A stretch of DNA of 64,000 nt from Lachnospiraceae bacterium (GTDB lineage Bacteria; Bacillota; Clostridia; Lachnospirales; Lachnospiraceae), in assembly GCA_017453065.1 (NCBI GenBank), contig JAFTKW010000011.1, forward strand, positions 62,001 through 126,000. Direction: 5' to 3'. This document shows positions 1-64,000 of this stretch, piece after piece (the first letter of the stretch is position 1; every line of letters starts with the position of its first letter). Under the pieces are notes generated by a model that saw only the letters and a program-made list of their open reading frames with translations, ran no database searches and was not told the DNA's origin. The position numbers and the translations under genes are program-made.

Positions 1-201
1 CAGTAGACTTGCAAGCAAGTCTACCTCGAGTTTGCACTACGTGCAAACATCGACCGCGGGCGAGTGAGATCCAACGTCTCGCTGCTGCAAAAAAGTGAGG
101 CGACGGGGAGTCGAACAAGAGACTTTGTAAACAAAGTCTCTATCAAGTTTGTGCTATCGCCCAAACTTGACCGCAGGCAAGTGAGATCCAACGTCTCGCT
201 G
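1..201. repeat. Two tandem structured repeat units with variable hairpins
   Basis: Two related units lie side by side. Each has palindromic hairpins followed by a conserved tail. The tails at 52-84 and 169-201 are 33 nt long and differ at two positions. The hairpins in front differ in sequence but keep their position and symmetry: 4-23 and 30-48 in unit one, 119-140 and 144-169 in unit two. The spacer at 94-116 contains GTGAGGCGACGGGG, similar to a 17-mer element found after terminators at 8479 and 47619. I see no coding function. The left end may continue outside the window. Confidence 0.6.
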
Positions 202-203
202 TC

Positions 204-245
204 TAACAAAAAAGAGATATCCAATCGGATATCTCTTTTTGTTAG
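204..245 (-). terminator. Terminator after the tRNA operon
   Basis: A stem of about 14 bp (arms around 211-223 and 228-240) closes a short loop and has a T run on both sides. Read on the minus strand it directly follows tRNA-Gly(GCC). It could work in both directions. Confidence 0.8.
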
Positions 246-317
<72 letters not shown>

Positions 318-353
318 ATATGAAATTGTAAGCTGGGTGAAATATCCCGCTAA

Positions 354-424
354 AGCGGGTGATGGGAATCGAACCCACGTATCCAGCTTGGAAGGCTGGT
401 GTTCTACCATTGAACTACACCCGC
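354..424 (-). tRNA. tRNA-Gly(TCC)
   Basis: A 71-nt cloverleaf with acceptor GCGGGTG/CACCCGC, anticodon loop CTTCCAA (anticodon TCC) and a U discriminator. CCA is not encoded. It lies between tRNA-Phe and tRNA-Gly(GCC); the two glycine tRNAs together read all GGN codons. Confidence 0.95.
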
Positions 425-463
425 ATATATAGAAAGCATTCGGCCAAAAGGCCTCCTGCGTAA

Positions 464-536
<73 letters not shown>

Positions 537-583
537 GCTCAAGTTATGTAGCTTTATCTAATGTAATCGCCACAACATTGAAC

Positions 584-612
584 ATTTTAACCGTTAGTCC
601 CTACATTGTCAA
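584..612 (-). promoter_or_regulatory. Promoter of the tRNA operon
   Basis: On the minus strand the -35 is TTGACA (607-612), the spacer is 17 nt and the -10 is TAAAAT (584-589). Transcription would start near 577, about 40 nt before tRNA-Phe. It lies just beyond the 3' end of the SGNH gene at 639. Confidence 0.75.
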
Positions 613-638
613 GACTAAGCGCAAACTTTTTTATCGCC

Positions 639-1691
639 TTATTTTTTATACATACTGTAATCATAATACTGATAAACACTTTGCACTTCACTCCAATGTT
701 TATCATAATTCTCCTTTGTTAATAGTCCTGTTTTTTCATTTATCATGATAAGTATCTCACTGTTAATCCAAGGACCATAGTGTAATGTATCTGTATAATT
801 ATCCAAATTTCCAGTAATATCCGTCATTAAACTAAAGTCATATACCTCTATATTATCAGCTTCTAAAAGTATTTCTGTCGCTATTTTTTGAGCTTCTATT
901 TGTAGCTCCAACTGATTAGTCCTCTCTAGTGCCTCCCAAAAGCACACACTATAGGGTGGAAAAAAGAGATAAAATGTAACGTCTGGGTTATCCAAGGCTA
1001 ATTTTAGCAAATTCTCCGTCACGTTCTCTGTAATCTGTTCCTTATCTGTCTCAGAAAGGGCATACTCTTCTTCATGTTCTTCCACTAACGTAAAACTAGC
1101 AAGTACAGTTTCTTTACCATATGATTTATATGCACCCCAAAAACCATACTCATCCATTGATGTTGTTTTATTTCCTGCTCGCGTATAATTTAACACTGCC
1201 ACCGTCTTAGGCAATACTTCCTTGTTCAAGAAATAGTTCACATCATTAAATGGATTTTCATCATAAAAATACTCTGGATATCCATCATATGTGTTCTGAT
1301 TTGCTGGGTAATTCACCATAGTTCCATCTAAACTACATAAAACATATTTTATCTCTGGTTGATAATCTAATGCCCTCTTTATAGTACTTCTAGATTCACA
1401 AAAGCTCGCTCCTGAATGAGTTAATTTTACGGTCTTTCCTCCCCACAAAGCATCAAATTCGCTTGGTTTGAAATTTTGGCACATGCTTGTTCCGGTTATA
1501 ATTCCATCATAATCATAGTGCCTAGCAATTCCGTCATTCTGATATCTCTCATCTTTCAATGGATATTGCAGTCCAAGCAAACCATCATGATAATGTAAAA
1601 ATGGGTCTATTACAATTGTGATTAACGCCAGTAATAGGAGTGCCCCAAAAGTACAACCTATTACTATATAATTCCATTTTTTTGCATTCAT
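639..1691 (-). CDS. SGNH/DltD-like membrane-anchored acyltransferase partner
   Basis: A 350-residue protein with one N-terminal membrane segment (about 8-28) and an extracytoplasmic domain. The segment ITGTSM places a probable nucleophile at Ser69, and DTLH at 301-304 fits the Asp-x-x-His of the SGNH/DltD/AlgX superfamily. Such proteins pair with MBOAT proteins and finish O-acylation of cell-surface polymers; an MBOAT gene lies directly upstream (1718-3178). The polymer is unknown. I chose the ATG at 1691; a TTG 18 nt upstream has no ribosome binding site, and the site before the ATG is itself only weakly purine-rich. The family call rests on motifs and on the neighbour. Confidence 0.7.
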   Translation of the reverse strand: MNAKKWNYIVIGCTFGALLLLALITIVIDPFLHYHDGLLGLQYPLKDERYQNDGIARHYDYDGIITGTSMCQNFKPSEFDALWGGKTVKLTHSGASFCESRSTIKRALDYQPEIKYVLCSLDGTMVNYPANQNTYDGYPEYFYDENPFNDVNYFLNKEVLPKTVAVLNYTRAGNKTTSMDEYGFWGAYKSYGKETVLASFTLVEEHEEEYALSETDKEQITENVTENLLKLALDNPDVTFYLFFPPYSVCFWEALERTNQLELQIEAQKIATEILLEADNIEVYDFSLMTDITGNLDNYTDTLHYGPWINSEILIMINEKTGLLTKENYDKHWSEVQSVYQYYDYSMYKK

Positions 1692-1717
1692 ATTTTTCTC
1701 GTTTCTCAAACAATAAT

Positions 1718-3178
1718 TTAAAAATTAAAATACAAGAATGTGGACAATCCGGAGAGCGAAAAAACACCCCAAATCATTAACATTACGGTTAACATTCCAT
1801 TCCACACACTTGGTTTAAATTCCTTTTCGTGGTTATTTTTCGGAATTAATGCTATAGCAAGCGCTAATATCACTACTATAAGTAGGTGCAAATAAGGCAT
1901 CTGCTCAATTAGATTGCCTAGCACTTGTATATGTTCTTCTACATAAGTGAATTCTAACAAATCGAAGCAGTTGAGTAGAGATTCGCTTACTCTCATCTCC
2001 CATGGTGAAAATATCGTCTTTAGTATATGTCCGGCCTGCCTCGTAGATTCTGCCCTAAACAAGATCCACGTTAAGTCAAGAAACACAAATGTACATAGCC
2101 ACGCTAGAATCTTCGGCACTCTTTCCCAAGTCTTTTTGAACAATCTGCAAAAAGCATTCGCCAAGCCATGAAGCAATCCCCATAACACAAATGTCCACGC
2201 AGCGCCATGCCATATTCCACTTACTAGAAAGACAATAATTACATTAATCAAAGTCCTTGGCAGTCCTTTTCTGCTTCCCCCCAATGGGAAGTAAATATAT
2301 TTTCTTAAGAATCTAGTAAGCGATATGTGCCATCTTTGCCAAAAGTCCAATATTGAAACCGCTTTATATGGAGAATTGAAATTTAAAGGTAAATCAATAT
2401 GGAACATATTCGCAATGCCCATTGCCATATCACAATATCCACTAAAATCAAAATAAATTTGTAGCGTATACAACAAAGAAACTATCACTGCTTCCAGTCC
2501 TGTTAATACTTGGTAGTTAGCAAATCCCCAGTCTACTCCTTTTCCCAAAACATCCGCAATCATTACCTTTTTAAACAGTCCCATTGCAAAAAGATAAACT
2601 CCCTTTGCAAAATACTCATGAGAAAAAATCTTTCTCTTTTTTTCATTAAATTGTGGTAACATTTCCTCATGCAAAACAATAGGCCCCGCAACCAACTGAG
2701 GAAAAAAAGTCACAAACAAAAAATAATCAATAAAAGTATATTTTTCTGTCTCCTTTTTATAGGAGTCCACAAGATAAGAAATTTGCTGAAACGTAAAAAA
2801 ACTAATTCCAAGAGGCAATAAAATCTGCCTTGTTTCAAACTCCCATGAAGAAATCAGCTCTATGTTATCCAAAAAGAAGTTAAAATACTTGAAATAGAAA
2901 ATCACTGAAATATTTGACAGTAACCCTATCCACAAAAAGACTTTTCGTATACTATTTTGCTGCAGTTTCAATATCACTTTAGAAATGCAATAATTCAAAA
3001 GAACACTAAATACAATTATTACAAGATACACAACATGAAAATACGCATAGAACCAAAGCGACATACCAATCAAAATTACTTTTGCGAGCCATTCTTTTCC
3101 TATGCGATTTAATCCAAAATATAAAAATAAGTTTAAAGGAAGAAAAAACAAAATAAAAATATATGAATTGAATAACAA
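1718..3178 (-). CDS. MBOAT family O-acyltransferase (AlgI/DltB-like)
   Basis: A 486-residue polytopic membrane protein with about ten hydrophobic segments. It carries the MBOAT signature FWQRWHISLTRF (about 279-290) and the catalytic motif GIWHGAAW with His324. The family moves acyl groups, usually acetyl, from the cytoplasm across the membrane onto polysaccharides, teichoic acids or peptidoglycan. The downstream SGNH protein (stop-to-ATG gap about 26 nt) is the likely extracellular partner. The MBOAT at 12523 has the same size and motifs but clearly different sequence, so the pairs are paralogous and not a recent duplication. The acceptor polymer cannot be read from the sequence. Confidence 0.9.
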   Translation of the reverse strand: MLFNSYIFILFFLPLNLFLYFGLNRIGKEWLAKVILIGMSLWFYAYFHVVYLVIIVFSVLLNYCISKVILKLQQNSIRKVFLWIGLLSNISVIFYFKYFNFFLDNIELISSWEFETRQILLPLGISFFTFQQISYLVDSYKKETEKYTFIDYFLFVTFFPQLVAGPIVLHEEMLPQFNEKKRKIFSHEYFAKGVYLFAMGLFKKVMIADVLGKGVDWGFANYQVLTGLEAVIVSLLYTLQIYFDFSGYCDMAMGIANMFHIDLPLNFNSPYKAVSILDFWQRWHISLTRFLRKYIYFPLGGSRKGLPRTLINVIIVFLVSGIWHGAAWTFVLWGLLHGLANAFCRLFKKTWERVPKILAWLCTFVFLDLTWILFRAESTRQAGHILKTIFSPWEMRVSESLLNCFDLLEFTYVEEHIQVLGNLIEQMPYLHLLIVVILALAIALIPKNNHEKEFKPSVWNGMLTVMLMIWGVFSLSGLSTFLYFNF

Positions 3179-3254
3179 AATTTTATCCTTCTTTCTAGTA
3201 TCTTGTCATAATTTCATTTTACAGATTTTAGTTTTTTTTTCAACATTTATACAA

Positions 3255-4451
3255 TTAATCCTCTTCATATCCATTTATTCGATAAAACTGTAGTAGCAGT
3301 TTCACCACTCTACTGTAGCTAATCATTCCATCACTGACACCATTTAATTTAAGTGTCGTATCTGTAAAGGCATCCGACGCCGCCTCTACCACTTCTGTGT
3401 CCAGCACAGCCTTGTCCTCAATTCTATCCCATTCCTCCTGAGTTAAGAAGATAGCATCTTCATGCACTTGGTCTAGAATCTTAGGCTGCTTTAGATATTC
3501 CTCCCTATCTCTGCCTACTGCATCATAAAAATCGTTGTCGATATAGTAAAGCACACTCAGATATCCACTGTACTTGAAATAAATATCCTCTGCCTCGATG
3601 CATGCCAAATATGAAATAAAATTCGCTTCATCCTCATAGATATATCCCTTTAGATGGGCTAACTCGTGGCAAAACGTACTTGGCATATTCATCACATACA
3701 TGACATCATTGTAATTTGCTTCCATAGAAAAAGGGAAATAATAGCCACACATATACTGCTGACTCATAAAATCCGAAAATGCCAACGGCTTTGGTCTAGG
3801 ATAATAGCCACCCAAGTTGGCATAGGTCTGCCCTAGCTTTTGCATGGTCTGAATTGCAACCTCTGCCATATCCCCTTCGTAGGTAATAGACCCATCCTCG
3901 TTCCTAGTAATCTTCTCGCTTAACTCATTGCACTTCTCCACCACATAATTTCGAAGCACCACTAAGTCCTCGAAGGTGTACTCCTCTGTATCCTCTCCGA
4001 AATACTTTTCTGAAAATGTAGAGGCATGATATAGCACAAAGCAGTTCAGAGTCATCACCAGTCCCACTGCTAGAAGAATCCAAGCAAATCCATTATACAA
4101 TCCATAAATAGGATTCTTTACTTTATCCCAAAACAAACCATAGTCTATCGCCAATTCGCTGTCTGCCATTGGCTTTTTCATTTTCTTTGCGATAGAAAGC
4201 TCCACCAGTTTCAAAACCATGTGGCATATTCCCACCAAGGCCACCACTGCCAACAGCAAAACTCCTGCAACAATTAAAATCTCTCCCACAGAAAAAGGGA
4301 ACAATCCTGTGAATCTTCCATAGGTATTTACCCATATAGGAAAAACATGGAAGATATACCAGTCGCAAAAAGTCCTGCTATTCCATGCCACTACATTGAG
4401 CAGCACCACAAACAACCATATTGCAATGTATATCTTCCATTTTCGTTTCAT
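3255..4451 (-). CDS. DUF3810 family membrane-anchored zincin-like protein
   Basis: A 398-residue protein with three hydrophobic segments in the first 140 residues, followed by a soluble domain. The domain contains FCHELAHLKGY, an HExxH-type zinc site, then EDEANFISYLAC, where the Glu could be the third ligand. This is typical of DUF3810, a family of putative membrane metallopeptidases of unknown substrate. The start follows the stop of the upstream lyase gene by one base, so it is the last gene of a MATE - lyase - DUF3810 operon. No strong terminator is visible in the AT-rich gap 3179-3254. Confidence 0.8.
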   Translation of the reverse strand: MKRKWKIYIAIWLFVVLLNVVAWNSRTFCDWYIFHVFPIWVNTYGRFTGLFPFSVGEILIVAGVLLLAVVALVGICHMVLKLVELSIAKKMKKPMADSELAIDYGLFWDKVKNPIYGLYNGFAWILLAVGLVMTLNCFVLYHASTFSEKYFGEDTEEYTFEDLVVLRNYVVEKCNELSEKITRNEDGSITYEGDMAEVAIQTMQKLGQTYANLGGYYPRPKPLAFSDFMSQQYMCGYYFPFSMEANYNDVMYVMNMPSTFCHELAHLKGYIYEDEANFISYLACIEAEDIYFKYSGYLSVLYYIDNDFYDAVGRDREEYLKQPKILDQVHEDAIFLTQEEWDRIEDKAVLDTEVVEAASDAFTDTTLKLNGVSDGMISYSRVVKLLLQFYRINGYEED

Positions 4452-4452
4452 C

Positions 4453-6924
4453 TTATCTCAGTCCTCTCAAGCCCGCTTTTTCAATTGCTCTGTCAAAGGT
4501 TGCAAGGGGCAAAAAACTCTGTGCAAAGGACTTTCCGCTTTCTCCAGGCCAAATGATTGCATCACTGGTCTTCGTTCTCTTTCCACCAAAACCAGCCCTG
4601 TTATCCCAATGAGCCTGCGTGAAGGTTTCCATTCCGGCCTGCAAATATTTCACATCGCCGGATAGTTCATAGCCAATCGCCATCGCCTCAAGCAACAAAG
4701 TATTGTTTCCAAGTCTACAAAGGCTAGGAAGCTCCTTGTAGTAGAAAAGTCCATTGTCCAAGCGACAATTTTCCACCAGATCATCAATGGCCCGGAGCAT
4801 CATGTCCTTTAGTTCCTGACTTGGTCTTACTCTATAATAACGCATTAGGCTTCCTACGGCTACTGAAATCATAAATCCTACACGAATTAATGTATTGTCT
4901 GTATATGGAGCCAGCCAATGGCCATACTCTTCTTCCCAGTCTTTGAAATGTCCCACAATCCACTGGGCCTTGGAGAGCCACTTTTCTTCTCCTGTTTCCA
5001 CATAAAGAGCTGTCAACGTCCTAAGCGCCCAACCTGTTTCTCTGGCGTTCATCTCTCCCGTCTTTGCATACATAGGTGTATCCAACAGCCTAAGCACATT
5101 TTCACCAATTCCTATAGCGCTTCTGAGTCCTCTTTCATCACCGGTAAAATGATAGTAGTCTAGAAGTCCCTCTACCCATTCATGGCTAGGCACAATCTTT
5201 CCACCTATCACATGTCCTCTGATATGCTCCACTTGTCCACCAAGTCTCAGTGGATCCTCAGAGTAATGCACAATGTCCACATCCTGCCAGTGAGAAGCAT
5301 TGACCAGCAAATAATCCAAAAATCTTCTGGTTCCTGTTCTAGCATACATCAGCGCACAGGCATGAGGAAAATCATACTCGTTGTTGGACCAGACAGGCTC
5401 TCCACCGCCTCTTCCCTGATTGGTGTAGTTGGCATCAAAACTATCGCCCCAGTTCATCATGCCAAAAACCTTGTTGTGTCCGTCACATTTGCGGATCAAC
5501 ATCAGCTCTGTGTTCTTGTCCATATGATCAGGGAACACATCCGCCATCACGCCTGCTTCCTTAAACACACAAGGATCTATCACTGGTCTGTCTGGCATCT
5601 GGTAGATAAGGCTTCGGTTGTCCAATTCAGCCAGGCTTTCCTCTGCGCCATGAAAATGCAGCAGGAATTTCTGCTCCCTACTCATTCCAGACTGCATGAT
5701 TACCTTATCCTCGCCTCTAGGCACCAGCATCACTGCGATTCCATCCTTGCTGGCCATCACAGCCTTTGGATAGTTTTGCTGCGCTTGGAAAATGGTTGCA
5801 CAGATGCCACCTCTTTCGTCACATCTATCCGCAAAAAAGGTTCCATAAAATACCTCTGGAAAATGTTCATTCGACTCCACCATAAGTCTTTCAGAAGTCG
5901 CCGTTTCCACCACTGTCTGTCCACATCCAATGGTAAAATCTGTTTTATAGTTGGAGTAACCCGTGCAAGTACGCACTTCACTTACTGGGCACAGATCTTC
6001 AATCTCGCCCAGTCCACTGGTTCCTTTGATGCGATAAATCTGTTCCCCTTCCACCAGCATACCGCTATCTCGATTGCCAGACACGTTCTTCATCATGCCA
6101 CTATGTCCTGCTGCCCCAAGATTACTATTCACTTGACTGTCTTTGTCTGCCTTGATATAAAATCCAAGTGCTCCTATCTCAAGCGGTTTTAAAGTCGTAT
6201 TGATAATTCGATAGGATACCTCCACCCAGGGCTTTCCAGCATAAACTGTCAGCTTGGTTTCAAACTGATATCTACTCTGCTTTCTTTCATCTACGGTCCC
6301 TTGACCGTCTTCAGACTTACAAACATGCTCTCCTTTACCTAGCAATATCACGCACAGTGGTCCCTGCTCTACGATCTCCCAGGTATGGTAAAGGGTATCA
6401 CCAGCTGGAAGTACCATCTCTCCGTTCGCTGGTTCAAGCACTGGGCCTACAAATCGGCCGTCCCCGTAGACCTGATGTCCATCAAACAATCCGCCAAACA
6501 AAGAAGTACTCTCATTCTTAACTGTAAAAAGGAACTCACCATTAACTACATCAAAACCACCTGGTATCTCTTCAACAGTCAGCGGTACTATTTCCTTTGG
6601 GCAAGTCTCTTCCCTCACCGTTGACTTTTTGCAGCGTGCTTCCTTGCAGGCAAGGTCTACATCATATTCCTCTGCCCAGTCTAAAACAAACTCCTTCTTT
6701 TCATTTCCCGGCAAATCTCCAACGAAACGAAGGAACAGATATTTCACAGAACCGTCTGGATACTTGGCAGTCGCTTTGCACTGCATAGGCAGTGATCTGT
6801 CTACATCCCAAACTTTTACCCTTGATAAGTCAAATAGCTGTCCCTCTTTAAAAGGCACAGCTACAGACATATGTTCCTGAATTCTAGGATATCTATATAA
6901 TTTCTCTAAATATAACTTGATCAT
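4453..6924 (-). CDS. PcRGLX/YetA-like exo-rhamnogalacturonan lyase family protein
   Basis: An 823-residue protein without signal peptide, so probably cytoplasmic. The N-terminal part (about 1-90, with MSVAVPFKEGQLFDLSRV) resembles the RIFT-barrel domain of the PcRGLX/YetA family (PL26 in the fungal prototype). A beta-rich middle region follows, and a C-terminal alpha-helical toroid-like part from about residue 470. The expected role is stepwise removal of unsaturated disaccharides from rhamnogalacturonan-I or a related glycan. The ATG at 6924 is preceded by GGGAGGAAACCCT and overlaps the MATE stop as ATGA, so translation is probably coupled. The open frame extends 15 codons further upstream, which I reject. 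Substrate uncertain. Confidence 0.7.
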   Translation of the reverse strand: MIKLYLEKLYRYPRIQEHMSVAVPFKEGQLFDLSRVKVWDVDRSLPMQCKATAKYPDGSVKYLFLRFVGDLPGNEKKEFVLDWAEEYDVDLACKEARCKKSTVREETCPKEIVPLTVEEIPGGFDVVNGEFLFTVKNESTSLFGGLFDGHQVYGDGRFVGPVLEPANGEMVLPAGDTLYHTWEIVEQGPLCVILLGKGEHVCKSEDGQGTVDERKQSRYQFETKLTVYAGKPWVEVSYRIINTTLKPLEIGALGFYIKADKDSQVNSNLGAAGHSGMMKNVSGNRDSGMLVEGEQIYRIKGTSGLGEIEDLCPVSEVRTCTGYSNYKTDFTIGCGQTVVETATSERLMVESNEHFPEVFYGTFFADRCDERGGICATIFQAQQNYPKAVMASKDGIAVMLVPRGEDKVIMQSGMSREQKFLLHFHGAEESLAELDNRSLIYQMPDRPVIDPCVFKEAGVMADVFPDHMDKNTELMLIRKCDGHNKVFGMMNWGDSFDANYTNQGRGGGEPVWSNNEYDFPHACALMYARTGTRRFLDYLLVNASHWQDVDIVHYSEDPLRLGGQVEHIRGHVIGGKIVPSHEWVEGLLDYYHFTGDERGLRSAIGIGENVLRLLDTPMYAKTGEMNARETGWALRTLTALYVETGEEKWLSKAQWIVGHFKDWEEEYGHWLAPYTDNTLIRVGFMISVAVGSLMRYYRVRPSQELKDMMLRAIDDLVENCRLDNGLFYYKELPSLCRLGNNTLLLEAMAIGYELSGDVKYLQAGMETFTQAHWDNRAGFGGKRTKTSDAIIWPGESGKSFAQSFLPLATFDRAIEKAGLRGLR

Positions 6925-8309
6925 AGGGTTTCCTCCCTCTTTGCCATTTTGACACGGCTCTTTTTCCACAAGTTGGACTTATATAGTACATACAAGATTG
7001 CAGAAGAGATTGCATTACTCACTACTACAGAGAACCAAACGCTTCGCACGCCTAAGTTCAGTATACTTTGACAAAACCACAATGTCAAAAAGCGGAATAC
7101 CCACAATCTAGTGGCGTCCACCGCCATGGTAACCTCTGTATGGCCAGTTCCCTGGAATAGTCCTGTGGTGGCATTGTAAATACCGTTGGTCCAGCAGCAA
7201 AAAGCCATAATGCTCAAGAAGTCTGCTGCCATCGCAATTACTTCTGGATCTTCTGAAAAAATACTCACAATGGCGGTAGAGATTGGAGCTCTGGAGAGAA
7301 TCATTCCCCCTACGAAAAGAAATACGACACAAATATTTCGAGACATCTGGTAGCCTTTTTCGGCCCTGTCTACCTGTTTGGCACCCATGTTCTGTCCCAC
7401 TATGGTAGCTGTAGCAGACCCTATAGCATTGGAGGGAAGTGTAATCAGTCCGTTGACCTTATTTCCAATTCCATATGCCGCCATGGCCTGAGTACCATAT
7501 ACAAATACACTCTTACTCATCAGCAGAAAGCCCAACTGCATAGTACTTCCGCCAATAGCGGTTGGCAGTCCGATGCTTAAGATAGACTTAATCTTCTCTT
7601 TTTCAAACTTCATATGTCTGATATCCAAATGCACATCCTGGTTTCGTCTACAAAGAAGCACAAAAGCTATCAGCGCCGGCACCATCTTGGCAAACAGGGT
7701 CGCAAGCGCTGCACCCGCCACTCCCATATCAAGTCCAATCATCAACACAGGGTCCAATACCATATTGGTACTGACACCTAGTAGGTTAAGAAGCATAGGC
7801 TTTAAGGTGTCTCCCTGAGCCTGGTGAGTCGCCTGATAAATATTCACCATAAACAAGAATGGCATATCCAAAATTACAATTCTAAGATAAGTGACACTGT
7901 GCACAAACGTCTCTGCATCTGCTCCAAGCCAATTTACGATTCCTGGAGTAATCAAAAAGCAGAAGGATGCACACACTACTGCAAACAGCATGGCACATGC
8001 AAATATCTGATTGGCCATGGACTTGGCATCCTTATATCTTCCTGCTCCTATATACTGAGAGACCAAAACAGCACCTGCCACGGTTATTCCAGAACCAAAG
8101 TTAATGACAATATTTTGTACTGGCGTAACCAGATTGATAGCTGCCATCTGAATGGTTCCAAGCTGTCCAACCCAATAAGTATCTGTCAGGTTGTACATGG
8201 TCTGTAAGAAACTATTTATGACAACAGGAATGGCCAATGACAAAATCGCTTTCATCATATTGCCATTCAAAATCAGATTGGTATTCAGTTTTCTTCCCGT
8301 AGTTTTCAC
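6921..8309 (-). CDS. MATE family efflux transporter
   Basis: A 462-residue protein with about twelve membrane segments in two related halves, as in MATE (DinF/NorM) antiporters that export drugs or metabolites in exchange for Na+ or H+. Features include QTMYNLTDTYWVGQLG near the N-terminus and IGNKVNGLITLPSNAIGSA in the second half. The start is GTG with a moderate AGGTGA site. Its stop overlaps the start of the lyase gene by four bases, so a small exporter is translationally coupled to a glycan lyase. A second MATE gene is at 38974. Confidence 0.9.
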   Translation of the reverse strand: MKTTGRKLNTNLILNGNMMKAILSLAIPVVINSFLQTMYNLTDTYWVGQLGTIQMAAINLVTPVQNIVINFGSGITVAGAVLVSQYIGAGRYKDAKSMANQIFACAMLFAVVCASFCFLITPGIVNWLGADAETFVHSVTYLRIVILDMPFLFMVNIYQATHQAQGDTLKPMLLNLLGVSTNMVLDPVLMIGLDMGVAGAALATLFAKMVPALIAFVLLCRRNQDVHLDIRHMKFEKEKIKSILSIGLPTAIGGSTMQLGFLLMSKSVFVYGTQAMAAYGIGNKVNGLITLPSNAIGSATATIVGQNMGAKQVDRAEKGYQMSRNICVVFLFVGGMILSRAPISTAIVSIFSEDPEVIAMAADFLSIMAFCCWTNGIYNATTGLFQGTGHTEVTMAVDATRLWVFRFLTLWFCQSILNLGVRSVWFSVVVSNAISSAILYVLYKSNLWKKSRVKMAKREETL

Positions 8310-8478
8310 GAACTCATCACCTGATTTCTATATAGATTTCCTATGTTAGTTTTATGATATGACAAAAATTCAGCATTTTCCACCTAATATTTGGGTATAT
8401 AAGGCTTAAAACACTGTTTTTTTGTGAAATTGTAAGCCCTTACATGGGCAAAAAACGTTTACTCTCCTCTCCACACTT

Positions 8479-8495
8479 GCCTCGTCGCCATCACA
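8479..8495. repeat. 17-mer shared with 47619-47635
   Basis: This 17-mer (GCCTCGTCGCC followed by ATCACA on the plus strand) is identical to 47619-47635. In both places it lies just beyond a terminator when read on the minus strand. A weaker relative is at 94-108. Confidence 0.6.
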
Positions 8496-8530
8496 AAAAA
8501 ACCTGTCTGCAGTAATTAAGCAGACAGGTT
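8493..8530 (-). terminator. Terminator of the MBOAT/SGNH/TIM-barrel operon
   Basis: An 11-bp perfect stem (8500-8510 with 8520-8530) and, on the minus strand, a following T run. It ends the operon 14007-8550. Confidence 0.85.
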
Positions 8531-8549
8531 CTGATATCTTTTCTCTTAT

Positions 8550-11084
8550 TTAATTAAAATGAAAACGGTAGTTCTCCCAATCGGTCAAGTACACGCTTCC
8601 ATCCTCAGTTCTTTGAAGAAGTCCTTCCTTTACCATGTCTTCCACCAGACGCTCCGTTTCCTCCAAACCAAACGCCTTGCCATATTGATAATATGGAGAT
8701 GCGAAATAAACCTTATCCTCTTCACCTCGCTGGTACATGGCAAATTGCTCATAGATGAAATTCTTACGTTCTCTATCATACTCTCCGTAGATTGGAAGCT
8801 TTAGAGCATTTTCCGTGCAAAACTGGACTATCATTTCTCTCTGCGCACGGGCTTCTATCTGTCCCCAGGTTCCCACGATCGTGTTGTAGGAATCCACTGG
8901 CTGACCGATGGTATAAAGTCTTGCTTCAATCTCTTCTACGGATGCACCTTCTTGGAAATCCTTCTCCAAGGCATCAAAAGCAATTCTAAATTCCGCGAAA
9001 TCACGAATCTGCTCTAAATGAGGTCTCATCATACTCAAAAGTTCATTCAAACTGATTGGCAATGGAAATGATACACTTTCCAATTCTTTATCAATCATCT
9101 CTTCTAGTATGGGAATGTACTCATTACATCGTTCTAAGATTCCTTTGGCATCATAGGTCTCACTCTTTAGGATATACTCCTCTTTGTCCCAACGATAGTT
9201 GTTCCAAGTATGACCTGTTCTAGCATCCTGAATAATATAAAGCATTTCTGCAAGTGCCTCAGCGTACTCCTCACCCACCATGGACTGCGTCAATCCATGC
9301 ATCAGTTCCTCTTCCTGGATTTCTGGATTTTGAAGCATATGACCAGCACAGTATAAGGAAAACACATTGAGCACATGGTAGGAATCCATCTCACTCCAAT
9401 AGCTTGGCTTCGCGATATGGTCATACTTCTGTGCAATCTGATATACCTCGCGAATAACATCTAGATTAAAATTCATCTGCGCCAACTGGTCGATTTCCAT
9501 CTCGCAGGTGTTCCACGCCCAAGTACCAAGCCTAGTTCTTTTATCTGCCACAAATCCTCTAAAGGATTCGTAATCGCTCTCTACATCGTGGTGGCCACTC
9601 TCGTAGAGAGTAATATCTGTGCCAAGCTCCTGTACAAAAACATTTTTGTCATATACATCTACCCAGCAACTGATTCCAAAATCAATCTCCGGATTGATTG
9701 CCTGAAACTTCTCTCTTAGCATTTTACTGAAGTAGGCAATATCTACTGCATTGTGCAGATTGGTTGGATCATAAAAATGACCGATTACTCTGTCCACACA
9801 GTCTGCCAACTGCGCATATATGGAATAATACTTGTCAAAGGTTGCCACTACCTCTGGTGCCATGTAAGCGTATTCTGTATCTGGGCTACTGTACACTACC
9901 GTTTCGTCCACCCATCCATAGCCTGTGAACTCCGCTCCCCAAACCCAGAGCGTCACATTCATATCTAATTCGTGCGCTGCATCCGCCAAGTTACGAATCA
10001 CTTCATGGGCTCTCTCGTAGCCACCCACTCCAGCCCAAGTGGAACACATCTCTGTAATCTGAATTCCTGTAAATCCACAGTATTTCAGCATTTTCACATA
10101 TTCATACAGCTGCTCTTTCGAATAATCCACTAGGTTGTTTTCCAGGCTGGTATCAGTATTTAACCAAAAGCCTCTATTGTAGTTGATATTCCACAACGTA
10201 ATAATGGCTTCTCTCTCTTCTATCCAAGGATCCTCACATACTTTCACATTTGCAGGAATCGTTAGCTCTGACACCTTGCTTACTAACTGTGCATCTTCCC
10301 CACCTGCATTCATCCAGCCCATGTAAGTGTTGGCAAAAAGATAAACCGTCTCAAAAAGCATATCTTCATTTGCAGCTACAAGCCAAATCTGCCCATCTAT
10401 GATAGAAATTTCTTTTTGGTCCAAAGCAAGCGTCTCATCAATCTTTAGCTGAATGCTGTTACCACCGGCAAACTCTTTTACCACTTCCAAATCTGCCCCG
10501 CAGGTCTGATGAATCAAATATTGCAGTTCCTGACTGGCATCATGTGCAGCCTTGTCTCCATAAACAATCACATATTGGTCGATAGATACTTCGCCTACAT
10601 ACAGCCCGTCTTTTACCAAACCGCCCTGGCCAAATACGCTTTCGCCTTCCTGAAGTTGCACCAAAAGATCCTCTCCAATCAGGTTGTGCAATAGGTAATC
10701 GCAAGCTCTATTCATAGCCTCGTCTGTCTTGGCCAAAATGTAAATAGACCCACCCATCTTTGTAATAACAAAAGAGTCTCCAAGTCCATCCAACCCATAT
10801 CCCAAACCTGATGCATAGGAGGCATCCTGAACCAGACAAATCTTGAAATATGGCGCGTCAAACATGGTTGTCTTTAGACGAACCCCATATTCCTCCTTGG
10901 CTTCTTCGAGCAAATATTCTACGCTCACTTGAGAGCTTTGCCCAATCATTCCAACCTTAAAGGAAAAAAGGCGATTGTCTTCATATTTCTTGTATGCTAC
11001 AAATCCCACTCCTAAAAGGCACAGCGCAATCAGCATACCTATCATTATCTTTTTAAAGAGTTTATTCTTAAAAAAGTTTTCCAC
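8550..11084 (-). CDS. Membrane-anchored TIM-barrel glycoside-hydrolase-like protein
   Basis: An 844-residue protein with one N-terminal membrane anchor (about 12-30), so the rest should lie outside the cytoplasm. Residues of roughly 165-270 look like the alpha/beta domain that precedes the barrel in GH20/GH67-type enzymes (ASQELQYLIHQTCGADLEVV). A barrel-like region follows: NRGFWLNTD, then KMLKYCGFTGIQITEMCSTW and NVTLWVWGAEF. The C-terminal 250 residues are alpha-helical. I cannot assign catalytic acids or a GH family. The gene follows an SGNH gene by 17 nt in an MBOAT - SGNH - barrel operon, which suggests it acts on the polymer that the MBOAT/SGNH pair acylates. The function is inferred. 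Confidence 0.5.
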   Translation of the reverse strand: MENFFKNKLFKKIMIGMLIALCLLGVGFVAYKKYEDNRLFSFKVGMIGQSSQVSVEYLLEEAKEEYGVRLKTTMFDAPYFKICLVQDASYASGLGYGLDGLGDSFVITKMGGSIYILAKTDEAMNRACDYLLHNLIGEDLLVQLQEGESVFGQGGLVKDGLYVGEVSIDQYVIVYGDKAAHDASQELQYLIHQTCGADLEVVKEFAGGNSIQLKIDETLALDQKEISIIDGQIWLVAANEDMLFETVYLFANTYMGWMNAGGEDAQLVSKVSELTIPANVKVCEDPWIEEREAIITLWNINYNRGFWLNTDTSLENNLVDYSKEQLYEYVKMLKYCGFTGIQITEMCSTWAGVGGYERAHEVIRNLADAAHELDMNVTLWVWGAEFTGYGWVDETVVYSSPDTEYAYMAPEVVATFDKYYSIYAQLADCVDRVIGHFYDPTNLHNAVDIAYFSKMLREKFQAINPEIDFGISCWVDVYDKNVFVQELGTDITLYESGHHDVESDYESFRGFVADKRTRLGTWAWNTCEMEIDQLAQMNFNLDVIREVYQIAQKYDHIAKPSYWSEMDSYHVLNVFSLYCAGHMLQNPEIQEEELMHGLTQSMVGEEYAEALAEMLYIIQDARTGHTWNNYRWDKEEYILKSETYDAKGILERCNEYIPILEEMIDKELESVSFPLPISLNELLSMMRPHLEQIRDFAEFRIAFDALEKDFQEGASVEEIEARLYTIGQPVDSYNTIVGTWGQIEARAQREMIVQFCTENALKLPIYGEYDRERKNFIYEQFAMYQRGEEDKVYFASPYYQYGKAFGLEETERLVEDMVKEGLLQRTEDGSVYLTDWENYRFHFN

Positions 11085-11101
11085 TTAAGTTACCCTCTGT
11101 T

Positions 11102-12505
11102 CTATCTCATTAGCTGGTATTGATTAACTGGTGTAAAAGACGCCGAGTCAACCACCATATCGAGCAAATTGTCATATACTATCACATTGACACCATCCCA
11201 GGCACGGATATATGGCACATCATTTATGATGATATTGCTCACCCCTCCGTCGCGATGAATCAACATATCACTTTGTCCAAGTGCGTAATATTGGCCAAAA
11301 GCTTCGCCCTGCAAATTAAGCTCCACTTCACCATCTTCCACAATCCATACACCGCTGTTGCCAGCAAGTTCTGATATACCAATAGATGTAGCATAGGCTT
11401 CCATCAGCGCTTCATCTGTATAATAGCCGCCATTGGTTTCCACTACCACAGTATAGCCGTCTTCCATCTGAGAAAGCTGTGCGAAAAAGTCATCCACGCT
11501 GCCAGTCTGCTGAAGTAACATATTGTTTACTTCGTGCTTGCGTACTTTGGAGTTCTCCACCCAAAGCTCATAGCCTTTTTGACCACGTCTATCCTGTATG
11601 CCGAACTCATCTACCAACAACTGACCCATATATTTTGTAACCTTGGTTGCACCGCTGTAATTGGTGTGTGCACCGTCTAAGAAATCCGTCTTTGGACTCA
11701 ATCCTAGTTCCTTTTCCATCTTGCAGGTGTTCACCATCAAAACTCCGTATTCTTCTGCGATCCCCTCAACATAATTCAACTTCTTCATCGATGTCTCATC
11801 TGCAACAAAAGGAGATACAAAAAGGCATACTTCAATCTCTTTTTCCTGGGCCAATTCAATGATTTTTCTAAGCCAATATTCCTGATCTTCCCCAATTGGC
11901 ATAGTTTCATCACCATCGTATAAGCAAATCGCTCCAATATCAACTGTTCTGAACTCTGCATGATATCCAATATATGGTGGATTATCTACAAAATCTCCCT
12001 TTTTCAATTCTTTGTATCTTGTGTGCACAATAGGCCATTTCAGCAATAGGTCTTCCTTAATGTCTCCGCCAATTTCATTTACCAAACTCAATGCATTTGG
12101 CGAAAAACTATATGGCAAAGTGTTTCTGTAAAGGTTACTATCTACTCCATACCCCCAGAAAAGAGTGCCGTATAGTTCTAGACAAACCGCGTCAGGAGTC
12201 TGGGTTTTAAGCCCCTCTTTCAAAGCATGATAGGAACTCACAATATCCTGTCCAGAAATAGCCAAACTAAAGCTGCTAATTCCATGCTCGTCCCAAAGCT
12301 GTGCATTGTTGATGGTACAGTAGCATCTACTGCTGCCCAAGAACATTACATCCACCAAATCTCCGTCCAAATCATAAAAGGTGTCCATAGAAGAATAATA
12401 GTCTCCTGCGGTGTCCTTCCAAGAAAAGACATCATATATATAATTTAAAAATAGAAATAATATGAGGCAAAAAGCCACCAGTTTTACAACTCTTTTTGTT
12501 TTCAT
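11102..12505 (-). CDS. SGNH/DltD-like acyltransferase partner with C-terminal ILEI/FAM3-like domain
   Basis: A 467-residue protein with an N-terminal membrane anchor (about 8-24). The SGNH-like domain has the nucleophile region MFLGSSRCY (Gly-Ser-Ser at 57-59) and DGAH at 277-280 followed by TNYSG, the usual Asp-x-x-His end of DltD/AlgJ-type proteins. Residues from about 340 to the end resemble the ILEI/PANDER (FAM3) beta domain: SGVWIVEDGEVELNLQG, then WDGVNVIVYDN and VVDSASF. This domain is annotated in bacterial proteins as interleukin-like EMT inducer domain and may bind glycans. Together with the upstream MBOAT it probably O-acylates a surface polysaccharide. The SGNH call is fairly sure, the ILEI-like call moderate. 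Confidence 0.7.
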   Translation of the reverse strand: MKTKRVVKLVAFCLILFLFLNYIYDVFSWKDTAGDYYSSMDTFYDLDGDLVDVMFLGSSRCYCTINNAQLWDEHGISSFSLAISGQDIVSSYHALKEGLKTQTPDAVCLELYGTLFWGYGVDSNLYRNTLPYSFSPNALSLVNEIGGDIKEDLLLKWPIVHTRYKELKKGDFVDNPPYIGYHAEFRTVDIGAICLYDGDETMPIGEDQEYWLRKIIELAQEKEIEVCLFVSPFVADETSMKKLNYVEGIAEEYGVLMVNTCKMEKELGLSPKTDFLDGAHTNYSGATKVTKYMGQLLVDEFGIQDRRGQKGYELWVENSKVRKHEVNNMLLQQTGSVDDFFAQLSQMEDGYTVVVETNGGYYTDEALMEAYATSIGISELAGNSGVWIVEDGEVELNLQGEAFGQYYALGQSDMLIHRDGGVSNIIINDVPYIRAWDGVNVIVYDNLLDMVVDSASFTPVNQYQLMR

Positions 12506-12522
12506 TTAGCACCTCTTAAGCA

Positions 12523-14007
12523 TTAGAACTGGAAATAAATAAACTGTGCTGAATCAAAGTTGATTCCGTACATACCGTAGATGATAATTGCACCAATCAT
12601 CAAAATGATGCTTCCCCATCTGAACCATATAGTCTGCTCGTCTAAAAATGCTGTAATGGTCTGCTTTTTGAAATATCTCAAGAAGTCTACCAGTAGCAGA
12701 AGCAGTGTCGACACAATCAAAATATTAAACTCTGTTCTATCCAGTCCTAGGGTATAAATCTCTCCATTGAACAAAGACCAAGGATCCCATCTTGTGAAAA
12801 TACGCTTGATGTAATCCACTGCGCCTCCTACAGATCCTGCTCTGAAGAAAATCCATGCTATATCCACCAATACAAAGGTACTGATGATCTTTCCAAGTTT
12901 AAAACTGAAGGACTCTGTCTTAGTCTTAGTCGCTACATACAGCTTTTCCTTCCAAGGTCGGGTCACATCTCCCACGATTTGATACATGGCATGTAAAAGG
13001 CCCCATGCCACAAAACCCCAACTTGCCCCATGCCAAAGGCCACTAACCCCAAAAGTAATAATCAGATTTAGATATTTACGCATTTTTCCCTTACGGTTTC
13101 CACCCAAAGGAATATACACATAGTCACGGAACCAACTACTTAAGGAAACGTGCCATCTACGCCAGAATTCTGCAATACTCATGGACATATATGGAGTGTC
13201 AAAGTTGTCCATCAACTCAAAGCCCATTACTTTTGCCGCACCCATTGCCACCGTACTGTAACCCATAAAGTCACAATAAATCTGAAGGGCAAATCCTACT
13301 GCTCCTGCAATCAATGCAACTGCTCCGTGCATGTAGAAATTGTTGAATACCGTATCAACCAAAAGTGCAACTCGGTCTGATATCACCATCTTGGTAAACA
13401 AACCCCAAACCATAAGAGTTAAGCCTCTGGTGATATTGTCATAGTTCCAAACCTTAATCTTGTCCACATCACGAACCTGCTTAAGTAGGTTGTCTGTTCG
13501 CTCAATTGGTCCTGCCACCAGCTGTGGGAAGAAGGATACGAACAACGCATATTTCAGTACATTCTTTTCAGAAGTAATTTTACCCTGATATACATCGATG
13601 ATATATCCCAGTGCCTGGAAGGTGTAGAAAGAAATACCCACCGGAAGCAACACATCGAATGGCTTCTCTACTGCCTGTATGTTTAGGAATCCCAATCCTT
13701 TGTTTAAGGTATCTAGGAACAAATCAAAATACTTAAAGAAAAACAGGATTCCCAGATTCACTCCAAGGCAACCCCAAAGAGCTGCTTTTTTCACCCAGAC
13801 TTTCTTTGCTTTTTCAACCATCCAGCCTGCAAGCCATGTGGTCAACGTGGAGCCCAAAAGCAAGAGTGCATACTGAGCATTCCAACACATATAGAAATAA
13901 TAGCTGGTAATCAATAACCATATATATCTCGTCTTTTTCGGAATTACCATATATACCAATACAACGATTGGGAAAAATATCAAAAAGTCAACTGAATTGA
14001 ACAACAT
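12523..14007 (-). CDS. MBOAT family O-acyltransferase (AlgI-like), second copy
   Basis: A 494-residue polytopic membrane protein with the MBOAT motifs FWRRWHVSLSSWFRDYVYIPLGG (starting near 281) and GLWHGASW with the catalytic His326. It is the first gene of a three-gene operon with the SGNH/ILEI protein and the barrel protein; intergenic gaps are 17 nt each and a terminator closes the unit at 8493-8530. Its expected role is to pass acetyl or other acyl groups through the membrane to the SGNH partner. It starts with the same first residues (MLFNS) as the MBOAT at 1718. Confidence 0.9.
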   Translation of the reverse strand: MLFNSVDFLIFFPIVVLVYMVIPKKTRYIWLLITSYYFYMCWNAQYALLLLGSTLTTWLAGWMVEKAKKVWVKKAALWGCLGVNLGILFFFKYFDLFLDTLNKGLGFLNIQAVEKPFDVLLPVGISFYTFQALGYIIDVYQGKITSEKNVLKYALFVSFFPQLVAGPIERTDNLLKQVRDVDKIKVWNYDNITRGLTLMVWGLFTKMVISDRVALLVDTVFNNFYMHGAVALIAGAVGFALQIYCDFMGYSTVAMGAAKVMGFELMDNFDTPYMSMSIAEFWRRWHVSLSSWFRDYVYIPLGGNRKGKMRKYLNLIITFGVSGLWHGASWGFVAWGLLHAMYQIVGDVTRPWKEKLYVATKTKTESFSFKLGKIISTFVLVDIAWIFFRAGSVGGAVDYIKRIFTRWDPWSLFNGEIYTLGLDRTEFNILIVSTLLLLLVDFLRYFKKQTITAFLDEQTIWFRWGSIILMIGAIIIYGMYGINFDSAQFIYFQF

Positions 14008-14052
14008 TTCTATATCCTTCTTTCAAATTTCTCATGCTCTCACGACTAGTTT

Positions 14053-15042
14053 TTACAGGTCTAGTTCCTTCAATTCCATATCTGACTCCAAATTGGTCAG
14101 AATACTTGCTCTAACCTCTTCTAAGGAATCGTAAGCCATAATCCAAATAGCACCCTGTACCTGTGTCAAGCCTCCAAAATAAATACCAGAGGTCATATCC
14201 ACAGAAACCTGTTTTCCTTCTCGTACGATAACATGTTCAAAGCAAGCTAGCACATAATAAGTCTGCTCTCCAGAGCCTGTTTTGAAACGAATTTCAAACA
14301 CATCGTAAAGTACATTGCTTCTCCCACCATCTGTAAGCAAATATAATTTCACAGGTTTCATCTCTTGGAAATAACCTGCAGTCTTTGTTTTGTCTATGTT
14401 TAGGTCCAAGGCAGACTCCGCCTTCACATGAATCAAGTCCAGTGCCTCCTGCGGAATTCCCGTCAAATCTTTGAGATATTCATCCAAGCCCTGTACCGTA
14501 TAAGTCTTGCTATTTTCTGACAGTCGATACTGATTACTATCCGCGGTGATGGTAATCATCTCTCCCTCAAGCAGGTTGCGTCTCTTGGATACATCATAAT
14601 CTATGTAGTTGGCATCGATTCCCTCTGCCACAATTCGAGAAAGCATCATCTCGCCGTCGCCATCTTTTCCTTCAAAAGATACCTCTATATAGTCAAATGG
14701 ATTCACCAGCGGTTTTGCCAGTTCCTGTGTGCCGTTTGTAAACACACCCAGCAAAACTATGCAAGCAATCACAATAAATGCAATTGCGCCGCCACTCAAT
14801 TTCTTTTTGGAACCCTTTTTACTTTCCTCATATGCTCTGGCCTCTGCCTCTGCGCGCAGTTTACCTTTGTGGTAACCATAGGATTTCGACTGGGCCTTGG
14901 CCTCAATCTCCTCCAACGTCTCCTCTTTTTCCGTAATCATCTGATAACCACAGTAGGCGCAGGAGATAATTCCTTTCGCTCTATCTAAACTCATGGTTCC
15001 GCCACATTTTGGGCAAGTCATATCTTTTGCTTCGTTTATCAT
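14053..15042 (-). CDS. Zinc-ribbon membrane protein of unknown function
   Basis: A 329-residue protein. The N-terminus has a zinc ribbon (CPKCGG then CAYCGY, about 20 residues apart) of the TFIIB type. A charged Ala/Glu/Lys stretch follows, then one membrane segment (about 80-100) and a 230-residue domain without motifs I recognise. The ribbon would be cytoplasmic and the C-terminal domain outside. The ATG at 15042 is preceded by GAGAGGAAA; a GTG seven codons upstream overlaps this site and is less likely. Similar proteins occur in Lachnospiraceae without known function. Confidence 0.65.
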   Translation of the reverse strand: MINEAKDMTCPKCGGTMSLDRAKGIISCAYCGYQMITEKEETLEEIEAKAQSKSYGYHKGKLRAEAEARAYEESKKGSKKKLSGGAIAFIVIACIVLLGVFTNGTQELAKPLVNPFDYIEVSFEGKDGDGEMMLSRIVAEGIDANYIDYDVSKRRNLLEGEMITITADSNQYRLSENSKTYTVQGLDEYLKDLTGIPQEALDLIHVKAESALDLNIDKTKTAGYFQEMKPVKLYLLTDGGRSNVLYDVFEIRFKTGSGEQTYYVLACFEHVIVREGKQVSVDMTSGIYFGGLTQVQGAIWIMAYDSLEEVRASILTNLESDMELKELDL

Positions 15043-15113
15043 GTGTACTATTTCCTCTCGCACTAGATTATCTTACTTGGCGCTATTCATCTCTCTTAGG
15101 CTATCCTGCCTAA

Positions 15114-15548
15114 TTAAACACGCTGTGCTATCAACTTGACCGCCTTGTCGCGAAGTTGCAGTTCTGCTTCGTCCTCTGTCTCATCCAATCTCACCTGATG
15201 AACCTTTTTGGATGCTGTCAGTTCCTCTATTGTAACGAAAGTGATAAATCCTTCTATCACCATCTCACCTGTCAGCGCATTGCTAGCTTGTACGGCAACC
15301 ATTAAACTCGTATTTCCAGTATAAACCACTTGCCCCTCAAAGCGCACCACTGTACCTTTTTTCACCGGTTTGAAAAAGGACATATTCTGCAAATTACGCA
15401 TCACGATTTCATCGGTATTGCCATGTTCACATGCCGCTGTTGCAAATCCAGCTTCCACCAGCCATGCTGCAGCTCTGGCCGCAAACAAAGTTCCATGATG
15501 GTTTAAATCTTCTTCTTTTACCAAATGTAAAGTCTCATATTTTTTCAT
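15114..15548 (-). CDS. Hotdog-fold acyl-CoA thioesterase
   Basis: A 144-residue protein with the hotdog thioesterase pattern of the YkhA/BFIT type: HHGTLFAARAAAWLVEAGFATA (helix with the conserved small residues) and MSFFKPVKKGTVVRFEGQV. It should hydrolyse acyl-CoA thioesters in the cytoplasm; the chain length is unknown. It is a small stand-alone gene between the zinc-ribbon gene and tRNA-Leu. Confidence 0.8.
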   Translation of the reverse strand: MKKYETLHLVKEEDLNHHGTLFAARAAAWLVEAGFATAACEHGNTDEIVMRNLQNMSFFKPVKKGTVVRFEGQVVYTGNTSLMVAVQASNALTGEMVIEGFITFVTIEELTASKKVHQVRLDETEDEAELQLRDKAVKLIAQRV

Positions 15549-15691
15549 TGTTTCTTCACTACTCTTTTTTCAAAGAGCATACTTTCCCATGTTATGATTA
15601 AATCATCGTCTATTTTAGCATACCTTCGCTCCAGAATCAATTTTTCCAAAGCAAATCTAGGTACATACAAATACATACAAACTTCCCACAG

Positions 15692-15731
15692 CAAAAAAAT
15701 AAGAGAAACGCTGAAAAATCAACGTTTCTCT
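15692..15731 (-). terminator. Terminator after tRNA-Leu
   Basis: A 9-bp stem (15702-15710 with 15723-15731) is followed on the minus strand by seven T. It directly follows tRNA-Leu. Confidence 0.85.
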
Positions 15732-15744
15732 CGTACTAATTTAC

Positions 15745-15828
15745 TGCTGGTGGCCGGACTCGAACCGGCACGGTATTGCTACCGAGGGATTTTAAGTCCC
15801 TTGCGTCTACCTATTCCGCCACACCAGC
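15745..15828 (-). tRNA. tRNA-Leu(TAA)
   Basis: An 84-nt class II tRNA with a long variable arm. Acceptor GCTGGTG/CACCAGC, anticodon loop CTTAAAA (TAA), T-arm GGTTCGAGTCC, discriminator A. CCA is not encoded. Confidence 0.95.
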
Positions 15829-15840
15829 GGACTGCTATTT

Positions 15841-15968
15841 GTGCATGATGGCATGCGATTCAGGAACTTCGTTCCCTCATTCACGGCGTACCCGCCTATG
15901 TATGAACGAGTAAGAAGCACTTAGCAAGTAAACTTCCAAGTGTTTCTTACTCATTCATACGCACGCTT
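15841..15968. repeat. Structured spacer with a 23-bp inverted repeat between two tRNAs
   Basis: The spacer between tRNA-Tyr and tRNA-Leu contains a large inverted repeat: 15900-15922 pairs with 15938-15960 with two mismatches in 23. Smaller hairpins lie around 15844-15855 and 15863-15874. No T run follows the large stem on the minus strand, so it is not a typical terminator. It could be an RNA-processing site or a member of the hairpin-rich repeats seen at 1-201, 26876 and 47546. Confidence 0.55.
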
Positions 15969-15986
15969 ATATTGCAACGTGCAGAC

Positions 15987-16068
15987 TGGGCGGAGGTGGA
16001 TTCGAACCACCGAAGCAATTTGCAGCAGATTTACAGTCTGTCCCCTTTGGCCACTCGGGAATCCGCCC
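15987..16068 (-). tRNA. tRNA-Tyr(GTA)
   Basis: An 82-nt class II tRNA with a long variable arm. Acceptor GGGCGGA/TCCGCCC, anticodon loop CTGTAAA (GTA), T-arm GGTTCGAATCC, discriminator A. CCA is not encoded. It lies upstream of tRNA-Leu and may be co-transcribed with it. Confidence 0.95.
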
Positions 16069-16101
16069 ATACAGGACTATGAAAAGTCCTGACAAGAAAT
16101 G

Positions 16102-16130
16102 ACTATAGCATAAGTTATTTTAAAAATCAA
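16102..16130 (-). promoter_or_regulatory. Promoter of tRNA-Tyr(-Leu)
   Basis: On the minus strand: TTGATT (16125-16130), a 17-nt spacer, TATAGT (16102-16107). The -35 lies inside the last codons of the GH13 gene. Confidence 0.6.
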
Positions 16131-18216
16131 GATATTCTAGTACCAATGCCGAAGTTTTTGGAAGGGAAATTTTCACTCTTCCTCCAATCACTGGATACTC
16201 TACAGGTTGTGTATCAAATCCCTCTTCGCTAGTAAGAATTAATCGCTTCATCACGCTTTCTTTTGGAACATTCAAATCCCAGACGCTAAGCTCCTTTTCC
16301 ACCGGCTGATCAGAGTTGTTGATTACAACCAAATAGGCAGAATCCTTGTTGAATCTTCCAAAGGAAAGGAAATTGTACTCCGACTTCACATACTTCACGG
16401 AACCGGTCTTCAGCGCCTCTCTTTCCTTGTGCATATGGATTAGATACTTATGAAGAGCTAGTATCTCCTGATCTTCCTGACCCCATGGATAGGTTCGTCT
16501 ATTGTCTGGGTCAGTGAAGCCGCACACACCTGCTTCATCTCCATAATATAGCGTAGGCGCTCCAGGCCAAGTCATCTGGAACACAACCGCTTCCATAAAC
16601 ACCGCTCTATTGATATCCTGAGAGGCTGCTTCTGGCCCCAAGGTTGCTGTACGTCCAACCTTGTGATTGGTTCTGGTCAAAAATCTGGAATGATCGTGAT
16701 TGGACAGTTGGTTCATACTTACCAGCCAGCTTGGCATAGCAAAACTAGAGCAGTGATGCTTCATGGCTCCCCAGAAGTTGTCTGCGTTACCAAGCATATC
16801 GCCTCTAAAGTCGTCACTATGCTTTTCCATACCAGTCAAAAACCAGGTCAGTGGTTCCATAAAGGCGTCATAGTTCATCACGCCGTCCCACTCATTGCCC
16901 TTAAGCCAATCTCTGGTATTTCCATAGTGCTCCGCCAAGATGATTGCCTCCGGATTGGCATCCTTGACTGCCTTACGGAACTCCTGCCAGAAACAATGGT
17001 TAAACTCTGGACTGAATCCCAAGTCTGCAGCCACGTCCAGTCTCCATCCATCCGCATTGAACGGAGGTGAAACCCATTTGCGCGCTACCCCAAGCACATA
17101 GTCCATAAGTGCCCTAGAGCCTTCGTAATTAAGCTTTGGCAAAGTATCATGGCCCCACCATCCATCGTAGGTATAGTTGTTTGGCCAATGATATGGATCT
17201 CTAAACAAAAAATAATCTCTGTATGGACTTCCGCCGTCTTTAAATGCCCCCGGTGCATATCCGCCAGCATTTTCATAGATCCCTTCTCTATCCAGCCACT
17301 TGTTGAAAGAACCACAGTGATTGAACACACCATCCAAGATCACACGAATGCCTCTTTCATGTGCTTTTTCCACCAATTCAATAAAGAGCTGGTCACTGGC
17401 CTCTAAATTGGCTTGATTTGTTACACGGCTGATATATTTGCTTGCCTGACAATTTTCCATCTGCCACTCCGGCAATACTTCTCCACCGTCTTCCACAATT
17501 TTGCCTAAATGTGGATCAATGTGGTCATAGTCCTGTGTATCATAGCCATGATTGGATGGAGAGACAAACAATGGATTAAAGTAAATCACTTCTACGCCCA
17601 AATCCTGCAAGTAATCTAACTTGTCAATTACACCCTGTAGATCTCCACCGTAGAATTCGCGCACGTCCATGGCAGCAGGGTATCTGCTCCAGTCCTCTAC
17701 CTTGTGCACATGCTGTCCAATGTAGGTATATTCATGACTTTCTACATCATTGCTTGGATCTCCATTGCAAAACCGATCCACATAAATCTGGTACATAACT
17801 GCACCCTTGGCCCAATCTGGGGTCTTAAATCCTGGAATTACCACAAAGTCGTAATACTCATTGGCTTCCTTTACCAAGCCTCTGGCATCAAAACATCCTC
17901 TGATTTTGCCAAGCTCTATTTCAAAGTGATAGTGTATGGTTTCATTTTCTAATTGTAAAATATATTCATAATAATCAAATTGCTCGTCGTGCTCTACTTT
18001 CGCCATCAACTCTCTCTGGCCCTTACAAACCACGAACACTCTGTCCAAGTTGTTCTTGGCACAGCGGAATCGGATGGATAACTGATCATAAGGTCTAGGC
18101 TCCGCTGGGTGAATAAAGTTTGCCGTTGTATCTGAAAATAGGGCTCGTCTATTAAATACTGGTCTCATTCCAGTAACATATGCCTGAGCATTTTGATTCT
18201 TAATAAACTGGTCCAC
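16120..18216 (-). CDS. GH13 alpha-glycosidase (neopullulanase/cyclomaltodextrinase type)
   Basis: A 698-residue cytoplasmic enzyme (no signal peptide) of the alpha-amylase family. An N-terminal beta domain of about 130 residues precedes the barrel, as in CBM34-type neopullulanases. Conserved regions are DGVFNH (295-300), GWRLDVAADLG with nucleophile Asp394, ILAEH with acid Glu429, and SNHDHSR with Asp508. The C-terminus is the usual beta-sandwich. It should split alpha-1,4 and possibly alpha-1,6 bonds in maltodextrins or stored glycogen fragments. The start is GTG; the ribosome binding site is weak. A clear promoter lies at 18255-18283. Confidence 0.9.
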   Translation of the reverse strand: MDQFIKNQNAQAYVTGMRPVFNRRALFSDTTANFIHPAEPRPYDQLSIRFRCAKNNLDRVFVVCKGQRELMAKVEHDEQFDYYEYILQLENETIHYHFEIELGKIRGCFDARGLVKEANEYYDFVVIPGFKTPDWAKGAVMYQIYVDRFCNGDPSNDVESHEYTYIGQHVHKVEDWSRYPAAMDVREFYGGDLQGVIDKLDYLQDLGVEVIYFNPLFVSPSNHGYDTQDYDHIDPHLGKIVEDGGEVLPEWQMENCQASKYISRVTNQANLEASDQLFIELVEKAHERGIRVILDGVFNHCGSFNKWLDREGIYENAGGYAPGAFKDGGSPYRDYFLFRDPYHWPNNYTYDGWWGHDTLPKLNYEGSRALMDYVLGVARKWVSPPFNADGWRLDVAADLGFSPEFNHCFWQEFRKAVKDANPEAIILAEHYGNTRDWLKGNEWDGVMNYDAFMEPLTWFLTGMEKHSDDFRGDMLGNADNFWGAMKHHCSSFAMPSWLVSMNQLSNHDHSRFLTRTNHKVGRTATLGPEAASQDINRAVFMEAVVFQMTWPGAPTLYYGDEAGVCGFTDPDNRRTYPWGQEDQEILALHKYLIHMHKEREALKTGSVKYVKSEYNFLSFGRFNKDSAYLVVINNSDQPVEKELSVWDLNVPKESVMKRLILTSEEGFDTQPVEYPVIGGRVKISLPKTSALVLEYLDF

Positions 18217-18254
18217 GCTAAAAACACTCGCTTTCTTTATACAATATCCCGTTT

Positions 18255-18283
18255 ATTATACCACAAAAAATGGTTCCTCTCAA
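18255..18283 (-). promoter_or_regulatory. Promoter of the GH13 gene
   Basis: On the minus strand: TTGAGA (18278-18283), a 17-nt spacer, TATAAT (18255-18260). It is back to back with the plus-strand promoter at 18305. Confidence 0.75.
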
Positions 18284-18304
18284 CACATACCATACGATAT
18301 AACA

Positions 18305-18333
18305 TTGCAGAAGTAACAACAAGATTGTATAAT
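18305..18333 (+). promoter_or_regulatory. Promoter of the DUF6020 gene
   Basis: Plus strand: TTGCAG (18305-18310), a 17-nt spacer, TATAAT (18328-18333). The ATG is 40 nt further on, behind an AGAGG site. Confidence 0.75.
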
Positions 18334-18372
18334 TTTATCGTAATATTATTTTTAATAAAGAGGTAGGCAAAG

Positions 18373-20181
18373 ATGCATAAATCACAAAATCTTTACAGAA
18401 AAATATTGGCCTTTATATTTGCACTGATTTCCACCTATGCACTAAATATACGCAATGGGCTTTATGTTGGGAACTGTCCCGAACACCCTATTGGAAATAT
18501 CCTAAGTCGTCTATACTCTGCTTTTGGTTCTATGGAGCTGGCAGATTTCTTTGTCCTCTGTTCCCTATGTGTCCTTTTCTACTGGGGTCTGAATCATTTG
18601 GGCAAAGTCAAGATTGGCACTATGGCCTTCTCTGGGTTGCTTTCCATTGTATACCTTTTAGCATTGTTTTATAGAAATTACAATTCGACACTCTATCTTT
18701 ACTGCGATGCTTTTCAGCTCTTTATCGCTTTGTTTGAAGTGTTCGGCATAGGAATTGTAATCTATTTTCTACTAAATACCTTGGACTGGTATTTTAACAA
18801 ATGCCTTGTTAGGCAGGATGAACCAACTCAAACTTGCTTTTGGAAAAAGCATTTCTTCCCTTTAGCATCCGGTTTTATCTTCCTTTGTTGGCTTCTTTGG
18901 CTGGCAATGACCTATCCAGGGTCTACCAACCCGGACTCCATTGTACAGCTCAAAAACTTTTATGGTGATATGGAAAGAACTGCTTGGCAGCCTCCTTTTT
19001 CTACTCTCATTATGGGAGGGCTCTTTCACATAGGCAGAACTCTTGTAGATGCAAATTTCGGATTCTTTTTGTACAACCTCTTCCAAGGAATTGTTGGCGC
19101 ACTGGTCTTTGCTTACTCGCTGAATCGTTTAGTGAAAAGAGGTGTTCCATTTGCCCTTCCTGTCATAGGAACCCTTTTCTTTGGTCTAACTCCCATGTGG
19201 GGCGCCTATGTACAGTGGTTTGAAAAAGACTTTCTGTACACTGTCTCGGTAGTGCTTTTTGTAACTCTTGTTGCAGAAGTGCTTCTGGATCGACAATGTA
19301 CTCTTAAGATGCTGGTTTGTATATGCCTGTCTGGCATTGCAATGGCACTCCTTCGAAACAATGGCATATATGTAATCCTGCCTACACTGATTGCAAGTGG
19401 TATATATTTAAAGAACGTAGAACGCAAAAGGATACTTACTTCCTTGGCCATCGTCTTTGTAGTATATGAATTAGTGGTAAAAGCCATCTATCCTGCCATG
19501 GGAATTGGCAAAACCTCTATCGCGGAAACCATCGGATTTATGTTCCAGGCAACCGCAAGATATGTACAAGAATATCCCGGCGAAGTTACCGATTACGAAA
19601 AAGAAGTCCTAATACAGAATTTCCAACACATGGATAACTTCCAAAACTATGACCCTAGAATCGTCGACCCCGTCAAAATATACTACAACCACACGGATTT
19701 CGGTTCCTATGTAAAGATATGGCTGAACATGTTTTTGAAACACCCTATGGTTTATGTGGAGTCGTACTTGAATAGCTCCTACGGATATATGGCTCCCGTA
19801 TCTACCGACATCGGTGCCTATGTAATGCTCAGTGATTACGACCCTTATCTTAAGGAGTTGGGCGTATCCCATGTAGACAACGGAAATCTTAACTATATAG
19901 CCGTATGGCTCTGGCATCTAAGCACAGGTCTTCCAGTATTGAAATACTTGGCTTCTCCTGGTTTGTATACCTGGCTATCCTTGATAGCGCTTTGGCTCTT
20001 TGCCAAGAACAAAAGGCCAGTAGGTGTAATCCTGTTGATTCCAAATATAATTAATATATTGGTATGTACAGCTTCCCCTTTGGCAGATGCAATGCGATAT
20101 GCTCTTCCTGCAGTTGCAGTAATGCCTCTTATCCTTGGTTGGACATATATAGTTAAGGATGCTAAATATCAAAAAGAATAG
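18373..20181 (+). CDS. DUF6020 family polytopic membrane protein
   Basis: A 602-residue protein with about 13 membrane segments and a larger soluble loop near residues 390-500. The segment TYPGSTNPDSIVQLKNFYGD after the fifth or sixth helix resembles the acidic loops of GT-C glycosyltransferases, so a role in surface glycan synthesis is possible but not shown. I place it in DUF6020. It is the only plus-strand protein gene of the window, has its own promoter and a strong terminator, and stands alone. The ATG is preceded by AAAGAGGTAGGC. Confidence 0.7.
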   Translation: MHKSQNLYRKILAFIFALISTYALNIRNGLYVGNCPEHPIGNILSRLYSAFGSMELADFFVLCSLCVLFYWGLNHLGKVKIGTMAFSGLLSIVYLLALFYRNYNSTLYLYCDAFQLFIALFEVFGIGIVIYFLLNTLDWYFNKCLVRQDEPTQTCFWKKHFFPLASGFIFLCWLLWLAMTYPGSTNPDSIVQLKNFYGDMERTAWQPPFSTLIMGGLFHIGRTLVDANFGFFLYNLFQGIVGALVFAYSLNRLVKRGVPFALPVIGTLFFGLTPMWGAYVQWFEKDFLYTVSVVLFVTLVAEVLLDRQCTLKMLVCICLSGIAMALLRNNGIYVILPTLIASGIYLKNVERKRILTSLAIVFVVYELVVKAIYPAMGIGKTSIAETIGFMFQATARYVQEYPGEVTDYEKEVLIQNFQHMDNFQNYDPRIVDPVKIYYNHTDFGSYVKIWLNMFLKHPMVYVESYLNSSYGYMAPVSTDIGAYVMLSDYDPYLKELGVSHVDNGNLNYIAVWLWHLSTGLPVLKYLASPGLYTWLSLIALWLFAKNKRPVGVILLIPNIINILVCTASPLADAMRYALPAVAVMPLILGWTYIVKDAKYQKE

Positions 20182-20186
20182 AAAGT

Positions 20187-20216
20187 AAAAAGGACAGTCA
20201 ATTGACTGTCCTTTTT
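20187..20216 (+). terminator. Terminator of the DUF6020 gene
   Basis: A perfect 15-bp palindrome, rich in A at the left and T at the right, six bases after the stop codon. It could act in both directions. Confidence 0.9.
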
Positions 20217-20268
20217 AGAGAAGGTATTTCTTTCTTATGGGGTATAGCAAAAAACTATATAATGTATT

Positions 20269-20276
20269 GGGGGGGG
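20269..20276. repeat. Run of eight G between ftsH and DUF6020
   Basis: An uninterrupted run of eight G in an otherwise AT-rich intergenic stretch. TATAAT-like hexamers lie on both sides (about 20257 and 20284). No gene is arranged so that length changes would clearly matter. Confidence 0.5.
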
Positions 20277-20416
20277 TTACGCATATTATAATAGCATGGA
20301 GTATTCGGAACGTCTATTCTCACAATTCACAAATTTCACAATTTCTCTATTCCGTTTTTGGTAAAATTGCACATATTTTAATTGTGCACAATCACCAAAA
20401 CGCCCCTTTCCCTTTT

Positions 20417-22228
20417 TTACACTTCGAACAAAGCCTCGAATTCCTCTCTGGAAATCTTCTCTTTTTCAAGCAAAAGCTCTGCTGCACGGTGGAGTACATC
20501 CTCGTGTTCTTTAATCAGGCTCTTTGCCTTTGCATAGCATTCATCAATAATGCTCTTCACTTCTTTGTCGATTTCACCCGCCACCGCTTCGCTGTGCGCT
20601 CTGGTGTGTGCAAGGTCTCTACCAATGAACACCTCATCATCTTCACTGTCATAATTAATTACGCCGATGTTTTCAGACATACCAAATTTGGTAACCATCT
20701 TGCGTGCCACCTTGGTAGCCTTCTTGATGTCGCTGGAAGCTCCTGTGGTAATATCGTCAAAAATAATTTCCTCTGCGATACGTCCGCCCAAGGATACCAT
20801 GATATCCTGAAGCATCTTTCCTCTGGTAAGGAACATCTCGTCTTTTTCAGGCAGTGGCATAGTATAACCAGCTGCACCCACGCCTGTCGGAATAATAGAT
20901 ACGGTATAGACTGGTCCAACATCTGGAAGCACATGGAACAGGATTGCGTGCCCTGCTTCGTGATAAGCGGTAATCTTCTTTTCCTTGTCGGAAATGATAC
21001 GACTCTTCTTTTCTGCACCGATTCCAACTTTGACAAAGGAACTCTTGATATCCTCTTGTGTCATATATGCTCTGCCTTCTTTGGCTGCCTTGATAGCCGC
21101 TTCATTCAGAAGGTTTTCAAGGTCTGCACCTGTAAAGCCTGCTGTAGTCTGTGCAATCTGATCCAAATCTACATCATCGCCAAGTGGTTTGTTCTTGGCA
21201 TGTACGTCCAAAATCTCTCTTCTTCCGCCGATGTCTGGTGTGCCCACAGCCACTTTTCTGTCAAAACGTCCTGGACGCAAAATCGCTGGGTCCAAGATAT
21301 CTACACGGTTGGTTGCCGCCATTACAATGATGCCTTCATTGACACCAAAGCCATCCATTTCTACCAAAAGCTGATTCAGGGTCTGCTCTCTCTCATCGTG
21401 GCCGCCGCCCATACCAGTACCTCTGCGTCTGGCAACCGCATCAATCTCATCGATAAACACGATGCAAGGAGCGTTCTTCTTGGCATCTGCAAACAAATCT
21501 CTTACTCTGGATGCACCTACACCCACAAACATTTCTACGAAATCCGAACCCGAGATGCTGAAGAAAGGCACCTTTGCCTCGCCTGCAACCGCCTTGGCAA
21601 GCAAGGTTTTACCGGTTCCTGGAGGGCCCTCCAAAAGAACGCCCTTTGGAATGCGAGCTCCCACTTTCGTATATTTGGATGGATCCTTTAAGAAATCTAC
21701 GATTTCTTCCAGTTCCTCTTTTTCTTCTTTTAGTCCTGCTACTTCTTTAAATGTAATAGAACCATCACCCATAGACATACGTGCTCTGCTCTTACCAAAA
21801 TTCATCATCTTGCTAGAGCCACCGCCGCCAGCATTCTGGGCACTAATCATTACAAAAAGGAATACACCCACCACCACAATCATCAGAAGTGGCATGATAT
21901 AGGTCAAGAACCAGTTCTCTCTTTCGATATCCATTACTGTTGGCTCAATGCCCTTTTCTCTGACCATGGACTCCAGCTCTGTAACATCTGTAGCATACAA
22001 GATTTTGTCTGTTCCAGACTTAAGTGATACATCCAAGTATCCTGTTGGTGCTTCCCTATTGGGATGAATCGTTACACTTACTACATTTCCCGCCTGAATG
22101 TCTGACAAAAACTGTGCCCTTGTGTAACTAGATGTCTGTCTATCTGCCCAATTGAGATAGAACAGCGCCATCAAAAGCAAGGCTACTATAACGAAGTAAA
22201 AATTTAAGCCTCTATTACTTTGCTTCAA
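20417..22228 (-). CDS. ftsH: ATP-dependent zinc metalloprotease FtsH
   Basis: A 603-residue membrane protease that forms a hexamer and degrades membrane and regulatory proteins. Two membrane segments (about 9-26 and 107-129) flank the short outside domain. The AAA module has Walker A GPPGTGKT (201-208), Walker B IVFIDEID (256-263) and the SRH region. The protease site is HEAGH (423-427). It starts with TTG, supported by a perfect AAGGAGG six bases upstream. It is the last gene of spoIIE - tilS - hpt - ftsH, the same order as in Bacillus. The C-terminal tail is shorter than in many FtsH proteins. Confidence 0.98.
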
Positions 22229-22263
22229 AATAATCCTCCTTCGACAAAAGAACCTCTTTTATC

Positions 22264-22788
22264 TTAATCAAATTTTACAATGCCGATGTATGGAAGATTG
22301 CGATATCTCTGTGCATAATCAAGGCCGTAACCAACTACGAATTCATCTGGAATCTGGAATCCGGTATAATCAACATCTACGTGCACAACTCTTCTATCTG
22401 GCTTGTCAAGCAAAGTGCAAAGGCGAAGGCTTGCTGGGCCTCTGTCACGAAGCATCTCAAGCAAATAGCTGAGGGTTCTTCCTGAGTCTACGATATCTTC
22501 AACAACAATAACATCCTTACCCTTAAGTGGTTCGTCCAAATCTTTGACAATTCTAACTACTCCACTGGATTTGGTCTCGTTTCCATAACTTGAAACAGAC
22601 ATGAAGTCCATGGATACTGGAACAGTGATACGCTTTGCAAGTTCGCACATAAAGAATGTGCCACCTTTAAGTACGCACACCAAGTGTACTTCTTTTCCCT
22701 CATAATCTCTGCTAATCTGCTCACCAATAGCTTTGATTCTAGCATCCACTTCATCTTCACTTAATAGTACTTCAATACGTTCTGGCAT
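22264..22788 (-). CDS. hpt: Hypoxanthine phosphoribosyltransferase
   Basis: A 174-residue cytoplasmic purine-salvage enzyme that joins hypoxanthine or guanine to PRPP. The PRPP-binding motif VIVVEDIVDSGRT (about 94-106) and the flexible-loop region MDFMSVSSYGNET are intact. The start is one base after the tilS stop, so translation is probably coupled. The neighbour order tilS - hpt - ftsH is conserved in Firmicutes. Confidence 0.97.
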   Translation of the reverse strand: MPERIEVLLSEDEVDARIKAIGEQISRDYEGKEVHLVCVLKGGTFFMCELAKRITVPVSMDFMSVSSYGNETKSSGVVRIVKDLDEPLKGKDVIVVEDIVDSGRTLSYLLEMLRDRGPASLRLCTLLDKPDRRVVHVDVDYTGFQIPDEFVVGYGLDYAQRYRNLPYIGIVKFD

Positions 22789-22789
22789 T

Positions 22790-24220
22790 TTATCTTCCTC
22801 CTATTAATTGTACCTGTAAAATCTGTTTTGTATTCTCATTCACCTTATATTCCTGACTGATTCGATAACCGATCACCCAGACGATATGGTCTGCGTCCGC
22901 CAAAAGCCACACCTTGTCTCTCTTCTCGCGCGGTATTTTCTCATCTACCATATAGTCTTGAAGAGACTTTTTGGAAAGCTCCTTATTGATGGTTAGGTAA
23001 TCGCCCGTCAGTCTATTTCTAACAGTGATATAATTTTTTATTTTATCATAATCAAACCATTTCGTACACTGGTTTTGTGGAATATCCTGGCTTTTTTCGT
23101 AAGGAAAAAGTTGAAATTCAAGCCTTCCCAAATCCTCTATCTCTATAGTCATTGGAAATTCAGTCTCTATCACATACTGAGTTTGGGCAGTTCGCTCTCC
23201 CTTTTTACTTTCAAACTCACTTTCCGTCCTTCGAAAAAGTGAGATTACCTCATATCTTCTGCAGGCTACCATCTGATATGGCAAATGCACCTCTCGGTTT
23301 CCAGCATTCACCAGCAAGTCTTCCACCTGCTCTACATGAATGGCGCCCAAATCCTTTCGATATGGCACCAAATATTCAAACATTCGCAGAATCAATTCTT
23401 TTCGAAGAAATGGGTGCATGTCTATGACATCAACCCCAAACACCGACAAACTTCCATCCGCTTCCTTTACCACGTATTTATCAAACAGTTCTTCCACCGT
23501 TTGTCTGATAAAATCCTGAGACTCTGCCACCAGACTAGCTGCCGCAGAGATGTGCTCAATCGCTCCTGCAGAGATTTCCTGCTCCACATAAGGCAGCACA
23601 TGGTTTCGAATCTTATTCCTGGAATAAATATCTTCTTTGTTGGTGCTATCCTCGCAGTGGGAAATCCCTTCCTTCGCTAAGAGTTCTTCAATCTCCTTGC
23701 GCTGTAGGCAAAGCAAAGGTCTGATGACCTGATCTCTCACAGGTTTGATGCTTCCAAGCCCGGTCAAACCACTTCCCCTAAACAGATTAAACAGCATGGT
23801 TTCCGCTCTGTCGTTGCTATTGTGTGCAACCGCAATTTTGGCCTGACCTTTTTGCAGGGCTTCCGGGGCCTGTTCTTTCAACACTCTTTCAAAGCACTCA
23901 TAGCGAAGCTCTCTTCCTGCTTCCTCCGTGGACTGCCCCCTCTGATTGGCAAGCAATACTACATCCTCCTCAAAAAGGAAAAAAGGTAGTTGCCATTTCT
24001 CGCAAAGGCTTTTCACATATTCGCTGTCCCCCTTTGCCTCTGGCCTGATGCCATGATTTACATGAACCACCAAAAGTCTTAAATCATAGAGCGACTGCAA
24101 TTCGTGAAGCGCAAACAAGAGGCAAACCGAGTCTGCCCCTCCGGAAACGCCTACCGCAAGGGTATCCCCCTTGCTGAGCATATGATGTTTTTCCACGAAA
24201 TCTCTAATCTTGTTAATCAT
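22790..24220 (-). CDS. tilS: tRNA(Ile)-lysidine synthetase TilS
   Basis: A 476-residue enzyme that turns C34 of tRNA-Ile(CAU) into lysidine, so that the tRNA reads AUA. The PP-loop motif SGGADS (26-31) binds ATP; the C-terminal third has the TilS substrate-binding domain. It lies three bases after spoIIE and one base before hpt. The length is usual for the family. Confidence 0.96.
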   Translation of the reverse strand: MINKIRDFVEKHHMLSKGDTLAVGVSGGADSVCLLFALHELQSLYDLRLLVVHVNHGIRPEAKGDSEYVKSLCEKWQLPFFLFEEDVVLLANQRGQSTEEAGRELRYECFERVLKEQAPEALQKGQAKIAVAHNSNDRAETMLFNLFRGSGLTGLGSIKPVRDQVIRPLLCLQRKEIEELLAKEGISHCEDSTNKEDIYSRNKIRNHVLPYVEQEISAGAIEHISAAASLVAESQDFIRQTVEELFDKYVVKEADGSLSVFGVDVIDMHPFLRKELILRMFEYLVPYRKDLGAIHVEQVEDLLVNAGNREVHLPYQMVACRRYEVISLFRRTESEFESKKGERTAQTQYVIETEFPMTIEIEDLGRLEFQLFPYEKSQDIPQNQCTKWFDYDKIKNYITVRNRLTGDYLTINKELSKKSLQDYMVDEKIPREKRDKVWLLADADHIVWVIGYRISQEYKVNENTKQILQVQLIGGR

Positions 24221-24223
24221 TGT

Positions 24224-25426
24224 TTATCTGGTGTGATTTCCTTTATATTTTTCCCACAGTCCTATGACTAGAACTGTCATATCATCTTTGATTCTTCCCT
24301 TGGACATTCGAATCACCGCCTGCAGCAAATTTCTTGCTGCCTCCTTGGGACTAGGCTCATCCAAGCGACTAATCATCTGTCCCAAATCCTCGCCGTAGCC
24401 ATACTCCTCCACGGCATCTATGATACCGTCGGAGACCATAAAAATTACATCTCCATCCATCAGATTACGGCCGGTATGGTCAGGCTCTAAATTAGCAAAT
24501 ATCCCCAGTGGCAATGAGCTGTCCGCAATCTGCTCCACCATGCGTCCTCTCTTTAGATAGCTTGGAGCCGCTCCTATCTTGCAAAACTCACCGTATCCCT
24601 CATACAAATCGATGTGGCAAATATCCAAAGTAGAGAGCCTTCGCTCATCTCCCTTGGCCATCAAATTACTGTTGACCAACCCAGCGGCTCTAGTATAACT
24701 ATATCCCGCCTCTAAAAGCTTGTCCATCAAGTCCAACACTTTTTCGCTGTCCTGGCAGGCGCTCTCTCCAGATCCCATCCCATCGGACAAAAGGATGCTT
24801 ATTGTCCCCTGTTCCGATTCTATGATGGAATAATTGTCTCCCGAAACGGTTTCGGTCTCCTTTACCGCCCTAGCTAGTCCTGTCAGCGCATTGAAGTGGG
24901 TTTCCTCCACAAAGGTATAATAACGCAATGTCTGATCTACAAAATAAGGACAGGTGGCGGTTGGCTCCACTTCCATCCCTAACAGTAAAGAAAGCATGGT
25001 AGCAACCTCTTCCGTGCGATACCCACCTTGTTTATCACTTCTAAGGCCTGCTCCTATCTTGGCCCGTCCCTCTGGCGGATGAATATGGTAAATCTCTGCC
25101 ACCTCTATCTTTTCACTGCGCAGCGCCTGTATGATTTGTTTTTCCATCTTTTCTGGAAAGGCTCTAAATCCGAAAACTTCTCCTGCCAATTTTGCCATGA
25201 TGGCCGAAACCTCACTGAGGTTCTCTGACAAGAGACATCTGTTTTCCCATAGTTTCTTTTGAAATACGAAATCTTCTCTCTGCTCCAGTGCTCGTCCTTC
25301 AAATTCTGTGTCAAAGCTCTTGGCCAGCTCTTTGAAGGATTCTGCATATCCTAGAAGCCTTCTCTTGCCGTACTCTGATAATAAATATGCTTTCTCGCTG
25401 TCTGCTTCCCTGATGACTTTTTTCAT
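24224..25426 (-). CDS. spoIIE: SpoIIE-type PP2C phosphatase without the membrane domain
   Basis: A 400-residue protein that matches the central and C-terminal regions of SpoIIE, the phosphatase that activates sigma-F in the forespore by dephosphorylating SpoIIAA. The PP2C part from about 190 on shows SGDNYSI, LLSDGMGSGESA, LSTLDICHIDLYEG and IFMVSDGIIDAV, with metal-binding Asp residues in place. The roughly 300-residue N-terminal part with about ten membrane helices found in Bacillus SpoIIE is missing, and only 115 nt separate the start from divIC, so there is no room for it. The ATG has a strong AGGAGG site. The conserved position before tilS supports orthology. Confidence 0.85.
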   Translation of the reverse strand: MKKVIREADSEKAYLLSEYGKRRLLGYAESFKELAKSFDTEFEGRALEQREDFVFQKKLWENRCLLSENLSEVSAIMAKLAGEVFGFRAFPEKMEKQIIQALRSEKIEVAEIYHIHPPEGRAKIGAGLRSDKQGGYRTEEVATMLSLLLGMEVEPTATCPYFVDQTLRYYTFVEETHFNALTGLARAVKETETVSGDNYSIIESEQGTISILLSDGMGSGESACQDSEKVLDLMDKLLEAGYSYTRAAGLVNSNLMAKGDERRLSTLDICHIDLYEGYGEFCKIGAAPSYLKRGRMVEQIADSSLPLGIFANLEPDHTGRNLMDGDVIFMVSDGIIDAVEEYGYGEDLGQMISRLDEPSPKEAARNLLQAVIRMSKGRIKDDMTVLVIGLWEKYKGNHTR

Positions 25427-25457
25427 AAAGAGCCTCCTGTTTTTAATAGCTCTTTAC

Positions 25458-25491
25458 ATTATAGAGATGCACCATCTATTTTTTTGTCGAA
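25458..25491 (-). promoter_or_regulatory. Spo0A-type sigma-A promoter of spoIIE
   Basis: On the minus strand the -10 is TATAAT (25458-25463). A TCGACA element (25485-25490) lies exactly 21 bp upstream, the unusual spacing known for the Spo0A-activated spoIIE and spoIIG promoters of Bacillus. The same bases read TGTCGAA on the plus strand (25485-25491), the core of the 0A box. A second box-like TGTCGCA lies at 25517-25523 on the minus strand. Confidence 0.65.
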
Positions 25492-25541
25492 ACCGATAAA
25501 GGCCAATCCCTTTTCCTGCGACAAAAAAACACATGGTGCAT
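25467..25541. repeat. Long inverted repeat between divIC and spoIIE
   Basis: Arms 25467-25489 and 25519-25541 are 23 nt long and match at 21 positions. The right arm ends directly at the divIC stop codon. The two 0A-box-like sequences lie at the inner ends of the arms. It may be an operator, a terminator-like RNA stem for divIC, or both. Confidence 0.65.
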
Positions 25542-25850
25542 TTATTCTTCCTTCTTAAAGATAAGCTCTCCCGGATAAACCAGTCCCAGTTTTTCCTTGG
25601 CTATCTCTTCTATGTATTTCTTAGTCTGTGTATACTTTCTGAATTCTTCAATCTCTTGCGTACGCAGATTCTGCTGCTCGATTTGCTCCTGGAGAGACGA
25701 AATCTTGCTTTCGTTACTTTCAATCTTGGCCTGTAGTTCGTTGCCCTTTACACCGACTACAATCAAAATGACTGCCACCACCATGGTAATCAAAAACATG
25801 CTCAGCCAGTTTTGATTTGCTCTACGATATGATGGTTTTCTCCTGCTCAT
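25542..25850 (-). CDS. divIC: Septum formation initiator DivIC/FtsB family
   Basis: A 102-residue single-pass protein: a short basic N-terminus, a membrane segment (about 18-35), then an extracellular coiled coil (about 36-75) rich in Glu, Gln and Leu, and the family motif AKEKLGLVYPGELIF at the end. It should join the divisome with FtsL and DivIB. It follows yabP and yabQ in the standard Firmicute order. Confidence 0.9.
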   Translation of the reverse strand: MSRRKPSYRRANQNWLSMFLITMVVAVILIVVGVKGNELQAKIESNESKISSLQEQIEQQNLRTQEIEEFRKYTQTKKYIEEIAKEKLGLVYPGELIFKKEE

Positions 25851-25868
25851 AAAATCACCCTCTGTAGA

Positions 25869-26231
25869 TTAACGTTTACATAATTTAATTCTAAACATTT
25901 TTAATAGTTGCGTCAACTTATTTCGCACAAAGCACAATAGTCTGGACACATAAGTAACATAAAGTTTACTTACACTTTTTTTGTAGAGGTAAATGCCCAC
26001 CACACCTCCTAACACCGCAAACCACCTTAGTCCACCCGTGTCATGCTCATACATGATCTGAAAGCCTTTCAGGGCACAAATCATCCAAAATATAAAATCT
26101 TCCGCTGATATCCAAAAACTGCCATGGGGAATCACTCTTCGCAATATACGCACTGCATCATAAAAAAAAGCCCCCCAGATTGCCGCTGTAAAGGCTTGTA
26201 GTAAAAAAACTGTTTCGCTGGACAAACTCAT
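25869..26231 (-). CDS. yabQ: Spore cortex biosynthesis protein YabQ
   Basis: A 120-residue membrane protein with two to four hydrophobic segments and the family pattern FTAAIWGAFFYDAVRILRR near the N-terminus. In Bacillus YabQ is needed for cortex formation and sits in the membrane around the forespore. It lies between yabP (11-nt gap) and divIC. Confidence 0.85.
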   Translation of the reverse strand: MSLSSETVFLLQAFTAAIWGAFFYDAVRILRRVIPHGSFWISAEDFIFWMICALKGFQIMYEHDTGGLRWFAVLGGVVGIYLYKKSVSKLYVTYVSRLLCFVRNKLTQLLKMFRIKLCKR

Positions 26232-26242
26232 CTTTTGGCCCC

Positions 26243-26533
26243 TTATCGAAACAATTTGGTCAGCAGAGATTCACCCTTCGTACTATGGGCTGCTGCATCT
26301 GAATAAGTCAAACTGTCAACTCTTCCATCAATATCCACCTCTCCCTTTTCCAGAGATAGTCGATTGACATGTAAGTCGCTGCCTCTCAGTACCAACATTC
26401 CCATATCTGTCTCTAATACAATCTCATGAATGTCAAACGAAAGCACATCTGATACTCCATTGATGGTACAAGTCCTACGATTTGTGAGCATCAGCTTGTG
26501 TACCCGTCCTTTTCCACTTAAAGCCTCTTCCAT
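26243..26533 (-). CDS. yabP: Sporulation protein YabP
   Basis: A 96-residue protein of the YabP/YqfC family, with the signature LMLTNRRTCTINGVSDVLSFDIHEIVLETDMG. YabP-type proteins are made in the mother cell under sigma-E. The ATG has a strong GGAGGG site, and a sigma-E-like promoter lies at 26569-26598. It is the first gene of yabP - yabQ - divIC. Confidence 0.92.
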   Translation of the reverse strand: MEEALSGKGRVHKLMLTNRRTCTINGVSDVLSFDIHEIVLETDMGMLVLRGSDLHVNRLSLEKGEVDIDGRVDSLTYSDAAAHSTKGESLLTKLFR

Positions 26534-26568
26534 AACACCCTCCTATATTCCTCAATAAAGCTTAGTAG

Positions 26569-26598
26569 AATATATGAGGGCACCACAGAAAATATACC
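26569..26598 (-). promoter_or_regulatory. Sigma-E-like promoter before yabP
   Basis: On the minus strand the -10 is CATATATT (26569-26576), a full match to the sigma-E pattern CATAHAHT. The -35 is GGTATATTT (26590-26598), one mismatch to GKMATAWWT. The spacer is 13 nt. The ATG of yabP is 36 nt downstream. Confidence 0.55.
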
Positions 26599-26600
26599 TC

Positions 26601-26840
26601 TTAAATATATCGAAACAGTTCTGCTGCCGCTTCCTTCTTGACAGTCTCCTGCACGTCTAGCACTTCCACCTTCACGTCCTTGTTTCCGAAGGAAATGGTG
26701 ATGATATCCCCTACCTTCACGTTGGTAGAAGCCTTGGCTGGCTTGTCATTGATCATGACTCTTCCGCCATCGCAGGCCTCATTGGCAACTGTCCTGCGCT
26801 TGATCAGTCTTGATACCTTTAAATACTTGTCCAATCTCAT
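26601..26840 (-). CDS. rqcP: S4-domain RNA-binding protein RqcP (YabO)
   Basis: A 79-residue protein made of one S4 domain: MRLDKYLKVSRLIKRRTVANEAC, then GRVMINDKPAKASTNVKVGD. RqcP works with RqcH on stalled 50S subunits and helps add alanine tails in ribosome quality control. It lies between HU and yabP, as in related genomes. Confidence 0.93.
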   Translation of the reverse strand: MRLDKYLKVSRLIKRRTVANEACDGGRVMINDKPAKASTNVKVGDIITISFGNKDVKVEVLDVQETVKKEAAAELFRYI

Positions 26841-26875
26841 AATATATCCCTCTTAACCTAAATCATTACTCAACC

Positions 26876-26957
26876 CATGAACATGGAGTTTCACTTGTGA
26901 AACTCTTGCGCACGAGCGGAGTCGCCCTGCGACTAATTTCCTCTCCGCGAGCTGTGC
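26876..26957. repeat. Hairpin-rich intergenic element after the HU terminator
   Basis: It contains a perfect 20-nt palindrome-like hairpin (26886-26905), a small one at 26876-26887, and a larger stem in which 26910-26921 pairs with 26943-26957 around an inner hairpin at 26920-26934. Its position after a minus-strand terminator and its variable hairpins resemble 1-201 and 47546-47635. Confidence 0.5.
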
Positions 26958-26980
26958 ATATACCTTCTCTTTCTTTTGCT

Positions 26981-27014
26981 CAAAAAGAAAGAGAACCTGG
27001 ATTACAGGTTCTCT
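26981..27014 (-). terminator. Terminator of the HU gene
   Basis: A 10-bp stem (26990-26999 with 27005-27014), followed on the minus strand by TTTCTTTTT. It is 20 nt after the HU stop. Confidence 0.8.
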
Positions 27015-27033
27015 CTAGTTTGCAAACTTTAAA

Positions 27034-27309
27034 TTAAGCGTTTACAGTATCTTTCAAAGCTTTACCTGGTTTGAACTTAGGAGCCTTGGAAGCTGCAATC
27101 TTCATAACTTCTTTAGTCTGAGGATTTCTGCCTTCTCTTGCTTTTCTTTCGCTCACTTCAAATGTACCAAAGCCAACCAACTGAACTTTGCCACCCTTTT
27201 TCAACTCGTCTGTAACTACGCTTGTGAAAGCTGCTAATGCTTTCTCTGCATCCTTCTTAGAAAGTCCTGCCTGCTCAGCCATAGCTGCTACTAATTCTGT
27301 TTTGTTCAT
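27034..27309 (-). CDS. hup: HU family DNA-binding protein
   Basis: A 91-residue histone-like protein that bends and compacts DNA. The family motif [20 protein letters not shown] (about 48-67) forms the DNA-binding arms. It starts with ATG behind GGAGGAG and has its own promoter and terminator, as expected for an abundant protein. Confidence 0.97.
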
Positions 27310-27386
27310 ATCGAACTCCTCCTCTGAATTGAGTTTTCAAATTTTTGTATTATTAGTCGTTTCTATCTTGGAAACGTCTATATCTA

Positions 27387-27415
27387 TTTATAGACTTTTT
27401 TAGCCTCTTTGTCAA
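27387..27415 (-). promoter_or_regulatory. Promoter of the HU gene
   Basis: On the minus strand: TTGACA (27410-27415), a 17-nt spacer, TATAAA (27387-27392). The leader of about 75 nt contains two small inverted repeats (around 27361-27376 and 27377-27395). Confidence 0.75.
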
Positions 27416-27452
27416 GGCATTTTGCCTTATTTAAAGCCCTAATATCGCATTT

Positions 27453-28160
27453 TTATTGTAACTTTTCATAACCATCCACCAGACTGTCCACTTGGTCACT
27501 CAAAACCTGCTCTCCATTAATTTTGCAGATTCTGTTCACGTCGCTGACTGCCATAAGGATTTTGGCCACCTGTTCCTCCACTCTTGGGTCCTGGGCTGTG
27601 GGCTCTAGGCTTTCTAACTTTGCAACTGCTTTCTTAATCTCTGCCAGATCTTCTGCAAAGCTTGCACTCACACCGTAATGCTTGTCCACTTTCTTTAATA
27701 CCTTAGTGGCTCTTGCCAATGCAGGCAGCTCCAAAGGGATCTCTCTGAGTGGTCCAGCTGCTATGGTTTTGTTTTCTTTTTCCTTCTTCTTGATCTCTTC
27801 CCAGTTTTGCAAAACCTCGTCAGAGCTTTCTACAGAGATTTCGCCAAACACATGAGGATGTCTGCGCACCATCTTAGTGGCCACATCATTTACCACATCC
27901 CCCATGTCAAACAATCCTTCTTCTGCACCTATTTGTGCATGCATCACTACCTGTAAAAGAACATCTCCCAGTTCCTCTATCAAATTGTCAGGGTCTCCCG
28001 TTGCTTCTAGGATACGAATTCCAGCCATGGCCTCTGCCGCTTCCTCCATCATACAAGGTCTGAGGCTCATATGGGTTTGTTCTCTGTCCCAAGGGCATCC
28101 GTTTTCACTTCGCAGTGCTTTAATAATGTCCAAAAACTCTTCGTAGGTATACTTTTTCAT
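27453..28160 (-). CDS. mazG: Nucleoside triphosphate pyrophosphohydrolase MazG
   Basis: A 235-residue enzyme that hydrolyses NTPs to NMPs and pyrophosphate and removes abnormal nucleotides. The first MazG motif is CPWDREQTHMSLRPCMMEEAAEAMAGI, with metal-binding Glu residues; EELGDVLLQVVMHAQIG follows. Length and two-part structure fit single-chain MazG. It lies before HU and after the PEGA lipoprotein gene (21-nt gap). Confidence 0.95.
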   Translation of the reverse strand: MKKYTYEEFLDIIKALRSENGCPWDREQTHMSLRPCMMEEAAEAMAGIRILEATGDPDNLIEELGDVLLQVVMHAQIGAEEGLFDMGDVVNDVATKMVRRHPHVFGEISVESSDEVLQNWEEIKKKEKENKTIAAGPLREIPLELPALARATKVLKKVDKHYGVSASFAEDLAEIKKAVAKLESLEPTAQDPRVEEQVAKILMAVSDVNRICKINGEQVLSDQVDSLVDGYEKLQ

Positions 28161-28181
28161 ATTGCTTACCCTTTGATTGAT

Positions 28182-29489
28182 TTATTGTATCGCAGTGGTG
28201 GTAGGGGTTAGCTCTGCAAAGGAATATGCGATATCTTTTTCCTCTGAATCCACCTCTATGGTATAACTTCTTGTTTCATATCCTGACTTTCGCAGAGTGA
28301 TAATATGTGTACCCGCTTCTTTGCCAAAGCTTACCGGTGCTACCCCGATGTAATTGCCATTCAAATAGACTTCTGCTCCCTCAGGACCATCAATGCGTAC
28401 CACAAAACGCGATATGGTACTGCTACTACTGCTGGAACTTTCTTCCTCTTCCTCCGCAGTCTCCTTTTCCATGGTTACTTCCAAACCGCCGGTAGCAGAT
28501 GCCACTTTGAAGTAAGATTTAATCGTGCTATAACCCGGTGCTACAGCAATCATCTGATGTACTCCATATTCCAGAGAAACAGGCAGGCTGGTATCCACTT
28601 TTGCTCCATCAATATACAATGTGGCACTGGATGGAGTTACCGCAAATACTACCTGACCATACTTTGGCTCCTCCACCTTCAAGTCTCCTATATTCAATGT
28701 AAACTCTTCGTTTCTCTTGATTACTACACTTTTGGTTCCGCCACTGCTGCCTTGACTAATGTTGACCTGATAACTTCCTTCTGGAACTGTGAGAAGCATA
28801 TCTTCTGAAATCTGCTTGATCAAAGTCTGCCCCACCTCAATCCAACCACCGATAAAGTTCTCGTCTCCCTCCAGTCGAAGATATCCATGCCCTTTGTCAA
28901 CCGTAATACTGTACACCGTGGTGTCAATACCCTGAAAGGTCAGCACATCTGCTGCGTTCAAATCCATCCAGTCAATCTGCTCACCCTCAGAAAAAATCAG
29001 TGTATCAGATGTTATCTTGTATACGTCTGAGCCGATAGAGACATCGTGCCTAGTGGTATTGATTTCATATCTCTCTATGGCTTCCGCCTTCCAGCATTCT
29101 CCAGATAGTTTCAGTGTATCCAGACGCTTTTTGCTCTTTAAGAAAGTAATATCTACAATGTCTCCCTCGTGAATTTGCGCCAAAGACATCGGCTCACCAT
29201 ATTTGTCACTGTAGGAAGTTGCCCCGTCGTAATTAAGTGTATACTTCTTGCTAACTGTAGTATTGAAAAAAGTAATGGTCTGATCCTCTTCATCAATACG
29301 AGTGATAATTGCAGTATCTGCACTGTCATAGGTGCCTGGACCTGTGAGCATAAAGCCAGTATCTGCTTTACTGCTTTCCTGACTGCTCTCTGAGACATGC
29401 ATTTGCCCTGCCTCATTACATCCTCCCACAATGGCTGCCGCTAGCAAAACTGCAAACAATATATTTATCTTTCGTCTCTTTGCTTCCAT
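28182..29489 (-). CDS. PEGA-domain lipoprotein
   Basis: A 435-residue lipoprotein: the signal peptide ends with the lipobox IVGGC (Cys about 24). Residues 45-220 form beta-rich modules. At least two PEGA domains follow: GQVVFAVTPSSATLYIDGAKVDT near 278-297, and FVVRIDGPEGAEVYLNGNYIG near 365-385. A Glu/Ser-rich linker (about 345-358) separates them. PEGA modules are usually wall- or surface-associated; the role is unknown. It lies between CotS and mazG, possibly in one operon. Confidence 0.85.
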   Translation of the reverse strand: MEAKRRKINILFAVLLAAAIVGGCNEAGQMHVSESSQESSKADTGFMLTGPGTYDSADTAIITRIDEEDQTITFFNTTVSKKYTLNYDGATSYSDKYGEPMSLAQIHEGDIVDITFLKSKKRLDTLKLSGECWKAEAIERYEINTTRHDVSIGSDVYKITSDTLIFSEGEQIDWMDLNAADVLTFQGIDTTVYSITVDKGHGYLRLEGDENFIGGWIEVGQTLIKQISEDMLLTVPEGSYQVNISQGSSGGTKSVVIKRNEEFTLNIGDLKVEEPKYGQVVFAVTPSSATLYIDGAKVDTSLPVSLEYGVHQMIAVAPGYSTIKSYFKVASATGGLEVTMEKETAEEEEESSSSSSSTISRFVVRIDGPEGAEVYLNGNYIGVAPVSFGKEAGTHIITLRKSGYETRSYTIEVDSEEKDIAYSFAELTPTTTAIQ

Positions 29490-29526
29490 GGCTTTCCTTT
29501 CTCACTGTCTTTATAGTGGTAGTATA

Positions 29527-30519
29527 TCACAAAGATACTAAAAATGCTTCCTCCAGAAAGGCTCTCTTTGCATTTTCCTGCTCTATTACCTTGGTAAGTT
29601 TTTCCATGTTTTTGTCCGGTATCCAGGCCTTCCCTGAATTCATATAAAAATTGGCAATTTTCCAAAACTTTTCTGGATATGCCAATCGATAATACAAGTT
29701 GATGTAGGATCTGGCAGACAACGGCTTTTTGCTCTGGTATGCGTCCAGCAGTCTTTTGCCAAGCTCCTTTGACCATCCATTCTTTTCCAAAACCTTTCTG
29801 AGAAAAAGATAGAGGTCTCTCACCTGATCGTCTAAAATGCACTTCTCGAAGTTCAAAATTCTTTGACCTGTATTGGTCCAAATCAAATTGTGATGTTGGA
29901 AGTCTCCATGGCAAAAGGTGCCTTCTCTGCGCACAAAATCTTCATCTTCCGGCTGGCAGAATTCTTCCACCTGTTTTGCAATCTCCTGTGCATTATCCCA
30001 AAAGAAATCAAACTCTCTTTGCAGGTATATCTCAAAATTATTCTTCTGGCTTTTTTCTCTTAGGTACTTGCGCACTCTTCTCAATTCACGATTGTGCTTA
30101 TCATATTCCTTCTGAAGCGAAAAGACCGGCATACTGCTTAAATCTTCCCATTCCTTTACTTGCAGATGCTTATGTAAGTCTGCCAAGAACTGCATGGCTT
30201 TGATACAGTCTTCCTCCTCTGTGACCTGACATTCTCGTCCCTCCCAAAAGGTTTTCAATATGTAGCAGGTTCCATCTAGGTCTCGTACATAAAGTTGCCC
30301 CTCTTTGTTTGCAAGGATTTGTTCTCCATACTCATATCCATGCTCTTTTACATAGGTCAACAATCGATTCTGTAAATCTATCTTCTCTATAGGGCCACCG
30401 TACTCACGAAAAGTATATAGTCCCTCATTTGTTTCACAAAGAATAGAGCCTCGCCCCTTTCTGGTGCGAAGCACTTCCACTTCATATTGGCTAAGTAAGC
30501 CTACGGCTCTGTCATTCAC
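29527..30519 (-). CDS. CotS family spore coat protein
   Basis: A 330-residue protein with the aminoglycoside-phosphotransferase/choline-kinase fold of CotS and YutH. The Brenner-like motif FCHGDFQHHNLIW (about 211-223) and the following LNFEKC, where the usual metal-binding Asp is replaced, suggest weak or no kinase activity. It starts with GTG behind a strong AGGGGGAAGG site. A CATAAGATA sequence at 30566-30574 (minus strand) fits the -10 of sigma-K promoters (CATANNNTA), but the -35 is not clear. A spore-coat role is inferred from the family. Confidence 0.8.
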   Translation of the reverse strand: MNDRAVGLLSQYEVEVLRTRKGRGSILCETNEGLYTFREYGGPIEKIDLQNRLLTYVKEHGYEYGEQILANKEGQLYVRDLDGTCYILKTFWEGRECQVTEEEDCIKAMQFLADLHKHLQVKEWEDLSSMPVFSLQKEYDKHNRELRRVRKYLREKSQKNNFEIYLQREFDFFWDNAQEIAKQVEEFCQPEDEDFVRREGTFCHGDFQHHNLIWTNTGQRILNFEKCILDDQVRDLYLFLRKVLEKNGWSKELGKRLLDAYQSKKPLSARSYINLYYRLAYPEKFWKIANFYMNSGKAWIPDKNMEKLTKVIEQENAKRAFLEEAFLVSL

Positions 30520-30594
30520 TGTCCTTCCCCCTAAAATAAGTTTTTGCCACTTTCATGGCCTACCCTATCTTATGAGGTGCAAGAAAAAAGTATG

Positions 30595-31920
30595 TTATAG
30601 AATCCGGCTCAAAAGATATTCTTTTGTATTCTTGCCAGGGTCCTCCAATACCTCCTCCAGCATTTGGGCCAAAATCTCTCCAAGCCTTGGTCCTGGTTGT
30701 ACTCCAGCTTCCATTAAATCCTTTCCAGTAACCGCCAACGTCTTAAGTGACAGACAATCTCCTGCCGCCTTCACTTCCTTATATACCTGCTGGCACCTGG
30801 CTAAGTTATCCAATTTTTCCTCTCTTTGGTATAAGCTCTGCGCCAGTATATCTGCTTTCTTTACAGCAAACATCAATGGGAAAATATCCTCTCCCATCTT
30901 GTGAATCACCTTGCGAATGTTTTTGTGCGTCGGCTCAAAGGAGTTTCCATAATCGTGGAAACGCACAATCTTGGTCACCTTGTATATGGTATCATTGTCA
31001 AACTTTAAGCGGCGCAAAATATCCTTCGCCATCTCCTCGCCTCTGTTAGGATGTCCGTAAAAATGATCCTTTCCTTCTTCGTCTGTAGTTTTGGTTTCCG
31101 GCTTGCCAATATCATGAAGCAACATACCAAGTCTGTACACCTTGTCTGCAGGCACCAGTTTAAGAGCTTGTATGGTGTGTTCTCCTACAGTATAACAGTG
31201 ATGCGGCGTGTTTTGCTCACATGCCATCATCTGGTCAAACTCTGGCAGAATTACCTTAGTAATTCCAGTCTCAAAGGCTACCCTCACAAAATCTGGATTT
31301 GGAGAAACCAACAACTTCACCAGTTCCACCTGAATGCGCTCCGCACTGATCTGCTTTAGCGTATGCGCCAGTTTTACAATGGCTTCCTTGGTCTGCTTCT
31401 CGATTTCGTAGCCCAGCTGTGCAGAAAAACGTACCGCTCTCATAATGCGAAGTGCGTCTTCCCCAAATCTTGCCTCCGGTTCTCCCACGCATCGTATCAC
31501 TTTTCTCTCAATATCTTTTAGTCCACCAAAAATATCCACCAAGCCAGACTGCTCATTGTAAGCCATGGCATTGATGGTAAAATCTCTTCTTTTTAAATCT
31601 TCTTCTAAGCACGCTGTAAAAATCACTTCTGTTGGATGTCTACCATCTTCGTACTTTCCATCTATACGATAGGTCGTTACTTCAAAGCCATCTTTGTCCA
31701 GCATCACAGTTACGGTTCCGTGCTGCAAACCAGTATCAATGGTACGGCGGAACAGTGCCTTTACCTGCTCTGGTTTGGCAGAAGTAGTAATGTCCCAGTC
31801 ATCGGGAATCCTTCCCAAAATACTGTCCCTGACGCAACCTCCCACTGCATACGCCTCAAAGCCTGCTGCCTGAATCGTCTCTATAATATATTTTACTTTT
31901 TCTGGCATTTGAATGGTCAT
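30595..31920 (-). CDS. cca: CCA tRNA nucleotidyltransferase with HD domain
   Basis: A 441-residue class II nucleotidyltransferase that adds or repairs CCA; none of the six tRNA genes here encodes CCA. Motifs are GGCVRDSILGRIPDDWDITTSA (about 26-47) with the metal-binding DxD, RRDFTINAMAY, and ERIQVELVKLL. The C-terminal half has an HD domain (LLHDIGKPETK, then RFHDYG), linked with 2',3'-cyclic phosphodiesterase activity in bacterial enzymes. Confidence 0.92.
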   Translation of the reverse strand: MTIQMPEKVKYIIETIQAAGFEAYAVGGCVRDSILGRIPDDWDITTSAKPEQVKALFRRTIDTGLQHGTVTVMLDKDGFEVTTYRIDGKYEDGRHPTEVIFTACLEEDLKRRDFTINAMAYNEQSGLVDIFGGLKDIERKVIRCVGEPEARFGEDALRIMRAVRFSAQLGYEIEKQTKEAIVKLAHTLKQISAERIQVELVKLLVSPNPDFVRVAFETGITKVILPEFDQMMACEQNTPHHCYTVGEHTIQALKLVPADKVYRLGMLLHDIGKPETKTTDEEGKDHFYGHPNRGEEMAKDILRRLKFDNDTIYKVTKIVRFHDYGNSFEPTHKNIRKVIHKMGEDIFPLMFAVKKADILAQSLYQREEKLDNLARCQQVYKEVKAAGDCLSLKTLAVTGKDLMEAGVQPGPRLGEILAQMLEEVLEDPGKNTKEYLLSRIL

Positions 31921-31945
31921 TTACGCCACACTCCTAAATTCTTTT

Positions 31946-31979
31946 AAAAACCCCGAGTTCATCATTTATGAACTCAGGG
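31946..31979 (-). terminator. Terminator of the GGDEF/EAL gene
   Basis: A stem of about 12 bp (31951-31979 with a short loop) is followed on the minus strand by TTTTTAAAA. It separates the EAL gene from cca. Confidence 0.85.
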
Positions 31980-31986
31980 CCTTTGA

Positions 31987-34287
31987 TTATTTCATAAAGT
32001 TTTCTTCGAAAGAGGATACTTCCATTGGTCTTCCAAAGTAATATCCCTGGAAGGTTTCACAGCCAATTCCTTTAAGGAAGTTTACCTGTTCTACTGTTTC
32101 AACACCTTCGCAGACTACGGGAATCTTCAGTCTCTTAGCCAGGTCTACAATAGAACTTAAAATCTCTCTCGCTCTATCCATATCTTTAGCCTGTCCTAAG
32201 AATGCCATATCTAGCTTTAATATGTCAACATACAAATCCTTCAGCATATTGAGGGAAGAGTATGCGCTTCCAAAATCATCCATTTCAACGATGAATCCTG
32301 CGTTGCGAAGTCTGGAAATCAATCCCACTTGCTGATTGAAATTCTGCATAATGGCAGATTCCGTAATCTCCAATCGAATGCTGGTAGGAGAAATCTCATA
32401 TTTCTTAACCAATTCTATAAAGGTCTCGTAAATATCCAGATAATAGAAGTCCACTGGAGAAATATTAACAGAAATATAATACTGCTCTTTTCCCTGGTCC
32501 TTCCATTTCTTTAATGTTCTACAAGCCAGTTCCCATACATGCCTGTCTACCTTGGCAATCAAGCCACTCTTTTCCAGATAAGGAATAAAGTCCCCTGGAA
32601 TAATGACTCCTTTGCTAGGATGGGTCCAGCGAACCAACGCTTCTGCTCCCACAGCTACACCATCCATATCCACCTGAGGCTGAAGGAAGATTCGAACATC
32701 TTCTCTGCGTATAGCTCCATCCAAGTCTGCAGATAGCTCTTTTTCACGAATCATCTGGTCACGCAAGACTTCGTCGTAGAAAGCATACTTCTTTTGACTT
32801 CCTTTGACTGTATGAAGCGCCATCAAAGCTCTGTCGCACATCATACTTACAGGAATGCTGACATCCTGAATTTCATAAATACCAATATAAGTATCTACCT
32901 GATAAGGAAGTGGTGCATCTACATAGGCAAATTCCTGAATACCTTCCAAATAAGTTTCCAGTACAAATCCCTGCTTAGGAACTACTACAGCGAATCTATC
33001 GCCTTCTAATCGGCCATAAATGCCATATCCTGTAAGACGTCTACGCAAGATATTAGCTATTCTACAGAGAAGTTTGTCTCCTGTTTCTGTATCAAAGACA
33101 TCATTGATTAATTTGAAATTTGCAATATCAGAGCAAATCATCAAATATGTCTCTTCTGGATTTGCCTTCAAATAATCGTGTACTACATCACAGAAATATG
33201 CTTTGTTGTACAAGCCCGTCAATCTGTCATGGGTTGCGTTGTAGCGCTCCTTAATCAGGTTTTGAGCCTCTTCGGTTCTATCATAAACAGTAAAATAACT
33301 ACCCTGGAATCGCCCCTTCTCATCCTGAAGTTTTTGATAGGTAATCTTCAAGTGAAGTACTGCATTCTTCAAATTGATGCTCTGGAAAAGTTGCAATTCC
33401 TCATTCGCATTTGCAGTATCTCCCTTCTCCTCAACCCAGCCTCGCCACTTAATATACATTTCGTCGCGAGTTCTGATGATACCCTCCTTCTCCAAATTAG
33501 CCATCAGTTTTTCTGCTGCCTCGTTGATAAATACGCAGTTGCCATCAATATCATACAATAATGCAGCCTCTGACATGTTGGTCATCACCTGATTGATGGT
33601 TCGGTTTGCCAATCTCTTTGGAGAAAGTGTAAAACTGCAATAATAGATACAAGCAGCTGTAACCGCATACAAGGTAACTGATGGATCCACTGGCAGATCT
33701 AAAAGCAAGTATCCCGAGTTGCATACAAGGTCAAATCCCAAAATACCGAGCACCGCTATATACTTAGACTTATAGATAGTCGGTGCCTGTGTAATCTTCT
33801 TGATCAGCAAGAAAGTAACAAGCACTATCATGCCATAACTAATAACCATGTGTACGATATGGAATGGAAGTCCATCTACCACATAGTATATACCGCTCTT
33901 TGGTCCATAGGTAATTTCGTAACATGTATAGGAATGCTCAAAGATGCAGTTCAGCATAATATTCGCGGAGTCCAAGAACAGAATTATCATGAAGATCGCT
34001 TTGTGCACCTTGTTGTACTTCGTAAAATTCGTATACTCCCTAGTATAGGAAAGCATGGCATACAGTATCCATGTCAGGGTAGTATGGAAAATACTGTTTG
34101 CAACCATGGTTAAGAATCTGTCCTGTGTCAGGAACATCATCATATTGGCTGCAATTGCTACTATCGCCATCACAGATAAAATTCGAATAGATGTCGCCAA
34201 ATGTGTCTTATTCCTTCTCGTTCCATAGAGAAAGAGTATCAACATTATGATCGGTATGAAATATGAAAATGCCCACGCCTCTCTCAT
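31987..34287 (-). CDS. Membrane GGDEF/EAL protein, probable c-di-GMP phosphodiesterase
   Basis: A 766-residue protein. The first 210 residues hold about seven membrane helices (histidine-kinase 7TM type). A PAS-like domain follows (about 225-330), then a GGDEF domain in which the signature has become RLEGDRF, so it should not make c-di-GMP but could bind GTP. The EAL domain (about 510-766) keeps AEALVRW, SVNISPVDF, RLEITES, EMDDFGSAYSS and CEGVET, so hydrolysis of c-di-GMP is likely. The ATG at 34287 has a GAGGT site; a TTG four codons upstream is rejected. It is a single-gene unit with its own promoter and terminator. Confidence 0.88.
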   Translation of the reverse strand: MREAWAFSYFIPIIMLILFLYGTRRNKTHLATSIRILSVMAIVAIAANMMMFLTQDRFLTMVANSIFHTTLTWILYAMLSYTREYTNFTKYNKVHKAIFMIILFLDSANIMLNCIFEHSYTCYEITYGPKSGIYYVVDGLPFHIVHMVISYGMIVLVTFLLIKKITQAPTIYKSKYIAVLGILGFDLVCNSGYLLLDLPVDPSVTLYAVTAACIYYCSFTLSPKRLANRTINQVMTNMSEAALLYDIDGNCVFINEAAEKLMANLEKEGIIRTRDEMYIKWRGWVEEKGDTANANEELQLFQSINLKNAVLHLKITYQKLQDEKGRFQGSYFTVYDRTEEAQNLIKERYNATHDRLTGLYNKAYFCDVVHDYLKANPEETYLMICSDIANFKLINDVFDTETGDKLLCRIANILRRRLTGYGIYGRLEGDRFAVVVPKQGFVLETYLEGIQEFAYVDAPLPYQVDTYIGIYEIQDVSIPVSMMCDRALMALHTVKGSQKKYAFYDEVLRDQMIREKELSADLDGAIRREDVRIFLQPQVDMDGVAVGAEALVRWTHPSKGVIIPGDFIPYLEKSGLIAKVDRHVWELACRTLKKWKDQGKEQYYISVNISPVDFYYLDIYETFIELVKKYEISPTSIRLEITESAIMQNFNQQVGLISRLRNAGFIVEMDDFGSAYSSLNMLKDLYVDILKLDMAFLGQAKDMDRAREILSSIVDLAKRLKIPVVCEGVETVEQVNFLKGIGCETFQGYYFGRPMEVSSFEENFMK

Positions 34288-34341
34288 CTTGTACCTCAAT
34301 TCCTGTCTCTTTTGAAAAAATATAGTCCTTTTGTACCCCTT

Positions 34342-34370
34342 ATTGTACCAAAGATTTCCTATTTTAACAA
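34342..34370 (-). promoter_or_regulatory. Promoter of the GGDEF/EAL gene
   Basis: On the minus strand: TTGTTA (34365-34370), a 17-nt spacer, TACAAT (34342-34347), 55 nt before the ATG. Confidence 0.6.
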
Positions 34371-34475
34371 TCTAATCTATAAATTAACAAGGAATTTCGT
34401 CATTTTTACCTAGAATTTCACTCAATTTTGGCATTTTTCAACTCATTTTCTCACTTTAATGCATTAAGGCGGAAC

Positions 34476-35618
34476 CTAATCCAAATAAATATATGGGCTA
34501 TCTTTGGTCCGTCTTGCGTATGTCTCTCTTAGGTCTTTCAACGCCTCTTCCTTCGTATACACCAATCTTGTATCATGACTTAGCACCACATACTGTGTTT
34601 GAATTCGCTCCAAGGCGTCTATAACTTCTTTCAATTGTCCTGTGTTGAACAGAGGTCGCCCAAATTTCATGATGGCATACAGCGCATCTCCCACAAGTAA
34701 AAACTGCTGATCTATATTGACCAAAAGTGCCGCTTTGCTATGGCAGGTTGCTACAGGAATTATGTCCAGACGTACACCATCTTCGACGCCCTTTTGCTGT
34801 TCCAAGGTTGTCCCCATAGGAAAATGTTCACTGCTCTTTTTATCCACATAAAGTTCTTGGAAATCAACCTTTCCAAGATTAGTGGTGTGATCTTTGTGAA
34901 AATGGCTCAATATGCAAGTTTCAGGATTCAATCTCTTTAAAGCCAAGAGACTTTCCTCATTTGCGCCAACATCGTACACGTATAACTTTTCTTTGCCTTG
35001 GATGAAAAAGACTTCGGAAGACAAAGGGGCACTGCCCCCTGGCACATAAAACACCTTTGGCGCCAGCATATATTTGCAGTAAATACGTCTCGTCAAGCCT
35101 CCATACTTTTCCTTCGTACATCGGCAAATGTATCCTAGTTTCTCTAGCGTCGTAGCGCTAGCTTGATTTGCGGGCGATACAGTCGCCATAAGATAGAATG
35201 GTCCTGGCATCATTTGTCTGCCAATCTCACACTCCGCAAAGGAAAGAAGCCTCCCTTGCAAGCCATGCCCTCTATGCTTTGGATGCACCACCGCGCTATC
35301 CATGTGAACTACCTTGCAAAGCCTTTCCTCAGAAAGCTCTATATCTCTGCCTAGATTTTCTTCGCCATCGCCTGGGAAATCTACAATCAAACACGCGATT
35401 ATACCTTCGCTACCTTTTTGGCTCTCATCACTATCTGCAGATATTTCTTCTGCCACTACTACAAAGCCTTTTTCTTCTATATGTTTTTCCACATAGGACA
35501 AATCGTCGCAGACAAAGGTATCCTTGTCTGCGACTGATTCATAAACATATTCCATTAACTTGTGTATCTTTGAGGCCTCCCCCTTAAGGGCAAGCCTGTA
35601 TGTGTATGTTTTGTTCAT
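34476..35618 (-). CDS. GNAT acetyltransferase - metallo-beta-lactamase fold fusion
   Basis: A 380-residue protein of two domains. Residues 1-175 are a GNAT domain (VVHPKHRGHGLQGRLLSFAE is the acetyl-CoA loop; NQASATTLEKLGYICRC ends the fold). Residues about 185-380 are a metallo-beta-lactamase fold: SHFHKDHTTNL (metal motif), TCHSKAALL, GDALYAIMKFGRP and a final SHDTR. Metal ligands mostly fit the family but the first motif is HFHKDH. I know no named function for this pair. The ATG at 35618 is chosen over a GTG five codons upstream. Confidence 0.8.
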   Translation of the reverse strand: MNKTYTYRLALKGEASKIHKLMEYVYESVADKDTFVCDDLSYVEKHIEEKGFVVVAEEISADSDESQKGSEGIIACLIVDFPGDGEENLGRDIELSEERLCKVVHMDSAVVHPKHRGHGLQGRLLSFAECEIGRQMMPGPFYLMATVSPANQASATTLEKLGYICRCTKEKYGGLTRRIYCKYMLAPKVFYVPGGSAPLSSEVFFIQGKEKLYVYDVGANEESLLALKRLNPETCILSHFHKDHTTNLGKVDFQELYVDKKSSEHFPMGTTLEQQKGVEDGVRLDIIPVATCHSKAALLVNIDQQFLLVGDALYAIMKFGRPLFNTGQLKEVIDALERIQTQYVVLSHDTRLVYTKEEALKDLRETYARRTKDSPYIYLD

Positions 35619-35644
35619 GGATTCTTCTTTCACTATCTACTAAC

Positions 35645-36397
35645 TTATTCGCCTTCCGCTTCACGGATGGTAATGCTTGTGATCACAGGCTGCTCATCAC
35701 TTAAAATCAACCCATTTCCATCAATTGGAACCGCATCGGCACAAACCTTGTCTACCACGTCCATCCCTTCTGTCACGTACCCGAAAGCTGCATACTGTCC
35801 ATCTAAGAAAGTGCTGTCCTCATGTACAATGAAGAACTGTGAACTAGCGCTATTGTACGCAGATGATCTAGCCATAGAGATGGTTCCTCTGGTATGAGAA
35901 AGGAAATTCGCATATCCATTGTCTGTAAACTCTCCTACGATGGTATTGTCAGAGCCACCGGTTCCGTTACCATTTGGATCTCCTCCCTGCATCATGAATC
36001 CTTCTATAATGCGGTGGAAAGTAAGTCCATCGTAAAATCCGCTCTTTGCCAATTCCACAAAGTTATTGACCGTAATTGGTGCCGCTTCTCCATCTAAATA
36101 AACAGTAATGATTCCGTAATTTTCAATTTCTATGTCTGCATAGCAAGACTGTGCTGTCGCATCTGACTTCTCCAAAGCTTGCTCCTCTGTATCTTGGTTG
36201 GCAGATGTTTGTGTGCCAGATGTCTGGCCGCTTGTGCTTGTCAAAGTTCTCTGGTCGCTAGAGGTTATCAGCATCACACCCGCTAGGATTGCCACTGCCA
36301 AAACAGCCAACACTATCAGTGGCATCAGGCTCTTCCATCTGCTTGTTTCTTCTTTCTTGATAGTTTGAACATACTTTGATTTCTTAATCTTTTTCAT
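35645..36397 (-). CDS. Membrane-anchored cyclophilin-type peptidyl-prolyl isomerase
   Basis: A 250-residue protein: a basic N-terminus, one membrane segment (about 26-48), a Ser/Thr/Gln-rich linker and a cyclophilin domain. The active-site run FHRIIEGFMMQGGDPNGNGTGG with the catalytic Arg is intact, and SSQFFIVHEDSTFLDGQYAAFG follows. It should assist folding of exported proteins at the outer face of the membrane. The ATG at 36397 has GAAAGGA; a TTG five codons upstream is rejected. Confidence 0.93.
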   Translation of the reverse strand: MKKIKKSKYVQTIKKEETSRWKSLMPLIVLAVLAVAILAGVMLITSSDQRTLTSTSGQTSGTQTSANQDTEEQALEKSDATAQSCYADIEIENYGIITVYLDGEAAPITVNNFVELAKSGFYDGLTFHRIIEGFMMQGGDPNGNGTGGSDNTIVGEFTDNGYANFLSHTRGTISMARSSAYNSASSQFFIVHEDSTFLDGQYAAFGYVTEGMDVVDKVCADAVPIDGNGLILSDEQPVITSITIREAEGE

Positions 36398-36435
36398 GGT
36401 GGTTCCTTTCAAAACTTATACTTCTAAAATTTCTA

Positions 36436-37437
36436 TTACTTAATCTTTGAAATCACAAACTGCGTCAGCCTGTGTTCCAGATAGTAGAATAATACACCTA
36501 CTGCCACACAGTTAACAATGCTGACAACCAGATGTAACCCTACATTTGGAATCAGCGCACAAGTCTCCTCTACAAAGATAAAATATATCATCTGCACCAG
36601 AAAAATATTGAAGGATGCTTTTCCCACAATCTCCAATGGCTTGAATCCTACACGAACCTTACAAAGTAGCCATCCTAAGATTGGCACCAAAAACAGGCCA
36701 GTCAAAAAGGATGTTCCTTGCCAAAATGTTATAATCTTTGGCGTATAGCCCGTATAGGAAAACAGATAGATAAACAACGCCCCTGCCACAAGGCATCCTA
36801 CAGCCAGCGATGTCGTCTTCCATGACTTATGGATATTTCCAATAGCAAGGTAACAACCAGCCGCTATTACAAAAATATATCGAAGCACCAAAAGGCGATA
36901 CTCATAGTCCCCCATTCCATAGGCCAGCTTTAACACTTCAAAAAATCCGTTGGCCACAAAGCATCCTGCCAAGCCCTTAAGAGCATACTTTCGGATGATG
37001 TAATAGATGATTGGAAACAGAACTACGAACTGCATCATAACAGGAAAATAATAGCTACCCTGTCCCTTTCCCCCTCTTAAGAAGTCTAAGAGTAGAGCAA
37101 ATATTCCATACTCTCTTACGCCTACTGTGTACAGTCCAAACACTCGAAAAACAATCCATTCTGCCACAAACGCAATCGAAAAAGGGCTGAGAAAACGAAT
37201 CCACTTTTTCAAAAGACGTTTCGGTTCATAAGAATCTTGCAGGTTGCTAATCCCTCTTCTTTCTTCGGATAGAGCAGACACGTACCCTGAAATCAGCATA
37301 AACGCAGGAACCGCCAAATTCACCCAAAATGGAAATAGCCATGTGTCTCTAGTGGTCATTGACACAGCTGAATGAAGTACGATTACAAATATAATAAATA
37401 TTCCTTTTAATACATCCACAAATCGGTTTCTCTCCAT
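36436..37437 (-). CDS. Acyltransferase 3 family membrane protein
   Basis: A 333-residue polytopic protein with about ten helices. The start RNRFVDVLKGIFIIFVIVLHSA carries the family His, and the AFMLISGYV motif follows. Such proteins O-acetylate surface sugars or peptidoglycan. It has no SGNH domain. It is 38 nt from the cyclophilin gene. Acceptor unknown. Confidence 0.88.
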   Translation of the reverse strand: MERNRFVDVLKGIFIIFVIVLHSAVSMTTRDTWLFPFWVNLAVPAFMLISGYVSALSEERRGISNLQDSYEPKRLLKKWIRFLSPFSIAFVAEWIVFRVFGLYTVGVREYGIFALLLDFLRGGKGQGSYYFPVMMQFVVLFPIIYYIIRKYALKGLAGCFVANGFFEVLKLAYGMGDYEYRLLVLRYIFVIAAGCYLAIGNIHKSWKTTSLAVGCLVAGALFIYLFSYTGYTPKIITFWQGTSFLTGLFLVPILGWLLCKVRVGFKPLEIVGKASFNIFLVQMIYFIFVEETCALIPNVGLHLVVSIVNCVAVGVLFYYLEHRLTQFVISKIK

Positions 37438-37506
37438 GGATTATGCCGCTCCTGTTCTTGCCGTCTTTTCTTTCTTATGATAGCATGCCCCCTATTTAAC
37501 CGCAAG

Positions 37507-37536
37507 AAAAAACCACCTCGCCCCCAAGGTGGTTTC
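37507..37536 (-). terminator. Terminator of the YbjQ gene
   Basis: A 10-bp stem (AAACCACCT and AGGTGGTTT arms) is followed on the minus strand by TTTTTTCTT. Confidence 0.85.
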
Positions 37537-37595
37537 TCCTTATACTATGTAATCCCTCTTGTTGTGAACTCAGCAGTCAGCCCCCTCTAGCCATG

Positions 37596-37916
37596 CTACT
37601 GAATCACCACAGCGGTACCGCTGGCTGTTACCATCAACATACCATTGTCTGTGCCGAGCACTTCATAGTCAATATCTACACCAACTACTGCATTGGCTCC
37701 GAGACTCATAGCTCTCTGTTCCATTTCATGTAGAGCCTGTGCTCTCGCATTGATCAATTCTTCTTCATAGGCGCCACTTCTTCCTCCGAAGAAATTGGAA
37801 AGTCCTGCCGCAAAGTCTCTCACGAAATTGACACCAGAGATTACTTCACCAAATACGATTCCCTTGTAGTCTACGATGTTTCGTCCTTCTACGGAAGGTG
37901 TTGTTGTAATAATCAT
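37596..37916 (-). CDS. YbjQ family (UPF0145) protein
   Basis: A 106-residue protein of the YbjQ/UPF0145 family, a small pentameric fold without firm function. The pattern [40 protein letters not shown] and [16 protein letters not shown] is typical. It stands alone with its own terminator. Confidence 0.92.
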
Positions 37917-38046
37917 GTTCTATCCTCCTAAAATACTCCCTCTTCAGTAAATTACTTACTGTACCTTTACTATAAAACCATTGCCCACTATTTTCCATTT
38001 CAAATAATGCATTATAAAGGCCTATATCGTGCAGATAACTGCAAAA

Positions 38047-38078
38047 CAATAAAAAGGTCGCTCTATAGCGACCCTTTT
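38047..38078 (-). terminator. Terminator of the XRE gene pair
   Basis: An 8- to 9-bp stem (AGGTCGCT / AGCGACCCT) with A and T runs on both sides, 17 nt after the 85-residue gene. Confidence 0.85.
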
Positions 38079-38094
38079 CATAATATTGCTTATT

Positions 38095-38352
38095 TTACAA
38101 TCTAATTCTAACCCCATCTCCTGTGGCACTTTGTACATCTACTAAGTCCCACTTACGCCCATGTTTTTTACGGCTATTCTTAATTTCTCGATAAAGCATG
38201 TTGGCATACTCTGGCTCGATATAGGGAATTTCGCCCGGACAATAATTCTTCACTGCCCAATTGGCTATTTTAATCACTGGTTTATTGAGGACAAGTCTGG
38301 TTGGAAATGGTATGCAAAATGTAAATTTTTCGTGCGTCAAATAGATTCTCAT
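38095..38352 (-). CDS. Small protein with SHOCT/DUF2089-C-like region, coupled to an XRE regulator
   Basis: An 85-residue protein. The N-terminal strands FTFCIPFPTRLVLNKPVIK and the end KWDLVDVQSATGDGVRIRL follow the same pattern as the C-terminal domain of the upstream XRE regulator (KVTLPIPLVKVTLEVG and GKIVEIESAAGDTVEIVVK). It therefore looks like a separate copy of this domain. The start overlaps the upstream stop by four bases (ATGA), so it is translationally coupled. The function is unknown; it may heterodimerise with the regulator. Confidence 0.7.
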   Translation of the reverse strand: MRIYLTHEKFTFCIPFPTRLVLNKPVIKIANWAVKNYCPGEIPYIEPEYANMLYREIKNSRKKHGRKWDLVDVQSATGDGVRIRL

Positions 38353-38855
38353 TTTACTACGATCTCCACTGTGTCACCTGCTGCACTCTCTATCTCTACA
38401 ATTTTGCCAATAAGACCTCTCTCTACCATATCCATAACCTGATTCAAGAGACCATTCCAGTCTTGCCCCTTCATAAATCCCATATCATCCATCTGTGGAA
38501 CTATATTAAATCCCACTTCTAGGGTTACCTTCACCAGAGGAATTGGCAAAGTTACCTTCACCTTGTCTCCTTCAGCAGAAAGCACATTTACATACAGAAC
38601 AAGTTCATCCAAAGGTTTTCTCTGTCCCTCTGGCATATACTTTACTTCATCATTGCTGCCTGTCAGCAACTCATCAATGGTAGTCCCCAACACTTTGGCA
38701 AGTGTAGGTAACAGAGTAATATCTGGACAAGAAATGTCATTCTCCCATTTAGAAACTGCCTGAGCAGAAACTCCAACCTTTTCTGCCAATTCTTCTTGGG
38801 TAAAACCAAGTTCTTTTCTTTTTTGTGTAATGCGTGATCCAATAGTATCTTTCAT
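38349..38855 (-). CDS. XRE family transcriptional regulator with C-terminal beta domain
   Basis: A 168-residue protein with an N-terminal helix-turn-helix (RITQKRKELGFTQEELAEKVGVSAQAVSKWENDISCPD, about 8-45) of the XRE/Cro type. The C-terminal 95 residues resemble the SHOCT-like domain found at the end of DUF2089 proteins: VKVTLPIPLVKV and IVEIESAAGDTVEIVV. It is the first gene of a two-gene unit. The target is unknown. Confidence 0.88.
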   Translation of the reverse strand: MKDTIGSRITQKRKELGFTQEELAEKVGVSAQAVSKWENDISCPDITLLPTLAKVLGTTIDELLTGSNDEVKYMPEGQRKPLDELVLYVNVLSAEGDKVKVTLPIPLVKVTLEVGFNIVPQMDDMGFMKGQDWNGLLNQVMDMVERGLIGKIVEIESAAGDTVEIVVK

Positions 38856-38973
38856 AGCGTATCGCTCCCTTCTTTTGATGTCCCAATCTTACTGTCCGCA
38901 AACGGTTGTTTCCACATACTACCAGTTGAATCCGCTAAACCAAAGGGGTAGAAACGCACAACCATCGGTTGAT

Positions 38974-40335
38974 TTAGGTGTTTTTTGATACTACAGTCTT
39001 TCCTCTCCACTTTCCTCTCTTCCATCTGAAAAGAGCAATCAAGCCTCTAGTGCATTCATCTGCCGTAGTACCCATAAATACGCCAGCCACTCCCAGGGAC
39101 AAAAGATTTCCACAGGTATATCCCACTGGAATACCGACACCCCACATAATTGCCATTCCCACGAACACTGGAAACAACACATCTCCTGCTGCCTTCATGC
39201 TACCTATCAGCACTAGATTCATAGTGCGTCCGATCTCCATCACGATTCCCACCATCAATACCTGGCGCACCAGCTCCATGGTCTCCACGTCGCAATTAAA
39301 CAGTTTCAGTGTAAATGGACAAATCAGACAATTCACCATAGCGATCACTACTGCTACTGGCAAAGAAGTCCAAAGGGTTTTCATCACTCGCTTGTCTGCC
39401 GCCTCTTCGCGCCCAGCACCCACCAGATGACCGGTGACAATCTGTGTCGCTTGCGCCATGGAGTTAGAGAATACTACCGAAAAAGACATAAGCGTAGTTG
39501 CATATACCTTTGCATTGGCAGCAATCGCTCCCATTGGATTGATAAATGAAAGCAATATCAACTGATAAAAGGAATATGCCATATTTTCGCCCGCAGACGG
39601 AACACCGATGCGAAGCATTTTAGATAAAATATCCATTGGAAATGGATTCAACTCCTTAAGAGAAATCTTTCCAATCTTCAACTTAAAGAAAATCACCAGT
39701 GAAGCAACCAAGGCTATCAATCTCGCTACCACTGTTGAAAGTGCAACACCAGCCACTCCCATATGTAAGAACTCAAGTGGACCATATAGGAACAACCAGT
39801 TTCCAACGATATTGACCAAGTTTACGGTCAGAGAAATATACATTCCAATTCGTGTATAGCCATGGCACCTTAAAATCTGCACCATTACATTGTAGCCAGC
39901 CTGCAAAAATAGGAAGCCGCCCACTATCTTCATATACTTCACTGCATCCCCAACCTGGCTGGCATCTACCTTCAATATGTTCATGAAAGCTTCTGCACCA
40001 AACAGAACTAACATACTAATCAAAATTCCTAACACGAGATTAAAAATCACAGACAAAGAATATATCTGATTCATATTGTCTGTTCTTTTGGCACCTAGAT
40101 ATTGTGCAACAACCACGCCTGTGGCTCCTGCAATAATATTAAACAAAAGGATGAACAAAACCATCATCTGATTGGCATTTCCCACTGCACCTACTGCATT
40201 TTGAGAATAGTTACTAAGCATCAAAGTATCTACGTTGCTAAGTAAGATATTTAGTAACATTTCTGCAAAAATTGGACCCGCCAGCAAAAACATAGATGTC
40301 TTTTCGTTGATTTCCAAAAGCTTCTTCTGTTTCAT
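38974..40335 (-). CDS. MATE family efflux transporter, second copy
   Basis: A 453-residue protein with about twelve membrane segments, including LLNILLSNVDTLMLSNYSQNAVGAVG near the N-terminus. It differs strongly from the MATE at 6921. The ATG at 40335 lies behind AGGAAGG; the frame is open ten codons further upstream but starts there with GTG. It follows rlmD by 26 nt and may belong to that operon. Confidence 0.88.
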   Translation of the reverse strand: MKQKKLLEINEKTSMFLLAGPIFAEMLLNILLSNVDTLMLSNYSQNAVGAVGNANQMMVLFILLFNIIAGATGVVVAQYLGAKRTDNMNQIYSLSVIFNLVLGILISMLVLFGAEAFMNILKVDASQVGDAVKYMKIVGGFLFLQAGYNVMVQILRCHGYTRIGMYISLTVNLVNIVGNWLFLYGPLEFLHMGVAGVALSTVVARLIALVASLVIFFKLKIGKISLKELNPFPMDILSKMLRIGVPSAGENMAYSFYQLILLSFINPMGAIAANAKVYATTLMSFSVVFSNSMAQATQIVTGHLVGAGREEAADKRVMKTLWTSLPVAVVIAMVNCLICPFTLKLFNCDVETMELVRQVLMVGIVMEIGRTMNLVLIGSMKAAGDVLFPVFVGMAIMWGVGIPVGYTCGNLLSLGVAGVFMGTTADECTRGLIALFRWKRGKWRGKTVVSKNT

Positions 40336-40361
40336 GCATCCATTCCTTCCTATCAGGCAGA

Positions 40362-41786
40362 TCACATTTCCTTACTTAAAAGAACCACGCTTTCTACGTG
40401 AGTCGTATGAGGGAACTGATCCACTGCCCTGACGCGCTTAAGCGCATATCCACCATCACACAAGATTTTCAAATCCCTGGCCAGGGTTGCGCTGTCGCAG
40501 CTGACATATACGATCCGGCTTGGCGCCATCTTCAGCATAGTATCCAGACAGGCTGTGTCACAACCCTTTCTAGGTGGGTCCACACAGATTACATCTGGAT
40601 GAAGCATGGCGTCATCTTTGTTTTCCTTCATCTTGACTTCATAGTAAGATGGCAGTACTTCCTCTGCCTTACCTACAAAAAATTCTGTATTGGTAAATCC
40701 GTTTCTGGCAGCATTGGCCTTGGCATCCTCTATGGCCTGTGGAATTATTTCCACGCCACAAACTCTGCCCGCCTTCTGCGCCATGTATAGAGAAATGGTT
40801 CCGATGCCGCAGTACAAATCCCAAACCACTTCTTTCCCTGTAAGGTTCGCATACTCCACTGCCAAACCATATAGTTTCTGTGTCTGAACAGGGTTGACCT
40901 GATAAAAAGACAATGGAGAAATCTCAAAGGAAATTCCACCCAAAGTATCTGTAATACGGTCCTTGCCCCAAAGAGTGCGGCACTGTATTCCCATGATGAC
41001 ATTGTCTCTTCGAATGTTTTGATTTACAGAAATACTGGTCATTCCCTCAAACTGACAAAGTGCTGCTATCAGTTCCTCTTTACCACGAAGTGCTTTGTCC
41101 AAATCTGCGCCTAAGTCTGGTACATTCACCACTAGGCAAACCATAATTTCCCCGCTATGAAATCCTTTGCGAATCAGGATATGTCTTACCACACCCTTAC
41201 CCGTTTCCTCATCGTAAGACTCAATACCAAATTTCTTCATGTGCGCCAAAATGGTTTCTAAGATTGGCTTATTGTCCTCTACTCCCAAATAGCACTGGGT
41301 ATTTGCAATGATAGAGTGTGTTCTTCCCGCATAAAAACCTGCGATAAGCTCGCCTTCCTTGTTTTTGCCTACTGGGTACTGTGCCTTATTTCTATAGAAA
41401 TAGGGATTGTCCATTCCCACTACTGGCTCCATGATACTATCTATGAAGTCTGCCTCAAATCCACCGATGCGAATCAGATTGTTGCGCACCTTCTGCTGTT
41501 TAAACTCCAGCTGCTTTCCATAGTCCATGGCTTGAATCTGGCAGCCACCGCACTGTCTGTGGAATGCACATTTTGGCTCCACGCGAAATAAAGAAGGTGT
41601 AATTACCTTCTCTACTCTCGCATACGCATATGTCTTTTTGGCTTTCGTGACTTTGGCTTCCACCACATCGCCTACGATAGCATCCTTGATAAAGAAGGGA
41701 AATCCATCAATCTTTCCAATTCCCTCTCCATCAATTCCAATGTCGGTGATTTCCACCGTCACAATTTGATTTTTGTCGTAGTTCAT
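40362..41786 (-). CDS. rlmD: 23S rRNA (uracil-5-)-methyltransferase RlmD/RumA type
   Basis: A 474-residue class I SAM enzyme of the TrmA/RumA family. A TRAM domain (about 1-60) is followed by iron-sulfur cysteines (CAFHRQCGGCQIQ plus a later NTQCYLG). The SAM-binding motif is WDLYCGIGTISL and the catalytic region is VICVDPPRKGCD and IVYVSCDSATLARD with the nucleophilic Cys. It should make m5U in rRNA or tRNA. Closely related RlmCD enzymes of Gram-positives can modify two sites, so the target is not certain. Confidence 0.9.
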   Translation of the reverse strand: MNYDKNQIVTVEITDIGIDGEGIGKIDGFPFFIKDAIVGDVVEAKVTKAKKTYAYARVEKVITPSLFRVEPKCAFHRQCGGCQIQAMDYGKQLEFKQQKVRNNLIRIGGFEADFIDSIMEPVVGMDNPYFYRNKAQYPVGKNKEGELIAGFYAGRTHSIIANTQCYLGVEDNKPILETILAHMKKFGIESYDEETGKGVVRHILIRKGFHSGEIMVCLVVNVPDLGADLDKALRGKEELIAALCQFEGMTSISVNQNIRRDNVIMGIQCRTLWGKDRITDTLGGISFEISPLSFYQVNPVQTQKLYGLAVEYANLTGKEVVWDLYCGIGTISLYMAQKAGRVCGVEIIPQAIEDAKANAARNGFTNTEFFVGKAEEVLPSYYEVKMKENKDDAMLHPDVICVDPPRKGCDTACLDTMLKMAPSRIVYVSCDSATLARDLKILCDGGYALKRVRAVDQFPHTTHVESVVLLSKEM

Positions 41787-41800
41787 ATTTCGCCTATCTA

Positions 41801-42745
41801 TTAGTCTAACTTGGTTTTCCTTACATTGGATTCAAACAATCTGTTGTATCCAAGCCAGCCTGTCTCCTGTGTTCCATTAAGAAGTTCTGTAAATGTCTGC
41901 ATCTTGGCATCTGTATCATCTGCATAGTTGAGGGCTACCGCCTCAATGATCGCTGGCACCTTTGGAGAACCAAATTCCAGTTTACCGTGATGTGCCAAGA
42001 TACAGTGTTTAATCTGTGATGCAATATGAGTAGGAAATCCTTCGATTTCCTTTACTTTTTCGGAAACCATCTCAGAGCCCAACACAATATGGCCAATGAA
42101 CTGACCCTCGTCAGTGTAGTCATTCTCTGGGAATGGAGATATTTCTCTTGTCTTTGCTATGTCATGCAGCATAGCTGCTGCCAAAAGCAAATCTCTCTTT
42201 AAGATTGGATAAGTAGAACAATAATAATCACACAGTTTCGTCACACTCAAAGTATGCTCTAAAAGGCCACCTACAAAACCATGGTGAATGGCTTTTGCCG
42301 CGGAAGACTGCTTAAATGCTTTTATGAAAATCTCATCCTCTCGAAAGAAAGCGTTGAGCAGCTTCTTGATGTAAACGTTCTGCATACTATCAATCAGTCC
42401 GAGTAGTTCCTTATACATCACCTCGATGTCTTTGGAACTTACTGGCAAGTAGTCGCCTGGATTGTATTCGCCTTCCTGACAGCGGCGAATACGCTTAACA
42501 TTAATCTGAAGCGCACCCTGGAAATTGGTTACCTCTCCATACACTTCAATATAGTCCAAGGAATCAAAATCACCGATTCCTGCACTGTTTGGTTCCCACA
42601 CTTTCGCATCAATGGTACCTGTCTTATCTTGCAAAATTACGGTTTCATAAGGCTTGCCATTTTTGGTCATTGCAGACTGTTTATGTTTACAGAGATAAAT
42701 GTCAAATACTCTGTCCCCTTCTCTGTAATCTTTGATATACTTCAT
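41801..42745 (-). CDS. YhaM-type 3'-5' exoribonuclease (OB fold and HD domain)
   Basis: A 314-residue protein. An OB-fold domain (about 10-95, YETVILQDKTGTIDAKVWEP) binds nucleic acid. An HD domain (about 150-300) has HHGFVGGLLEHTLSV, MLHDIAKTREI and CILAHHG. This is the layout of YhaM, an exoribonuclease that trims mRNA ends in Firmicutes. It lies 14 nt before rlmD. Confidence 0.9.
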   Translation of the reverse strand: MKYIKDYREGDRVFDIYLCKHKQSAMTKNGKPYETVILQDKTGTIDAKVWEPNSAGIGDFDSLDYIEVYGEVTNFQGALQINVKRIRRCQEGEYNPGDYLPVSSKDIEVMYKELLGLIDSMQNVYIKKLLNAFFREDEIFIKAFKQSSAAKAIHHGFVGGLLEHTLSVTKLCDYYCSTYPILKRDLLLAAAMLHDIAKTREISPFPENDYTDEGQFIGHIVLGSEMVSEKVKEIEGFPTHIASQIKHCILAHHGKLEFGSPKVPAIIEAVALNYADDTDAKMQTFTELLNGTQETGWLGYNRLFESNVRKTKLD

Positions 42746-42784
42746 GATTTTTCTCCGTTCTAACTTCCCTATTTCTTTAGTGTA

Positions 42785-44110
42785 TTACTGTAATGTATGT
42801 CCAGATACCGTTACCTGGAAAATAACGTCCTTGTATCCGTCCTGCACCTGTCTCTTTACGACAAGCTTTAGCACCTGTCCTGGTTTGGACTTGGAAATCA
42901 CGTTGCTATAGTCCTCGAATCTCTGGATATTGAGAACTCCGATATTCACTATGATATCTCCACTCTGAATTCCTGCCAGCATAGCTGGTGAGTCCATCTC
43001 TACCTCTCTTACGTAAGCTCCAAAAGGAACTCCATCCAACGCGTTGGCGGATGCCGTTACACTGATTCCCTTGATTCCCAAATATGGCTCTGGATTTCCA
43101 TTGCACATACGAGTGATCGTATTGCGAAGCTCCGGAATTCCCATAGCGCTTAAAAATGCCTGGTCGCCTGCTTTGTCATGGGTAATGATTCCCACCATCT
43201 GTCCCTGCAAATTAAAGATTGCTCCGCTGGAGGTCTCGCATCCGAACATATCTGTATAAAAGAGTTTGTAATTGGCATCTGTTGTATTCCATGTTACATC
43301 ACTGGCTGTAATCATTCCATACTGCACAGAGCCCTTCACGCCCATTGGGCTTCCCATTGCAACCACAGGATTACCTACCGCAATACCGGAACTAGTAGTT
43401 CCCAGTGGTGCTATCTCTACCAGCCCCCACATCTCCTCCGGTACGATATCGAGTGGCACTGCATACACTGCTAAGCCAGTCGCCACATCCTTTTGCTTTA
43501 ATGTCGCCTCTGCTCTGCGCTCATTGTAAAAAGTAACCCATATACTATCTGCACCGCTTAGCAATGTACTATCCGCCAAAATCAAAAATTCGATTCCATT
43601 ATTGGCTATCACGGTGCCAGATACCTGCATGGAGTTTTCGACTGTATTGTTGAGCCAGTCCTTGTCTGAAGAAACGCCTGTGACAGTAACCATAGCGCGA
43701 TAAAGCTCTTTGGTATAGTTGTTCATGGCATTGTAAAGCTGGTAGTAATTGTTTCGATTCAGCACCCATTTGCCAAGCACTTCCTCTATCTTCCCGCCTT
43801 GCGCCAATACGCTTTCCACCGTTTCCGTCAAATTTTCATTGTTCACATCGTCCTCTATCACCATTTCCTCTGGAAGCATCTCGTCTGTTTCCTCAGGAAA
43901 CACAACCACCTCTGGCTCTTCCTGTGGGTAAAGCAGATTGGAGAACACTGGCTGCAAAAGTAAAAAGGTGAGACATGCAACCAAACCAAAGACCCCGGCA
44001 AGGGAAATTGTAATGATGGTCCTCTGCAACAATTTCTTTTTATTGACTGGTCTTTCCTTTATTCTCTCGATAATAAAATCAGATTGGACTTTTTCTTCAT
44101 TTTCTGCCAT
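42785..44110 (-). CDS. HtrA/DegP-like PDZ protein with a degenerate protease site
   Basis: A 441-residue protein: cytoplasmic N-terminus, membrane segment (about 31-52), acidic linker, trypsin-like domain (about 140-320) and a C-terminal PDZ domain (about 340-435). Aligned by eye with HtrA, the His of the NHV motif is Thr182 (ADSTLL), the Asp of DLAV is Gly212 (TGLAV), and GNSGG has become SSGA with Ser295. The scaffold (VAMGSPMG, SVQYGMITA, GQMVGIITHD) is conserved. It is therefore probably a non-proteolytic binding or sensor protein. The ATG at 44110 has GAGAGG; the 60 open codons before it cross a terminator and are not coding. Confidence 0.8.
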   Translation of the reverse strand: MAENEEKVQSDFIIERIKERPVNKKKLLQRTIITISLAGVFGLVACLTFLLLQPVFSNLLYPQEEPEVVVFPEETDEMLPEEMVIEDDVNNENLTETVESVLAQGGKIEEVLGKWVLNRNNYYQLYNAMNNYTKELYRAMVTVTGVSSDKDWLNNTVENSMQVSGTVIANNGIEFLILADSTLLSGADSIWVTFYNERRAEATLKQKDVATGLAVYAVPLDIVPEEMWGLVEIAPLGTTSSGIAVGNPVVAMGSPMGVKGSVQYGMITASDVTWNTTDANYKLFYTDMFGCETSSGAIFNLQGQMVGIITHDKAGDQAFLSAMGIPELRNTITRMCNGNPEPYLGIKGISVTASANALDGVPFGAYVREVEMDSPAMLAGIQSGDIIVNIGVLNIQRFEDYSNVISKSKPGQVLKLVVKRQVQDGYKDVIFQVTVSGHTLQ

Positions 44111-44165
44111 TTTGTCACCTCTCGATAAGTGAAGTATAGCCCATTTACGGAAAGTAGTAAAGCAA

Positions 44166-44200
44166 AAAAGGACAGGTACAACTTGGTACCTGTCCTTCCT
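44166..44200 (-). terminator. Terminator of the foldase-like gene
   Basis: An 11- to 12-bp stem (AGGACAGGTAC / GGTACCTGTCCT) is followed on the minus strand by TTTTTTGC. Confidence 0.9.
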
Positions 44201-44231
44201 TTTATATTTCTCTTTGATGTGAGTGAGAGTA

Positions 44232-45740
44232 TTATTCCGCCTCAGTACTCTCTGCTTCAGCAGATGCCTGAGCAGCTTCCTCTTTCGCAAGATTCTCCTC
44301 GTAGGTAAGCTTGCCTTTCACGTCAACCACTTCGATTGCTTCTGTCAAAGCTGCCATATAGTCACTCATATCTGCACTGCGGAGAATATAGTCAATGTCA
44401 ACCTTCCACTCTTCGTTGCCCTGCTCTACAAAATAGAGAGCATAGTAGTAGCCGTCAGAACCTTTAGCTGTAAACATATCTCCGTATGCTCTTTCGCCAA
44501 GAAGCCAGTCTCCAATCTCCTCGCTAAGTGCAGAAGCTGTGATGTTCTCATAGAGGCCACCATCCTGGTTAGTGTAGGTATCTTCGCTGTATTTCTCAAC
44601 CAATGCGATAAATGCATCCTCTGTTGCACCGTTAGCCTTAAACTCTTCTTCGATTGCTGCAGACTGATCTGCTGTAGTCATGATGACACGAGCGGTTACA
44701 GCCTTGGTTTCATCCAGATAACGGTCTGTGAAACTAAGAACATAGTAGCAGTGGTTGGTGTTGTCTTCGATTACAGTGGTATCGCCTGCTTTTCTTTCTG
44801 CATCAAACAGCCAATCACTGTAATAGTAAGAAGCGCCGGAAAGTTTTACGTTTTCCTGTACTTCGCCGTCTGCCTCAACAAAAAGAAGCTGTTTGTCTGC
44901 TTCTTCCTTGGCTGCTGCCATCGCTTCTGCAATCTGCTCCTCTGTTGGATCTGCTACAGTTGCATTGCCTTCTTCATCTACAGTGCTTTCGCCCTGAGGA
45001 ATTTCAGCTTCTACTGTAATCAGCTTAAAGTCTACGCTGTCATAGCTGTCTTTGTTTTCATTGTAGTACTCTGTGATTTCGTCCTCTGTCACTTCCTGGG
45101 AAGCAGATACATGCTCATAGTATGCAGATGCATAGTAGGACTCCTCCAAATATGGAGTGATAGTCTTTACAGTCGCGTATTTACCGAAAGTAGTGCTAAT
45201 GTAATTCTTAAGAGTTACACCTGCAGATGTTGCAGATTCCTCCAGCATCTGGATGTGTGCCTCTACCTCAGCTGTGGTGTCATGTTCAAATCCCTTTGCT
45301 TTGCCTTCTGCTACAAGTGCTTTGGTCTGCATAATGTTGGTGATAGCTGCCTGCTGGAAATAATCATCCCAAGTGGTGTACTCACCGTACATCTGCTGAT
45401 CAAGTGCTACCGTTGTATCCAGTCCAAGGTAGGACAAAAGGTAGCTGTTCTGGTTTACAAAATTGATAAATCCGAAATTGTAATAATAGTCGAATTCCAC
45501 CTGTGTGATTTCCTGGCCATCCACTGTTGCATAAGTAGATGTGGTTGCAACATGCTTGCTAATTGGGAAATAAGCAATAACTGCTACAACAAGCAATACA
45601 ACCACCGCAGTTGTAATCTTGCTGGTCAGTGCCTCCTTCTTAGCACGTGCTGCTTCTTCTTTTCTTCTCTGAACCTTTTTATCATAGCTAGTCATAACCT
45701 TGCCTGAGGTTTCGGTTACAGTATTCTTCTTGTCTGACAT
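44232..45740 (-). CDS. Membrane-anchored SurA/PrsA-like foldase
   Basis: A 502-residue protein with a basic cytoplasmic N-terminus, one membrane segment (about 43-62) and a large outside part. The N-terminal chaperone part (VDGQEITQVEFDYYYN onwards) is like SurA/PrsA; a parvulin-like region follows around 330-460 (RVIMTTAD, then LVEKYSEDTYTNQDGGLYENI). The end is Ala/Glu-rich. It should help exported proteins fold. It is not a lipoprotein, unlike classical PrsA. It stands alone with its own terminator. Confidence 0.82.
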   Translation of the reverse strand: MSDKKNTVTETSGKVMTSYDKKVQRRKEEAARAKKEALTSKITTAVVVLLVVAVIAYFPISKHVATTSTYATVDGQEITQVEFDYYYNFGFINFVNQNSYLLSYLGLDTTVALDQQMYGEYTTWDDYFQQAAITNIMQTKALVAEGKAKGFEHDTTAEVEAHIQMLEESATSAGVTLKNYISTTFGKYATVKTITPYLEESYYASAYYEHVSASQEVTEDEITEYYNENKDSYDSVDFKLITVEAEIPQGESTVDEEGNATVADPTEEQIAEAMAAAKEEADKQLLFVEADGEVQENVKLSGASYYYSDWLFDAERKAGDTTVIEDNTNHCYYVLSFTDRYLDETKAVTARVIMTTADQSAAIEEEFKANGATEDAFIALVEKYSEDTYTNQDGGLYENITASALSEEIGDWLLGERAYGDMFTAKGSDGYYYALYFVEQGNEEWKVDIDYILRSADMSDYMAALTEAIEVVDVKGKLTYEENLAKEEAAQASAEAESTEAE

Positions 45741-45839
45741 TTCTAGGTACTCCTTTTCTTTTAGTCATGCTCGTCTATTATAATCGAAAAAAATAGGCTT
45801 GTGTAGTATTTCACTTTTCATTTCATGAATTTTTCACAA

Positions 45840-47513
45840 TTAGACCAGTCTTTTCTCCAATTTATCCACCATATCCTTGATACAGCCGTCCTCAAAAGGA
45901 CTTACCAAACCAACCTGTGGAATCATGTTGGTAAAGAAATCGCTCGCAGAAAGCTTACACAATGTCAAATAGCTCTCCCATGCCTTTTTGTAATCTTCGT
46001 CCATCATTACCTTATATTCCATTGCACAAGTCTGCGCGATGCAGTAGTCAATATAGTAGAAAGGCATGTCATAGATGTGCAGCTGTTTCTGCCAAAAGCC
46101 ACCCTCTTCAAATCTCTTGTAGCCTGTGTAGTCAACGTGAGGTCTGTATTCCTTTTCCAATTTCGCCCACGCAGCATTTCTCTCATCTGGTGTCATCTCT
46201 GGATTTGCATATACAATGTGCTGGAACTCGTCAACCATGCATCCGTAAGGAATAAATGCTACCGCATCCTCAAGATGCATAGATCTGTAGTCATCTGCTC
46301 TGTCACCGAAGAATAGTTCCATCCATTTTTCTGCAAAGAATTCCATGGACATGGAATGAATTTCTGCCGTTTCCATGGTGATATCTGCATGCTCCTGAAT
46401 AGGATCCTGACCGGAAAGGTATCCCTGGAATGCATGGCCACACTCATGTGTGATAACATCCACGTCTCCACTGGTTCCATTAAAGTTTGCAAAGATGAAT
46501 GGTGCATGGTACAAAGGCAGATAAGTCATATAACCGCCAGCCTTTTTGGTCTTTCTTCCAAGTACATCAAAAAGTTCGCCTTCCATCATGAAGTCAAAGA
46601 ACTCTTTTGTTTCAGCAGAAAGCTCAGAGTACATCTTCTGACCGTTTGCCATGATTTCTTCTGGGGTACCGATAGGAGTAGGGTTGCCCTGTGGGAAATA
46701 AACGCCTCCGTCAATGCAGGAAAGCTTCTCAAGACCAAGTCTTTGCCTTCTGCGCTCATGAAGCTTTGTTGCGAAAGGAACAAAGTACTTCTTAATCTGG
46801 TTTCTGAAGTTTTCTACTTCTGCCTGGCCATAGCAGTTGCGACCCATACGATAGTATCCAAGTTCTACATAGTTTTCGTAGCCCAACATCTGTGCCTGTT
46901 TGGTGCGATTCTTTACGAGCTTGTCGTAAAGTTCATCTAACTTTTCTGCATTTTCCTCGAAGAATGCATTATTCTTAGCCCATGCTTTGGCACGGATTTC
47001 TCTGTCTGGACTTTCCAAGTAAGGACGCAGCAAGGAGAGATTAAGGGTATCTCCTTCCCACTCAATCTTTGCGCTGGCAATAAGATTGTCGTACTCAGAT
47101 GTAAGAGCATTTTCTTCCTGCTGAAGAGGAATCAGCTTCTCATCATTGGCTTTCAAACTAAGTTCCATATTCTTGAAAGCAACTGGTCCAATCACACTTA
47201 CCAAATAGTCTCTAAAAGGAGACTCATACATAGCTCTTTCATATTCCACCACCAAATTATAAAAGATTGGTGTCTGCTCATCATAAAAGTCTTTTTCTTT
47301 GTTGTAAAACTCATCTGTTGTGTCCACGTTCTGACGAATGTAGGCGATAGTAGACATGGTGTTTACTTCGTTCATCAGTTCATAATATTTTTTGTGAATC
47401 TCAAACTGCTCCTCGCCAGACGTAGCCGCTTTAAACTGCTCTGTCAGTTCCTTGATGCGCGCACAAGCCTTCTCCATATCCACTCTTTCGTAAGGCATTT
47501 CTGTAAATTTCAT
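45840..47513 (-). CDS. M3 family oligoendopeptidase
   Basis: A 557-residue cytoplasmic zinc peptidase (PepF/thimet type). The zinc site ITHECGHAFQGYLS (about 380) gives HExxH, and the third ligand Glu follows in TMETAEIHSMSMEFF. It degrades short peptides. No signal peptide. The gene lies alone, after the peptide or amino-acid ABC operon and separated from it by a structured repeat. Confidence 0.95.
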   Translation of the reverse strand: MKFTEMPYERVDMEKACARIKELTEQFKAATSGEEQFEIHKKYYELMNEVNTMSTIAYIRQNVDTTDEFYNKEKDFYDEQTPIFYNLVVEYERAMYESPFRDYLVSVIGPVAFKNMELSLKANDEKLIPLQQEENALTSEYDNLIASAKIEWEGDTLNLSLLRPYLESPDREIRAKAWAKNNAFFEENAEKLDELYDKLVKNRTKQAQMLGYENYVELGYYRMGRNCYGQAEVENFRNQIKKYFVPFATKLHERRRQRLGLEKLSCIDGGVYFPQGNPTPIGTPEEIMANGQKMYSELSAETKEFFDFMMEGELFDVLGRKTKKAGGYMTYLPLYHAPFIFANFNGTSGDVDVITHECGHAFQGYLSGQDPIQEHADITMETAEIHSMSMEFFAEKWMELFFGDRADDYRSMHLEDAVAFIPYGCMVDEFQHIVYANPEMTPDERNAAWAKLEKEYRPHVDYTGYKRFEEGGFWQKQLHIYDMPFYYIDYCIAQTCAMEYKVMMDEDYKKAWESYLTLCKLSASDFFTNMIPQVGLVSPFEDGCIKDMVDKLEKRLV

Positions 47514-47545
47514 TGTTTTTCCTCCCTATATCTATTCCACAGAGA

Positions 47546-47635
47546 CGAGATACGCTCTGCGAATCTCGCTCTGATGAGCGGTCGACGAATGTCATTTCAT
47601 GCAAGCATGAAGGCGCTCGCCTCGTCGCCATCACA
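47546..47635. repeat. Hairpin-rich element before the M3 peptidase gene
   Basis: It contains hairpins at 47546-47568, 47568-47579 and 47596-47611 and the 17-mer shared with 8479 at 47619-47635. Read on the minus strand the order (GTGATGGCGACGAGG, hairpin, TCGACCGC, then a GCGAGAT hairpin) resembles the units at 1-201. Confidence 0.55.
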
Positions 47636-47640
47636 TAAAT

Positions 47641-47660
47641 GCGCCTACAAAAATAGGCGC
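47641..47660 (-). terminator. Terminator after the ABC operon
   Basis: An 8-bp GC-rich stem (GCGCCTA / TAGGCGC) followed on the minus strand by ATTTATG, seven bases after the binding-protein gene. Confidence 0.7.
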
Positions 47661-47667
47661 ATTCATA

Positions 47668-48471
47668 CTACTCTGCTGCTGTAATATCACTTCCGAAATA
47701 CTTGATAGAAATCTCTGCCAGCTCACCAGATGCTCTCAACTCTTCAATCGCCTTGTTCACCGCTTCCAAAAAGCTTGCACTGTCTTCACCCTTACGAACA
47801 GGGATGGAAACATGAGATGCTTCCTCAGTAAGTGCTACAATCTTTAAGTTTACATCTGGATGTACTCTCAAATAGTCATAGTAAGATACTTCTGCATTGA
47901 GTGTTGCATCTACTCTGCCAGAAACCACCAGTTCCAAAGTCTGATCCAAAGAATCCACGCCCACGGCGGATGCTCCGTAACTCTCTGCCAAAAGCATATA
48001 GGTACTAGCAATACTGTTTGCCGTGGACTTACCATTTAAATCTTCAAAGGTTTTGATATCTTCATTGTCTCCCTTTACGATCAAAGCTGTACGGATGTAT
48101 CCGTATGGAACAGAAAAATCGTACTTTTCGCCTCTCTCCTCTGTAATCTCCACACCGTTGGCTGCAATATCATATCTTTCAGAATCAATTCCTGCAAAAA
48201 TACCGTCCCACTCGGTCTCCACAAAGGTTGCTTTTACGCCAAGCTTTTCAGCAATCTTAGTTGCCACCTCAACATCAAAGCCTACCAGCTGGTCATTTTC
48301 ATCATGATAGGTCCATGGAGCCCATGTTCCCTCAGTTGCAATTACCAATTCGCCCTTTGCCTGGATGCGCGCTAGCAAATCACCTTCTGCCACATCTTTT
48401 TTTCCGCAACCAGCCAAGGCGCAAATTATACTAAGTACCAATGTCAGTGCTAAAACTTTCTTTCCCTTCAT
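47668..48471 (-). CDS. Amino-acid ABC transporter substrate-binding lipoprotein
   Basis: A 267-residue lipoprotein (lipobox LAGC, Cys about 22) of the family 3 solute-binding type: LVIATEGTWAPWTYHDENDQLVGFDVEVATKIAEKLG near the N-terminus. It should deliver a polar amino acid, perhaps cystine, to the permease encoded upstream. Gene order is permease, ATPase, binding protein. Confidence 0.92.
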   Translation of the reverse strand: MKGKKVLALTLVLSIICALAGCGKKDVAEGDLLARIQAKGELVIATEGTWAPWTYHDENDQLVGFDVEVATKIAEKLGVKATFVETEWDGIFAGIDSERYDIAANGVEITEERGEKYDFSVPYGYIRTALIVKGDNEDIKTFEDLNGKSTANSIASTYMLLAESYGASAVGVDSLDQTLELVVSGRVDATLNAEVSYYDYLRVHPDVNLKIVALTEEASHVSIPVRKGEDSASFLEAVNKAIEELRASGELAEISIKYFGSDITAAE

Positions 48472-48516
48472 TATTTCAGTTGTCCTTTCCTTATTTCTTT
48501 GTTCTATTTCTTTTCT

Positions 48517-49263
48517 TTATTGATTCTCCGTCTCACTTATAGAGCGCACAAAAGATTTCGCACGCTCTGTCTTAGGAGCATCGAAAAATTCTCTCGTGGG
48601 AGCCGCCTCAATCACCACACCATGCTCCATAAATACTACCTTGGAGGATACATTCTTGGCAAACCCAATTTCATGAGTTACCACCAGCATGGTCATCCCT
48701 TCATTTGCCAGATCTCTCATAACAGAGAGCACTTCTCCAATCAGCTCTGGGTCTAGAGCTGAAGTAGGTTCGTCAAAGAAGATGATTTCCGGGTTGGTTG
48801 CCAAAGCCCTTGCTATAGCAACTCTCTGCTGCTGTCCACCAGATAGCTGATATGGATAATAATCATATTTGTCTGCAAGCCCTACTTTATCTAGGGCTTT
48901 CTTTCCAATCTCTACAGCTTCTTTCTTCGGAACTTTCCTAGCAACTACAAGTCCTTCTGTTACATTCTGCAGTGCAGTCTTGTTCTGAAAAAGATTGTAG
49001 TTCTGGAACACAAAGGCTGTCTTTTTGCGCAGTCTTGCCATATCCTTTTTGGAAATGTGATTCATCTGGAACTCCTCGCCGTCAAAGACCATAGTTCCTT
49101 GATCCGCTTTTTCCAGAAAGTTGATACAACGAAGTAGTGTGGTCTTTCCTGAACCACTTGGTCCAAGGATAGCAACCACATCGCCTTTTTCCACACGAAG
49201 GCTTACACCCTTTAATACTTCTAAACTTTCAAATTGTTTGGTAACATCTCTTACTTCTAACAT
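48517..49263 (-). CDS. Amino-acid ABC transporter ATPase
   Basis: A 248-residue ATPase of the polar amino-acid type: Walker A GPSGSGKT (34-41), Q-loop FVFQNYNLF, signature LSGGQQQRVAIARAL, Walker B IIFFDEPTSALD and switch His in VTHEIGFA. It pairs with the permease 15 nt upstream. Confidence 0.97.
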   Translation of the reverse strand: MLEVRDVTKQFESLEVLKGVSLRVEKGDVVAILGPSGSGKTTLLRCINFLEKADQGTMVFDGEEFQMNHISKKDMARLRKKTAFVFQNYNLFQNKTALQNVTEGLVVARKVPKKEAVEIGKKALDKVGLADKYDYYPYQLSGGQQQRVAIARALATNPEIIFFDEPTSALDPELIGEVLSVMRDLANEGMTMLVVTHEIGFAKNVSSKVVFMEHGVVIEAAPTREFFDAPKTERAKSFVRSISETENQ

Positions 49264-49278
49264 GATTAACCCTCACCG

Positions 49279-49953
49279 CTATTGCTTCACGCCACTGTAT
49301 GCGTTCAACTTCTTTTCTCCGATGCGCTGTAGCTTCGTCAGTACCGTGGAGAACAAAAGGTAAATCAAACCAACCTCGATGTAAAGAGCCAAAGGCTCGT
49401 AGGTTCTCGCCACAATTCGCTGAGTAGCCATAAACATTTCCGTCACGGTAATGTTGGCCGCCAGAGATGTCTCCTTCACCATGCCAATCAGGGAGTTGGA
49501 CAATGGTGGAAAGGCAATTCGAAAGGCCTGTGGCAAAACGATACGTCTCATAATCTGCAGGTAAGACATACCTACGCAGTAGCCAGCTTCAATCTGTCCC
49601 TTTGGCACAGATTCCAAAGAGGCTCTCATAGTTTCTGCTGCATACGCTCCTTCGTTGATGGCAAATACCAGCACCGCAGATGGAAACGGATCAATCATGA
49701 TTCCAACGCTTGGAAGTCCATAAAAAACCACATACAACTGAACCAGAATTGGGGTTCCTCTGACTACCCACACATAAAATCTGGCGATATGCTTCAGTAT
49801 CTTGATATCTGCATATTGGACCATAGCAGTTACCACTGCGATGACCAGCGCCAATGCAAACGATATGGCCGTCAAGGGAATGGTCATGGTAAGTCCTGGC
49901 AGCAGAATCTTCCAAAAGGAATCTACTAAAATTTCAATGACTCTTTCGCTCAT
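49279..49953 (-). CDS. Amino-acid ABC transporter permease
   Basis: A 224-residue inner-membrane subunit with about five helices of the HisM/GlnP type. The EAA loop is EAGYCVGMSYLQIMRRIVLPQAFRIAFPPLSN. It follows the polytopic gene at 49993 by 39 nt without a terminator, so transcription from the surface-polymer operon may continue into it. Confidence 0.95.
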   Translation of the reverse strand: MSERVIEILVDSFWKILLPGLTMTIPLTAISFALALVIAVVTAMVQYADIKILKHIARFYVWVVRGTPILVQLYVVFYGLPSVGIMIDPFPSAVLVFAINEGAYAAETMRASLESVPKGQIEAGYCVGMSYLQIMRRIVLPQAFRIAFPPLSNSLIGMVKETSLAANITVTEMFMATQRIVARTYEPLALYIEVGLIYLLFSTVLTKLQRIGEKKLNAYSGVKQ

Positions 49954-49992
49954 GTAAATCTTCCTTACTAAATTAAATACGCTTTACATTGA

Positions 49993-51399
49993 CTAGATTA
50001 GAATCAGCCAAAATGCTCCTAATATCAAAGGCATACACAAAACATATGCAAAGATACTCAGTCTATGATCCAATGCAAGTTCGTAACTCTTTTCTTTCTT
50101 GTAATAATTACAGTACATCAGCAGTATAGCACTTGCAAATGCTATGGCTGCTACCATCCAAAGTGCCCATGCTGGAACACTTTGTTCTATATACACTGCC
50201 AGGTTTCGGCAGGTGTAAAATCCATATCTGTCGCTTCCAAAATAATCGCATATCTGTGTTATCCAAGAATTCTTCAACACAAAAAGCGTATTCATATTGT
50301 TTTCCACGCCCACGGTCAAATTCCAAAAGGCTCTACAATAAGTTAGCAGGGTCAGCAAAAACAGATTCATGTTTTGCATGGTACTGTTTAAAACCACCGC
50401 TGTAATCAAGAATGGAACATAAATAAATGTTCTGTAGAAATAATTGTCCATCAGAAAAGAGATAATCATCACAATGGCAGTGACGATGTACAATAGTTCT
50501 CTACCCTCAAAAGACTTTCTTGTATATGCAAAGAACAATACCAGGATACACAGGACGATGCTAACCGGCACTAGACCCATGGTAGTCTGCACATTTGAAA
50601 CCGGGAACATTTGCTCCACTACTCGTTCTAAGGAATAGCCACCCTTCATGATTTGATAAATCTCATCATTTCTATATGCAAATTCAAATAGCATGAGAGG
50701 AATAAACAAGCACCCTTCATACAACGCAATCTTGATGACACTCTTTTCCTTATACAAAATTAATGCGGTTACTGGCAAAATCATAATCGGGCAAAAGCTC
50801 ACAGACACTACACACAGCAAATATGCCCATTTCCATTTGTCACATAGCATGAAATAAACCGCCAGTAGCAGGCAAAATACATATGCCACTTCATCCTGAC
50901 CAGTATACTCCGCAGAAATCAGAATTTCTGGTGCGGCCAAAATCAGCAACATTGAAGCCCAGTTTTGTCTGCCTAGTTTCTTGCAGATGAGGTAAGAAAC
51001 ATAAGCCATTCCCACATGAAATCCCATAAAGTAAAGCTTTGACCACAATATACAATATGGATTGCCTATTACTGTTAGGTCAAACAAATTCACTATCACC
51101 CACATTGGGAAATTCCAAATACTGAGTGGAATCAGCCAGAGATAATTTCCCTGACAATATTGGTGCATTACCCCATGGAGGTTCAAGCTGGTGTAGGAGT
51201 AAAAATCCTTTAGTCCTAAATCATTGTCGAAGATTACATCCCAGATATTGAGACTCCAAGCCGTCAAAGAATCCAGATCCTTGAATTCAAACATCAGCCA
51301 CATAGCAGTAATGGTAAACGCCGCTATGCCAAAGCATAAAAATTTGAATAGATCTTTTTCTCTTATCCATGCAATAATGCTTTTTCTCTCTTTGCTCAC
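49993..51399 (-). CDS. Polytopic membrane protein, possibly GT-C-like
   Basis: A 468-residue protein with about eleven membrane segments and no motif I can name. The first outside loop contains acidic residues (SLNIWDVIFDNDLGLKDFYSY), and GQDEVAY follows in a later loop, which is compatible with a GT-C glycosyltransferase fold. It is the last of four closely spaced genes (22 nt after the YidC fusion) and may provide the sugar or lipid step of that system. The function is inferred from context only. Confidence 0.5.
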   Translation of the reverse strand: MSKERKSIIAWIREKDLFKFLCFGIAAFTITAMWLMFEFKDLDSLTAWSLNIWDVIFDNDLGLKDFYSYTSLNLHGVMHQYCQGNYLWLIPLSIWNFPMWVIVNLFDLTVIGNPYCILWSKLYFMGFHVGMAYVSYLICKKLGRQNWASMLLILAAPEILISAEYTGQDEVAYVFCLLLAVYFMLCDKWKWAYLLCVVSVSFCPIMILPVTALILYKEKSVIKIALYEGCLFIPLMLFEFAYRNDEIYQIMKGGYSLERVVEQMFPVSNVQTTMGLVPVSIVLCILVLFFAYTRKSFEGRELLYIVTAIVMIISFLMDNYFYRTFIYVPFLITAVVLNSTMQNMNLFLLTLLTYCRAFWNLTVGVENNMNTLFVLKNSWITQICDYFGSDRYGFYTCRNLAVYIEQSVPAWALWMVAAIAFASAILLMYCNYYKKEKSYELALDHRLSIFAYVLCMPLILGAFWLILI

Positions 51400-51421
51400 A
51401 AGTTGTCCTCCTCAAAGGATT

Positions 51422-54037
51422 CTAAGGCGTTTCCACCTTAAGCCAATTATTTTTGTCTAGTGCGTTTTGGCCCACGATGGTATACCAAACGCCGCTCTCT
51501 GTTTCAATGGTATATTCTGGATTCTGATCATATCCAGTAGCTGTAGTAATCAGAAGGTTTCCCTCTACTTTTGCCTCGCTGGAAATTGGATTTCCTGTAA
51601 ATGGATTCACAGGCTCTTTAACAATTCCTTCCAGTGCCAGCGTTGGCACATCCGCGTTGGTCATAAACTCCTCAGAAGTTGCAAGCTTTGCGCCCTCTCC
51701 GCCAAAGTCTTTCACCAAAAGGATAGGATGGTATCCCTGAATGTCCAACTCCTCGGAAGCTACCAAGTCATCAAACTGTCCTAGCGTACGTCCATGGTCA
51801 GCCACAATAATGATACGCGTATTGTCATACACGCCTTCTTCCTTTAAATACTCCAGCCATTTACCAATCTGAAGATAGGTAGCCATGTTTACATGATAAT
51901 GCTCTAACTGATAGGAATTGTCCATCTTCATAGTTCTTCCATCCAGCGTAAATCTGCTACTATCCTCATAAGCACCATTGTTGACGCTTTCTGCTGGCTC
52001 ATAGTCAGGCATCTGCAAAAGACAAGGTTCGTGTGGTGCTTCGTTGTTAATCATCACAAAGCCACCTTTGCTGTCTTCCTGAATATCTGTCAGTGACTGT
52101 AAGTTGGTCAAAACAGAATAGGATTCCATAAAAGCAGGGCTCTGTGTATTGTTCTTGGTAGACTCGTAGTAGGTTCCATTGTCATATATGAAGCGCTGCA
52201 CCAGTAGTGGAGACGCCTTCATAATACTATACATAAAGAAGTTTCTTTCCTGGCTGTCCTGAATCTTCTTTACTGCTTTTTCGTCATCCGACATATATGC
52301 GCCCATAGTAATATAGGCATCCATCTCTGGATACTGCTCATAAATGGACAAGTCAGAGATCTCTCTATATCCCGCCAATGGTGGATCACAGATTGTCACA
52401 TCATAGCCTTCTTCACTAAAGAGAATTGGCAACACCTGTAACGCCTCGTTCTGTTTGTCCACTGCCAGCACATCATCTCTCTCATTCATCTTGGAAGGGG
52501 TGTATTCATAACCTCCAAAGATTGCCGCAGATGCGTAGATGGTATACTGTCCAAAAGAAATGGTGTTTGGATAGTACACAAAATCTGAAAACTGCTCCGC
52601 AAGGAGTGGCTTTTCCGCCACGATATATGGGAAGTAATCACTGATGGCTCTATCCAACATAAACACGATTACGTTCTGCTCTGTTCTGCTCAAAGTAAGA
52701 ATTGGGGAAACTTCCTTTGTGCTTTCATCTGCGGAGATAGATTTAATGTAATCCATCTCTTGTAATTCTTTGTTGGCGCTAGCCACATCCCATGCGCCCA
52801 ATCCTAACAGGCTGATGGCCAGAATTCCAATCACCGTCTGCCAGAATTTCTGGTGCTTCCACAAAAACCATACCAGTAGTGCAAGGGTCACCGTCACAGC
52901 AAGACTTATCAGTCCCGTGCCCAATTCCACCACAAGCCCTTCGTGGTAAGTTAAAAGTGGAGAAACCGTTCCCGTCTTATTTCCAAACAACATGTAATTG
53001 GCAAGTCCAACTACTGCCAGAATACACAAGCCTTTTTCTAAAATAACTTTTACTTTTGGGCTTCCAACATAGTAAATGATTCCACACCAAACAAGAAATA
53101 CACCTATTGCAACACAGAGCGTAATTCCTACAAAAACCAGTGGACTTCTATATGCATTCAATGAGATGAATTCCGCTGGTGATGCGCTGACTACAGATGC
53201 CGGAATGGCAAGTCCTGTCAAGAATACCAAAAGCAATGCACCCAGGACAAAGTTTTTGGGAGATGAAGCGCTGGCATTCTTTGCGCTGATTTCTTCTGAC
53301 TTTCCGTTTGCAGGTGCATTTGACTCTGCCTTTTCCTGTGCTTTTGCCTTCTTTTTTTCCAGTAATGGCTCGATAATCTTCATCACTACGTTTTTCAGCA
53401 GTGAAAACAAATTGTTCATGGTCCAGTAAAGCACCAGTCCGGAAGGACTCTGATACAAAACCACCAAAAACAATCCCGCCAGAATATATAACTGCAGCTT
53501 GTCCTTCAGCTGAAATCCTTTGGTATAGATAAAGCCAGAAACAATATTAATCAATGTCATCAAAATAGGCATGACGTTGACAGACACATCGCCGATTTGA
53601 ATCAAACGATCTGCCTCGCCTAAGTTCTTCAAAAACAAAAAGGATGCACCCTGCAAATTCACACTTGTCAAATAGTGATATGCAGCAATAAAAAATGGAA
53701 TCTGCAAAAGTAAGGACAGCGAACCTCTGACGGCATTTAGCTGCTGGTAGTTCTGCTGCCTGTAATAGGTGGACAGCATCATAAAGCGCTCATCACCTTT
53801 GAACGTCTTTTTGATATGCTTCACCCAAGGCTCCATCTCTTTCTGTTTGATACGCTCCTGTTCCTGAAGCGCATCGGACCTCTTGTAAAGTGGAAGAATC
53901 AGGAAATTGACCACCAAGCTAACCATGATGATGGCAATTCCATAGTTTCCAAAAAGTCTGGACATAACCGTAAATATAAATTCAATCACCAGAACAAGAG
54001 GCTGTATAAAAATGTTAAAAAATATCTCGCCAATCAT
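51422..54037 (-). CDS. YidC/Oxa1-like domain fused to an alkaline-phosphatase-superfamily transferase
   Basis: An 871-residue membrane protein. Residues 1-225 follow YidC/Oxa1: PLVLVIEFIFTV, GNYGIAIIMVSLVVNFLILPL and SLLLQIPFFIAAYHYL. The essential groove Arg of YidC (Arg366 in E. coli) is Asn44 here. A charged linker (225-262) and about five helices (263-416) follow. Residues 450-820 are a sulfatase/LTA-synthase/EptA-like domain: MLDR with Asp462, NTISFGQYT with probable nucleophile Thr499, NNEAPHEP with His669 and VADHGR with Asp747 and His748. A Thr nucleophile points to phosphoethanolamine- or glycerophosphate-type transfer instead of sulfate hydrolysis. It lies three bases after the TagF-like gene. 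Confidence 0.8.
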   Translation of the reverse strand: MIGEIFFNIFIQPLVLVIEFIFTVMSRLFGNYGIAIIMVSLVVNFLILPLYKRSDALQEQERIKQKEMEPWVKHIKKTFKGDERFMMLSTYYRQQNYQQLNAVRGSLSLLLQIPFFIAAYHYLTSVNLQGASFLFLKNLGEADRLIQIGDVSVNVMPILMTLINIVSGFIYTKGFQLKDKLQLYILAGLFLVVLYQSPSGLVLYWTMNNLFSLLKNVVMKIIEPLLEKKKAKAQEKAESNAPANGKSEEISAKNASASSPKNFVLGALLLVFLTGLAIPASVVSASPAEFISLNAYRSPLVFVGITLCVAIGVFLVWCGIIYYVGSPKVKVILEKGLCILAVVGLANYMLFGNKTGTVSPLLTYHEGLVVELGTGLISLAVTVTLALLVWFLWKHQKFWQTVIGILAISLLGLGAWDVASANKELQEMDYIKSISADESTKEVSPILTLSRTEQNVIVFMLDRAISDYFPYIVAEKPLLAEQFSDFVYYPNTISFGQYTIYASAAIFGGYEYTPSKMNERDDVLAVDKQNEALQVLPILFSEEGYDVTICDPPLAGYREISDLSIYEQYPEMDAYITMGAYMSDDEKAVKKIQDSQERNFFMYSIMKASPLLVQRFIYDNGTYYESTKNNTQSPAFMESYSVLTNLQSLTDIQEDSKGGFVMINNEAPHEPCLLQMPDYEPAESVNNGAYEDSSRFTLDGRTMKMDNSYQLEHYHVNMATYLQIGKWLEYLKEEGVYDNTRIIIVADHGRTLGQFDDLVASEELDIQGYHPILLVKDFGGEGAKLATSEEFMTNADVPTLALEGIVKEPVNPFTGNPISSEAKVEGNLLITTATGYDQNPEYTIETESGVWYTIVGQNALDKNNWLKVETP

Positions 54038-54040
54038 CTC

Positions 54041-55297
54041 TTATACCCTCTCTGCAAACAACTCTTCATATTTACCAATCATGTAATCCACTGTTTTTTG
54101 TGCGCTTTGGCCCACACACTGCCATGCCTCATCGCGCACGCGCACTCCCCTCTCTGATTTCTGACCTTCCAAAAGCAATGCATCTATCATTTCTTTCAGT
54201 TTTGGGAAATCCTCTTCTTTCAGCTGCTCTCCCAAGTCCTTCAAAACTTCAAAACGCCACAATGGCTCGTCAATCCAAGCCGCATCATAAGGTGCAGTAT
54301 CAAAGGAAGTATCCGCATAAATAATTGGCTTTCCAAACACCAGAGAATAGTCGAAGATAATACCAGAAAAATCAGTAATCATCAGATCTGCCGTGCGCAG
54401 TACTTCAAAGTTGTCATTGTCATAGTTCCACTCTAAATCTTCAGAGTCTGGGAATTCCTTCCACAGTGGTTCCAGCACATCTCTCTCAGAAGTCAAGGAC
54501 TGTGGGTGTGGTCTCACCACAATTTTGTACCCTGTTTCCAGAAGTGCTTTCAATATTTTGGAACCATACTTATTCAAGATTCCACTCTCGCCCCAGGATG
54601 GTGCCAGGAGGATCGTCTTTCTATCCTGTGTATCATCGCTGTGCTCCCTCTCCGCATCTGACGCAGCATCCAGTTTTGCCTTTAGCGCATCCATATAGGT
54701 AGAGCCTGTTACTTGAAGTTCCTTCGCTGGAAGGTTTCTCAGTTGCTCTAGCTTGCGGATATATTTTTCCTGAAAAGCTCCGGTAAGCAGAATGGCATCG
54801 TAATAATCCATACCAAACATGCGATAGCCTGTTCCTTCATCCACCGCATGGAAGATATGAACATACCATTTCACATTTTTGGATCGCTTCCACTGATACA
54901 CATCAAGGCCAGGCGTTGTAGAAAGAAGAATTCCTGCGTTGAGCATATTCAGTCTAGCAAAGGCGGTATTGTTCTCTCCAATGAATCTGCAATTTACATG
55001 TTCATACTCTGCCTCAAGTGCTGGATCATCTGGAGATGCTGTGAGATATTCCAAAGCAACACCTCTTTTTTCAAACTCATCACAGATTGGTCTAAACACA
55101 TTCCAATATCTCTTGCTGTCGCTAAAGATGACATAGGGATAACGCTCGCTTGAGGTTTCCACTCTGCCACCCTTGATTACAAATTTCAGTTTTAAAACCA
55201 GTTCTCTAAGCACAAAAATCAGACTGGTTACAATACCAATAAAAATGGTAAACAACATGCTCCCTGTTCCGGGATCAATGTAGCAATAGACTCGCAT
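54041..55297 (-). CDS. CDP-glycerol glycerophosphotransferase (TagF/TarF-like) family protein
   Basis: A 418-residue protein with one N-terminal membrane segment (about 8-30), followed by a GT-B-like domain. Family motifs are LAPSWGESG, VVRPHPQS and LMITDFSGIIFDYSLVFGKPIIY near the C-terminus, where TagF binds the CDP donor. It is expected to transfer a polyol or amino-alcohol phosphate from a CDP donor to a lipid-linked glycan. The ATG at 55297 has GGGAG; the ATG nine codons upstream has no ribosome binding site. It lies between the nucleotidyltransferase fusion and the YidC fusion. Confidence 0.88.
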   Translation of the reverse strand: MRVYCYIDPGTGSMLFTIFIGIVTSLIFVLRELVLKLKFVIKGGRVETSSERYPYVIFSDSKRYWNVFRPICDEFEKRGVALEYLTASPDDPALEAEYEHVNCRFIGENNTAFARLNMLNAGILLSTTPGLDVYQWKRSKNVKWYVHIFHAVDEGTGYRMFGMDYYDAILLTGAFQEKYIRKLEQLRNLPAKELQVTGSTYMDALKAKLDAASDAEREHSDDTQDRKTILLAPSWGESGILNKYGSKILKALLETGYKIVVRPHPQSLTSERDVLEPLWKEFPDSEDLEWNYDNDNFEVLRTADLMITDFSGIIFDYSLVFGKPIIYADTSFDTAPYDAAWIDEPLWRFEVLKDLGEQLKEEDFPKLKEMIDALLLEGQKSERGVRVRDEAWQCVGQSAQKTVDYMIGKYEELFAERV

Positions 55298-55331
55298 TTC
55301 TGTCTTGCTCCCTTTCGGTTTCATTTAATTA

Positions 55332-57137
55332 TTAAGCGAGAAGCTCCTGTTTCAGTGCTTTTACCAGTGCTTCATTGTCTGCTCTGTCGCGGATGGCAAT
55401 TCGCAAGTAATTTCCTTTGGTCTTTGCACTTAAGTCTTTCACAAAAATATCATATTTCACAAGCAGGCTCTCGGTAAGCTCTGTAGCAGACATACCGCCT
55501 TCTATCTCAATCATCATATAGTTTGCCTGTGAAGGAATCACACGGATTCCTTTTATTTCCGACAATCTCGCTGCAAACCAGTCTCTCTCTTTTACCAGTT
55601 CTCTGGTTGCGGCTTCGTACTCTTTTTCATACTTTCCAAAAATCTGCAAGAAGAATTCCGCAAAGGAGTTGATATTCCAAATGGCCACATCTTTCTTAAG
55701 GAAAGAAATCATCTCCTCATCTGCACTAGCAAGCAGTCCCAAACGAAGACCTGGAATTCCATAAGACTTGGACAGACTCTTTACAATATAGATTTCCGAA
55801 TATTTCTGCAAGATTTCTTCTCTGAGCATACTTCTTACTTCCTCGCATGCAAAATCAGAGAAAGATTCGTCGTAAATCAATCGAATACCTTTCTGCTTAG
55901 TCCAGTCAAAGAGCTTGTAAAGCTGCCCGGACTCAATATAGTTTCCAGAAGGGTTGTCCGGATTGATAAGTACAAGGTTTCGAATATCTTTGTCTTCAAA
56001 GAAGTTGATAATATCCTCTACTGTATAGGAAAAGTCCGGTGCAGATGGCTTAAAAACCACTTCCTGCTCTTTGCTGATACGGTGTCCATATTCTTCAAAG
56101 CTTGGACGAATCAATCCAACCTTTCCATCTACTTTTTCCATCAGAGAACGAATCAATTCTGCTGCCCCGTTTCCAACCAAGATATGCTCCGCCTTGATGC
56201 CTGTGTTTTTGGAAGCCAGCAAACTGTTTACTCTCATGCCAGATGGATATGCGCATAGCAAGTCTCCGTATACCGCTTTCATTTCTTCCTGCATACGAAC
56301 TGGTGGGAAGAAAGGATTTACCAGATAGCAGAAATCTTTAAGTCTTGGGTATCTCCAATAGCCACCAAAACGTCCCTGCATCAGACTTAGACGCTCAGAC
56401 TCTGGTGCAAACATGCTGGTTGCGATGTCCAAATCCTGAGCATCATCTATTTCATACCATTTCTGACCGCTTAATCTCTTGGCATAGATGCCCGGGTTGT
56501 CCAGCACTGCCAATACCTTCAACACCTGTTCATAGTATTCATTGTTTCCAAGCGCCTTGGAATAAGCCTCCAAAAATGGCACATACTTGGTCTCTGAAAA
56601 TTCCTTTGCAAATTTATAAAGATTAACCGTCTTAAAATACTGATCTCTTTCTCTATAGTTAAGTCTTTTTCCAGGAATAAAGGCTTCGATAGAATCATCC
56701 TCTTTCAGTTTCAGACAGGTTCCATCCATCCAGCTTTCATACTGATCTACCAGCGCAAGTGTATCTCTTGGGTCATCCAGCAGGGCATCCAATACCGCTG
56801 GTTCAAAGATAACATCAGACTCCAGCAAAATGGTATCTTCTTTGCAGAGATAATCCTTTGCAAGATAAAGAGAATAGATATTGTTGGTCTTGTCATAGAC
56901 AGGGTTTTCTACAAACTCCACTTTGATATCTATATCCAAACTCTCAATGAACTCTCGAAGCTGAGCGCCTTTATATCCAACCACAATAACAACTCTAGAA
57001 AGATTTTTCTGAGCCAATTGCTTAAGCATTCTTTCAATCAGCGTTTCTCCACAGACCTTCACCATACATTTAGTGTTGTTCTCTGTGTACTCCTTCAGTC
57101 TTTTTCCCATTCCGGCTGCCAAAATAATCGCTTGCAT
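55332..57137 (-). CDS. Nucleotidyltransferase - PLP aminotransferase/decarboxylase fusion
   Basis: A 601-residue cytoplasmic protein. Residues 1-240 are a sugar-1-phosphate/phosphocholine-type nucleotidyltransferase: AIILAAGMGKRL, KCMVKVCGETLIERML and ESDVIF. Residues 250-601 are a fold-type I PLP enzyme close to HisC/CobD: NPDNPSG (392-398), YDESFSDF with Asp423, and SLSKSYGIPGLRLG with PLP Lys457. A likely role is to make an amino-alcohol phosphate (ethanolamine, aminopropanol or serinol type) and to activate it with CTP for the TagF-like transferase. This is inferred from LicC- and CobD-like relatives in capsule pathways. It is the first gene of the operon. Confidence 0.82.
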   Translation of the reverse strand: MQAIILAAGMGKRLKEYTENNTKCMVKVCGETLIERMLKQLAQKNLSRVVIVVGYKGAQLREFIESLDIDIKVEFVENPVYDKTNNIYSLYLAKDYLCKEDTILLESDVIFEPAVLDALLDDPRDTLALVDQYESWMDGTCLKLKEDDSIEAFIPGKRLNYRERDQYFKTVNLYKFAKEFSETKYVPFLEAYSKALGNNEYYEQVLKVLAVLDNPGIYAKRLSGQKWYEIDDAQDLDIATSMFAPESERLSLMQGRFGGYWRYPRLKDFCYLVNPFFPPVRMQEEMKAVYGDLLCAYPSGMRVNSLLASKNTGIKAEHILVGNGAAELIRSLMEKVDGKVGLIRPSFEEYGHRISKEQEVVFKPSAPDFSYTVEDIINFFEDKDIRNLVLINPDNPSGNYIESGQLYKLFDWTKQKGIRLIYDESFSDFACEEVRSMLREEILQKYSEIYIVKSLSKSYGIPGLRLGLLASADEEMISFLKKDVAIWNINSFAEFFLQIFGKYEKEYEAATRELVKERDWFAARLSEIKGIRVIPSQANYMMIEIEGGMSATELTESLLVKYDIFVKDLSAKTKGNYLRIAIRDRADNEALVKALKQELLA

Positions 57138-57231
57138 GTCTTTCGTTCCTTTCCGACTAATGCGTTCTTTTTTCCCACGTTAAATGTATCACAAACATAC
57201 ACAAAAGTACAGTTAAATCCCCATAAAGAAA

Positions 57232-57259
57232 CCCAGCAGTTTTTTGAAAAACTGCTGGG
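57232..57259 (-). terminator. Terminator of the lipoprotein gene
   Basis: A 13-bp stem (CCCAGCAGTTTTT with its complement) followed on the minus strand by TTTCTTTAT. Confidence 0.85.
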
Positions 57260-57273
57260 CTCATATTCAAATT

Positions 57274-57909
57274 TTATTCTATGACTTCACTTCCGCCCCA
57301 TTCAACAACGGCAAAGCCTGTTCTCTCAAAGGAAGGGAGTTCTTGTCTTTCAATTTCAATAGGTTCATCCAAAGACTGCCATACCATGAATACTCTGAGC
57401 ACACTGTCTGGCTGTGGACTAATTCCGAGTTTTGCTGTGTCTGTGTAAGCCGCTCCTTGGAAAGAAATCAAATTGTATGCATTGCCTTCCATACGAGGTA
57501 ACCAATAGATGATGAACTCGTTTGCCTCTCTCTGAGTCAATCCCATTTTTGCAAGAGCATCCTCCAAGAAACTTTCTGTTTCCTCTCCCGCAACCACAAA
57601 TCCCTTGGACATATCGTAGGTTGCATCAGAAATACCCTCCCAGAAAAGACAATAATATTCACGTCCTGTCTCTTTAGATACAAGCGTTCCATCTGGCTTC
57701 GCAATCACAGACCATCCATCCTCATAAACTGGATAAGTAGATGTAAGCGTGCCTTCGTAATCTAATCTCACAGTCACTTCCATCTCTTCCTCTGGATAGA
57801 GGTAGATTACGGGTTTTTCTACTACTGGAATGTCACTTTTTATTTCGCATCCAGTGAGTATAAACGCTCCTAATACTACACTTGCGATTGTTAGTCCTAT
57901 TTTCTTCAT
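57274..57909 (-). CDS. Lipoprotein of unknown function with KPVIYLYP motif
   Basis: A 211-residue lipoprotein: signal peptide with lipobox LTGC (Cys about 21). The mature part starts with VVEKPVIYLYPEEEMEVTVRLDYEG and is beta-rich, with AYNLISFQGAAYTDTAKLGI and VLRVFMVWQSL later. Proteins with this pattern occur in many Clostridia and other bacteria; I know no function. It has its own terminator. Confidence 0.7.
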   Translation of the reverse strand: MKKIGLTIASVVLGAFILTGCEIKSDIPVVEKPVIYLYPEEEMEVTVRLDYEGTLTSTYPVYEDGWSVIAKPDGTLVSKETGREYYCLFWEGISDATYDMSKGFVVAGEETESFLEDALAKMGLTQREANEFIIYWLPRMEGNAYNLISFQGAAYTDTAKLGISPQPDSVLRVFMVWQSLDEPIEIERQELPSFERTGFAVVEWGGSEVIE

Positions 57910-57963
57910 GCCGGTTTTCTCCTATCGATTGGCTAAATTAATACTGAACTCTCGAACGACCTC

Positions 57964-58971
57964 TCACTTAGTCTCTATTTCATAACACCTAAGCCACTCG
58001 CCACAATAATACAAATACATTTTTCCTTTAAAAACCCCATACGCAGCACCAACCCAGTCGGGCTCATTACATTGATTGTCCTCTACAGGGTATTCTTTTG
58101 GTTTCTGACTGTAAGTCTTAATATTTCCCAGAACCACCACCTCATCCACCACTCCCAAAACACCTGTACAATGGTAGACTTTTCCTTGCGCCTTAAAGGT
58201 TGCCATGTCATCATAGACTCTTCTAAACAAGTACCATCCACTTGGGTAACGAACATACAACTGTTCCTCATATATCCCATAGTCTGCTCCCACTAAGGAT
58301 TCCACGTTGCTCTGTTCATCTATTAGCGGCATACCTTCATTATATGACTTCAGAGAACCTATTACTTTTACTTTATCCTCAAATCGAGAGTATTCGTCAC
58401 CTTTTTTGTATAATTCTCCATTAACCATTACAGCATCATTGTCATAGTTTGAATCTGGATACCCTGCAAACCCTATTTTCTTCCACACAGCATAGGCCTC
58501 TTCCACTGTCGTGGCAGGTGCAATAACCATGCATTCTCCTTCTCTTCCTTCCAAAGTATTCCCTTGAAGTACAAACACTTCATGGCTCTCATCTGTCGAA
58601 AGAAACATTGTTGCTACGAGCCCTCTCTCGCCAAAATAGTTTATTAGTCCTCCTTTAAATGGCGTGCATTCATAGGTCTGTAAAGTTACTTTTTGTTTTT
58701 TGTCCTTTTCTTCTGTATAATACAACGCCTCTGTGGAAATACTACCTATAAACACTTCTTTCTCTCGAAATATTTTTTGGCTCGACCAATCCCCTTCTAC
58801 AATCAGTTCTGTATTTTCGATGTGTTCCCCTCTATTTTGAAACATGACTGCTGGAAGTACTGCTTTTTGGTGTGTTTTTTTAGGTACGAAAAGATAGCAC
58901 AAAATAATGGAACTAAACACAATCAATATTATTGCTATGAATGCAATGAACGATTTTTTCATCTTTTGCAT
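57964..58971 (-). CDS. Membrane-anchored protein with repeated DUF-like modules, ECF-regulated
   Basis: A 335-residue protein with one N-terminal membrane segment (about 7-28). The extracytoplasmic part has two related modules near the C-terminus: VGADYGIYEEQLYVRYPSGWYLFR and VGAAYGVFKGKMYLYYCGEWLRCYE. I know no function. The ATG at 58971 lies behind a perfect GGGAGGAGG. The promoter at 58996-59027 is nearly identical to that of the ECF operon upstream, so it should be a direct target of that sigma factor. Confidence 0.65.
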   Translation of the reverse strand: MQKMKKSFIAFIAIILIVFSSIILCYLFVPKKTHQKAVLPAVMFQNRGEHIENTELIVEGDWSSQKIFREKEVFIGSISTEALYYTEEKDKKQKVTLQTYECTPFKGGLINYFGERGLVATMFLSTDESHEVFVLQGNTLEGREGECMVIAPATTVEEAYAVWKKIGFAGYPDSNYDNDAVMVNGELYKKGDEYSRFEDKVKVIGSLKSYNEGMPLIDEQSNVESLVGADYGIYEEQLYVRYPSGWYLFRRVYDDMATFKAQGKVYHCTGVLGVVDEVVVLGNIKTYSQKPKEYPVEDNQCNEPDWVGAAYGVFKGKMYLYYCGEWLRCYEIETK

Positions 58972-58995
58972 ACAAATCCTCCTCCCTTCATTAAA

Positions 58996-59027
58996 CAATA
59001 ACGAAATGGGGAGGTGAATTTGTTACA
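58996..59027 (-). promoter_or_regulatory. ECF-type promoter before the 335-residue gene
   Basis: On the minus strand: TGTAACAAA (59019-59027), an 11-nt variable stretch, ATTTCGTTATTG (58996-59007). The same two blocks with the same spacing lie at 60282-60313. The -35 overlaps the end of the anti-sigma-like gene. Confidence 0.7.
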
Positions 59028-59029
59028 TT

Positions 59030-59710
59030 TTATTTTATTGTACTTTCAATTATTTTACATATTTCCTCAAGTTTGAGGTTATCTGTAAATACTTGGAACA
59101 CATACTGGTCGTATTCCCAATACGCATTTATAGCTCCTTTATCGTAGATAAAGAAAGAAATGATTACACCGGCGATTGCTTTTTCTTCTTTTGAATCATA
59201 TTCCGTATCTAAAATAAGCGTCAGAGAATCCGTTACTTTCCATTGAATCCAACGTATTTCATCCCCTTTACTATTCCTATATTCTATAGTTGCAAATAAT
59301 TCTTCTTGCTTCTTTTCAACCAGTTCATATCCCTCTGGAATATACAACGGTTCCATGACTCCTTTTGTAGATTCCATTCCACTTGTAAAATACTTATGTT
59401 GAACAGAATCTTCCCAAAAAGTCTTAATTGTCTCGAAGAACTTTTCTCTCAAAGCTTCCACACTCATGATAGTTCCAAACAAAATGGTTATCGCACATAG
59501 GAAAATAACTGCCACTCTCTTCGTAAAGATAGTAATAGTTGTCATCCAAGGATGTGCCTCACTCCAAACAAGTCTCTTCATTCTCTTTTGCAATTTCTTT
59601 GTAAATTCATGGCTATGGTCGATCTGCGACTCTATTTTTCCAATAATCGCTTCATCCACCACTGGCATATATTTATATAGCCATTCATCGGATACTTTTA
59701 TTTTTTGCAT
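59030..59710 (-). CDS. DUF4367-type membrane protein, probable anti-sigma factor
   Basis: A 226-residue protein with a cytoplasmic N-terminal part (1-65), one membrane segment (about 66-85) and an outside domain with the DUF4367 pattern YIPEGYELVEKKQEELFATIEYRNSKGDEIRWIQ. It starts one base after the sigma-factor stop codon. Proteins of this layout next to ECF sigma factors act as anti-sigma factors in Clostridia; the outside domain would be the sensor. Confidence 0.8.
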   Translation of the reverse strand: MQKIKVSDEWLYKYMPVVDEAIIGKIESQIDHSHEFTKKLQKRMKRLVWSEAHPWMTTITIFTKRVAVIFLCAITILFGTIMSVEALREKFFETIKTFWEDSVQHKYFTSGMESTKGVMEPLYIPEGYELVEKKQEELFATIEYRNSKGDEIRWIQWKVTDSLTLILDTEYDSKEEKAIAGVIISFFIYDKGAINAYWEYDQYVFQVFTDNLKLEEICKIIESTIK

Positions 59711-60244
59711 CTATATATCCTCCATCTCATCCAATGCTTCTTGAATGAGTACTTTGCCTCTAGCGATTCGCTGCCTTACTGTTCCTTCAGGTATGCCAAG
59801 CACTTTCCCAATCTCTTTGTTTTCTAGTCTACTTGAATACTTAAGTAGGAAAACATCCCTATATTTTATAGGCAAGTTCTTAAGTATATCCAAAACGCGA
59901 TTATCTATATCTGTTTCCATGTAAGTCAGCGGTTCTTCATCATCAGCCAATTCATCCACGAATATTTCTCGCTTCATTTGCTTACTCCTTTTTCTATATA
60001 TATCTATGGCTGCACTTTTGGTCACCGTTACAAGAAATCTTTTGGTAGCTATTGTATCCACCTCTTTAATGCATTCCATATTTTTTGCAACTTTGCAAAA
60101 AGCATCATGAACTGCGTCTTCTGCCCCAAAAGTATCTCCCAGAATATCCATTGCAACTTTAAACATTAGATATCTGTATTTTTCATACAGGACGACAAAT
60201 TTTCTTTTATCTTCCTCTGTTTCTATCATCATTAAAAAAATCAA
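59711..60244 (-). CDS. ECF-type RNA polymerase sigma factor
   Basis: A 177-residue sigma factor with regions 2 and 4 only: YLMFKVAMDILGDTFGAEDAVHDAFCKVAKN (region 2) and LPIKYRDVFLLKYSSRLENKEIGKVLGIPEGTVRQRIARGK (region 4 helix-turn-helix). The TTG start is supported by GAGGGG seven bases upstream; ATG codons four and five codons later lack a site. It is probably autoregulated through the promoter at 60282-60313. Confidence 0.92.
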   Translation of the reverse strand: MIFLMMIETEEDKRKFVVLYEKYRYLMFKVAMDILGDTFGAEDAVHDAFCKVAKNMECIKEVDTIATKRFLVTVTKSAAIDIYRKRSKQMKREIFVDELADDEEPLTYMETDIDNRVLDILKNLPIKYRDVFLLKYSSRLENKEIGKVLGIPEGTVRQRIARGKVLIQEALDEMEDI

Positions 60245-60281
60245 TGTGATACCCCTCTTTTCTTTTGTACCCTTCTATAAA

Positions 60282-60313
60282 CAATAACGAAATATTTAAG
60301 ATGTTTTGTTACA
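60282..60313 (-). promoter_or_regulatory. ECF-type promoter of the sigma/anti-sigma operon
   Basis: On the minus strand: TGTAACAAA (60305-60313), 11 nt, ATTTCGTTATTG (60282-60293), followed by TTTATAG. Spacing and both blocks match 58996-59027; only the stretch between them differs. Confidence 0.7.
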
Positions 60314-60351
60314 CATAGATTTCATCTTTTCATTACAGATATAGTATTGTA

Positions 60352-60379
60352 AAAAGCCACGAATGTACTTCGTGGCTTT
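60352..60379 (-). terminator. Terminator after tRNA-Arg
   Basis: An 11-bp stem (AAAGCCACGAA / TTCGTGGCTTT) followed on the minus strand by TTTTTACAA. Confidence 0.85.
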
Positions 60380-60387
60380 CAATCCAA

Positions 60388-60459
60388 TGTTCCCTGGGGG
60401 AATCGAACCCTCAACTGCCCCTTAGGAGGGGGCTGTTATATCCATTTAACTAAGGAAAC
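60388..60459 (-). tRNA. tRNA-Arg(CCT)
   Basis: A 72-nt cloverleaf with acceptor GTTTCCT/AGGGAAC (one G:U pair), anticodon loop CTCCTAA (CCT), T-arm GGTTCGATTCC and discriminator A. It reads AGG codons. CCA is not encoded. Confidence 0.95.
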
Positions 60460-60497
60460 CTATACACAATCAGATGCCACCGGTTTGGCAGCACCTG

Positions 60498-60527
60498 ATT
60501 ATATCATATTTATTTTTGCATCGTCAA
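60498..60527 (-). promoter_or_regulatory. Promoter of tRNA-Arg
   Basis: On the minus strand: TTGACG (60522-60527), an 18-nt spacer, TATAAT (60498-60503), about 38 nt before the tRNA. Confidence 0.7.
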
Positions 60528-60542
60528 CGAAAGTCCATCGCA

Positions 60543-61424
60543 CTATTCTGGGAAGTTGATATACCCCTGAAGCCAGATGGTTCCTTTGAACCTTCTTCCA
60601 ACCTGAGGTTCACCGAAAAGGTCCTCGGCATTGATACACAGGTCAAAGGATAACTCGTTACAATACACTGTCATCTGATACACCTTTTCTCCTGTAAGGG
60701 TATTGGTAATCATCTGGCAGTCTGTAATTTCGCCAAGAATAGAATACTGGTCGCACTCTACTCCATAAGGCATGAAGTAGGTATCTACCAAACTGAACAC
60801 ATCTTCCTTATGGATTTTTTTGGATATCGTAGTGTAAATATCCATATCCTCTAAGGTCAGTGTTTCAATGGCGTCCTCATCACCCTGTCTAGCTGCTGCT
60901 ATCAGGTTTGTTCTATTTTTGGAATCTTTTTTGATTCGCTGTTTTTGCATTTCATCCTTCTTGATTGGCATCATCACCATTCCCTGAAGGGAAAGTGCAG
61001 ACAAAGTAAGAGTGGTTCCTCTCACTGGAAGGTTCTTACATGCCTGTGCTTTTACATAAGGAATCATATTTTGAAGATAAAAGATAATGGAAACTCCAAC
61101 TTTTATATCGTCGCATATACCCGCATAGGATTCTTTGGCTGCATGCCTTTCGATAGAGACATCTTCCTCGGAAGTAATTCCTGTTCCGCGCAAATATGGA
61201 TAATAGTAGTCGTAGATGAATTTGTCGTTGTCATCAAACTCACCGCAAACTGCTATTCCAATGCGCTCGCCAAAGTCTTTGCAAAATTCTCCCAGCAAAA
61301 TGTCATCCTGATTGGTGGTGTATGAACGAGTAGTTCCATTTAACACGATGTCTGCAATCAGTTCTTTCATCTTCTTACGATCTTTAAAATCGCTAAAGCC
61401 TATTGCTCGCAGATATTTATGCAT
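60543..61424 (-). CDS. DUF3881 family protein
   Basis: A 293-residue soluble protein starting MHKYLRAIGFSDFKDRKKM, which I place in DUF3881, a family common in Lachnospiraceae without known function. No signal peptide, membrane segment or catalytic motif. The ATG at 61424 is preferred; the frame is open 12 codons upstream from a TTG without a ribosome binding site. It lies after serS (41-nt gap). Confidence 0.7.
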   Translation of the reverse strand: MHKYLRAIGFSDFKDRKKMKELIADIVLNGTTRSYTTNQDDILLGEFCKDFGERIGIAVCGEFDDNDKFIYDYYYPYLRGTGITSEEDVSIERHAAKESYAGICDDIKVGVSIIFYLQNMIPYVKAQACKNLPVRGTTLTLSALSLQGMVMMPIKKDEMQKQRIKKDSKNRTNLIAAARQGDEDAIETLTLEDMDIYTTISKKIHKEDVFSLVDTYFMPYGVECDQYSILGEITDCQMITNTLTGEKVYQMTVYCNELSFDLCINAEDLFGEPQVGRRFKGTIWLQGYINFPE

Positions 61425-61465
61425 ATTTGTTACCCATCTTGCGCACTTAGCGCTCTCCAATCTAT

Positions 61466-62743
61466 TTAGCCGATTTTGTCCTTGCCACCCATGTAAGGAC
61501 GAAGGGCAACTGGAATATTCACAGTTCCATCTTCGTTTACATTGTTCTCCAAGAATGCAATCAGGCCTCTTGGGGAAGCAAGTACTGTATTGTTAAGTGT
61601 ATGAACATAGTATGTTCCATTTTCGCCCTTGGTACGAATACCAAGTCTTCTAGCCTGTGCATCACCAAGTGTAGAGCATGAACCAACCTCAAAGTATTTC
61701 TGCTGTCTTGGGCTCCATGCCTCAACGTCGCAGGATTTCACTTTAAGATCTGCCAAGTCTCCACTACAGCATTCCAAAGTACGAACTGGAATATCAAGGC
61801 TACGGAAAAACTCTACTGTGTACTGCCACATCTTGTTGTACCAGTCCATAGACTCTTCTGGTTTACATAACACAACCATTTCCTGTTTTTCAAACTGATG
61901 CACACGGTATACGCCTCTCTCCTCGATTCCATGAGAACCTACTTCTTTTCTGAAGCATGGAGAATAGGAAGTCATAGTTACAGGAAGGCTCTTCTCTGGA
62001 ACGATTTCTCCTTTGAACTTACCAATCATGGAATGCTCGGAAGTTCCGATAAGGAATAAATCTTCGCCTTCAATCTTGTACATCATAGCTTCCATTTCTG
62101 CGAAGCTCATTACGCCTGTTACTACATTACTACGAATCATGAAAGGTGGAATACAGTAAGTAAATCCTTTGTCAATCATGAAATCTCTAGCATAACTAAT
62201 CATCGCAGAGTGAATACGTGCAGCATCACCCATCAAATAGTAGAAACCGTTTCCACTAGTGCGGCCTGCAGCTTCTTTGTCAAGACCATTAATTCTAGCC
62301 AAGATATCTGCGTGGTATGGAACCTCAAACTCAGGAACCACTGGCTCACCGTATTTCTGGATTTCTACGTTTTCGCTGTCATCTTTACCAATTGGAACAG
62401 ACTCATCAATGATGTTCGGAATCTTCATCATGATTTCTGTAACTTTTTCCTGATACTGTGCCTCAAGTACCTCAAGTTCTGCAAGTCTCTTTGCCCCTGC
62501 AGCCACCTGTGCTTTCTTTTCTTCTGCTTCTTCCTTTTTGCCCTGAGCCATCAATCCGCCGATTTCCTTAGAAATCTTGTTACGATTTGCACGCAAATCA
62601 TCTGCTTCCTGTTTTGCCTTGCGGCTAAGCTGGTCGAGTTCAATCACTTCATCAACCAAACCCAATTTCTGATCCTGGAATTTCTTTCTGATATTTTCTT
62701 TTACCACTTCAGGATTCTCTCTCAAAAACTTTATGTCGATCAT
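61466..62743 (-). CDS. serS: Seryl-tRNA synthetase
   Basis: A 425-residue class II synthetase that charges tRNA-Ser. The N-terminal antiparallel coiled coil (about 25-105, EVIELDQLSRKAKQEADDLRANRNKISKEI) grips the tRNA. Motif 2 is SPCFRKEVGSHGIEERGVYRVHQFEKQEMV, and motif 3 is NNTVLASPRGLIAFLEN. The length is normal. No T-box leader is possible: only 18 nt separate it from the HD-GYP gene. Confidence 0.98.
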   Translation of the reverse strand: MIDIKFLRENPEVVKENIRKKFQDQKLGLVDEVIELDQLSRKAKQEADDLRANRNKISKEIGGLMAQGKKEEAEEKKAQVAAGAKRLAELEVLEAQYQEKVTEIMMKIPNIIDESVPIGKDDSENVEIQKYGEPVVPEFEVPYHADILARINGLDKEAAGRTSGNGFYYLMGDAARIHSAMISYARDFMIDKGFTYCIPPFMIRSNVVTGVMSFAEMEAMMYKIEGEDLFLIGTSEHSMIGKFKGEIVPEKSLPVTMTSYSPCFRKEVGSHGIEERGVYRVHQFEKQEMVVLCKPEESMDWYNKMWQYTVEFFRSLDIPVRTLECCSGDLADLKVKSCDVEAWSPRQQKYFEVGSCSTLGDAQARRLGIRTKGENGTYYVHTLNNTVLASPRGLIAFLENNVNEDGTVNIPVALRPYMGGKDKIG

Positions 62744-62761
62744 GGTTCTTCTCCTTTATAT

Positions 62762-63814
62762 TTAGTCCAGCACGCTCTCGATAAATACGTCTGGTTGTTT
62801 TGCCAAATCAATGGTGGTATCCTGCACGATAGCTTTTCCATACCTATCGCTCAAAATACGTATAGCAGGTCTATCAGGATTGATTTTGTTTTGGCTAATG
62901 ACAATCGCAGTCTCACCCTTGTTGGTTTTGACTAGGGTACCCGCTGGGTAAGCTGCCACAAACTGTAATAGCAAATCTACAACATCTGCTCTAAACTTAA
63001 TACCTCTATTCTCTTTGAGATATTGAAGTGCCTGATATACTTTCGTTCTGGAATAGCCAATTCCACTAATCATCTCATCAAATGTATCACAAACATTGAC
63101 AATGTCAATCTCTAAAGGAATATCTGTCTGATGTAGTGGATATCCTGTGCCGTCCAATCTCTCATGGTGGCAAAGAATAATCTTTTTGCTGACATCCGCC
63201 ATCCAGTTTTCGTCCTTCAGTGCGGAATATCCATATACAGCGTGTTTCTTGTATTCTGCCTGATCCGCTTGACTTAAACTTTCAATGTTTTGATTTTCAT
63301 AACTGATGGTCAAATATCTAAGTCCTATGTCATGCAACAGGCATCCTACACCAATATCATGCACAACTGTCTTTTTCAATTGAAGTTTCAACGCCATTAC
63401 AATCGCCATGGTACAAACTGTCAAAGAATGTTCATAGACATCGGTACTTTTTTCTTTGATATCAAATACCCTTTCCATGACCTGTTCTTCGTCCAGGATA
63501 GTATCGATAATCACATCTGCCTCTACAGATAGTGTTGCCAACTCATCATTTCGATGATAAGTATGACGCTCCATGACTGCTTTCACCTTGTCGGTCATCT
63601 GTTTTTTTACTTCTGCCTTCAAGATGTCTCTTTCCTCTGTATCTGGCTCTTCATCCTTGATATATACACTGTGAATGCCCAATTCTGCCAACTTATCCAC
63701 ATATTCTGGTCTGATTACAGCACCTGCTGGCAAAATAACCTGATAATTTGAGGAAAGAATGGGTCTACCTAATATTTCATTTCCTACTATATCTTTTATT
63801 AACTTTTCAGCCAT
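62762..63814 (-). CDS. HD-GYP domain protein, probable c-di-GMP phosphodiesterase
   Basis: A 350-residue soluble protein. An N-terminal domain (about 1-60, EILGRPILSSNYQVILPAGAVIRPEYVDKLAELG) precedes an HD-GYP domain with CLLHDIGLRYL and CHHERLDGTGYPLH, so the HD pair and the GYP motif are intact. It should split c-di-GMP or a related dinucleotide. With the EAL protein at 31987 the window has two such enzymes. Confidence 0.92.
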   Translation of the reverse strand: MAEKLIKDIVGNEILGRPILSSNYQVILPAGAVIRPEYVDKLAELGIHSVYIKDEEPDTEERDILKAEVKKQMTDKVKAVMERHTYHRNDELATLSVEADVIIDTILDEEQVMERVFDIKEKSTDVYEHSLTVCTMAIVMALKLQLKKTVVHDIGVGCLLHDIGLRYLTISYENQNIESLSQADQAEYKKHAVYGYSALKDENWMADVSKKIILCHHERLDGTGYPLHQTDIPLEIDIVNVCDTFDEMISGIGYSRTKVYQALQYLKENRGIKFRADVVDLLLQFVAAYPAGTLVKTNKGETAIVISQNKINPDRPAIRILSDRYGKAIVQDTTIDLAKQPDVFIESVLD

Positions 63815-63851
63815 CCCTTATCTCCTAATTATTCCCCTTAGGAAAAATAGT

Positions 63852-64000
63852 TTATTCCCCCATGGCTATCTGCAATGCCTTTTTCTCTTCCTCGCCTAGA
63901 GAAATATCGCATTCGCCATTTTTAATTACCTTTGTATAGGAATAACATCCCTCTGTACTGTGCACAGAGTTGATAATAAAACCATCGTTTTTCTCATTGA
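63852..64000 (-). CDS. 3' end of an unidentified gene
   Basis: An open minus-strand frame enters from the right edge and ends with TAA at 63852-63854. The 49 visible residues include NGECDISLGEEEKKALQIAMGE at the C-terminus, a charged helix-like end. The gap to the HD-GYP gene is 37 nt, so they may share an operon. The family cannot be named from this part. Confidence 0.6.
   Translation of the reverse strand, partial: NEKNDGFIINSVHSTEGCYSYTKVIKNGECDISLGEEEKKALQIAMGE

Follow-up and report, generated by a model that had tools for sequence, protein, structure and literature searches.

The Lachnospiraceae genome stretch analysed here (64,000 nucleotides in all, hereafter the window) encodes a single polypeptide in which a YidC/Oxa1-fold core stands ahead of what looks like a complete five-helix enzyme of the LtaS/EptA/PbgA type (residues 260-871), and not of a catalytic domain alone. 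Such fusions (type A below) are present as at least 114 open reading frames (ORFs), the window's included, in 88 loci, mostly from metagenome-assembled genomes (MAGs) of rumen and gut Clostridia. Head-group genes often lie close by, which hints at a so far undescribed machine that would attach ethanolamine, choline or aminoethylphosphonate groups to the cell surface. The parts and the activation chemistry are already known; what appears new is an attachment machine with a YidC-fold member, which we did not find in print. The original prediction knew of no described system of this kind, and our search of the openly licensed PMC literature, judged by titles, abstract openings and some passages, retrieved neither a YidC-transferase fusion nor such a machine; the main text of PMC6697681 contains no occurrence of YidC or sulfatase, and PMC2706819 none of fusion or fused.

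Domains, fold and catalytic residues of the fusion

From the letters alone, the frame had been read as a YidC-like core joined to about five more helices and an alkaline-phosphatase-superfamily (AP) domain. This architecture holds, on the minus strand (no strand had been given), and both end domains are recovered by profile search and by structure prediction. Residues 32-220 match Pfam 60KD_IMP (E 4e-24) and residues 454-755 Pfam Sulfatase (E 2e-8), both over the cut-off, while residues 31-219 match NCBIfam yidC_oxa1_cterm with 99.4 bits against a cut-off of 84.3. The AlphaFold model of residues 1-242 (pLDDT 93.6) has as its top eight PDB matches only chains of YidC crystal structures (E 8e-5 or better), the best being 3wo7 (TM 0.68/0.72), so that the YidC fold proposed for residues 1-225 is also predicted structurally. 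Comparison of the model with 3wo7, together with the Pfam match, gives the five core helices and the cytoplasmic hairpin that the YidC/Oxa1 superfamily requires. The coordinates of all features are collected in Table 1.

Table 1. Position of the fusion gene, its parts and its neighbours in the window
Feature	Position	Strand	Basis or remark
YidC-AP fusion gene	51422..54037	minus	one open frame, 871 codons (871 aa); two Pfam domains over cut-off
YidC/Oxa1-fold core, residues 1-225	53363..54037	minus	Pfam 60KD_IMP; predicted model matches 3wo7
Second membrane part, five helices, residues 260-427	52757..53260	minus	model helices and Foldseek alignment lengths
AP-superfamily catalytic domain, residues 446-871	51425..52702	minus	Pfam Sulfatase; PDB fold matches; conserved residues
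Codon of Thr499	52541-52543	minus	presumed nucleophile
Codon of Asn44, YidC groove Arg position	53906..53908	minus	alignment to B. halodurans and E. coli YidC
Glyphos_transf-family (CDP-glycerol-type) phosphotransferase (GPT), 427 aa, with N-terminal YIDPGTG membrane segment	54041..55324	minus	PF04464, E 1.6e-12, over cut-off
Bifunctional enzyme: LicC-like cytidylyltransferase (1-250) and PLP decarboxylase-like domain (256-601)	55332..57137	minus	NTP_transf_3 and Aminotran_1_2 over cut-off
Membrane protein, 468 aa, eight hydrophobic stretches	49993..51399	minus	22 bp downstream of the fusion; hydropathy

In the predicted structure of the full-length protein (pLDDT 89, pTM 0.83), the helices of the second membrane part span residues 260-285, 299-324, 327-351, 372-394 and 396-427. 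Its first three PDB matches in Foldseek are PbgA/YejM, LtaP and MCR-1 (E 2e-8 to 5e-8), although the TM-scores, normalised by target length, are modest (0.36-0.47) and the rmsd is 13-19 Å. Close behind rank sulfatases and phosphonate monoester hydrolases, and LtaS is also among the best PDB folds. The alignments run over 697 columns for PbgA and 637 for MCR-1, lengths which suggest that they take in the five-helix membrane part.

The residues D462, T499, H669, D747 and H748, pointed out in the original prediction, are kept in all 114 fusion ORFs. By likeness to LtaS and EptA, T499 would be the nucleophile and the Asp and His residues would supply the metal ligands. Fold and residues together make the protein a predicted transferase, and the helix count would put the AP-fold domain on the outer (extracytoplasmic) side. 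Sulfatases turn a Cys or Ser into formylglycine; although sulfatases appear among the PDB matches, a sulfatase identity is not favoured, since every one of the 114 ORFs has Thr as its presumed nucleophile. The recurrence of the fusion in 88 loci, some of them in records without a MAG label, rules out an assembly error or a pair of separate genes.

The YidC part carries a set of polar residues in its membrane helices (T161, N164, N208, S212 and K215) that are near-invariant, in 112-114 of the 114 ORFs, and missing from 23 rows of unfused YidC. Therefore, the YidC domain of the fusion is under selection.

The groove residue

Asn44 of the fusion aligns with the groove Arg of the B. halodurans and E. 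coli YidC proteins, and the original prediction had taken the loss of this Arg as a sign that the fold was reused. The change itself is real: among the 113 readable rows of the fusion alignment (the remaining row of the 114 has a gap), the position is Asn in 105, Ser in five and Gln in three, and Arg or Lys in none, so Asn predominates without being fixed. Its interpretation did not stand. In the same genus, the unfused YidC (13 genomes) has Asn in 12 and Tyr in the window's own genome, and Arg or Lys in none of the 13, whereas ten unfused rows from other families have Arg in six, Lys in two and a gap in two. Since the groove Arg is also missing from the unfused YidC of the genus, Asn44 is no sign of lost function, and the lost Arg is ruled out as a mark of a new one. 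The comparison with the housekeeping YidC, suggested in the original prediction, does not discriminate: that protein has Tyr at this position. This separate YidC of the window's genome adjoins rnpA and jag, a setting examined for this genome only. Passages of PMC8920935 describe the groove charge as strictly conserved, yet the Arg as dispensable in E. coli YidC if residue 517 is hydrophilic or aromatic. The fusion has W205 in alignment with E. coli Tyr517.

Distribution of the fusion

The genome-contig scan gave at least 582 relatives, of which the best 80 were retained, corresponding to 78 loci. Fusion ORFs were then scanned for in 89 sources, namely ten stretches of related genomes (L062-L071), these 78 loci (L078-L155) and the window; 88 were positive and one (L113) negative. 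The loci are partly non-independent: some, such as L101 and L115, come from one contig or genome, and a species with a named record may be represented again among the sampled genomes. Records without a MAG label that carry the fusion are those of Schwartzia succinivorans DSM 10502, Butyrivibrio sp. MB2005 and Lachnospiraceae bacterium XBD2001. Among the fusion-bearing contigs, two short ones (4.3 and 4.9 kb) carry a Treponema label, possibly through mis-binning.

The spread is patchy. A full-length fusion is present in nine of 392 genomes sampled from the order (13 match at E 1e-8, four of them with weak partial matches that were set aside) and in three of 398 from the phylum, the window's genome being counted in both. 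Among 60 relative genomes, 36 of the same genus, 40 match at E 0.001, mostly weakly, and the sole strong match beyond the window's is a fragment (G022, residues 510-869) ended by a contig edge. A plasmid-borne fusion was not recovered: 37 plasmid records match, none over 80% of the query, and the 20 listed cover 21-25% of it, corresponding to the YidC part. Short YidC-like genes in four genomes (G199, G213, G183 and G056) were considered as a third, unfused format and rejected, as GPT and head-group genes are absent from the four 19-kb stretches around them; one weak AP match occurs in these stretches, in L158 (E 7e-4).

Genes beside the fusion in the window

The original prediction was silent on the neighbouring genes, which point to a substrate. 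Four genes follow one another on the minus strand, in the order bifunctional enzyme, GPT, fusion and 468-aa protein, with gaps of 7, 3 and 22 bp; the GPT stop codon lies 3 bp ahead of the fusion ATG. Hydropathy shows the YIDPGTG motif of the GPT to be followed by one hydrophobic stretch, and a short YIDPGTG tail begins all eight aligned type A GPTs. The 468-aa protein, possibly encoded by the last gene of an operon, matched neither Pfam nor NCBIfam profiles at E 0.05.

The bifunctional enzyme joins a cytidylyltransferase to a PLP domain, and no kinase adjoins it. The best solved match of its first part is LicC (1jyk, 52.5 bits), and that of its PLP part is the threonine-phosphate-decarboxylase-like 6oux (172 bits, against 97 for CobD and 96 for HisC). 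We take 6oux to be a phosphoserine decarboxylase with phosphoethanolamine as its product, and we propose from these domain matches that the window enzyme may be a single-polypeptide route from phosphoserine to CDP-ethanolamine.

Association with GPT and head-group genes

A GPT lies within 7 kb of the fusion in 73 of the 88 loci, and in 32 of the 36 that have at least 7 kb on both sides. Some head-group gene is found within the same distance in 39 of 88 (23 of the 36 with full flanks) and none in 49 (13 of the 36). Loci that stop at a contig edge lower these neighbour counts. By class, LicC-type cytidylyltransferases occur near the fusion in 33 of the 88 loci, choline-kinase-type genes in 17, at least one aminoethylphosphonate gene in 12 (PEP mutase itself in eight) and a PLP decarboxylase-like domain fused to a cytidylyltransferase in five. 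Three head-group sets, assigned to CMP-aminoethylphosphonate, CDP-choline and CDP-ethanolamine, are thus found beside one core, the last of them in the window. Twenty control stretches of 18 kb, hand-picked from related genomes with type A (G077, G186, G387, G368 and G109) or with the second format described below (type B; G375, G424 and G108), contain neither a GPT nor a head-group gene. For type A, the head-group count took in 7 kb around the fusion; for type B (5-17 kb) and for the controls it took in the entire fetched stretch. One control stretch has a BCCT match.

In the 392-genome sample from the order, a full-length fusion and a close GPT occur in the same nine genomes and in no others. 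In one of them (G387) the two genes lie on different contigs and, therefore, linkage alone fails to explain their co-occurrence.

The window's genome is 84.7% complete and 5% contaminated, and at this completeness it gave no match for PEP mutase, phosphatidylserine decarboxylase or LicD. Aminoethylphosphonate is consequently not favoured as its own substrate, given the missing PEP mutase, and an EptA-like enzyme may here lack its usual donor, given the missing decarboxylase. Phosphatidylserine decarboxylase is encoded in four of the nine fusion genomes, so phosphatidylethanolamine would be available there. LicD is encoded somewhere in eight of the nine, and some head-group genes may serve it instead; by BLAST with one truncated LicD query, it is found in four of the 88 fusion loci and in none of the 22 type B loci.

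A second fusion format

In 22 further loci the YidC domain is fused to a GPT domain, all 22 proteins matching both YidC and GPT. For this type B set, 25 GPT matches of the 392-genome search lay in long frames, and 20 of these were taken together with two additional loci (L073 and L075); one locus (L209) is cut at its start. A separate AP-type protein is encoded in ten of the 22 loci and in the other 12 there is none, and all 11 such proteins have the five catalytic residues. Head-group genes are present in 13 of the 22, with the aminoethylphosphonate, choline-kinase-type and PLP decarboxylase-like sets in seven, three and two, respectively. The groove residue of type B is basic in all 21 readable rows (Lys 17, Arg 4; one row unreadable). 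Seven of the 22 loci also encode a separate protein of about 90 aa that bears a YIDP motif and probably spans the membrane once; it is likely the counterpart of the N-terminal segment of the type A GPT.

In the tree (31 of 114 type A, 21 of 22 type B and 22 of 27 other rows), the YidC parts of type A form one clade and those of type B another, and type A is set apart from the unfused YidC. A topology test with 18, 16 and 20 rows did not reject a single clade of both types (p-AU 0.459), so that one or two recruitments are both compatible with the data.

Proposed mechanism and alternatives

We give an even chance to a model in which the GPT, the YidC fold and the outer transferase work as three parts of one membrane machine, by which phospho- or phosphono-amino-alcohols reach the cell surface and are attached there. 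It builds on the observed domains, residues, gene association and two fusion formats, and from these we infer its substrates, lipid donor, flipping step and acceptor. The bifunctional enzyme, as its domains predict, would convert phosphoserine to phosphoethanolamine and then to CDP-ethanolamine, which in relatives would be replaced by CMP-aminoethylphosphonate or CDP-choline. On the cytoplasmic face, the GPT would transfer the head group from the CDP or CMP carrier to a lipid of the membrane. In the least certain step, the hydrophilic groove of the YidC fold would pass this lipid to the outer leaflet, acting as a scramblase dedicated to the pathway. Finally, judging from fold and residues, the outer AP-type domain would load the head group on Thr499 and pass it to a surface polymer or glycolipid. 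Because YidC ends in the cytoplasm, its C-terminal tail can lead into a GPT on that side or into five further helices and then an outer domain; the two formats are thus compatible with a single topology that sets YidC between the inner enzyme and the outer one. The originally predicted reuse of the fold is supported in so far as YidC is a fixed partner of a surface transferase, possibly as a passage for lipid, and the frequent head-group genes and the second format speak for it; the loss of the Arg falls away as its sign.

Passages of a preprint (PMC10491306) report that YidC and Oxa1 scrambled lipids in vitro. The known scrambling by YidC is unspecific, and a dedicated role of the YidC domain would be an extrapolation from it. 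More tentatively, and at somewhat less than an even chance, a branch of the Oxa1/YidC superfamily may have given up protein insertion and now serve solely to flip or scramble lipid-linked phospho- and phosphono-amino-alcohols, placed between a loading enzyme in the cytoplasm and a transferase outside. One lineage would have fused it to the outer enzyme, another to the inner one. Several observations go against the machine model: no gene at hand fixes the acceptor, 49 loci have no head-group gene within 7 kb, 12 type B loci have no separate AP-type protein, phosphatidylserine decarboxylase (4/9) and LicD (8/9) are encoded in fusion genomes, and the YidC-GPT fusions retain the groove Lys or Arg, unlike the window's type.

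YidC naturally binds single membrane helices. The pathway could then be the same with the YidC domain as a scaffold, whose groove holds the single membrane helix of the GPT (its YIDPGTG segment) or that of the small YIDP protein, so that the inner and outer enzymes stay joined without any passage of lipid, an explanation that we consider rather unlikely. It would account for the motif at the start of all aligned type A GPTs, with a hydrophobic stretch next to it in the window's, and for the separate YIDP protein of type B, which bring YidC beside that helix in both formats; however, it supplies no donor route across the membrane, and the near-invariant polar residues in the type A membrane helices exceed the needs of a passive anchor.

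We find it improbable that the YidC domain is a working insertase or chaperone for membrane proteins of the pathway, carried by chance on an ordinary LtaS/EptA relative. The groove Asn is shared with the unfused YidC of the genus and is thus compatible with insertion, the YidC-GPT fusions retain Lys or Arg, and Arg-independent insertion under some conditions is described in passages of PMC8920935. Nevertheless, the window's genome has its separate housekeeping YidC, and one would hardly expect an insertase to be linked with two distinct enzymes of a single pathway, often near genes for the same cytidylyl-activated chemistry. On the current understanding, the Lic pathway decorates a lipid-linked glycan in the cytosol and then exports it. 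By analogy, a GPT or LicD could decorate such a glycan in the cytosol, with export by another flippase and an outer domain that trims groups or moves them between surface polymers. LicD, encoded in most fusion genomes, would suit this route, but its rarity in the fusion loci and absence from the type B loci (in the same BLAST with one truncated query), the lack of a match in the window's 84.7% complete genome and the exact tracking of the GPT by the fusion across the 392 genomes make it improbable in our view.

If the machine model is correct, the Oxa1/YidC fold would have a role other than inserting proteins, and a natural system with a chemical read-out would be at hand to test whether insertases are connected with lipid scrambling, as has been proposed. 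In rumen and gut Clostridia, the attachment steps still missing for surface decoration with phosphonate and phosphocholine would also have a candidate in this machine, and the bifunctional enzyme would offer a one-polypeptide path from phosphoserine to CDP-ethanolamine in a genome without a phosphatidylserine decarboxylase match.

Comparison with known systems

The YidC/Oxa1/Alb3 insertases (YidC, SpoIIIJ and Oxa1) share with the fusion the fold, the hairpin and the five-helix core, and W205 lies at the Tyr517 position. The fusion differs in that it joins a catalytic enzyme, has Asn, Ser or Gln in the groove together with its own conserved polar residues, and forms a clade apart from unfused YidC. 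With LtaS, EptA-MCR and PbgA-YejM the fusion has in common the five helices and outer domain and the Thr and Asp/His at the catalytic places; it differs in its extra N-terminal YidC, its modest TM-scores and its GPT company in 73 of 88 loci. The first metal ligand is Glu in LtaS and EptA, whereas Asp462 stands at this place in the fusion.

The GPT matches the family of the TagF/TarF-type CDP-glycerol phosphotransferases (PF04464) over the cut-off and TagF itself (3l7i) weakly (E 0.008). Unlike these enzymes, it often lies near genes for CDP-choline, CDP-ethanolamine or CMP-phosphonate and has a YIDPGTG helix or a fused YidC.

Part of the fusion loci recall the Lic phosphocholine (LicA/LicC) and Pnt phosphonyl-tailoring (PntC) pathways through nearby kinase and cytidylyltransferase genes and a predicted CDP/CMP activation of choline phosphate or aminoethylphosphonate; 39 of 88 have some head-group gene, whereas the window has a cytidylyltransferase fused to a PLP domain, no adjoining kinase and no PEP mutase match in its genome. 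Nucleotidyl activation is described in passages of PMC6697681. The attachment half differs, with GPT, YidC and outer transferase here and LicD in only four of 88 loci. Tde1415 (6pd1), presented in passages of PMC6697681 as PntC fused to an aminoethylphosphonate transaminase, resembles the bifunctional enzyme of the window in its N-terminal LicC-type and C-terminal PLP domains. Nevertheless, the PLP domain of the window enzyme is nearest to 6oux, and 6pd1 matches in the cytidylyltransferase part, at residues 2-245.

The groove residue of unfused YidC

The groove Arg of YidC, at a position whose positive charge PMC8920935 describes as strictly conserved, is absent from the unfused YidC proteins of the same genus (the L076 copy and those of twelve loci between L005 and L024), being replaced by Asn in 12 of the 13 genomes and by Tyr in the remaining one, the genome of the window.

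Locations of the genes discussed
Feature	Location	Remarks
Housekeeping YidC of the window's genome	L076:11499-12830	outside the window; groove residue Tyr
Cytidylyltransferase joined to a CobD-type PLP decarboxylase-like domain	window 55332-57137	-
BCCT-like transporter, URO-D-family protein and MTTB-type methyltransferase	L066:11370-15465	adjoin a YidC-AP fusion

Genes accompanying the fusions

At least two copies of the YidC fusion to an alkaline-phosphatase-superfamily transferase (YidC-AP) are adjacent, or lie on both sides of one CDP-glycerol-type phosphotransferase (GPT), in L069, L068, L071, L084, L123, L154 and other loci, as if each copy had a separate acceptor. The gene set of L066, where the BCCT-like assignment derives from similarity to L096, suggests that choline or betaine is competed for.

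The cytidylyltransferase-PLP protein, also encoded in L078, L079, L105, L141, L192 and L202, could possibly provide a one-protein path from phosphoserine to CDP-ethanolamine. In L069, L070, L096, L099, L125, L133, L138 and L145, a LicC-type cytidylyltransferase shares a single chain with a choline-kinase-type domain and a winged-helix-like part; these assignments come from BLAST in all eight loci and from Pfam in just two, L069 and L138. Such a chain may be a CDP-choline enzyme that regulates itself.

Proteins of ~90 aa with a YIDP motif, each likely with one membrane helix, adjoin or lie close to YidC-GPT fusions (L191, L197, L198, L202, L204, L205 and L209). A Pfam scan of two of them (L197 and L205) gave no matches.
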